IMG/VR virus record: IMGVR_UViG_3300006332_000043
Coordinates: 1 to 23,574 of that record
Origin: a virus
Reading direction: 5' to 3' (one strand)
DNA: 23,574 bases
Shown piece by piece: positions 1 to 23,574 of this stretch. Numbering within the stretch: position 1 is the stretch's first letter; every line of letters begins with the position of its first letter. A program made the translations under genes and the position numbers. Under the pieces are notes generated by a model, which worked only from the letters and a program-made list of their open reading frames with translations, did no database searches and had not been told where the DNA came from.

Positions 1-82
1 CCTGCAAAGTTAAACCCGCCAACTTAAACCTGCAAAGTTAAACCTGCGAACTTTAAACCCGCAAAGTTAAACCCGCGAACTC
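1..82. repeat. Tandem array of ~14-bp repeats at the window edge
   Basis: Six consecutive 14-15 bp units start at 1, 15, 29, 43, 58 and 72. Odd units read CCYGCAAAGTTAAA and even units read CCYGCSAACTTTAAA or close variants, so AAGTT and its complement AACTT alternate. This gives dyads such as AAAGTT...AACTTT at 35-54. The array may continue to the left of the window. There are no spacers between units, so it is not a CRISPR array. Possible roles are iterons of an origin, a protein-binding array or a packaging site; the sequence does not decide between them. Confidence 0.85.
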
Positions 83-160
83 ACATTTTTGAAATTTTGA
101 TTTTTCAAAAATTTTTCTTTTTTTTCGCATCCATCCCCGCTGATATCAGAGGGCGCTTAT

Positions 161-376
161 ATGTGCCACTGCGGATGCGTATTGCATGGTGCGGATTGTG
201 TCATATGGTTGTTGGTTTCCTTATTTGTTGTGTCCTTATTGTTTGGTTGTTGTTTGTGTCTCTTATGCTATTCATTATATCGTCGCGTTATTTGGCGTCA
301 ATCACAAAAAGCAGAAAGTTTCTTTTTTTTATATCCTTTTTATTTCTTAAAACGATTGACCGGAAAGTCGTTATAG
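161..376 (+). CDS. Possible small hydrophobic membrane protein
   Basis: This 71-residue frame has an AGAGGG Shine-Dalgarno-like run about 8 bases before its ATG. It contains a cysteine-rich hydrophobic stretch (about residues 13-40), long enough for one or two membrane segments, followed by a basic tail. The DNA is very T-rich, so hydrophobic runs appear in more than one frame. An overlapping frame (ATG at 175, stop at 420) is also hydrophobic and ends 12 bases before the next gene, but it lacks a ribosome-binding site. I cannot tell which, if either, is translated. No family is recognised. If real, it would be the first gene of the accessory operon. Confidence 0.3.
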   Translation: MCHCGCVLHGADCVIWLLVSLFVVSLLFGCCLCLLCYSLYRRVIWRQSQKAESFFFLYPFYFLKRLTGKSL

Positions 377-432
377 TCGATAATTCTATTATTGAGTTAA
401 CACACGATAGTACTAACTGAGGACAGCTAATA

Positions 433-765
433 ATGTTCGAATCACTAAACGATGCATTCGCGAATTATGACAAGTTTGCAACGGCTGAATTCTGCAGCAA
501 TTACATATTTGCTACGGATAAACAGAAACGGGGGCAAGCATGGAAGCGAGTATACGCATATGCGGAATCGGTCAAAATACCGCGCGATGTTATTAAGATG
601 CGAATTTTGGACGTTGAAACAATGCAACGTGAACGACATTGGCAATTCCATGAAGCCCAAGCCCGAGCGAATAAAGCTAAGCAGGAATTACAACAGCGTA
701 CGCGCTTGTTTATTAATGTTGCGGTATTCGCTGCTGTTGTTATTTCGGCAGCGCTGTTTAGTTAA
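433..765 (+). CDS. Small tail-anchored protein of unknown function
   Basis: This 110-residue protein starts at an ATG with GAGGA about 10 bases upstream. It has a hydrophilic, mostly helical N-terminal part. A charged helix (about residues 64-90, rich in E, R, K and Q) looks coiled-coil-prone. It ends in one hydrophobic segment (about residues 91-109), which suggests a C-terminally anchored membrane protein with its body in the cytoplasm. I recognise no family. It precedes the antirestriction gene by 28 bases and probably shares its transcript. Codon use is AT-rich like the three genes after it and unlike the rest of the window. Confidence 0.65.
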   Translation: MFESLNDAFANYDKFATAEFCSNYIFATDKQKRGQAWKRVYAYAESVKIPRDVIKMRILDVETMQRERHWQFHEAQARANKAKQELQQRTRLFINVAVFAAVVISAALFS

Positions 766-793
766 TCACACATATATAAAAGGAATACTAGAA

Positions 794-1333
794 ATGACTA
801 CACAAACAACAAAACCACGAATCTATGTTGCCTGCCTATCGTCTTACAACGAAGGCAGACTCCATGGAAAATGGATTGATTGCAGTTCGGATATTGATGA
901 GATGCACGGCGAAATACAATCCATGCTAGCCGAATCGAAATCATCCTTTGCAGAAGAATGGGAAATTCACGACGTTGACGGTATCTCGTCGCATTTTGTC
1001 CTATACAACGGATTAGACGGAATCGCGGAAGTTATGCAAGCTTCCGAAAATCATGATGGAGACGCGATTGCGGCATATATATCATTCTTTTCAGAATGGG
1101 ATTTAAAGCACTTTGAAGAGGCATATACTGCGTGCATAGAAAGTGCAGTGGGTAGAATTCCACTTAAGCAGTACGCAGTGGATCGTTTTTGGGAATTGAC
1201 CGGTTTTAGGAATTCCACTGTACAGGACGAATTAAGTTGGTATATCGACGAGGACAAAATATTAAGAGAATTTGAAAACGAAAACACCGTCGTCAAATGG
1301 GGGGAATTCTATTACGTATTTCGCTCTTGCTAA
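794..1333 (+). CDS. ardA: Antirestriction protein ArdA
   Basis: ArdA proteins mimic the shape and charge of B-form DNA, bind type I restriction-modification enzymes and block them, protecting incoming phage or plasmid DNA. The 179-residue product has the family hallmarks. Near the N-terminus are RIYVACLSSYNEGRLHGKWI and a DEMHGEIQ..L helix, followed by AEEWEIHDVDG. It is rich in Asp and Glu throughout (EEW, DEDK, ENEN), as expected of a DNA mimic. Its length is close to known ArdA proteins (about 165-185). The frame is open further upstream, but the ATG at 794 follows AAAAGGAA and begins where family homology begins. It lies in an AT-rich operon that looks acquired. Expression early after DNA entry is expected but not shown. 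Confidence 0.92.
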   Translation: MTTQTTKPRIYVACLSSYNEGRLHGKWIDCSSDIDEMHGEIQSMLAESKSSFAEEWEIHDVDGISSHFVLYNGLDGIAEVMQASENHDGDAIAAYISFFSEWDLKHFEEAYTACIESAVGRIPLKQYAVDRFWELTGFRNSTVQDELSWYIDEDKILREFENENTVVKWGEFYYVFRSC

Positions 1334-1364
1334 TTTATAAGCACTTATAAAAGGAACGCTAATT

Positions 1365-2318
1365 ATGACAACTACAAAAACCAAAAAGAGAAATGTAAAA
1401 ATAGACTTTCAAAAAGATTACGCCGAGGAAATAAAGAACGCAAATTGTGTAAAGGTTATAGACTTTCGGCATGGTGCACCAATTGTTCACATTCCACAAG
1501 GTACGACACTGTCCGGCAAATTCACGGCGTCAATTGACTATACAATCCATTGCACTAAGCTTTTAAGCGATGGCGATCAAAATACTAAGCTTGCAAAGTC
1601 TAATAAATCCGATACAGAATACCGGTCTTTCGGATTGTCGTTAGCGCCACACAAAATCAGTGGATATAACACGTGTAAAAATGCCACAACGTGCGCGGAT
1701 ACTTGCTTAGATCTAACCGGTTTACGTTCTGTTTACGAGCGTATACATATAGGCAAAATAGCGCGAACAATAGCATTCTTCAAGCACCGTCGTTGGTTCT
1801 TGAATCGACTAGAAACGGAATTGGAAAATAAATGCAAGCATGGGGTCAAGACCGGATATATACCATGTTTTCGTTTGAATATGTTTTCGGATTTGCCTTG
1901 GGAGCAATTTATAGATATGGAGTACTATTATCGGTATCAGTGCTCGCGCGGGTATTTTTACGATTATACAAAGCGCTTGGAGCGCTCCGGATTACAAGAG
2001 CGTAATTACTGGATTACCGCATCGCGCAGTGAAACTAATAATGCCGGCATTCTAGACTGTCTTAGTCGCGGGATTAATTGTGCTGTTGTATTTGGTTCAA
2101 CTAGAGGCAAGCAACACGTAACACTTCCCGGGATTTGGAACGGATTCACGGTAATTGATGGAGATAAAACAGACCTACGTTTTCTCGACCCACGTGGACG
2201 CAAACACGGTAGGGTAGTTGGATTGACATTAAAAGCAGCATCAACCCGTGAATACTACAATGCGATTGAGTCAGGTTTTGCGATTGATATTCACGCTGAC
2301 GACCATCGGCGCAACTAA
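1365..2318 (+). CDS. GP88/DUF7227-like phage protein with cysteine cluster
   Basis: This 317-residue protein resembles a family common in phages and mobile elements (GP88 / DUF7227 type), whose biochemical role I do not know. Visible hallmarks are SLAPHKISGYNTC followed by a C-x5-C-x3-C cluster (about residues 102-112), then a conserved helix with KIARTIAFF..RRWFLNRLE. After that come R-L-N-M-F-S-D-L-P-W-E (family form RLNGTSDIPWE) and a C-terminal half ending in a basic tail. The cluster suggests metal binding or an iron-sulfur site, which is inference. The start is supported by AAAAGGAAC before the ATG. It follows ardA by 31 bases through a leader nearly identical to that of ardA, so the two are likely co-expressed. 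Confidence 0.8.
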   Translation: MTTTKTKKRNVKIDFQKDYAEEIKNANCVKVIDFRHGAPIVHIPQGTTLSGKFTASIDYTIHCTKLLSDGDQNTKLAKSNKSDTEYRSFGLSLAPHKISGYNTCKNATTCADTCLDLTGLRSVYERIHIGKIARTIAFFKHRRWFLNRLETELENKCKHGVKTGYIPCFRLNMFSDLPWEQFIDMEYYYRYQCSRGYFYDYTKRLERSGLQERNYWITASRSETNNAGILDCLSRGINCAVVFGSTRGKQHVTLPGIWNGFTVIDGDKTDLRFLDPRGRKHGRVVGLTLKAASTREYYNAIESGFAIDIHADDHRRN

Positions 2319-2346
2319 TACCAATTAATAAAAGAGGGTAACAATT

Positions 2347-2688
2347 ATGAAAATTACATTTGAACACTACGCATATTTAAACGAAAAAATACAAGAAACA
2401 CTTGAGAAGTATAATTCTAATAATGAATTAGTCGAACTATACGAAAAGGGCGATACCCTAGTTTTGAATAATGGGTCACCAATAGAGGATATTCACGACA
2501 TATTGATATATCGAAATGCACAGTGCAACGATATACAAAAACGATTTTGTTTCGATATTTTATATCTAACGGATATATCAATATGGATATGTGACAACCT
2601 ATATCCATATTTGAACGATGACCATATCTACTCAGCTCTTAGGAATATATGCCCAATGATCAATACGCCGAGTTGCCGTCTAATCTAG
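2347..2688 (+). CDS. Conserved hypothetical protein
   Basis: This 113-residue protein starts at an ATG with AAAGAGGGT about 7 bases upstream. It begins KITFEHYAYLNEKI..TLEKY, a helical, acidic N-terminal pattern of a kind seen in small phage and plasmid accessory proteins. It is rich in Tyr, Ile and Asp and has five cysteines without an obvious metal motif. No membrane segment or signal peptide is visible. It is the last gene of the AT-rich accessory operon, 28 bases after the GP88-like gene, and is followed at once by a strong terminator. I do not recognise the function. Confidence 0.75.
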   Translation: MKITFEHYAYLNEKIQETLEKYNSNNELVELYEKGDTLVLNNGSPIEDIHDILIYRNAQCNDIQKRFCFDILYLTDISIWICDNLYPYLNDDHIYSALRNICPMINTPSCRLI

Positions 2689-2711
2689 TCAACACCGACA
2701 ATTTAACTGTC

Positions 2712-2745
2712 AACAGGCCTGAATTAACTAATTCAGGCCTGTTTT
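2712..2745 (+). terminator. Rho-independent terminator of the accessory operon
   Basis: A perfect 14-bp stem (AACAGGCCTGAATT paired with AATTCAGGCCTGTT) with a 4-base loop ends in TTTT. It lies 24 bases after the stop of the last rightward accessory gene and would terminate that transcript. Confidence 0.85.
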
Positions 2746-3125
2746 ATGCGCTCGCATCAAAAAACGGATCTCCAGATTAGCCCGTAACGAGCGCAGAACG
2801 TTCATTAGGTATCATAGCCCATAACGCATCTAATCGCGTTAGAACGCATCTCAGAGCCTTACACGCAACTAGTGAACATCCGTGCACTATCTAACATCAC
2901 AACGCATCAACATTGGCTTATATAAACCCTCGCTTATATGATGTGCATATTAGGTGTACAGGTGTACACTAGTGTACATATGTACACCAAGCCCCCAACG
3001 CGGGGGGGGTCAGAGGTACTTCCAAACGGCTCGAATCGCGACAGCCGCCGCGAAGAGCACTTTAATGCCAAAGACTTTATTTATTTATATACATCGGCAT
3101 AGTATTGCAAAAAGTTTCAGCGCAT
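2746..3125. other. Non-coding region between convergent operons
   Basis: I see no convincing gene in this stretch between the two facing terminators. It holds three copies of AACGCATC (2823, 2843 and 2901), the first two exactly 20 bases apart. It also holds two TTATAT boxes near 2929 and 2943, the TGTACA palindrome at 2953-2988, a G8 run at 3002-3009 and an AT-rich stretch near 3069-3090. It could be a cis-acting DNA site (origin, packaging or operator). Confidence 0.6.
2953..2988. promoter_or_regulatory. 36-bp near-perfect palindrome with four TGTACA boxes
   Basis: Boxes TGTACA start at 2955, 2963, 2973 and 2981, with spacing 8-10-8, symmetric about 2970/2971. The two 18-base half sites differ at only two positions. 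Two perfect 16-bp palindromes (2963-2978 and 2972-2987) are nested within it. This is the geometry of a cooperative operator for a dimeric or tetrameric protein, or of a DNA-processing site. The ligand is unknown. Confidence 0.7.
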
Positions 3126-3166
3126 AAAAAAACCGGGGGAGTGGAACACTACTTCTTCTCCCCCGG
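3126..3166 (-). terminator. Rho-independent terminator of the leftward virion operon
   Basis: Read leftward, a 9-bp GC-rich stem (CCGGGGGAG with CTCCCCCGG, 16-base loop) is followed directly by seven Ts (3132-3126). It lies about 50 bases past the stop of the zinc-ribbon gene and ends the leftward transcription unit. Confidence 0.88.
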
Positions 3167-3214
3167 AAAGCCGGCCGGACTTTTGAGACACTTTACGTTT
3201 TCACCGACCCCTGG

Positions 3215-3481
3215 TCAATCGGTTGGAGGCACAAAGATGTATGTGCGGTCGTCACGGATCTGATCACACTCAAGACACCGAGTTCGCCGCCAAATGACGC
3301 GGTTATAAATCTCACCATCCTGGTTAATTCCTGTGAGAGCGAGCTCCCGCTTCTGGTAATACTTGCTGCGTTCGGTGCTTCCACACTTATTGCAACGGGA
3401 CAGCCGCACATCTACTGTCTGCACCTGTGCATTACCTTTACCTTTTGGTCGCCCACGTTTCTTTGTCGTTTTCTTAGCCAT
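3215..3481 (-). CDS. AT-hook and zinc-ribbon small DNA-binding protein
   Basis: This 88-residue protein has a basic N-terminus containing an AT-hook-like core (KKRGRPKGK, residues 7-15). Two CxxC knuckles follow (C30/C33 and C69/C72), with a CNKCGST form typical of zinc ribbons. These features imply DNA binding. The ATG lies 3 bases after the terminase stop and its GGAG Shine-Dalgarno sits within the end of the terminase gene, so translation is probably coupled. It is the last gene of the leftward virion operon. A role as DNA-recognition partner (small-terminase-like) of the neighbouring terminase is possible, since no standard small terminase is seen, but this is inference. A transcription regulator is the alternative. 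Confidence 0.8.
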   Translation of the reverse strand: MAKKTTKKRGRPKGKGNAQVQTVDVRLSRCNKCGSTERSKYYQKRELALTGINQDGEIYNRVIWRRTRCLECDQIRDDRTYIFVPPTD

Positions 3482-3484
3482 CTC

Positions 3485-5527
3485 TTACTCCAAATAAGTT
3501 ACTCGTTTGCGTTTGTATTTCTTAGGGTCTTCCACGTCGTCTGAGTCGCGTTTCGTTGGCGTCATACGCAATCCTGACAGTTTTACTCCGAGCACCGATG
3601 CGGCCACGCATGATCCCGCCAGGCAGTCAAGAAAGTGATTGTCTGGCTTGTTTGGTGGTAACCGCCATTCGTCCACCGTCCGTCCGCGTCCAGCCGTGCG
3701 GATACGGTATTCCGCACAGCATTGGTCTGCAATCATTTGGTGAACCGATGGTTTTGCTTTAAATAGCGTCAGGCTTCCCGCATCGCCAAACGGTTGAGCA
3801 AACCGTGCGTGCAAGAACGATTTCCAGAAATTGCTATCAAATAGCAAGTGGCGGACTACTCGCTTTCCTTTGACCGTCGGGATGCGCCAGTTGTACCCAA
3901 TTCTCTCACCTTTTTTCCGCGAATACTCATTGAACGGTCTACTGGCAGCACCAACGTAGCGACCGTGAGCTGGCATGATTTTCCCGCGATGTTTCGTGTT
4001 GCGACAGAATTGATGCACCAGGTCGGTCGTGAGTCCCCAGTTTGCGTCGATAAGCGTTAAATCGAGAAGAAGCTCTGCTCCGTCATCACGGGTGTATATA
4101 GTGTCATGCAGCTTATCAGTGAGCGTTTCGAGGCCGTGAAATATTGCCCCTTCCAGGCCAGCGCCACGTTTTTTCTGCTGAAGGGTTGTGCGAACTTCGC
4201 GTAATGTGAAGTACCGCAGTTTCTGGTCAGGATAAATTCCGTAGTCAATCACGTAGCCGCTGAAGTTGGGTGCGAATCCGACGACGGTGTAGAACAGTAC
4301 TTTCTGCTGAATGTCGATGAAGCAGGTGAGCTTATCAACGTCGCCAGGGACTTCGCCACGCTTGAGGCCATTCACTTTCTCAGCAATTTCATCGGTCGTT
4401 AAAATATCACTCTGCTCGGAATCGACGACCGGAGCATTCTGGTATTCGGAGAAAAATGCAGACTCATCACGAATGCGAAGGTTGTAGGCGTGCTGGATCG
4501 CTGATAGCTCATCTTCATTGAATCGGTCATACCAGCTGACAATCGCGCCTTTATCCATTTCTTCGCGGTTATCGGCATAGAAGGCGGTTGCCTGGCTACC
4601 GTCGCCATCGGATCGCAATTCCTCCGCACGCCGCTCCGCATATTCATCCCAAAGGTTGGTAGCATCAGGCCACTTGTAGACCATCTTGGTAAGCTCCCCC
4701 TGCCATTCTGGATGCTTTTCCCGATCCAGCATCCGCATCGCCATGTCGTTGTCGCGAATGATTGTGCATGGCATGATGCCGGACATTTTCTGCCCAGGAC
4801 CTGCGAGTCCCAATATGGCGGTCGCAAGGATTGTTTCTCTAGTGACGCATTGTGACGGACTCCGAGCAGATTCGTCCGTCTGCGGGTCATCGCAAATCAC
4901 AAAATCAGGCCGGACAGATTTGCCATCCGGTCGTTTGAATTTCATGCCACGGATACGGCCGGTGATTCCAGCACACTTTACAATCGCGCCGCTCGCAGTC
5001 GACTTAGGTATCGACGGCAGCACGATTTCTTTTGCTGTCCAGGTGATGTGCGTCCGCTTACCTTTGTAAAGCTGACCGCTTGTTCGATTAACGATGCCAT
5101 CAAGTTTTTCAATCGGATAACACACCTCAGGAAAGTCTGCCGCAAGCAACTCATTCACCTCGATCTCGGCCTTAATGGAATCAACCATTTGTGCCGCAGC
5201 GTCTTCACTCGCACCAATCATGCAAATGAATTTTCGGTGGCCGTACAGAATCGCCCATAGCGCCGAGATTTCGCAGAGCGTGGTTTTCCCCGAGCCACGG
5301 GGCATGGCTAATGCAAACAAACCACCGGCCAGCACAGCTCGTTCTATCTTATCGATGACTTTCAGATGGTCGTCCGACCAGGGTATATTGAACACTTCTT
5401 TAAAGTATGTATCGCAGAACTTGCGAAAAGAAGTTTTGCACGACGTTTTACGTCTACCCGAACGCACGCGTGGCAGCGGAGAGATATCGCGTCCGCTTGC
5501 GCTTTGCGCAGCGGTGCGTGTCCGCAT
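3485..5527 (-). CDS. Terminase large subunit, GpA family
   Basis: This is the phage packaging motor and nuclease: it cuts concatemeric DNA and pumps it into the prohead with ATP. The 680-residue length fits lambda GpA-type enzymes. The Walker A region is MPRGSGKTTL (residues 75-84) and the Walker B region is DFVICDDP (208-215, acidic D213/D214). The terminase motif GITGRIRGMKF lies at 187-197. In the nuclease half, FIDIQ and LIDANWGL supply candidate metal-binding acids, and the late HFLDCLAGS motif matches the family C-terminus. The start ATG follows GAGAGA. It lies on the opposite strand from the portal/capsid operon and about 14 kb away, whereas lambda-type order puts it just before the gpW and portal genes. 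Confidence 0.95.
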   Translation of the reverse strand: MRTRTAAQSASGRDISPLPRVRSGRRKTSCKTSFRKFCDTYFKEVFNIPWSDDHLKVIDKIERAVLAGGLFALAMPRGSGKTTLCEISALWAILYGHRKFICMIGASEDAAAQMVDSIKAEIEVNELLAADFPEVCYPIEKLDGIVNRTSGQLYKGKRTHITWTAKEIVLPSIPKSTASGAIVKCAGITGRIRGMKFKRPDGKSVRPDFVICDDPQTDESARSPSQCVTRETILATAILGLAGPGQKMSGIMPCTIIRDNDMAMRMLDREKHPEWQGELTKMVYKWPDATNLWDEYAERRAEELRSDGDGSQATAFYADNREEMDKGAIVSWYDRFNEDELSAIQHAYNLRIRDESAFFSEYQNAPVVDSEQSDILTTDEIAEKVNGLKRGEVPGDVDKLTCFIDIQQKVLFYTVVGFAPNFSGYVIDYGIYPDQKLRYFTLREVRTTLQQKKRGAGLEGAIFHGLETLTDKLHDTIYTRDDGAELLLDLTLIDANWGLTTDLVHQFCRNTKHRGKIMPAHGRYVGAASRPFNEYSRKKGERIGYNWRIPTVKGKRVVRHLLFDSNFWKSFLHARFAQPFGDAGSLTLFKAKPSVHQMIADQCCAEYRIRTAGRGRTVDEWRLPPNKPDNHFLDCLAGSCVAASVLGVKLSGLRMTPTKRDSDDVEDPKKYKRKRVTYLE

Positions 5528-5562
5528 CGTCTCTCGATGTTTGTCGTAATAGGTTGATTCAG

Positions 5563-6195
5563 CTATGAGACAGTCACGGTCTGCGGGTTAGTGAAAGTGT
5601 AATCAGCGTGGCTTGAAAAAGAGTAGTATGTGCCAGCGTCTAAAAACAAAGTCGGGGTTACACCGCTTACATTTGTAATCACCGGCCCGGCCACCACATT
5701 TTGCCCCGCCAAGTCGGTAGTCACATAAACCGTTGCTTCCGCAACAGGATTTGCACTCGAATCAGTAACAGTCAACGTAATTTCATTAGCACCGCTGCCG
5801 ACGCCAATGGTTGTTTTCATCTTTTCAATTTTGAAGCTGAATTCTTCTATTCCTGTACGTGTTGAATCGCCATCGTCGTAAGTGAATTCAAATCGAGCTA
5901 TGCGATCCTGCGTCGTATCATCTTCAATGTCTCCGACCGCAGTGGTATCGCTGGAATCGAGTTCGAGAACATAGTCACCTGATGTGAATGTGCCGCCATT
6001 TACACCGTTAATATTCTGCTTGTTTCGGCTGTTGATAATCGCACCGGATGTGGCGTCATAAAGTGTGACGGTGAAAGTCGTCAGCGAGGTAATAGTCACA
6101 CCCTCAGTGCTTTTCACAGTGCCGGTCAGATTGCAACTTTCGCCGCTCTGGATCGTTATGTAATCGCCTGAGGTGTTTTTGAGTTGAGTAACCAT
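5563..6195 (-). CDS. Virion protein with Ig-like/regulatory-like C-terminal domain
   Basis: This 210-residue protein is rich in Thr, Ser, Gly and Val and almost entirely beta-strand in pattern. The first half (about 1-120) resembles a phage structural beta-sandwich that describes inputs as TSGDYVLELD and FEFTYDDGDSTRTG. The second half (about 135-210, starting TLTVTDSSANPVAEATVYV) looks like a carboxypeptidase-regulatory or Ig-like domain, often found as decoration on tail and fibre proteins. The ATG follows AAAGGTAA and lies 2 bases after the fibre gene stop. Its neighbours (fibre and terminase) support a virion role, for example a baseplate or fibre-associated protein. No specific family is assigned. 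Confidence 0.75.
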   Translation of the reverse strand: MVTQLKNTSGDYITIQSGESCNLTGTVKSTEGVTITSLTTFTVTLYDATSGAIINSRNKQNINGVNGGTFTSGDYVLELDSSDTTAVGDIEDDTTQDRIARFEFTYDDGDSTRTGIEEFSFKIEKMKTTIGVGSGANEITLTVTDSSANPVAEATVYVTTDLAGQNVVAGPVITNVSGVTPTLFLDAGTYYSFSSHADYTFTNPQTVTVS

Positions 6196-6197
6196 AT

Positions 6198-8300
6198 TTA
6201 CCTTTCGATGTGTCCGCTGATGTCTGGTGACTTAATCCGTGGTGACGCGATGGACGGAGCTTTAATTCGTGGGGTGTCGATATATAAAATTCCGGTAGGA
6301 TCAACTGATCGAACGCTTGCTCGGCAGACGACCACAGCCGCAGCAGGTGTAACAATCGAACTGCCGCTGACAACTACCGTTGGGTCTATTGCCGCAGCGA
6401 CGAACCTCGCCACAGCCGGTGTCAGCGAGATATCACTAGTAACGGTCGGCGAAACAGCACTGGCTGCACTTGGAGCTACTGCCGGTGTAAGAGTTAAGCC
6501 GCTTGAAGCTGTTGGGGAAATTCCGGTCGCCACGACGCTGGCTGCGGCTGGCGTTAGTGACAAAGCACTTGTTATGGTCGGTGTCTGTGCGTCAGCTACC
6601 AGGGTTGCAGCAGCCGGTGTTAGTGAGAGAGCGATTGATGCGGTCGGTGACTGTGCAGCTGCAACGACGCTGGCAGCACTCGGTGTAACATCAATGCCAC
6701 CACCGCTGATAGATACAGTCGGTGAAACCGCATCAGCGACGAAGCTAGCCACCGCTGGGGTCAGTGATAAGCCACTCGACAGCGTTGGAGACACTACGGC
6801 AGCGACGAATGCAGCGGCAGATGGCGTGAGTGACAAACCACTCGCAACGGTTGGCGATACTGCATCAGCGACGAAGCTGGCTACCGCTGGTGTTAGCGAT
6901 AAGCCACTCGACAGCGTTGGAGACACAGCGTCAGCAACAAACGCAGCAACAGATGGCGTGAGTGACAAACCACTCGCAACGGTTGGTGATACCGCGTCAG
7001 CAACGAACGCCGCCGCTGACGGAGTGACAACAGTTGCACTTGAAACATACTCATCAGCCCCAATATCCCATGACGCTACTGTGTCGCGGTCAAAACCGTC
7101 TATGTCGATATTGACGCCCGTCGGGGATGTTCCTAGATCCACCCCCGCATCGATAGCAGCCGCACCTTCCTCCAGGTGCAGATCTTCTGTGCCGCCTGTT
7201 ACAGAGACAAACAGATCTTCATAATCTTCGCCTGTTAACGAGTTTGTTCCCGTCGCAGTTGAATCTGTTGAAAGGTTGTAATCGTGCGTAGAGCCAGAAA
7301 AGCCAGATTCCGCAAAACACTTTTGATAACTCGAATGCCATGCGCTCGGTCGTGCTGCGATATTATTTTTAATGAAAGTATCGGTGTCGTGAATGCTGAA
7401 GCAAAAAGCATCGTCGCCGACCGCGGTCGACTTCACGTAATAGACTGTGTTGTTATAAAGATAGACGCCCCAATTCCCGCTCGATACCGTGACGCCCGAG
7501 GCGGATTTACTACTGGACGAGTTGTCCATGTTGTAAATGAGATTATTCATCAAGTAACGAGTGTTTGACGAGTCACCAGTGCCCCAGATGTAGACGCCGT
7601 GGATATGCGTGCTTTGGGTCGTCAACCCGTGGATTATGTTGTTCCGGGCATAAACTTCTTGCGTGGAATTTGTGCCAAAGTTTAATCCAGCGGACACCGA
7701 TGATCCGGTACTAGTAAGATCAAGTTCAAGCCATTCGACCGTACACTGACTTCGCCGGATACGAAATGAACTGCCTTCGTTGCCCGTGTATTCAATTCTT
7801 GTACCAGTGCCAGCCTTACCATCATGCCTCTCTGATGAAGGTGCAGTTAATGTGACGGAAGACAGGCCAACCGTGCCGCCGCTGTCGATGACTATATATT
7901 CATCGAAGACTGAGTCGTTGTACGCTTCACCGACGGCATCATCGCTGGACGAATAGTAACTCGTGTCATCCAGGTCGCTTTCCCAAGCACCTATCGTCGA
8001 GTACGTACGTTTAAATGTTCCATCGGCCTGGTTGTAATACGGGTCAGTGATTCCGTAGGGATTCGTAGCAAAACCACCGCCGGTAATCCATTTGAGGGTG
8101 TAGTCACTGCCGGAGATCTCGGTCACAAGGTAGTTATACGTCGTCCCCATGCCGTTAGAGATTTCCATTGAATCGCCAACGGACACGCCGGTGGGATCAT
8201 TAGTAAATGTAACGGTATACGGATTCGAGCCACTGCCGCTTGATGGCGTTTCAGTATCGATGGACGAGTTTGTGCCAATTGAAGTTGTGACAGTTGCCAT
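6198..8300 (-). CDS. Tail fibre/spike with beta-helix domain and 22-residue repeats
   Basis: This 700-residue, beta-rich protein is likely part of the host-contact apparatus. Its N-terminal part (about 1-120) is Gly/Ser/Thr-rich. A middle section (about 120-425) has parallel beta-helix features (short coils with NNIIHGL, LMNNLIYNM, LYNNTVYYV) and ends in IDIDGFDRD..SWDIGADEY, a signature often seen after pectate-lyase-like beta-helices. The last part has ten Ala/Pro/Thr-rich repeats of about 22 residues (codons at 7025-6351), then a short basic tail with RIKAPSIASPRIKSPD. The start overlaps the previous stop by one base (TGATG). The GC-rich repeats may act as a flexible or filamentous spacer. 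No enzymatic motif is evident. Confidence 0.82.
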   Translation of the reverse strand: MATVTTSIGTNSSIDTETPSSGSGSNPYTVTFTNDPTGVSVGDSMEISNGMGTTYNYLVTEISGSDYTLKWITGGGFATNPYGITDPYYNQADGTFKRTYSTIGAWESDLDDTSYYSSSDDAVGEAYNDSVFDEYIVIDSGGTVGLSSVTLTAPSSERHDGKAGTGTRIEYTGNEGSSFRIRRSQCTVEWLELDLTSTGSSVSAGLNFGTNSTQEVYARNNIIHGLTTQSTHIHGVYIWGTGDSSNTRYLMNNLIYNMDNSSSSKSASGVTVSSGNWGVYLYNNTVYYVKSTAVGDDAFCFSIHDTDTFIKNNIAARPSAWHSSYQKCFAESGFSGSTHDYNLSTDSTATGTNSLTGEDYEDLFVSVTGGTEDLHLEEGAAAIDAGVDLGTSPTGVNIDIDGFDRDTVASWDIGADEYVSSATVVTPSAAAFVADAVSPTVASGLSLTPSVAAFVADAVSPTLSSGLSLTPAVASFVADAVSPTVASGLSLTPSAAAFVAAVVSPTLSSGLSLTPAVASFVADAVSPTVSISGGGIDVTPSAASVVAAAQSPTASIALSLTPAAATLVADAQTPTITSALSLTPAAASVVATGISPTASSGLTLTPAVAPSAASAVSPTVTSDISLTPAVARFVAAAIDPTVVVSGSSIVTPAAAVVVCRASVRSVDPTGILYIDTPRIKAPSIASPRIKSPDISGHIER
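6351..7025 (-). repeat. Ten in-frame ~66-bp coding repeats in the fibre gene
   Basis: Repeat lengths in residues are 22, 22, 22, 22, 25, 22, 22, 22, 22 and 24, then a partial eleventh. The consensus is TPxxAxFVADAVSPTxxSGLSL. Neighbouring copies 1-5 are very alike in DNA, while copies 6-10 have diverged. This suggests recent copy-number change near the N-terminal end of the array. The fifth and tenth copies carry insertions with Gly/Ser. Confidence 0.9.
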
Positions 8301-9073
8301 CAGATAAGACCGTTTATCACTTTGGAAATGTTTGTCGAATCTAAAGCCGGACTTCCGGTGGTCATCCGAGCATCAATCATCATCGCGTTATCTCTAACGT
8401 CGTCGATATTTAAACTTAGAGTTTGGGAGAGATCCCAGTACGGCACGAACCATTCGCGCTTCGCAATATCAATCGGTTCAGGCGTGCCGTTATCTTCAGT
8501 CACCGGCTCGCATCGTTTTTGCGCGGTGGGATGCGAGATATCATCTTCATGCCCGTCGTATCCCGCACATGACATTGGCAGAAAATGCGAGCGTTCGGCA
8601 AAGCTGAAAGGCCAAGTGCGGTAATCCGCACGTGAATGATCAGAGTGCTGTTCTAAAACTGACCAGATTTCTGTCGCCGAAAACTGACGCGTACCACCAA
8701 ACCAGTATTCACTTCCTGTCTCACCAAAGATTTTGTGGCGAGGGTGCTTTAGCCGACGTTTTAAAAAGGGGGTTACATGAATCGACTCTGCTGTAGTCGC
8801 ATCGTGCATCGTCTCCTCTCCAGTGACCAGGCTCGTTCGCACAACGCTGCTGCCGTGGCGAACGAACCTAAACTCACTAGAGATCTCACACAATAGTTCT
8901 AACAGCGTTCCCGAAGGATTCAGGCCGGACACCGAATCTAATTCGACCGGCGCAGACATTATCGTCTGCGCGTTCACCTTCAGGATGTGATCGGTCGCAA
9001 ACGCGCACACGATATCTCCATCCCTATATCCTGTCGGGGATTCACTATCACCAACTTTGAGCAGAAGTTCCAT
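8300..9073 (-). CDS. Virion-associated protein of unknown function
   Basis: This 257-residue protein begins MELLLKVGDSESPTGYRDGD, which feels like phage minor structural proteins, but I cannot name the family. It has a mixed alpha/beta pattern. A His/Trp/Tyr-rich middle (about 110-190, with KHPRHKIFGETGSEYWFGG and DHSRADYRTWPFSFAERSHF) could form a ligand- or metal-binding site. There is no signal peptide or membrane segment. The ATG follows TTAGGAG by 5 bases. Its stop overlaps the start of the fibre gene by one base, so the two are probably translationally coupled and both belong to the leftward virion operon. Confidence 0.75.
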   Translation of the reverse strand: MELLLKVGDSESPTGYRDGDIVCAFATDHILKVNAQTIMSAPVELDSVSGLNPSGTLLELLCEISSEFRFVRHGSSVVRTSLVTGEETMHDATTAESIHVTPFLKRRLKHPRHKIFGETGSEYWFGGTRQFSATEIWSVLEQHSDHSRADYRTWPFSFAERSHFLPMSCAGYDGHEDDISHPTAQKRCEPVTEDNGTPEPIDIAKREWFVPYWDLSQTLSLNIDDVRDNAMMIDARMTTGSPALDSTNISKVINGLI

Positions 9074-9081
9074 TACGACTC

Positions 9082-9528
9082 CTAAGCCGGTTCGTTCAGG
9101 TCTACCTCTAAGCCTTGCAGCGTCAGCGTTTGGTCAGTTGTTAGCGTTCGGTTGCTACTCAGATCAAAGTACGCCAATACATTGGAGCTACCAGCCGTAC
9201 CATCCGTGATGACAGCCCAACGAGCGCCCGAACCGCTAACTGGAAAAGTGCCGGTTGCTGTCCAGGTTTGGTCATCCCACACGACCTTAGCACCGACAGT
9301 GCCGTCGACTTCGGTAACAGTTGCTTCACTACTGGTGAGAGCTTTACCGCCCGAACTGTAACCAGACCCATCGGCCAGCTCTGTGAGAGAACTGAGAGTA
9401 TCCGTGGCTTTAGTGGGACTCGTATCATCTTCACAAAGAATCAGACGATAGGTCGCCGGAACACTTTCACCGTCGAAAGCGTACTTTAAAAAAAGATATT
9501 TACCTTTATCTGTCGTTCCAGATGCCAT
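9082..9528 (-). CDS. Phage virion structural protein, beta-rich
   Basis: This 148-residue protein has the pattern ARWAVITDGTAGSSNVLAYFDL followed by TLTLQGLEVDL, typical of phage structural proteins that sit beside tail or fibre genes. The frame is open 6 codons further upstream, but the ATG at 9528 has CGGAG about 6 bases before it and gives MASGTTDKGKY, the more natural start. It is the first gene of the leftward virion operon. Remarkably, its ribosome-binding site lies only a few bases after an intrinsic terminator, so its expression must involve readthrough or another promoter. Exact role unknown. Confidence 0.8.
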   Translation of the reverse strand: MASGTTDKGKYLFLKYAFDGESVPATYRLILCEDDTSPTKATDTLSSLTELADGSGYSSGGKALTSSEATVTEVDGTVGAKVVWDDQTWTATGTFPVSGSGARWAVITDGTAGSSNVLAYFDLSSNRTLTTDQTLTLQGLEVDLNEPA

Positions 9529-9544
9529 GTGTTTCTCCGAATGC

Positions 9545-9586
9545 AAAAAAAAACGGACTGCTCGCCAAAATGGCGTCAGCCCGTTC
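9545..9586 (-). terminator. Rho-independent terminator after the early leftward operon
   Basis: Read leftward, an interrupted stem (AACGG with CCGTT, CTG with CAG, GCCA with TGGC, loop AAA) runs into nine Ts (9553-9545). It lies just past the stop of the CsrA-like gene and about 7 bases before the Shine-Dalgarno of the next leftward gene. Confidence 0.85.
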
Positions 9587-9592
9587 TACAGG

Positions 9593-9799
9593 TTATTTCG
9601 ATTGGTCGTTCGACGACTCATCGTATTCTGCTGAATCTGAGCCATTATGGCAAGTCGTTTTTCGTTGTTTGAAAATCGTAATGTCTTCGGGAGCTTCCAC
9701 GCTAACAGTGACGGTTGACAAAGAGAGCTTGTCAACTTCCAGAAAAGCGCCACCTATTATGAGCTTGTCGTGTTCTTTTAAGCGTAATTTTAAAGGCAT
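9593..9799 (-). CDS. Small CsrA-like protein
   Basis: This 68-residue protein aligns by eye with CsrA/RsmA, the small dimeric RNA-binding regulator of translation. KLIIGGAFLEV matches the CsrA TLxIGDxIxV strand region, and VTVSVEAPEDITIFK matches VRIGVxAPxxVxVHR with a single-residue gap. The RNA-contact Arg of CsrA near the end of that strand is Lys here, and the usual N-terminal MLxLxR is MPLKLRL. After about residue 45 there is an acidic, Ser-rich tail instead of the CsrA C-terminal helix. Its ATG overlaps the end of the sulfotransferase gene by 10 bases, so translation is probably coupled. It is the last gene before the terminator. The alternative is an unrelated small beta-barrel protein. 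Confidence 0.65.
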   Translation of the reverse strand: MPLKLRLKEHDKLIIGGAFLEVDKLSLSTVTVSVEAPEDITIFKQRKTTCHNGSDSAEYDESSNDQSK

Positions 9800-10377
9800 T
9801 TGTAAATTGGAGCGACGTTGGGTCGCATCACATCATGTGCATATCCAAATAAACTGTCTTCGATCAAATCGCTGTATAGATTCGCCAGGTCAGCATCCGG
9901 TAATTGCGAAAAAACGGATCGCCAGTCATCACGCTCGGTGGTTGCTGCCTTAATCGTCGGGACTCTCTGAAAGACATCTCGTAGATCCGACCTAATTTTT
10001 TCAAGGCGAAAAGTGAAATCAAAAACGGTTTCGTCAGCCCATTTTGCAATAGACCAACTATGCCGCCAACCGAACGCGTGACGCTGATGGACGTATTCAA
10101 GCAGACTCAATGGTTTCTTTCTAGCCTCACTGCGTTGACGGTTATATTCGTCATAAAGTCCCAACAGCCGCTTATACGGATGACGCACGATAAGTGCTCG
10201 ACGATAATGCCTAAATTCATTCGGTATGGTCGCGATATGCCGAGACGATGTGTGACCGTTTTGTGTGCCTACGACCCAGTAGGCATTTCGTCTTGCGCAC
10301 AGTGCTTGGTGTAGATGCAAGCTGCCGGTTCGCGGAGCAGTCAAAACAACGAGTTTTTCATCAGGCAAAATAATCAT
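9790..10377 (-). CDS. Sulfotransferase-family protein (putative, PAPS-dependent)
   Basis: This 195-residue protein has a P-loop-like N-terminus, VVLTAPRTGSLHLHQAL (residues 10-26), that matches the 5'-phosphosulfate loop of PAPS-dependent sulfotransferases. It is followed by ALIVRHPYKRLLGLYDEY (61-78), matching the 3'-phosphate-binding motif with R65 and a downstream helix. The family moves a sulfuryl group from PAPS to sugars, lipids or proteins. It is shorter than many members, so the acceptor domain is small. No signal peptide is seen, so it would be cytoplasmic. It overlaps the SNase-like gene by 4 bases (ATGA) and the CsrA-like gene by 10. Modification of host surface glycans or of virion parts is a plausible use; the substrate is unknown. 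Confidence 0.72.
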   Translation of the reverse strand: MIILPDEKLVVLTAPRTGSLHLHQALCARRNAYWVVGTQNGHTSSRHIATIPNEFRHYRRALIVRHPYKRLLGLYDEYNRQRSEARKKPLSLLEYVHQRHAFGWRHSWSIAKWADETVFDFTFRLEKIRSDLRDVFQRVPTIKAATTERDDWRSVFSQLPDADLANLYSDLIEDSLFGYAHDVMRPNVAPIYKCL

Positions 10378-10682
10378 TTTCTATACGGCCAGGTTTCTGC
10401 TAATACGTCGTTGACACCATCTATCCAGCCGAGCCATCGTCCAAACTTGCCGGTTTTATAAACACGCACTAGGAATTGCCCGTTTTCATCAGCGACATCG
10501 TTCAGTAACTCTCTATGAACCTCGGTAGCCTGCTCAAACAGCGGCGATCCCCGCTCCGGTGTATCGACCCCATGAAGACGAATGCGGATAATCGCGTGGA
10601 CGTAAAAACCTAAGTCGATCTTCAGGTCAACAGTATCTCCGTCAACGACTTTGATCACTTGTGCTTTTGAAAAAACTCTCAT
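10374..10682 (-). CDS. Staphylococcal-nuclease-like (SNase) protein
   Basis: This 102-residue protein has the thermonuclease core: KVVDGDTVDLKIDLGF (residues 11-26), then RIRLHGVDTPE (33-43). R35, D40, T41 and E43 occupy the same relative pattern as the active site of staphylococcal nuclease. GKFGRWLGW (78-86) supplies the second catalytic Arg (R82). SNase enzymes cut DNA and RNA with calcium. The protein lacks a signal peptide and is shorter than the secreted enzyme, which fits phage-encoded cytoplasmic versions. Its ATG overlaps the stop of the 48-residue zinc protein and its stop overlaps the sulfotransferase ATG, each by 4 bases. Possible roles are host DNA or RNA degradation or DNA repair. 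Confidence 0.88.
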   Translation of the reverse strand: MRVFSKAQVIKVVDGDTVDLKIDLGFYVHAIIRIRLHGVDTPERGSPLFEQATEVHRELLNDVADENGQFLVRVYKTGKFGRWLGWIDGVNDVLAETWPYRK

Positions 10683-10825
10683 ATGGTTCTGATAATTATC
10701 ATAAAAAGGTCACATTCGTAGTCGCTGCACGACCAAAAAGATTCTATGGTTTCGTTGCCATCGGCATCTTCGCCATCGATATCAGAGTTCCAGGTCATCG
10801 CACAACCACAATCAACGCACTCCAT
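10679..10825 (-). CDS. 48-residue cysteine-rich (zinc-knuckle) protein
   Basis: This short reading frame starts at an ATG with GAGGT about 6 bases upstream and its stop overlaps the SNase ATG by 4 bases (ATGA), the same coupling seen elsewhere in this operon. The product begins MECVDCGCAMTWNSD and later has SFWSCSDYECDLF. This gives four to five cysteines in two knuckles (C3/C6/C8 and C33/C38), suggesting a small zinc ribbon. The middle is strongly acidic (DIDGEDADGNE). Function is unknown; it may bind nucleic acid or a protein partner. It is below the size limit of many gene finders. Confidence 0.65.
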   Translation of the reverse strand: MECVDCGCAMTWNSDIDGEDADGNETIESFWSCSDYECDLFMIIIRTI

Positions 10826-10928
10826 CGCGAACCTCAATCGTCAAGCAAATAATCGGAAGCCAAAGGCCATGTGGTAGCGGCAACACTAGCAAAGCCGCCA
10901 GTATCAAAATGTCTTTATTTCGTCTCAC
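10812..10928 (-). CDS. Possible 38-residue membrane peptide
   Basis: This frame begins at a GTG and encodes a basic N-terminus (MRRNKD) followed by a hydrophobic run (ILILAALLVLPLPHGLWLPI) and a short polar tail. The pattern fits a single membrane segment. It overlaps the end of the previous gene (stop at 10915) and the start of the 48-residue zinc gene, filling an otherwise empty gap in a tightly packed operon. There is no clear Shine-Dalgarno and the start is a GTG, so support is weak. Without it, the 89 bases between the flanking genes are non-coding. Confidence 0.3.
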   Translation of the reverse strand: MRRNKDILILAALLVLPLPHGLWLPIICLTIEVRDGVR

Positions 10929-11097
10929 GTGGTGGCTTTCGCCACCAGAACAGTAAATGTTTGATAAAACCGATCACGCCAACTTCGGTCATGCCAAGGT
11001 TTTGAATCTCAGGCTTAATTGCGGCAAACACGTCTATCGTGCTAGCCCGAACGACACAGCGTTCTCGGGTGTGTGGTTTAACAAATCGTGCTTTCAT
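10915..11097 (-). CDS. Small hypothetical protein
   Basis: This 60-residue, basic protein starts at the ATG at 11097, which follows CAGGAG by 6 bases; that Shine-Dalgarno overlaps the stop of the preceding winged-helix gene. The frame is open further upstream, but that part lies inside the winged-helix gene and reads like an out-of-frame shadow. The product begins MKARFVKPHTRERCVV and has an apolar region (about 37-52, VGVIGFIKHLLFWW) before a charged tail (RRKPPRETK-like). It could associate with membrane or another protein. No family is recognised. Confidence 0.62.
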   Translation of the reverse strand: MKARFVKPHTRERCVVRASTIDVFAAIKPEIQNLGMTEVGVIGFIKHLLFWWRKPPRETK

Positions 11098-11099
11098 CG

Positions 11100-11381
11100 C
11101 TAACTCCTGACGTAAAGGGTTGGGCCGTTGCCTGCGAATCTCTCGTTCTTTTCTCTGTTGACTTCGGTCGCAAGATATTTCTCGCCGGTGACGTAATTCA
11201 CAACTCGCCATTGCGGAATCGCCCGGGCTTCACCGTCAGCGATCAACTCCTGCAGGATGCGTTTGCACGTCGATGTCGAGACGCCGCTCTGTTTGGCTAG
11301 CGTCTCAATCGTCTTCTTTCGACTGTTGAGTTTTGATCGTAGTGCGATCCCACATGGTGTATCTTTGCGTGGTGGCCTCAT
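11100..11381 (-). CDS. Winged-helix/HTH DNA-binding protein
   Basis: This 93-residue basic protein contains a helix-turn-helix: KKTIETLAKQSGVSTSTCKR (about 22-41), followed by ILQELIADGEARAI and a WRVVNYVTG wing. This is the usual order of a winged-helix domain. It probably binds DNA as a small regulator, perhaps in early gene control. The frame is open upstream, but the ATG at 11381 has AAGGA about 7 bases before it and overlaps the RuvC stop by 4 bases (ATGA), matching the operon style. It is followed closely by the 60-residue gene. Confidence 0.75.
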   Translation of the reverse strand: MRPPRKDTPCGIALRSKLNSRKKTIETLAKQSGVSTSTCKRILQELIADGEARAIPQWRVVNYVTGEKYLATEVNREKNERFAGNGPTLYVRS

Positions 11382-11818
11382 TTGGAATTCCTTCTCCCGT
11401 ATTCTGCGATTAGTAGTGCATCTGCCAACGCATGAGTCATCTTGATATGCGGAAACAGCTCCTGTGCCCTCGCCTTGTGATGGTTTTTCTTGACTGTTTT
11501 TGACCACTGCCGGTTTGTGAGTCCGTACTCCCGTTGCCAGGTCTGTGGTGTTACCGTTTCAAACGGAATGTAGTTAGCGACGAGCATCGCACGCAGCATG
11601 CCGTAATTGCGGCCAAACGAGAACATGCTCACCACACCCTGTCCTGGCATTGCGTGTACTTCTTCGATCAGGCAAAAGACTTTGTCACCCAGCGCCAGTT
11701 CCTCGAAGAGATCCTGCGTGTCCTTCTCTGTTTCCGGCATCTTCCATGCGTGCGCGTTACCGTTATCAAGAAGCGCGACTCCACCATTTTTTCCAGGGTC
11801 TATGCCAACGAATCGCAT
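11378..11818 (-). CDS. RuvC-like Holliday junction resolvase
   Basis: This 146-residue RNase H-fold nuclease would resolve branched DNA made during recombination and replication before packaging. The motifs are GIDPGKNGGVALLD (5-18) with catalytic D7, CLIEEVHAMPGQG (49-61) with E52/E53, SFGRNYGMLRAML (67-79), VTPQTWQRE (89-97) and HALADALLIAEYG (129-141) with D133. This is the pattern of phage RuvC-like resolvases, whose genes often sit near recT and replication genes as here. The start overlaps the end of the replication gene by 19 bases. The stop overlaps the next start by 4. Confidence 0.92.
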   Translation of the reverse strand: MRFVGIDPGKNGGVALLDNGNAHAWKMPETEKDTQDLFEELALGDKVFCLIEEVHAMPGQGVVSMFSFGRNYGMLRAMLVANYIPFETVTPQTWQREYGLTNRQWSKTVKKNHHKARAQELFPHIKMTHALADALLIAEYGRRNSK

Positions 11819-12681
11819 TGCAGTTCTCCCATTTGATTGCGAATCACTTCGGCCTCGTCACTTCGCCCCTCGCCGGCACGTTGTAATGTTTTGAGCTGCT
11901 GAAACAGCTCTGAGTATTTTTGCTGCGACAGTGTTTTCTCGGGTGGTGGAGAATACGATGCACCAGGTGCGTCAGGGTTTGTGACCCAGTCGTATGCCCC
12001 TTCGAGAATCTTGGTCACCGTGTCGCTGCGGATGAACCAATCGAACGTGGGAACGTAGCTCCCGTCTTTCCAGCACTTCAGCGGAAACTTAGTCAGTGCG
12101 GTCATTGCGTCAGTGAGCCAACTGTCATCGAGTGACTGCAACGAACGCTTGCGTTTATCTGTGAGCTTGCGGATCTTTCGCACGCCGCGAGTCTGATTCC
12201 ACTTGTCGAGTAGTTTGTCAAAACGAGAAACAGAAACTCGTTTCTTTTGGATTGGTTTGGATTGGCTTGGTTGGGCTTGGTTAATAGCGATTTTGCCCGA
12301 CATTTTGCTACCAGCGTCGACATCAGGCGTCTTGTCGACGACTGTCTGCGACACGGAGCGACGTTTATTGCGTTTAGCAATGCGGTCTTTGATATACTTT
12401 GGGGCGTGTTCACTCCAATCATGAATCGAGAGCCGGTGTTCATCGCAAACATCGACAAAACCAGACTCAATCAACGCTTCGATAAGTTTGTCAGACGAGT
12501 CAAAATACTCAAGATAGAGGCATATTTCATCGTTGGTGTATCGACCAATATTACCGTCATCCGCGTTGACAGCAGCGAAGTTAAATAGCGTCTCAAGAAT
12601 ACCAACAGCCTGCCACTTAGGTATTTGTAAACGGTGTTTTAGCTTCAAAGTTTTGACGTGATTCAAGCATTCGATTTTCAT
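11800..12681 (-). CDS. Phage replisome organiser/initiator-like protein
   Basis: This 293-residue protein has an N-terminal winged-helix-like region, KWQAVGILETLFNFAAVNADDGN (about 22-44), followed by YTNDEICLYLEYFDSSDKLIEAL and WSEHAPKYIKDRIAKRNKRR. This is the arrangement of phage replisome organisers that bind the origin and load the host helicase. A basic, disordered Ser/Gln/Lys linker follows (about 105-150). A C-terminal part (about 155-245, KWNQTRGVRKIRKLTDKRKR..W) recalls DnaD-like or helicase-loader regions. It lies between recT and ruvC. The start is weakly supported (GGATTGAATT before the ATG). The iterons of its origin, if any, were not identified within the gene. Confidence 0.8.
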   Translation of the reverse strand: MKIECLNHVKTLKLKHRLQIPKWQAVGILETLFNFAAVNADDGNIGRYTNDEICLYLEYFDSSDKLIEALIESGFVDVCDEHRLSIHDWSEHAPKYIKDRIAKRNKRRSVSQTVVDKTPDVDAGSKMSGKIAINQAQPSQSKPIQKKRVSVSRFDKLLDKWNQTRGVRKIRKLTDKRKRSLQSLDDSWLTDAMTALTKFPLKCWKDGSYVPTFDWFIRSDTVTKILEGAYDWVTNPDAPGASYSPPPEKTLSQQKYSELFQQLKTLQRAGEGRSDEAEVIRNQMGELQCDSLA

Positions 12682-12706
12682 AATTCAATCCGTTGTAAAA
12701 GGTGCG

Positions 12707-12735
12707 GCGGCGGTGCACACATCCACCACCGCCGC
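12707..12735 (-). terminator. GC-rich hairpin between recT and the replication gene
   Basis: A perfect 9-bp stem (GCGGCGGTG with CACCGCCGC, 11-base loop) fills most of the gap between two leftward genes. Read leftward it is followed by ACCTTTTAC, a weak U-tract. It may be a partial terminator, attenuator or mRNA-stabilising structure. Confidence 0.45.
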
Positions 12736-12747
12736 GCGTGAGTGTCC

Positions 12748-13506
12748 TTATTGAACTGACGCGTCTCCGACGCTGACTAATAACTCACGCTTATCTTCTG
12801 TGTCATAAATCGCTTGTAATTCCTGGTGGTCGAGCGGCTGCACCGAGCCATCATCTGAGAGCAACTGTCTACTGATACTCATCGGGACAAGGCCGGAATT
12901 AAGCAGGCTGCGTACAACCGTTTTAAGCGCCATCGTGTCGGGGCTGGTATTCCACGGGCTAGACTTTTTATCAGAGCCTTTGCTGTAGCGAGAGCGTATG
13001 ATCTCGATCTCTGACGCCGTCATGACCTTCCGAACTTTCTCACCATTTGTGAGCGTTACAATCACGTATGCATGTGTAATAGGTGAGTCACTCTCGGCAG
13101 TGGGTGAATGCACAATTTTCTCTTCATCACCAAGCGTGTATTCAAAATGGTCGCCTTCGCGAACAACGGCGGTGGAGATCTTTGCGACCTCGCCGGAACG
13201 TCGCGCAAGTGCGAGTAGCCCCTTATAGCCGATGACGAGCTTGACGTTATGCCCGTAGGGGATCATATATGCTTCACCGAGAAGCCCGTCAGGCCGCAGC
13301 CCGAGTTTGCAGCACTGTGCGATGGCGCTCCACAAGCTCGTCTGTTCGCATTCAAGCAGCGTCGGGTTAGTTTTAAACAGATTGATGAATACGCCTAGCA
13401 TCATGTCTGCATCGACGTGAGGCGGCATCAGACGCGACCACTGGTGTTGCGTCTCCTGCAGTAGTGTTGTTGTTTTCTTGATCGCCTGGTTCAGATTCAT
13501 GTTCAT
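12748..13506 (-). CDS. recT: RecT-family single-strand annealing protein
   Basis: RecT binds single-stranded DNA and anneals it to complementary strands, supporting phage recombination and concatemer formation. The 252-residue product has the family core: LWSAIAQCCKLGLRPDGLLGEAYMIPYGHNVKLVIGYKGLLALARRSG (about 62-109), then HAYVIVTLTNGEK and MALKTVVRSLL (about 205-215). Its length is typical. Its ATG overlaps the upstream stop by 4 bases (ATGA); GAGGG lies about 9 bases before it, and a second Met two codons later is possible. No RecE- or lambda-Exo-like partner nuclease is seen next to it. Confidence 0.95.
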   Translation of the reverse strand: MNMNLNQAIKKTTTLLQETQHQWSRLMPPHVDADMMLGVFINLFKTNPTLLECEQTSLWSAIAQCCKLGLRPDGLLGEAYMIPYGHNVKLVIGYKGLLALARRSGEVAKISTAVVREGDHFEYTLGDEEKIVHSPTAESDSPITHAYVIVTLTNGEKVRKVMTASEIEIIRSRYSKGSDKKSSPWNTSPDTMALKTVVRSLLNSGLVPMSISRQLLSDDGSVQPLDHQELQAIYDTEDKRELLVSVGDASVQ

Positions 13507-13792
13507 TTTGTCTTGCCCTCTCGTTTGACAAATTCGTTAAAAGCTGCTGAAAGCTTTTGTTGAAGTTCAACCACGCATCGTCGAAGCGTTTCACGATCCG
13601 TAGATAATCGGTTAGCATCGACATTTCGACTATGCCGAGCGTTCGGTTGTAGTACTTGAAATTCTTGACTCTTCCTGTTTTCCACATCGTGCGTGCTCTC
13701 AGATACCGTTCGCGTGAGGCCTCTGGCATCTGGTCGAGCGTTGCTTGACTCAGTTCCGCTGTCGTATCGTCGTAAAGATAAATTCTTCGCAT
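13373..13792 (-). CDS. Alternative overlapping frame (helical protein), uncertain
   Basis: This 139-codon frame starts with AAAGG about 4 bases before its ATG, inside the zinc-finger gene, and runs 134 bases into recT. Its first ~97 residues look like a normal protein (MRRIYLYDDTTAELSQATL, then helices with MLTDYLRIVKRFDDAW). They are more protein-like than the frame it overlaps. Its last ~40 residues, inside recT, look like shadow translation. Either this is the true frame of a gene with a frameshift near its end, or it is a chance open frame. Confidence 0.3.
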   Translation of the reverse strand: MRRIYLYDDTTAELSQATLDQMPEASRERYLRARTMWKTGRVKNFKYYNRTLGIVEMSMLTDYLRIVKRFDDAWLNFNKSFQQLLTNLSNERARQNEHESEPGDQENNNTTAGDATPVVASDAASRRCRHDARRIHQSV

Positions 13793-13892
13793 ATTGCCTT
13801 TTCATCTGCATGCGTGTTGAACACGCGAGGCAGACTGGAGTGTTAATGAGCGCGCCACAACCCTGACATCTGTGAGGGTCTATTTGGTTCAT
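13503..13892 (-). CDS. Small zinc-finger protein, frame uncertain in the middle
   Basis: This 129-residue frame starts with an ATG that overlaps the preceding stop by 4 bases (ATGA) and ends in a TGA that overlaps the recT ATG by 4 bases. Both junctions match the coupling used across this operon. The N-terminus HRCQGCGALINTPVCLACSTR (9-29) is a clear four-cysteine zinc ribbon. The C-terminus (about 98-129, ETLRRCVVELQQKLSAAFNE) is a plausible helix. The middle (about 37-95) is Ser/Arg/Asn-rich with few hydrophobic residues, while an overlapping frame there looks more protein-like. A compensated frameshift or true overlap is possible. Function is unknown, perhaps nucleic acid binding. Confidence 0.6.
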   Translation of the reverse strand: MNQIDPHRCQGCGALINTPVCLACSTRMQMKRQYAKNLSLRRYDSGTESSNARPDARGLTRTVSESTHDVENRKSQEFQVLQPNARHSRNVDANRLSTDRETLRRCVVELQQKLSAAFNEFVKREGKTK

Positions 13893-14098
13893 GTTTCAAA
13901 TTGAAAGTAAATGAGCCAGTTCGCGATCATGTCGTTCAGTCGACTATCGTTCGGCCCGTCAGGTGCTGGAAAAATCTGCAGTAGTGTTCGGTCGGATGCC
14001 TTCCCTGACTTGCGAGTATGATAAAGCCGTATCTGCCGGTCTTCGGGAAACCATAGGATCAAAAAGTCTTTTGAAAACTCTTGTGCATTTTTATTCAT
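13889..14098 (-). CDS. Small hypothetical protein
   Basis: This 69-residue protein is taken from the ATG at 14098 (MNKNAQEFSKDFLILWFPED), which has CAGGTG about 9 bases upstream. The same frame is open further upstream, but there it overlaps the DUF3310 gene and is its shadow. The product reads like a compact domain (DFLILWFPEDRQIRLYHTRK, then RTLLQIFPAPDG and a final helix WLIYFQFET). It has no motif I recognise. Its stop overlaps the zinc-finger gene start by 4 bases (ATGA), so the two are probably coupled. Confidence 0.62.
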   Translation of the reverse strand: MNKNAQEFSKDFLILWFPEDRQIRLYHTRKSGKASDRTLLQIFPAPDGPNDSRLNDMIANWLIYFQFET

Positions 14099-14186
14099 TG
14101 CAAAACACCTGCCCGACTTGCCTACCGTGGAAAGAAGAAGGACACTTTCTTCGGCAGGCAAATCGGCTGCACACGCAGGCTGTTGT

Positions 14187-14444
14187 TCACAGGTCTTCTT
14201 CTTCGAGTTGTGAGTAAATAGACTTCGCAAACTCGATGTAATGAATCGCTTTATCCAGGTCAGTAATCGCGGCCTGATGAGTACAACCTTTCTTGTCGTG
14301 CCGAAAAATGTACTTAGTCGCGTTAAACATGCAGGCATGTAGCGCGGCCTGATTCCCAAACATTTGACGGAACGCCTCGAAGCACTCAAGCTGACCTTCA
14401 TCACGCTTGTAATGACGGGGTGGTACTATTTCGTTAGGCTTCAT
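14187..14444 (-). CDS. DUF3310 family protein
   Basis: This 85-residue protein carries the DUF3310 pattern: PPRHYKRDEGQLECFEAF (8-25), then AALHACMFNATKYIFRHDKKG (33-53) and TDLDKAIHYIEFAKSIY (61-77). The domain is widespread in phages and was labelled a putative nucleotide kinase because it is found in T7 gp1.7-type proteins. A stand-alone copy of this size lacks a P-loop, so kinase activity by itself is doubtful. It has a short acidic tail (QLEEEDL). It sits in the early leftward operon, 12 bases after the acidic small protein, which fits a role in DNA metabolism. Confidence 0.88.
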   Translation of the reverse strand: MKPNEIVPPRHYKRDEGQLECFEAFRQMFGNQAALHACMFNATKYIFRHDKKGCTHQAAITDLDKAIHYIEFAKSIYSQLEEEDL

Positions 14445-14456
14445 CTAACAAGTAGC

Positions 14457-14693
14457 TCATTCGTCGTCTTTGTCATCCACATCAGCAGCTTCCTCGGCTA
14501 CTTCCGGTGCATCTTCAGCCGGTAACGCATCTTCAACCACTTCCACTTCCTCGACTGGAGCAGCGTCTTCGGTCACTATGTATCGCACACGCGTTTGCTT
14601 ACCAACTTTGCTAACGAGTTTTTCGCCAGGCGTTTCATCGATAAATGTTTGTGCATCGGCGTAGTTGTCAAAAAGTTTATCTTCCCAAGGCAT
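14457..14693 (-). CDS. Small acidic protein
   Basis: This 78-residue protein has a folded-looking N-terminal half (MPWEDKLFDNYADAQTFIDE, then GKQTRVRYIVTED) and an extremely acidic, Ala/Glu/Val-rich C-terminal tail (about 45-78) with few other residues. Such a tail can mimic DNA or interact with single-strand DNA-binding proteins, but no known family is recognised. AAAGGA lies about 8 bases before the ATG, which is 1 base after the previous stop. It is part of the early leftward operon. Confidence 0.75.
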   Translation of the reverse strand: MPWEDKLFDNYADAQTFIDETPGEKLVSKVGKQTRVRYIVTEDAAPVEEVEVVEDALPAEDAPEVAEEAADVDDKDDE

Positions 14694-14694
14694 G

Positions 14695-15018
14695 TTAGTT
14701 TCCTTTCAATTGACTTCTTGTAAAAAGTGTATATGCGCTTCGGCCGGAGAAAGAACACTTGCGTTTCTCGCCTCGAAAGACGCGCCCCTGCTGAATTAAT
14801 GAACTGATTCGTTTTTGAAGCTGGCCTCGGATGAAACCGTGCTCCGCTTCGAGTTCTGCAGCGGTGAGGCCTGGACTTGCAAGGATCAGGTTCAGCGCGA
14901 CAAGTTCCATGCGGCCGAGTGTGCCGGTTGTGTAAAGATCTGCCACGGCATCATGACTAGTATCAGGATCGCCACGACGAGACTGCGTTTTAGGATTTGT
15001 AAATAGACTTAGTTGCAT
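14695..15018 (-). CDS. Winged-helix DNA-binding protein
   Basis: This 107-residue protein begins MQLSLFTNPKTQSRRGDPDT, and the RRGDPDTSHDAV motif is typical of small phage winged-helix proteins. LVALNLILASPGLTAAELEAEHG and a recognition-helix-like QLQKRISSLIQQGRVFRG follow, with a wing KCSFSGRSAYTLF. It probably regulates early transcription or aids replication. The ATG at 15018 has AGGGGG about 7 bases upstream and overlaps the excisionase-like stop by 10 bases; longer upstream starts in this frame would lie inside that gene. It is the second gene of the leftward operon. Confidence 0.78.
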   Translation of the reverse strand: MQLSLFTNPKTQSRRGDPDTSHDAVADLYTTGTLGRMELVALNLILASPGLTAAELEAEHGFIRGQLQKRISSLIQQGRVFRGEKRKCSFSGRSAYTLFTRSQLKGN

Positions 15019-15239
15019 TGCTGACCCCCTGCACTGATATTTATGAACGCATCGAGATCCCGCCGCAGCACATACCACCGCCGTCCGAGTTTGTAGCCTT
15101 GCAGCTTGCCATCGCACACCCAGCCACGCACAGTCATGTAATGAAGGCTGAGCATACTGGCAATCTGATTGATCGAATATGAGTCCTGAATATCGGACAG
15201 AGTGACCTCGCCCATCGCGGTCTGTTTTTCTGTAAGCAT
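15009..15239 (-). CDS. Excisionase-family helix-turn-helix protein
   Basis: This 76-residue protein has the HTH_17/MerR-like layout of phage excisionases and small regulators. YSINQIASMLSLHYMTVRGW (about 21-40) is followed by VCDGKLQGYKLGRRWYVLRRDLDAFI (41-66), the typical G-x-L-x-x-x-K-x-G-x-x-W-x-V-x-x-x-D-L-x-x-F wing. GGAGGG lies about 8 bases before the ATG, the strongest ribosome-binding site of the operon. It is the first gene of the leftward early operon and faces away from int across the attachment region. It may act in prophage excision, early gene regulation, or both. Confidence 0.8.
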   Translation of the reverse strand: MLTEKQTAMGEVTLSDIQDSYSINQIASMLSLHYMTVRGWVCDGKLQGYKLGRRWYVLRRDLDAFINISAGGQQCN

Positions 15240-15410
15240 TTATTACCCTCCTTGTGATGTGTTTGTTCTATAAACCTATAAAGAGCTATACAAGTCTTTA
15301 GTTCTTATTTTCCAAAAATAGCGATCTGTTTATTGCCAAATATCAACGAGGCTTTATATTTATCTAATCCGATACAACTTTATTTAGTGTCCAAGTTAGG
15401 GGCGAACGGA
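15240..15410 (-). promoter_or_regulatory. Divergent control region before the leftward early operon
   Basis: This gap separates the leftward early operon from a rightward small gene. It carries TATAG/TATAAA boxes at about 10-base steps (15269-15291). Read leftward, a TTGTAT...TATAGA pair with ~15-base spacing could be a weak promoter. No repressor gene is adjacent. The assignment is tentative. Confidence 0.35.
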
Positions 15411-15650
15411 ATGCCACAGAAAAACATGACGCAGCTGAAACTCGATGCCCTCGACGCCGTTGCGGATGTGCTCAGAGCTTCTGCGGATGAGCTGGAGAAG
15501 ATCCGGCAGAAGGCTGACGCTCTGGAGGTGGATCATTTAGAAGTTGCCAATTTTGCCAACGCTACCGAGGCTGTAAGGCGCGTGCAAGTCTTTGTCAGCT
15601 CGGCTGATCAGGCTCTATTCGGCAAGAGGGTCGACGACTCAACTATGTGA
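15411..15650 (+). CDS. Small helical (coiled-coil) protein
   Basis: This 79-residue protein (MPQKNMTQLKLDALDAVADV...) is almost entirely helical with heptad-like spacing (DVLRASADELEKIRQKADAL, about 19-38), suggesting a coiled-coil dimer. The ATG at 15411 follows GGGGCGAACGG; the frame stays open back to a TTG at 15333, so a longer form cannot be excluded. It lies alone between the divergent excisionase-like gene and the attachment site. By position it could act in lysis-lysogeny control or recombination directionality, but no DNA-binding motif is visible. Function unknown. Confidence 0.55.
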   Translation: MPQKNMTQLKLDALDAVADVLRASADELEKIRQKADALEVDHLEVANFANATEAVRRVQVFVSSADQALFGKRVDDSTM

Positions 15651-15685
15651 TTTTTGCGGGGCAGTTTTGTGGCCTAGCTCACCCC

Positions 15686-15783
15686 TTACGGATTTACGGA
15701 TTATATTACGGATTATTTCTATAAACGCTTATAAACAGCACTAACAAGATCCGATTGACTTAGTAGTATATTATTTTACGGAT
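15686..15783 (+). repeat. TTACGGAT direct repeats, left arm
   Basis: Exact octamers lie at 15686-15693, 15694-15701 (directly adjacent), 15706-15713 and 15776-15783. They are candidate integrase arm-type binding sites. Confidence 0.85.
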
Positions 15784-15824
15784 GTGGCAGTTAAGCCTAC
15801 AAAACAAGGGTAAACGTTACATAA

Positions 15825-15865
15825 CGCGGGGTGGAGCAGCCCGGTAGCTCGCGAGGCTCATAACC
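15825..15865 (+). pseudogene. 5' half of an initiator tRNA (tRNA-fMet), CAT anticodon
   Basis: The segment matches tRNA-fMet positions 1-40 in order: acceptor CGCGGGG, TG, D-stem GAGC, D-loop AGCCCGGTA, GCTC, G, then anticodon stem CGAGG, loop CTCATAA with CAT, and CC. Next comes ACAACG, which cannot close the anticodon stem, and no T-arm or 3' half follows. It is therefore not a functional tRNA. It is best read as the phage copy of the host attachment site, with a crossover in or just after the anticodon loop. Confidence 0.85.
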
Positions 15866-15961
15866 ACAACGCTATAAAGCCCTGTTATTCTAAGTTTTGT
15901 CTGTTTTACGCATCATATAGCCCTTTTTCGGGTTATACCGCCGCATCCTTTTTGTTACCTT

Positions 15962-15979
15962 ATCCGTGTAATTACGGAT
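15962..15979. repeat. Inverted TTACGGAT pair, right arm
   Basis: ATCCGT (15962-15967) and TTACGGAT (15972-15979) face each other 20-40 bases before the int ATG. A further inverted copy (ATCCGTAA) lies at 17714-17721, just after int. These are candidate integrase-binding sites on the other side of the core and could also allow int autoregulation. Confidence 0.75.
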
Positions 15980-16000
15980 TTTATCAAGAAGGATATCAAA

Positions 16001-17509
16001 ATGAAGTGGCAAGTACCAGCAGAACCGAAGCATCACAAAAGCACTAATCGCGGCGTGATCTACGTGCCGCAAGCTGATCCGGCTGGCAACCCGATACGCC
16101 AAGCGAACGGCAAGTTAAAGTATAAAACTCACTACTTCAAAGGTGCGTACAAGTCTCAAGAGATGTGGGCAGACTTTGAGCAGTGGAAGCGTGAACGTGG
16201 CCTGATTGCCAGTGGTCACAACCCAGCGGCTATCAAATTCAATGACAATCTGAACGTCACGGTAGGCGAGCTTTTTGACGCCTACCGAGAAGCCAAAGCT
16301 GCCACACGCAATCCGGATGCCGATGACCGTGCCACAAAGCGGCGTGACAAACGCTATATTGCACAGCTCGACAATATTGGCCGGCTTATCGCCTTTCATG
16401 CAGCCCTGCCCTGTGACGAGTTTCTGAGTTCGATGCTCATCGACATTCAAGAGACGCTTGTGAAGCGTTTTGACAACTCGGCCAAAACCGTCCGCGACAA
16501 GATATGGTTCATACGTGACATGTTCAGATGGGGTGGGCAGCGGAATCTGTGCGATAAGAACATTTACCGCGAACTGCGCGAGGTGCAAAATCCCACAACC
16601 CGCACCGGCGCTCGTGGCCGCAAACGCCGAACAGCCCTCAATCACGCTGACATTAAGCGTATGATTGACGCAGCACCGCCAACACTCCGCACCATGCTCA
16701 TTCTGCAAGTCAACACAGGCATGAGAAGTGGCTCGCTGGTAGATCTCACTTGGGATCACATCGACAAGAGCTACTACGACAGCCACAACTGCTGGGTTTA
16801 TACGCCAGATGGTCACAAGACACAGGACGCCATCGGTGATCTGCATATCGTCATCGGATCTGAGGCGGTCGAGGCTCTCATGGAATATGAGAACATCCGC
16901 CCAGATCGCGGCCATCGCTTTATCTTCAATCCCAGAGCTGCCCACACCTATCCACGTTATCAGGCCAAGCTCAAAGCACACCAGTCGCGCAAACGCCCAG
17001 CACTTGACCGCCAGCATATCAGCTATGAGATATACAAACGGCTCAAGGAAGGCATGGCACACGGCCACGAGCTGGCAGCGATTCAGAAGCGTTATAACAG
17101 CTCGCTCCAGCGGCTTCGCAATGCAGGCTGCGACATTCAAATTATCGAGAAGTTTAGCACGACCCGTGAGCGAGTCTATGAGCTTGTGAGCTACAATCCA
17201 CCGGCTGACGACCGCCCGACATGGCTGAGCATCTTTGAGTCTATGAGCCAGCGTGAGATGTCACTGCGTAGTGATCAGTACAGTGACGCATCCTACCGCC
17301 TGGCAGCTCAGCGGCTGGCTAAGAAGCTCGGCATTGAAGGATTCCAGCCGCACCGCCTGAGACACCGACGAAACACGGATCTGGTGAGACTCGCAGGTAT
17401 TGATCAGGCACAAGCTGTGCTTGGTCATCTCACTCGCGAGATGACAGATAATTATGACACAGATGGCCGGCTGCAAATGGCTCTAGAAACCCAAAAACTC
17501 TACGGATAG
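16001..17509 (+). CDS. int: Tyrosine recombinase/integrase
   Basis: This 502-residue enzyme would join phage and host DNA by cutting and re-ligating strands through a phosphotyrosine. Catalytic residues can be read in the expected order. Arg I is R242 in NTGMRSGSLVDLTW, with a likely Lys at K273 (PDGHKTQ). H451 and R454 lie in PHRLRHRRNTD, His III is H476 in VLGH, and the nucleophile is Y485 in TDNYDT. An N-terminal region (about 80-200) provides the core-binding domain; the extreme N-terminus (about 1-60) is basic and may contact arm sites. An insert of about 100 residues (340-440) separates the catalytic motifs. AAGGA lies about 9 bases before the ATG. It sits directly next to the candidate attP. 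Confidence 0.96.
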   Translation: MKWQVPAEPKHHKSTNRGVIYVPQADPAGNPIRQANGKLKYKTHYFKGAYKSQEMWADFEQWKRERGLIASGHNPAAIKFNDNLNVTVGELFDAYREAKAATRNPDADDRATKRRDKRYIAQLDNIGRLIAFHAALPCDEFLSSMLIDIQETLVKRFDNSAKTVRDKIWFIRDMFRWGGQRNLCDKNIYRELREVQNPTTRTGARGRKRRTALNHADIKRMIDAAPPTLRTMLILQVNTGMRSGSLVDLTWDHIDKSYYDSHNCWVYTPDGHKTQDAIGDLHIVIGSEAVEALMEYENIRPDRGHRFIFNPRAAHTYPRYQAKLKAHQSRKRPALDRQHISYEIYKRLKEGMAHGHELAAIQKRYNSSLQRLRNAGCDIQIIEKFSTTRERVYELVSYNPPADDRPTWLSIFESMSQREMSLRSDQYSDASYRLAAQRLAKKLGIEGFQPHRLRHRRNTDLVRLAGIDQAQAVLGHLTREMTDNYDTDGRLQMALETQKLYG

Positions 17510-17721
17510 GAAACCGCCTTATATGCACCGTTACCGATTCGTTACCGTCCTAAAAAGGGGGGTATAGTTGCAACGCGTTATCTTTGTAGTAAAACGGTTA
17601 CAAAGGCTATGTGGTGTAGCGATTTTAATACTACACTCGGCTTACACACAACTAAACAATTAGGATGTAAAAGTTAGCTCTGCTAAAGGACGCATAACTA
17701 TCTTTTAAAATCCATCCGTAA
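17510..17721. other. Gap after int with GTTACCG repeats and an inverted arm site
   Basis: No convincing gene is present in this gap. GTTACCG occurs twice (17530 and 17542), and an inverted TTACGGAT copy ends at 17721, just before the next ATG. I see no clear terminator after int. Confidence 0.4.
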
Positions 17722-18030
17722 ATGACCACGAAAAAGATTATGCTGCACATCATTGAAGTAACCCGAAAAGACGGGTCAGAGACGTTTGTACGCTTATCAC
17801 TCGCAGAGGCTGTGAAGATCATCGAATACGAAGAAACATCCCAGCGAGTCGTAAACATTATTCATCGGATTGAAGTAATGCCGAGATCGATTAGCTACGA
17901 GGTAATTGACACGATTACCGATTGTTTGGAACGGCGACCTTTTCATATGTGGCAGCAAGACAATATCGCGAAGTCAGGTGACGCTGAAGACCCAACTGAA
18001 GCGTTAAATCACAAAGCCGGTACTACGTAG
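17722..18030 (+). CDS. Hypothetical protein
   Basis: This 102-residue protein begins MTTKKIMLHIIEVTRKDGSE and has a compact alpha/beta pattern (FVRLSLAEAVKIIEYEE, then VVNIIHRIEVMPRSISYEV) before a polar tail. No family is recognised. No Shine-Dalgarno precedes the ATG; ATCCGTAA, an inverted copy of the putative integrase arm site, abuts it instead. The start may lie at a later Met (residue 7). It is the first of three unknown genes between int and the head operon and does not look like a head gene. Confidence 0.55.
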   Translation: MTTKKIMLHIIEVTRKDGSETFVRLSLAEAVKIIEYEETSQRVVNIIHRIEVMPRSISYEVIDTITDCLERRPFHMWQQDNIAKSGDAEDPTEALNHKAGTT

Positions 18031-18087
18031 TAGCTCACAGCCGGCTAAAATGTACAACGTGTCGCTAACATAGGAGCAATCGACCTT

Positions 18088-18447
18088 ATGGTGAATTACG
18101 AAATTCCAGATGACCGTGGTTACCTCCCGCTGGGGCGGATGCATCCGGTGTTCGACAATCGAGAAGAATTCGTGTTCTATTGTGTTTTGATGGGCCAGGC
18201 CAATATTGAACCAGTGCGATTCCTCACACCTGCGCTTGACGAGATTATTCTTGAGCCAGGTTATATCCTTGAGCGTCCGCACGAGATCGCCTGGGGCTAC
18301 TCGGATAAAGACGTGACGTGGGTCGAAGAGATGATTGAAAAGCTCGTGGCGCACGAGCTGCTCGAAAGGACAATGGGAATCTTGCGACTCACGCGAATTG
18401 ACGACTACATTGTATATGACGAGCCGGAGAACCTACCCAACCCCTAA
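18088..18447 (+). CDS. Hypothetical protein, possible winged-helix C-terminus
   Basis: This 119-residue protein starts at an ATG with AGGAG about 11 bases upstream. It begins MVNYEIPDDRGYLPLGRMHP. Its C-terminal half (VTWVEEMIEKLVAHELLERT, then LRLTRIDDYIVYDEP) has the helix-helix-strand-strand order of a winged-helix domain, with a charged IDDYIVYDE edge. This suggests a small DNA-binding or regulatory protein, but no recognition motif stands out. It is 12 bases upstream of the next rightward gene and 57 bases after the previous one. No family is assigned. Confidence 0.7.
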   Translation: MVNYEIPDDRGYLPLGRMHPVFDNREEFVFYCVLMGQANIEPVRFLTPALDEIILEPGYILERPHEIAWGYSDKDVTWVEEMIEKLVAHELLERTMGILRLTRIDDYIVYDEPENLPNP

Positions 18448-18465
18448 CTAAAAAAAAGAGTGGCA

Positions 18466-18969
18466 ATGAGCAATGAAATCCTCGACGCAATCTGTGGTGA
18501 GATTGCTGTCTTAGAAGAGTTGATTGAAAACGGATCAAGCGACACATGGTATGAGCCGCTTGCCCTGCACTGTGAAAAACTCGAAGCCCACAAACGTGAG
18601 CTAGTCGCGAGTGAGCCATCGTGCGATAAACTCGGTGCATATCTGGCCTTTTGGTGTGGCACAATAACCGAGTCGATTCTCAGTGATGACTCACATTTCA
18701 TCACACAATACCTCAAACGGAAGATGCCTGAGCTTGCGAGTAAACGCTCGATAGGAATGCTCGTCTGTACTGGGAGTAATCCACTTAAAATATGCGAAAT
18801 TGAGCATGATAACGATTCTTTGATACCAGCCATCGCTAGCACAGATATCATGCGAGTGCGGCCACCCGCAGACGAGCGGCCAGGTTCACGAGAGCACGTT
18901 AACAAAGAGAAGGCACTTGCCTGGCTCAATAGTTGGAAGCTGTTTACTGAGCACCTTGCCGCTGAGTAA
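18466..18969 (+). CDS. Hypothetical protein
   Basis: This protein is 167 residues long from the ATG at 18466. A GTG two codons earlier (18460) is an alternative start; GAGTGG overlaps it and could serve the ATG as Shine-Dalgarno. The N-terminal half is helical and acidic (NEILDAICGEIAVLEELIEN), with LALHCEKLEAHKRELVASEP resembling a small-molecule or protein-binding helical bundle. The C-terminal half is mixed, with a segment of RPPADERPGSREHV before a final helix (ALAWLNSWKLFTEHLA). No family is recognised. It directly precedes the repeat array that leads the head operon. Confidence 0.7.
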   Translation: MSNEILDAICGEIAVLEELIENGSSDTWYEPLALHCEKLEAHKRELVASEPSCDKLGAYLAFWCGTITESILSDDSHFITQYLKRKMPELASKRSIGMLVCTGSNPLKICEIEHDNDSLIPAIASTDIMRVRPPADERPGSREHVNKEKALAWLNSWKLFTEHLAAE

Positions 18970-18973
18970 ACGC

Positions 18974-19156
18974 TCTATTTCTGGTATTTTTGCCCCCCCT
19001 ATATCTGCGCAACTAATTTCGGTATTTTGCGCCACTCCGCGCGAGACAAACGCTCTATTTCTGGTATTTTTGCCCCGCCTCTATAGCTGCGCAACTAATT
19101 TCTGCATTATGCGCCACTGCCTGTCAGCAACCGTCTATTTCTGGTATTTTTGCCCC
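18974..19156. repeat. Iteron-like array, ~40-bp period, before the head operon
   Basis: A 23-bp element (TCTATTTCTGGTATTTTT followed by GCCCC) is exact at 18974-18996, 19054-19076 and 19134-19156, an 80-bp period. Diverged versions (CTAATTTCGGTATTTTGCGC and CTAATTTCTGCATTATGCGC) lie midway at 19013 and 19095, so five related boxes step by about 38-42 bases. The array fills the gap before the gpW-like gene, where lambda-type phages carry cos and the small terminase. It is a candidate packaging, replication or regulatory site. Confidence 0.88.
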
Positions 19157-19239
19157 CTCACCACTGCCCCGAAAAATAATAATTCCTTAGGCATTTTCTT
19201 ATGCCAGAGAGAGCGGGCTGATTTCTCAAAATAGGCTCT

Positions 19240-19491
19240 ATGCCTACAAATGTTACTCGAAGTGATGCTGCGCAAAGCTCTCCAAGTTTTGCTGAACAGA
19301 TGGTTGCCAAACTGCAGGGCGAAGTACTTGCAGGGTCTGGCGGCGTTCGCTCAACGACTGTCGACGGCGTCAGCGTCGAAACGAACCGCAGTGAAATGCT
19401 GCGCGAACTCAGATACTGGCAGAAAGTTGTCGCGAGAGAAAAGAATACGCAGCCGCTTTCCTTAAATGTGGATCTCTCTGATGGCCCGTGA
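19240..19491 (+). CDS. gpW-like head-tail joining protein
   Basis: This 83-residue protein fits the small lambda gpW-type joiner by size, position and pattern. A helical N-terminus with SFAEQMVAKLQGEVL is followed by a short hairpin (RSTTVDGVSVETNRSE) and a helix (MLRELRYWQKVVAREKN), close to the YxxxxVTxxSLxDLRREIxYW form. gpW plugs the portal vertex after DNA packaging and links head to tail. The gene lies directly before the portal, as in lambda, and overlaps it. Only a weak AGG precedes the ATG. Family membership is by pattern and position, so moderate confidence. Confidence 0.7.
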   Translation: MPTNVTRSDAAQSSPSFAEQMVAKLQGEVLAGSGGVRSTTVDGVSVETNRSEMLRELRYWQKVVAREKNTQPLSLNVDLSDGP

Positions 19492-20872
19492 AACAAACTT
19501 GAGTTACGACGCGAGCGTATCAAGTCAAAAACGTCGATCCCCGTCGTCGCGACTTAAAAGCGTTGATCAGATTCTCTCGCCAACGCGAAGAAAGCAACTG
19601 GTCAGTAACGCGAGAGATCTGCAGCAGAACTTTTCCATCTGCGCGTGGGCAATTCGCAGGCATCTGGATTATGTCACGCGTTTTACCTTTGAGCCGGATA
19701 CCGGCGATACGGGTCTTGATCGTGAGCTACAGTCAATCGTCGAATGGTATTCCAGGCCGGAAAACTGTGATGTCACTGGCCGGCATTCACTCGCCAGGCT
19801 CATGCGGCTGGCCGAGGAACGACGCACCGTGGATGGCGATATCTTCTTAGTGAAGATGAAAAGTGGACATCTTCAGCCAATTGAAAGTGACCGTGTCCGA
19901 AATCCTGACAAGATCTCACAAAAAGACACGTGGGTACATGGTTTAAAACTCAACCGAGCCGGCAAAACAGTACGCGTTGGCGTCTGGGGTCGCGACGGTT
20001 CAGGTGGTTACCAGTTTCAGCGGACCGTCAACGCTCGCTCGGTCCTGCAACTGGCATATTTTGAGCGGTTTGATCAGGTACGTGGCGTATCGCCACTGGC
20101 AAGTGCGATTAACACGTATCGAGATTTGTACGAAGGTTTTGATTATGCGCTAGCCAAGCTCAAGATCTCTCAGATGTTTGGGCTTGTGCTATCCCGCGAA
20201 GGCTCTGAAGCCTGGGGCGATGTGACGGCCGATGGAGACGGCACTGGCTATAAGGTCGATTTCGGTAAAGGGCCGGTCATGCTCGATCTCGATCCAGGCG
20301 ACAAAGCTGAGATTATTGAAAGTAAGAATCCGTCGAACGAATTCCAGACGTTTACTCAGCAGATGATCGGGATCGCACTTAAAAGTCTCGATCTACCTTA
20401 TTCATTTTTCAGCGAAGACTTCACCAACTTCTTTGGATCACGGTCAGCTTTCATTCATTACGAAAAAGCGGCTAAGCGTAAACGAAAAGATCTGGCAGAT
20501 ATGCTCGACAAAATAACCGCCTGGCGGCTGCGGTTATTTGTGGCCGATGGCACGCTGCGTCTGCCTCGCGGCATGAACGTCGGTAGTCTGCGCTGGAGCT
20601 GGATCAGCGACGGCACACCTTGGTGGAATCCGATGCAGGAAATCACCGCTGATATTGCTGCCATCAACGCCGGTTTGAAAACACGCACACAAATCGTTCG
20701 TGAACGTCACGGTAAAGATTTCAAAGACATCGTCGACACACTAGCCGATGAGCAGGCGTACATGAACGAGCGGGGTGTCGCGATGGATTCCAGTGGAATC
20801 GTGACCCCCATTAGCGATGAAATTCTAGAGCGTGAAGCAGCACGCGAAGCACTTGAAACGGATGAGGACTAA
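19481..20872 (+). CDS. Phage portal protein, lambda B type
   Basis: This 463-residue portal protein forms the dodecameric ring at the unique capsid vertex through which DNA passes. Recognisable stretches are RRKQLVSNARDLQQN, then ICAWAIRRHLDYVTR..F.PDTGD, LARLMRLAEERRTVDGDIFL and HVQPIESDRVR-like text (HLQPIESDRVRNP). Later come VLQLAYFERFDQVRGVSPLA, YEGFDYALAKLKISQMFGLV and LDLDPGDKAEIIESKNPSNEF. These are the standard order of lambda-type portals. The ATG at 19481 overlaps the end of the gpW-like gene by 11 bases; an in-frame ATG at 19466 is an alternative start. The C-terminus is acidic. Confidence 0.95.
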   Translation: MARETNLSYDASVSSQKRRSPSSRLKSVDQILSPTRRKQLVSNARDLQQNFSICAWAIRRHLDYVTRFTFEPDTGDTGLDRELQSIVEWYSRPENCDVTGRHSLARLMRLAEERRTVDGDIFLVKMKSGHLQPIESDRVRNPDKISQKDTWVHGLKLNRAGKTVRVGVWGRDGSGGYQFQRTVNARSVLQLAYFERFDQVRGVSPLASAINTYRDLYEGFDYALAKLKISQMFGLVLSREGSEAWGDVTADGDGTGYKVDFGKGPVMLDLDPGDKAEIIESKNPSNEFQTFTQQMIGIALKSLDLPYSFFSEDFTNFFGSRSAFIHYEKAAKRKRKDLADMLDKITAWRLRLFVADGTLRLPRGMNVGSLRWSWISDGTPWWNPMQEITADIAAINAGLKTRTQIVRERHGKDFKDIVDTLADEQAYMNERGVAMDSSGIVTPISDEILEREAAREALETDED

Positions 20873-20876
20873 CCAA

Positions 20877-21989
20877 ATGGAACAACAAAACGTACCTGAA
20901 AAGGCGTTTACGCTCGCTACGAGCGACATCGAAATTACAGAGAGTGCCGACGAGAGTAGTGCAGCAACGCTCTACGACGTGCGGCTGCTGGCACGTAGCA
21001 GTGGATCAATCGAACACTGGTACTGGGGCAACCAGACGATTCACGACATGGACGGCATGCGTGTGGCCGAGAAAATTCCAATCGATTTTAATCACGACGT
21101 TGGAGAGGTCATCGGATACCTCGATTCATTCCAGGTCGAAAAAGAAGGACTCGTGGCTCGCGGCAAACTTGTCAGCTTTAGTGACGATGACCGCGCTGCA
21201 GAGGTCGCAAAAAAAAGCCGTGCCGGTATTCCGTGGCAGGCATCGATCAATTTCGGCGGTGACGGTATCTCCGTTGAGCGGATTTCCACAGAGGGCGAGT
21301 TCACGGTCAACAACCGCAAGTTCACCGGAGATGCGACGGTGATCAGGCAGTGGCCGCTGCGCGGTGTTGCCGTGACCCCCTACGGAGCAGACGAAAACAC
21401 CGACTCTATCGTTTTAACAAATCAAGGTGAACGCGTTATTAATCTCAAGGAGACAAATATGTCTGACGACCAAAACACAAACGAAGAACTTCAGGAAGTC
21501 GCTCAAAGCGAACTTGAGACGGTAGATGAGCTGGAAACAGACGCTGCCGAGGAAGCTCAGGCCGATGAGCAGCAGGTCGATGAGGTCTGTGAAAGTGATG
21601 ACGCCACCGAGCAGGACATCGAAGCCGCAGAGCCGGCTCTGGAAGCTGCCGCACTGAGTGCTGATGACGGACGCCGGTATATCGAGCTGTTTGGTGAGAT
21701 CGGAGCTGTGTGGTTCATCGACGGCAAATCGATTGCTGAATGCTACGCACTGAGCCTCGCTGAAATGACTGAGCTGGTTGCCGAGCTGACTGACGAAAAC
21801 GAAAAACTTCGTCAGGCTGTGACCGCTGACGCTGAGTCGAAGCCCCTTGCGTTTTCTGCTGCTGAAGATGCCGAGGTTCGTGACGCACGAGACCGTGCAG
21901 AACGCTTCAAGAAAAACGGCGTTTCAAATGATCTGGTAGCCCACCTGGCTGGCCGGATTGAAAAACAGCTCGAAACCAAATCCCTGTAG
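20877..21989 (+). CDS. Prohead protease with C-terminal scaffold domain
   Basis: This 370-residue protein starts at an ATG with GAGGA about 8 bases upstream. The N-terminal ~190 residues match HK97-type prohead proteases: IPIDFNHDVGEVIGYLDSFQ with the likely catalytic His (H73), then GLVARGKLVSFSDDD, SRAGIPWQASINFGG with the likely Ser (S123), and WPLRGVAVTPYGADEN. After M195 the sequence changes to a very acidic, helical, Glu/Ala-rich region typical of capsid scaffolds, ending in coiled-coil-like KNGVSNDLVAHLAGRIE. The enzyme matures the prohead by cutting scaffold and itself. An internal ribosome-binding site at the junction allows separate scaffold production. Confidence 0.9.
   Translation: MEQQNVPEKAFTLATSDIEITESADESSAATLYDVRLLARSSGSIEHWYWGNQTIHDMDGMRVAEKIPIDFNHDVGEVIGYLDSFQVEKEGLVARGKLVSFSDDDRAAEVAKKSRAGIPWQASINFGGDGISVERISTEGEFTVNNRKFTGDATVIRQWPLRGVAVTPYGADENTDSIVLTNQGERVINLKETNMSDDQNTNEELQEVAQSELETVDELETDAAEEAQADEQQVDEVCESDDATEQDIEAAEPALEAAALSADDGRRYIELFGEIGAVWFIDGKSIAECYALSLAEMTELVAELTDENEKLRQAVTADAESKPLAFSAAEDAEVRDARDRAERFKKNGVSNDLVAHLAGRIEKQLETKSL
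21459..21989 (+). CDS. Nested in-frame scaffold protein
   Basis: Inside the protease gene, in the same frame, AAGGAG (21447-21452) lies 6 bases before an ATG encoding MSDDQNTNEELQEVAQ. Translation here would give a 176-residue acidic, Glu/Ala-rich coiled-coil protein with the properties of a capsid scaffold. This is the arrangement of lambda C/Nu3, where the scaffold starts within the protease gene. The abundance ratio would be set by the two ribosome-binding sites. It is inferred from sequence alone and not independent of the parent gene. Confidence 0.7.
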   Translation: MSDDQNTNEELQEVAQSELETVDELETDAAEEAQADEQQVDEVCESDDATEQDIEAAEPALEAAALSADDGRRYIELFGEIGAVWFIDGKSIAECYALSLAEMTELVAELTDENEKLRQAVTADAESKPLAFSAAEDAEVRDARDRAERFKKNGVSNDLVAHLAGRIEKQLETKSL

Positions 21990-22023
21990 AAACACCCTTC
22001 CCTCCCGATAAGGAACTTTAAAA

Positions 22024-22941
22024 ATGGCTGACGATTATTATACAAGTGCACAACTGATTCAGTTCAACGAATCAGACCTTGAATTTGATGTGAGCGACGT
22101 GCTTAACGACGCTCCGGTTCTTGCTGCCCTGAGCGCATTTAGCGTGCCAGGTACGCAATTACTCTATATGAAGCAAACTGCAGCGCCGGCTAGTAATTTC
22201 CGACTTCTCAATGACGGCGTGGATAACGACGTGGCGACATACACCCAGGTCAGTGTTGATCTCGCCATTGCCGATGCGAGTTTTAACATCGATATTGCTG
22301 CCGCTGAAGGCTATCGCCTTGGCGCTGCTGCTTTCATCGCACTGCAAATGAGAAATCACATGCAGTCCATGATGGCATCAATCGAGGACGAAATTATCAA
22401 CGGTGGTCACACCAACGGGTTTGCATCACTCTCTGATGAACTTGATGCTGTTGCTGACGAAACCGTCATCTCAGCCGGCGGTACAACCGCTGACACAGGA
22501 TCGTCTGTATATCTCATCCGCAGTGGATTCAACGATACACAGGTTGCCTGGGGCAATGAAGGCGTGATCGAAGCCAAGGATACGACCATCGTGCGAACCA
22601 GCGGTTCAACGACTGGTACATTCCCTAGCTACTACACCGCCGTCACCGGCTACTGTGGTTTGATCTACGGTAGCAGCTACTCTGCCGGTCGTATCGCAAA
22701 CATTACCGAAGATTCCGGTAAAGGTTTGACCGATGCACTGATCGCTGAAGCACTGAGCAAATTCCCAGCCGGCCGTGGGCCGAACATGCTGGCGATGAAT
22801 CGTCGCTCACTGTTCCAACTGCAGAATTCGCGTACAGCCACCAATGCCACCGGCGCTCCAGCACCGTATCCGGCAGAGGCTTTCGGCGTGCCGATTATCG
22901 TCACTGATCAGATCTCATCAACTGAGGCACTGATTAGCTAA
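22024..22941 (+). CDS. Major capsid protein (HK97 fold)
   Basis: This 305-residue protein is the probable coat subunit. Patterns that fit phage major capsid proteins are DVLNDAPVLAALSAF (26-40), MKQTAAPASNFRLLNDG (49-65) and VSVDLAIADASFNIDIAAAEGY (77-98), a stretch typical of coat proteins of the gp7/P22-like type. Further on are SIEDEIINGG (118-127) and AYRLG/ALSKFPAGRGPNMLAMNRRSLFQLQ in the C-terminal half. It ends with EAFGVPIIVTDQI, a usual capsid C-terminal motif. AAGGAA lies about 8 bases before the ATG. It follows the protease/scaffold and precedes connector genes, the canonical head order. Confidence 0.9.
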   Translation: MADDYYTSAQLIQFNESDLEFDVSDVLNDAPVLAALSAFSVPGTQLLYMKQTAAPASNFRLLNDGVDNDVATYTQVSVDLAIADASFNIDIAAAEGYRLGAAAFIALQMRNHMQSMMASIEDEIINGGHTNGFASLSDELDAVADETVISAGGTTADTGSSVYLIRSGFNDTQVAWGNEGVIEAKDTTIVRTSGSTTGTFPSYYTAVTGYCGLIYGSSYSAGRIANITEDSGKGLTDALIAEALSKFPAGRGPNMLAMNRRSLFQLQNSRTATNATGAPAPYPAEAFGVPIIVTDQISSTEALIS

Positions 22942-23307
22942 ATGTCACTAGCCACGCACATCAGCTCGAACTTTAAAACGCTTCAGACCGCCGCCGGCGT
23001 AGAGATACGCTACACGCGCGGCGAGAGAAGTGTTTTGGTACGAGCCGTGCCTGGTGAAACGAATTTCGTCAGAAGCGATGGCGAAGGGTACATGGAAAGT
23101 TCAATTAGCCGGGACTTTATGTTTCCGGCCGATGATCTTGTCATTGGCGGTACTCCTGTACTTCCAGAGCGTGGAGATGTGATTACCGAGACGGTCGGCG
23201 GCGTGGAAACCACACGTCCAGTGACGCCGGCCGCCGGTGATCGCGTTTTCCGTTATTGCGACCCTTACCACCAGGTGCTTCGTGTTCACACTCGGGAGAC
23301 TGCTTAG
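22942..23307 (+). CDS. Head-tail connector-like protein
   Basis: This 121-residue protein starts immediately after the capsid stop (TAAATG), so translation is coupled. It has an ordered pattern of GVEIRYTRGERSVLVRAVPGETNF, then RDFMFPADDLVIGG, LPERGDVITET and a late VFRYCDPYHQVLRVHTRET. The layout IRYxRG...PGET...DFxxxADDL...P..GD.I...RYxD is one I associate with head-tail adaptor or completion proteins in phages of this sort. The exact family is not certain. Position just after the capsid and before another small structural gene supports a head-completion role. Confidence 0.72.
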   Translation: MSLATHISSNFKTLQTAAGVEIRYTRGERSVLVRAVPGETNFVRSDGEGYMESSISRDFMFPADDLVIGGTPVLPERGDVITETVGGVETTRPVTPAAGDRVFRYCDPYHQVLRVHTRETA

Positions 23308-23574
23308 TGTCAAACTCGCAGCTCACCCAGGTTGTTGACGCGGCCGTTACGCACCTGACAGCTCAATCGCTCTCACAAACGTTCTCTGTTAGCAGAACCT
23401 ATCTGCCTGACTTTGAGCGTGAAGAGTTATCGAGTGCGGAGATCACGATTTACCCAACGGCTGAACAGTTAACCGTCATCGCACGCGGTGAAAACCAACA
23501 CGTTTTTACGCTCGCGATGGTGATTCGGATTCCGGTTACGCCGGCCGAAGACCCGGACATTTCAAGCTCGCTGA
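23307..23574 (+). CDS. Head-tail/tail completion-like protein, cut by the window edge
   Basis: The frame starts at a GTG that overlaps the preceding stop by one base (TAGTG). It stays open to the right edge, so the C-terminus is missing. The visible 89 residues begin MSNSQLTQVVDAAVTHLTAQ and continue with SVSRTYLPDFEREELSSAEI, TIYPTAEQ and FTLAMVIRIPVTPAED. The order of an N-terminal helix, a YLPDF-E-LS link and strands resembles small tail-terminator or head-tail joining proteins. There is no clear Shine-Dalgarno, as expected for a coupled start. Function is inferred from place and pattern. Confidence 0.7.
   Translation, partial: MSNSQLTQVVDAAVTHLTAQSLSQTFSVSRTYLPDFEREELSSAEITIYPTAEQLTVIARGENQHVFTLAMVIRIPVTPAEDPDISSSL

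Follow-up and report, generated by a model that had tools for sequence, protein, structure and literature searches.

Our comparative analysis indicated that the window (the whole stretch of DNA analyzed, a complete IMG/VR record of 23,574 bases) very probably carries the attachment site (attP) of a planctomycete phage, in which arm sites, a core formed by the 5′ half of the initiator tRNA, and an adjacent integrase (Int) would recombine with the host initiator tRNA gene and yield a hybrid tRNA. The record includes phage genes for terminase, portal, head protein, RecT, and replication initiation, and its source is probably a marine temperate phage of Planctomycetes. The host order is probably Pirellulales or kin, as judged by the core match and by two contigs of a near relative in a Pirellulales MAG. 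Temperate phages of Planctomycetota are little described in the open-access papers searched; megablast and tblastn searches of INPHARED phages retrieved no relative of the window, and genome contigs searched with its integrase gave no match. Within the minus-strand gene cluster, positions 9790-10377 showed a weak match, just at the cut-off, to PF03567 (sulfotransferase family).

The core, CGCGGGGTGGAGCAGCCCGGTAGCTCGCGAGGCTCATAACC, spans 41 nt on the plus strand (15825-15865) and corresponds exactly to bases 1-41 of planctomycete initiator tRNA-fMet. These letters were found in at least 117 genome stretches, nearly all from Planctomycetota, as the first 41 bases of a complete initiator tRNA gene, which bears out the proposal in the initial annotation that an initiator tRNA half lies beside the integrase gene (int). 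Alignment with host tRNA-fMet genes held up to base 41 and then diverged, the hosts reading TCGAGGTCG (beginning TCGAGG) where the window reads ACAACGCTATAAAG (beginning ACAACG), so no intact tRNA extends past 15865. ARAGORN detected no complete tRNA gene in the window, a record that may be incomplete, and the phage thus carries the 5′ half rather than the 3′ half, as had been suggested, with the 3′ half absent. In genomes with two copies of the cores, the copies turned out to be complete tRNA genes and not halves. The best-placed of 222 INPHARED records in the core search carried complete tRNA-Met genes or unrelated matches, with no halves beside an integrase gene. The anticodon stem of planctomycete initiator tRNAs, seen by comparing window 15852-15868 with the hosts, is CGAGG/CCTCG; the usual bacterial initiator tRNA has three G-C pairs in this stem, one of which is swapped for A-U in planctomycetes.

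Assignment of this region as the putative attP of a tyrosine recombinase rests on comparison and was supported by ten other viral contigs, in which the same tRNA half immediately adjoins a homologous integrase (phmmer E, 1e-36 to 1e-144 for eight contigs; tblastn E, approximately 1e-44 for L201 and L202). Two of these, L201 and L202, were found via the portal protein alone, independently of att and int, and still fit the pattern. The eleven integrases formed one group (support, 100/98), apart from other Pirellulales integrases, in a maximum-likelihood tree, a result favored by the sampling since most members were found by core or integrase. The core was identical in L002, L069, and other phages whose flanks are unrelated, and in L125 int occupies the opposite side of the core. 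Metagenome assemblies can be chimeric, and contig L069 ends inside the inverted repeat pair described below; a chance, decayed, or chimeric tRNA fragment without a role would nevertheless have to recur beside homologous integrases in all these contigs despite their unrelated flanks, which leaves this explanation with a negligible probability. L069 was also considered as a prophage junction, with host-like DNA seemingly preceding the core, and was rejected as such: its remaining genes are phage genes, so the contig belongs to a variant phage that was binned with a Pirellulales MAG. A whole clade of related planctomycete phages built around a 5′-half initiator-tRNA attP is the new part of our finding, and the exact att match connects these contigs, from uncultivated marine phages, with Planctomycetota.

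The limits of identity between phages and hosts pointed to the position of strand exchange. Numbering tRNA bases from C1, with the anticodon loop at bases 33-39, host identity ended at base 39 in L201/L202, at base 41 in the window and five others, at approximately bases 44-45 in L128 and L129, and at approximately base 51 in L125. In the Pirellulales genome G405, a complete tRNA-fMet has a related integrase after it, and 11.6 kb away there is a displaced fragment that shows identity from base 33 to base 74; this island (L189:6841-18507) is an 11.6-kb 3′-type element at tRNA-fMet that displaced a 42-nt host 3′ fragment. Assuming the same crossover for both types, 5′-type identity up to base 39 and 3′-type identity from base 33 would place it most likely within the 7-bp anticodon loop, giving a putative overlap CTCATAA at 15857-15863 (plus strand; anticodon CAT at 15859-15861). 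The attP core is identical to part of a host tRNA gene, with the break at the anticodon loop, and the crossover proposed there by the initial annotation agrees with these limits. A 7-bp spacing is usual for this class of tyrosine integrases (PMC8371274). Identity was one-sided, reaching base 1 (32 nt 5′ of the loop) but stopping at bases 39-51 on the other side, which suggests that selection has maintained a working tRNA rather than an Int-binding sequence.

Alternatively, the half might be kept only as an Int recognition sequence, with another initiator tRNA gene rescuing the host or the phage supplying none, as in tRNA-dependent lysogeny. Such lysogeny exists in actinophages (PMC10865867), and promoter matches upstream of the half were no better than chance in the window, L002, L069, L122/L131, and L128. 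However, the actinophages share approximately 10 bp with their hosts and encode a full tRNA (PMC10865867), whereas here 41 bp are shared down to base 1 and the complete replacement tRNA that characterizes tRNA-dependent lysogeny was not found by ARAGORN in this possibly incomplete record. Moreover, core-site binding would need conservation symmetrical about the crossover, most genomes with the exact core sequence have one match each, and the octamer immediately preceding the half is similar to host tRNA leaders, ranking in the top 1.2% of 8-mers from the window. We consider a recognition-only role very unlikely and favor a half retained as part of a working tRNA.

The 502-residue tyrosine integrase (16001-17509, plus strand; PF00589 E, 3.9e-15; PHROG integrase) starts 135 bp downstream of the core. 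PF00589 was present in all eight members, and R242, K273, R454, H476, and Y485 were invariant in their alignment, providing the R, K, HxxR, H, Y catalytic domain by which tyrosine integrases are recognized. The AlphaFold model of Int (pLDDT, 83; pTM, 0.53) matched lambda Int, XerA, and integron integrases, with lambda Int among the top PDB matches. Residues ~335-400 (window 17000-17200) constitute an insertion in the catalytic domain between K273 and HxxR, which looks like a winged helix in the model; it was found in six of the eight aligned members and is missing from L122/L131.

The word TTACGGAT occurred six times in 23.6 kb (0.65 expected; 0 of 100 shuffles reached six), and rather than being common across the genome, all six copies adjoin the core and int. 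Four direct copies on one side of the core, an inverted pair on the other, and an inverted copy after int had been counted as arm sites. Three of the direct copies (15686, 15694, and 15706; 15686-15713, plus strand) form the int-distal arm, approximately 120-140 bp before the core, and three are found at the same distance in relatives; the fourth (15776-15783, plus strand) is missing from L002 and L069 and is probably not an arm site. The inverted pair (15962-15979), approximately 100 bp after the core, is present as the int-proximal arm, but only one of its members is a perfect TTACGGAT (15972-15979), the partner being the shorter inverted ATCCGT (15962-15967); the pair is kept in the same place and orientation in L002, L122/L131, L121/L123, L128, and L129. 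The copy after int (17714-17721, minus strand), without a counterpart in L002 or L003, is probably due to chance. With the nonconserved copies at 15776 and 17714 set aside, five of the seven sites counted originally are supported, three of them distal and two proximal.

When the window flanks were shuffled, a single 6- or 7-mer did equally well in ~1-3% of trials, so the window alone is suggestive and it is the relatives that settle the arm reading. Six of them (L121, L123, L122, L131, L128, and L129) have three copies of a 7-letter word ahead of the core, mostly near -150, -140, and -130, plus two on its other side (+87 to +119), a pattern equalled or bettered in no more than 1 of 200 shuffles. 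Three distal sites and one proximal site were found in L201/L202, so that three distal and one or two proximal sites of one word were seen in eight of the ten relatives having an integrase; the sister phage L200 has three plus two. This plan, with three distal sites near -150/-140/-130 and one or two proximal sites near +90 to +130, recurs in at least five lineages, and the arm-core-arm arrangement originally proposed thus holds against the ten viral contigs with the same core. The word itself is lineage-specific: GTGCACAA or TTGCACAA; GTACATC or GTACAAC; ACACAAA or ACGCAAA; and GGTGTCC. It is altered jointly in all five copies within the pairs L121/L123, L122/L131, and L128/L129. In L002 and L069, the distal word is changed (TTACTGAT and TTACTTAC) while the proximal pair is unchanged, indicating that not all arms co-vary. 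At L069:115-330, the right arm is that of the window, whereas the left arm differs and has TTACTTAC repeats, as might result from an exchange on that side.

In lambda, arm binding falls to the N-terminal 70 residues of Int. Int substitutions were concentrated in this part in two of the three arm-word pairs and between the window and L002 (p = 0.04, 0.0015, and 0.0013), while L128/L129 showed the reverse, the N-terminus being the more conserved part. From these sequences, variation of the Int N-terminus appears to go along with the arm word in three close pairs but not in L128/L129, and only partly so for window/L002, whose arms changed in part. With arm sites on both sides of the core next to int, the region has the makeup of a lambda-type (heterobivalent) attP, and the TTACGGAT sites are putative arm sites for Int. 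The repeats might instead be operators for a repressor or excisionase: an HTH_17 protein, a candidate excisionase, is encoded nearby (15009-15239, minus strand; PF12728 E, 5.5e-12; weak match to excisionase PHROG 66), the proximal pair, immediately ahead of int, would be suitably placed to repress that gene, and in L002 and L069 the three distal copies no longer match the proximal ones. Operators would not, however, readily account for a 3+2 split, as in lambda attP, that is found at fixed distances in at least five lineages with differing words, or for the greatest variability of Int lying at its N-terminus in three close pairs. We regard operators in place of arm sites as unlikely, and the two roles of TTACGGAT are not exclusive.

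Under the arm-site reading, a lambda-type Int would connect the core with five arm sites, three distal and two proximal, and recombine attP with the initiator tRNA gene of the host, the 7-bp anticodon loop being the most likely place. One end of the integrated element would then hold a complete tRNA, a hybrid of phage 5′ half and host 3′ half because the phage carries bases 1-41, read from upstream phage DNA; at the other end, the displaced 5′ half would remain with the promoter of the host, both pointing into int ~135 bp downstream. Int binding, excision, promoter hand-over, and an effect on int expression are predicted from the demonstrated parts, their conservation, and the identity limits. 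Given this geometry, promoter replacement is necessary if integration occurs. A -10-like TATAAT or TACAAT was located 19-20 nt upstream of the half in L121/L123, L125, and L129 (0 to 4% of shuffles as good). Among 199 genomes from the family to which the Pirellulales MAG belongs, none had an integrated copy, and 397 Pirellulales yielded distant integrases only. The genomes searched, in collections covering few relatives of the host, contained no rebuilt tRNA with a displaced 5′ fragment; the MAG in which L069 was binned has no recognizable tRNA-fMet, which makes the host test there empty.

The interval between the core and int contains a hairpin, TATAGCCC-TTTTTC-GGGTTATA (15916-15937, plus strand), predicted by RNA folding and kept in L002. 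The RNA of this interval had a fold z of only -1.2 in the window, with no terminator by pattern, and folded better than shuffles in L123, L128, L129, and L131 (z, -2.3 to -4.5). The hairpin may possibly act as an attenuator of int in the integrated state. A lysogeny switch used by the clade, in which the promoter exchange forced by a 5′-half attP lets a phage promoter run the initiator tRNA and the host tRNA promoter run int, with RNA structure damping int, is a tentative and rather doubtful extension. If true, loss or silencing of the prophage end would deprive the host of its start tRNA, and promoter hand-over, if it occurs, would mean that an essential translation gene of lysogens is run from prophage DNA.

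A single close relative, the sister phage L200, has another target. It is 92-97% identical to the window at 11588-15022 and 18056-22961, and the att-int cassette between these blocks has been exchanged (L200:3668-6233 vs. window 15022-18056), replacing fMet with Ser(GCT) while keeping the 5′-half mode. The L200 cassette comprises a distant integrase, a tRNA-Ser(GCT) 5′ half that is exact in several Pirellulales and ends right after the loop TTGCTAA, and 3+2 arms. Related phages integrating elsewhere would have spoken against the proposed attP, but L200 does not do so: the whole cassette was swapped for one that again has a 5′ half. Together, these elements offer a natural series for att evolution, with arm words matched to Int N-termini, one tRNA gene used by both a 5′-type and a 3′-type element whose inferred crossovers coincide, and a cassette exchange that changed the tRNA target.

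Among tRNA-targeted islands catalogued by Islander, 159 of 3919 have a 5′ fragment, the element holding the 5′ part and displacing the host 5′ fragment as proposed here (PMC4383910); our case differs in being a Planctomycetes phage clade built around the initiator tRNA, with no integrated example seen. The pTN3-like archaeal integrases likewise target a tRNA 5′ half, share 41 bp with the host as the window does, and part the rebuilt tRNA from its own promoter, but in pTN3 att lies inside int and integration splits the gene, whereas here int is whole and beside att (PMC5495485, PMC8371274). The Islander counts and the pTN3-like integrases show that the 5′-half mode is known, if uncommon; we found no description of it for planctomycete phages in the open-access papers searched. 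The predicted reading of int from the host tRNA promoter once integrated, with structured RNA before int, resembles promoter switching in ICEKp1 (PMC13023037), although ICEKp1 leaves a complete tRNA ahead of int and the phage would leave no more than a half.

The closest overall parallel is lambda attP and its heterobivalent integrases, which likewise have three sites on the int-distal arm, two on the int-proximal arm, and the core in the middle; the distal arm of the window may be likened to the P′ arm and the proximal arm to the P arm. Like lambda Int, the window integrase has N-terminal arm-binding-like, core-binding, and catalytic parts, and of the two, only the window Int has the winged-helix-like insertion in its catalytic domain. 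Unlike in lambda, the core here is a tRNA half and the proximal sites form an inverted pair.
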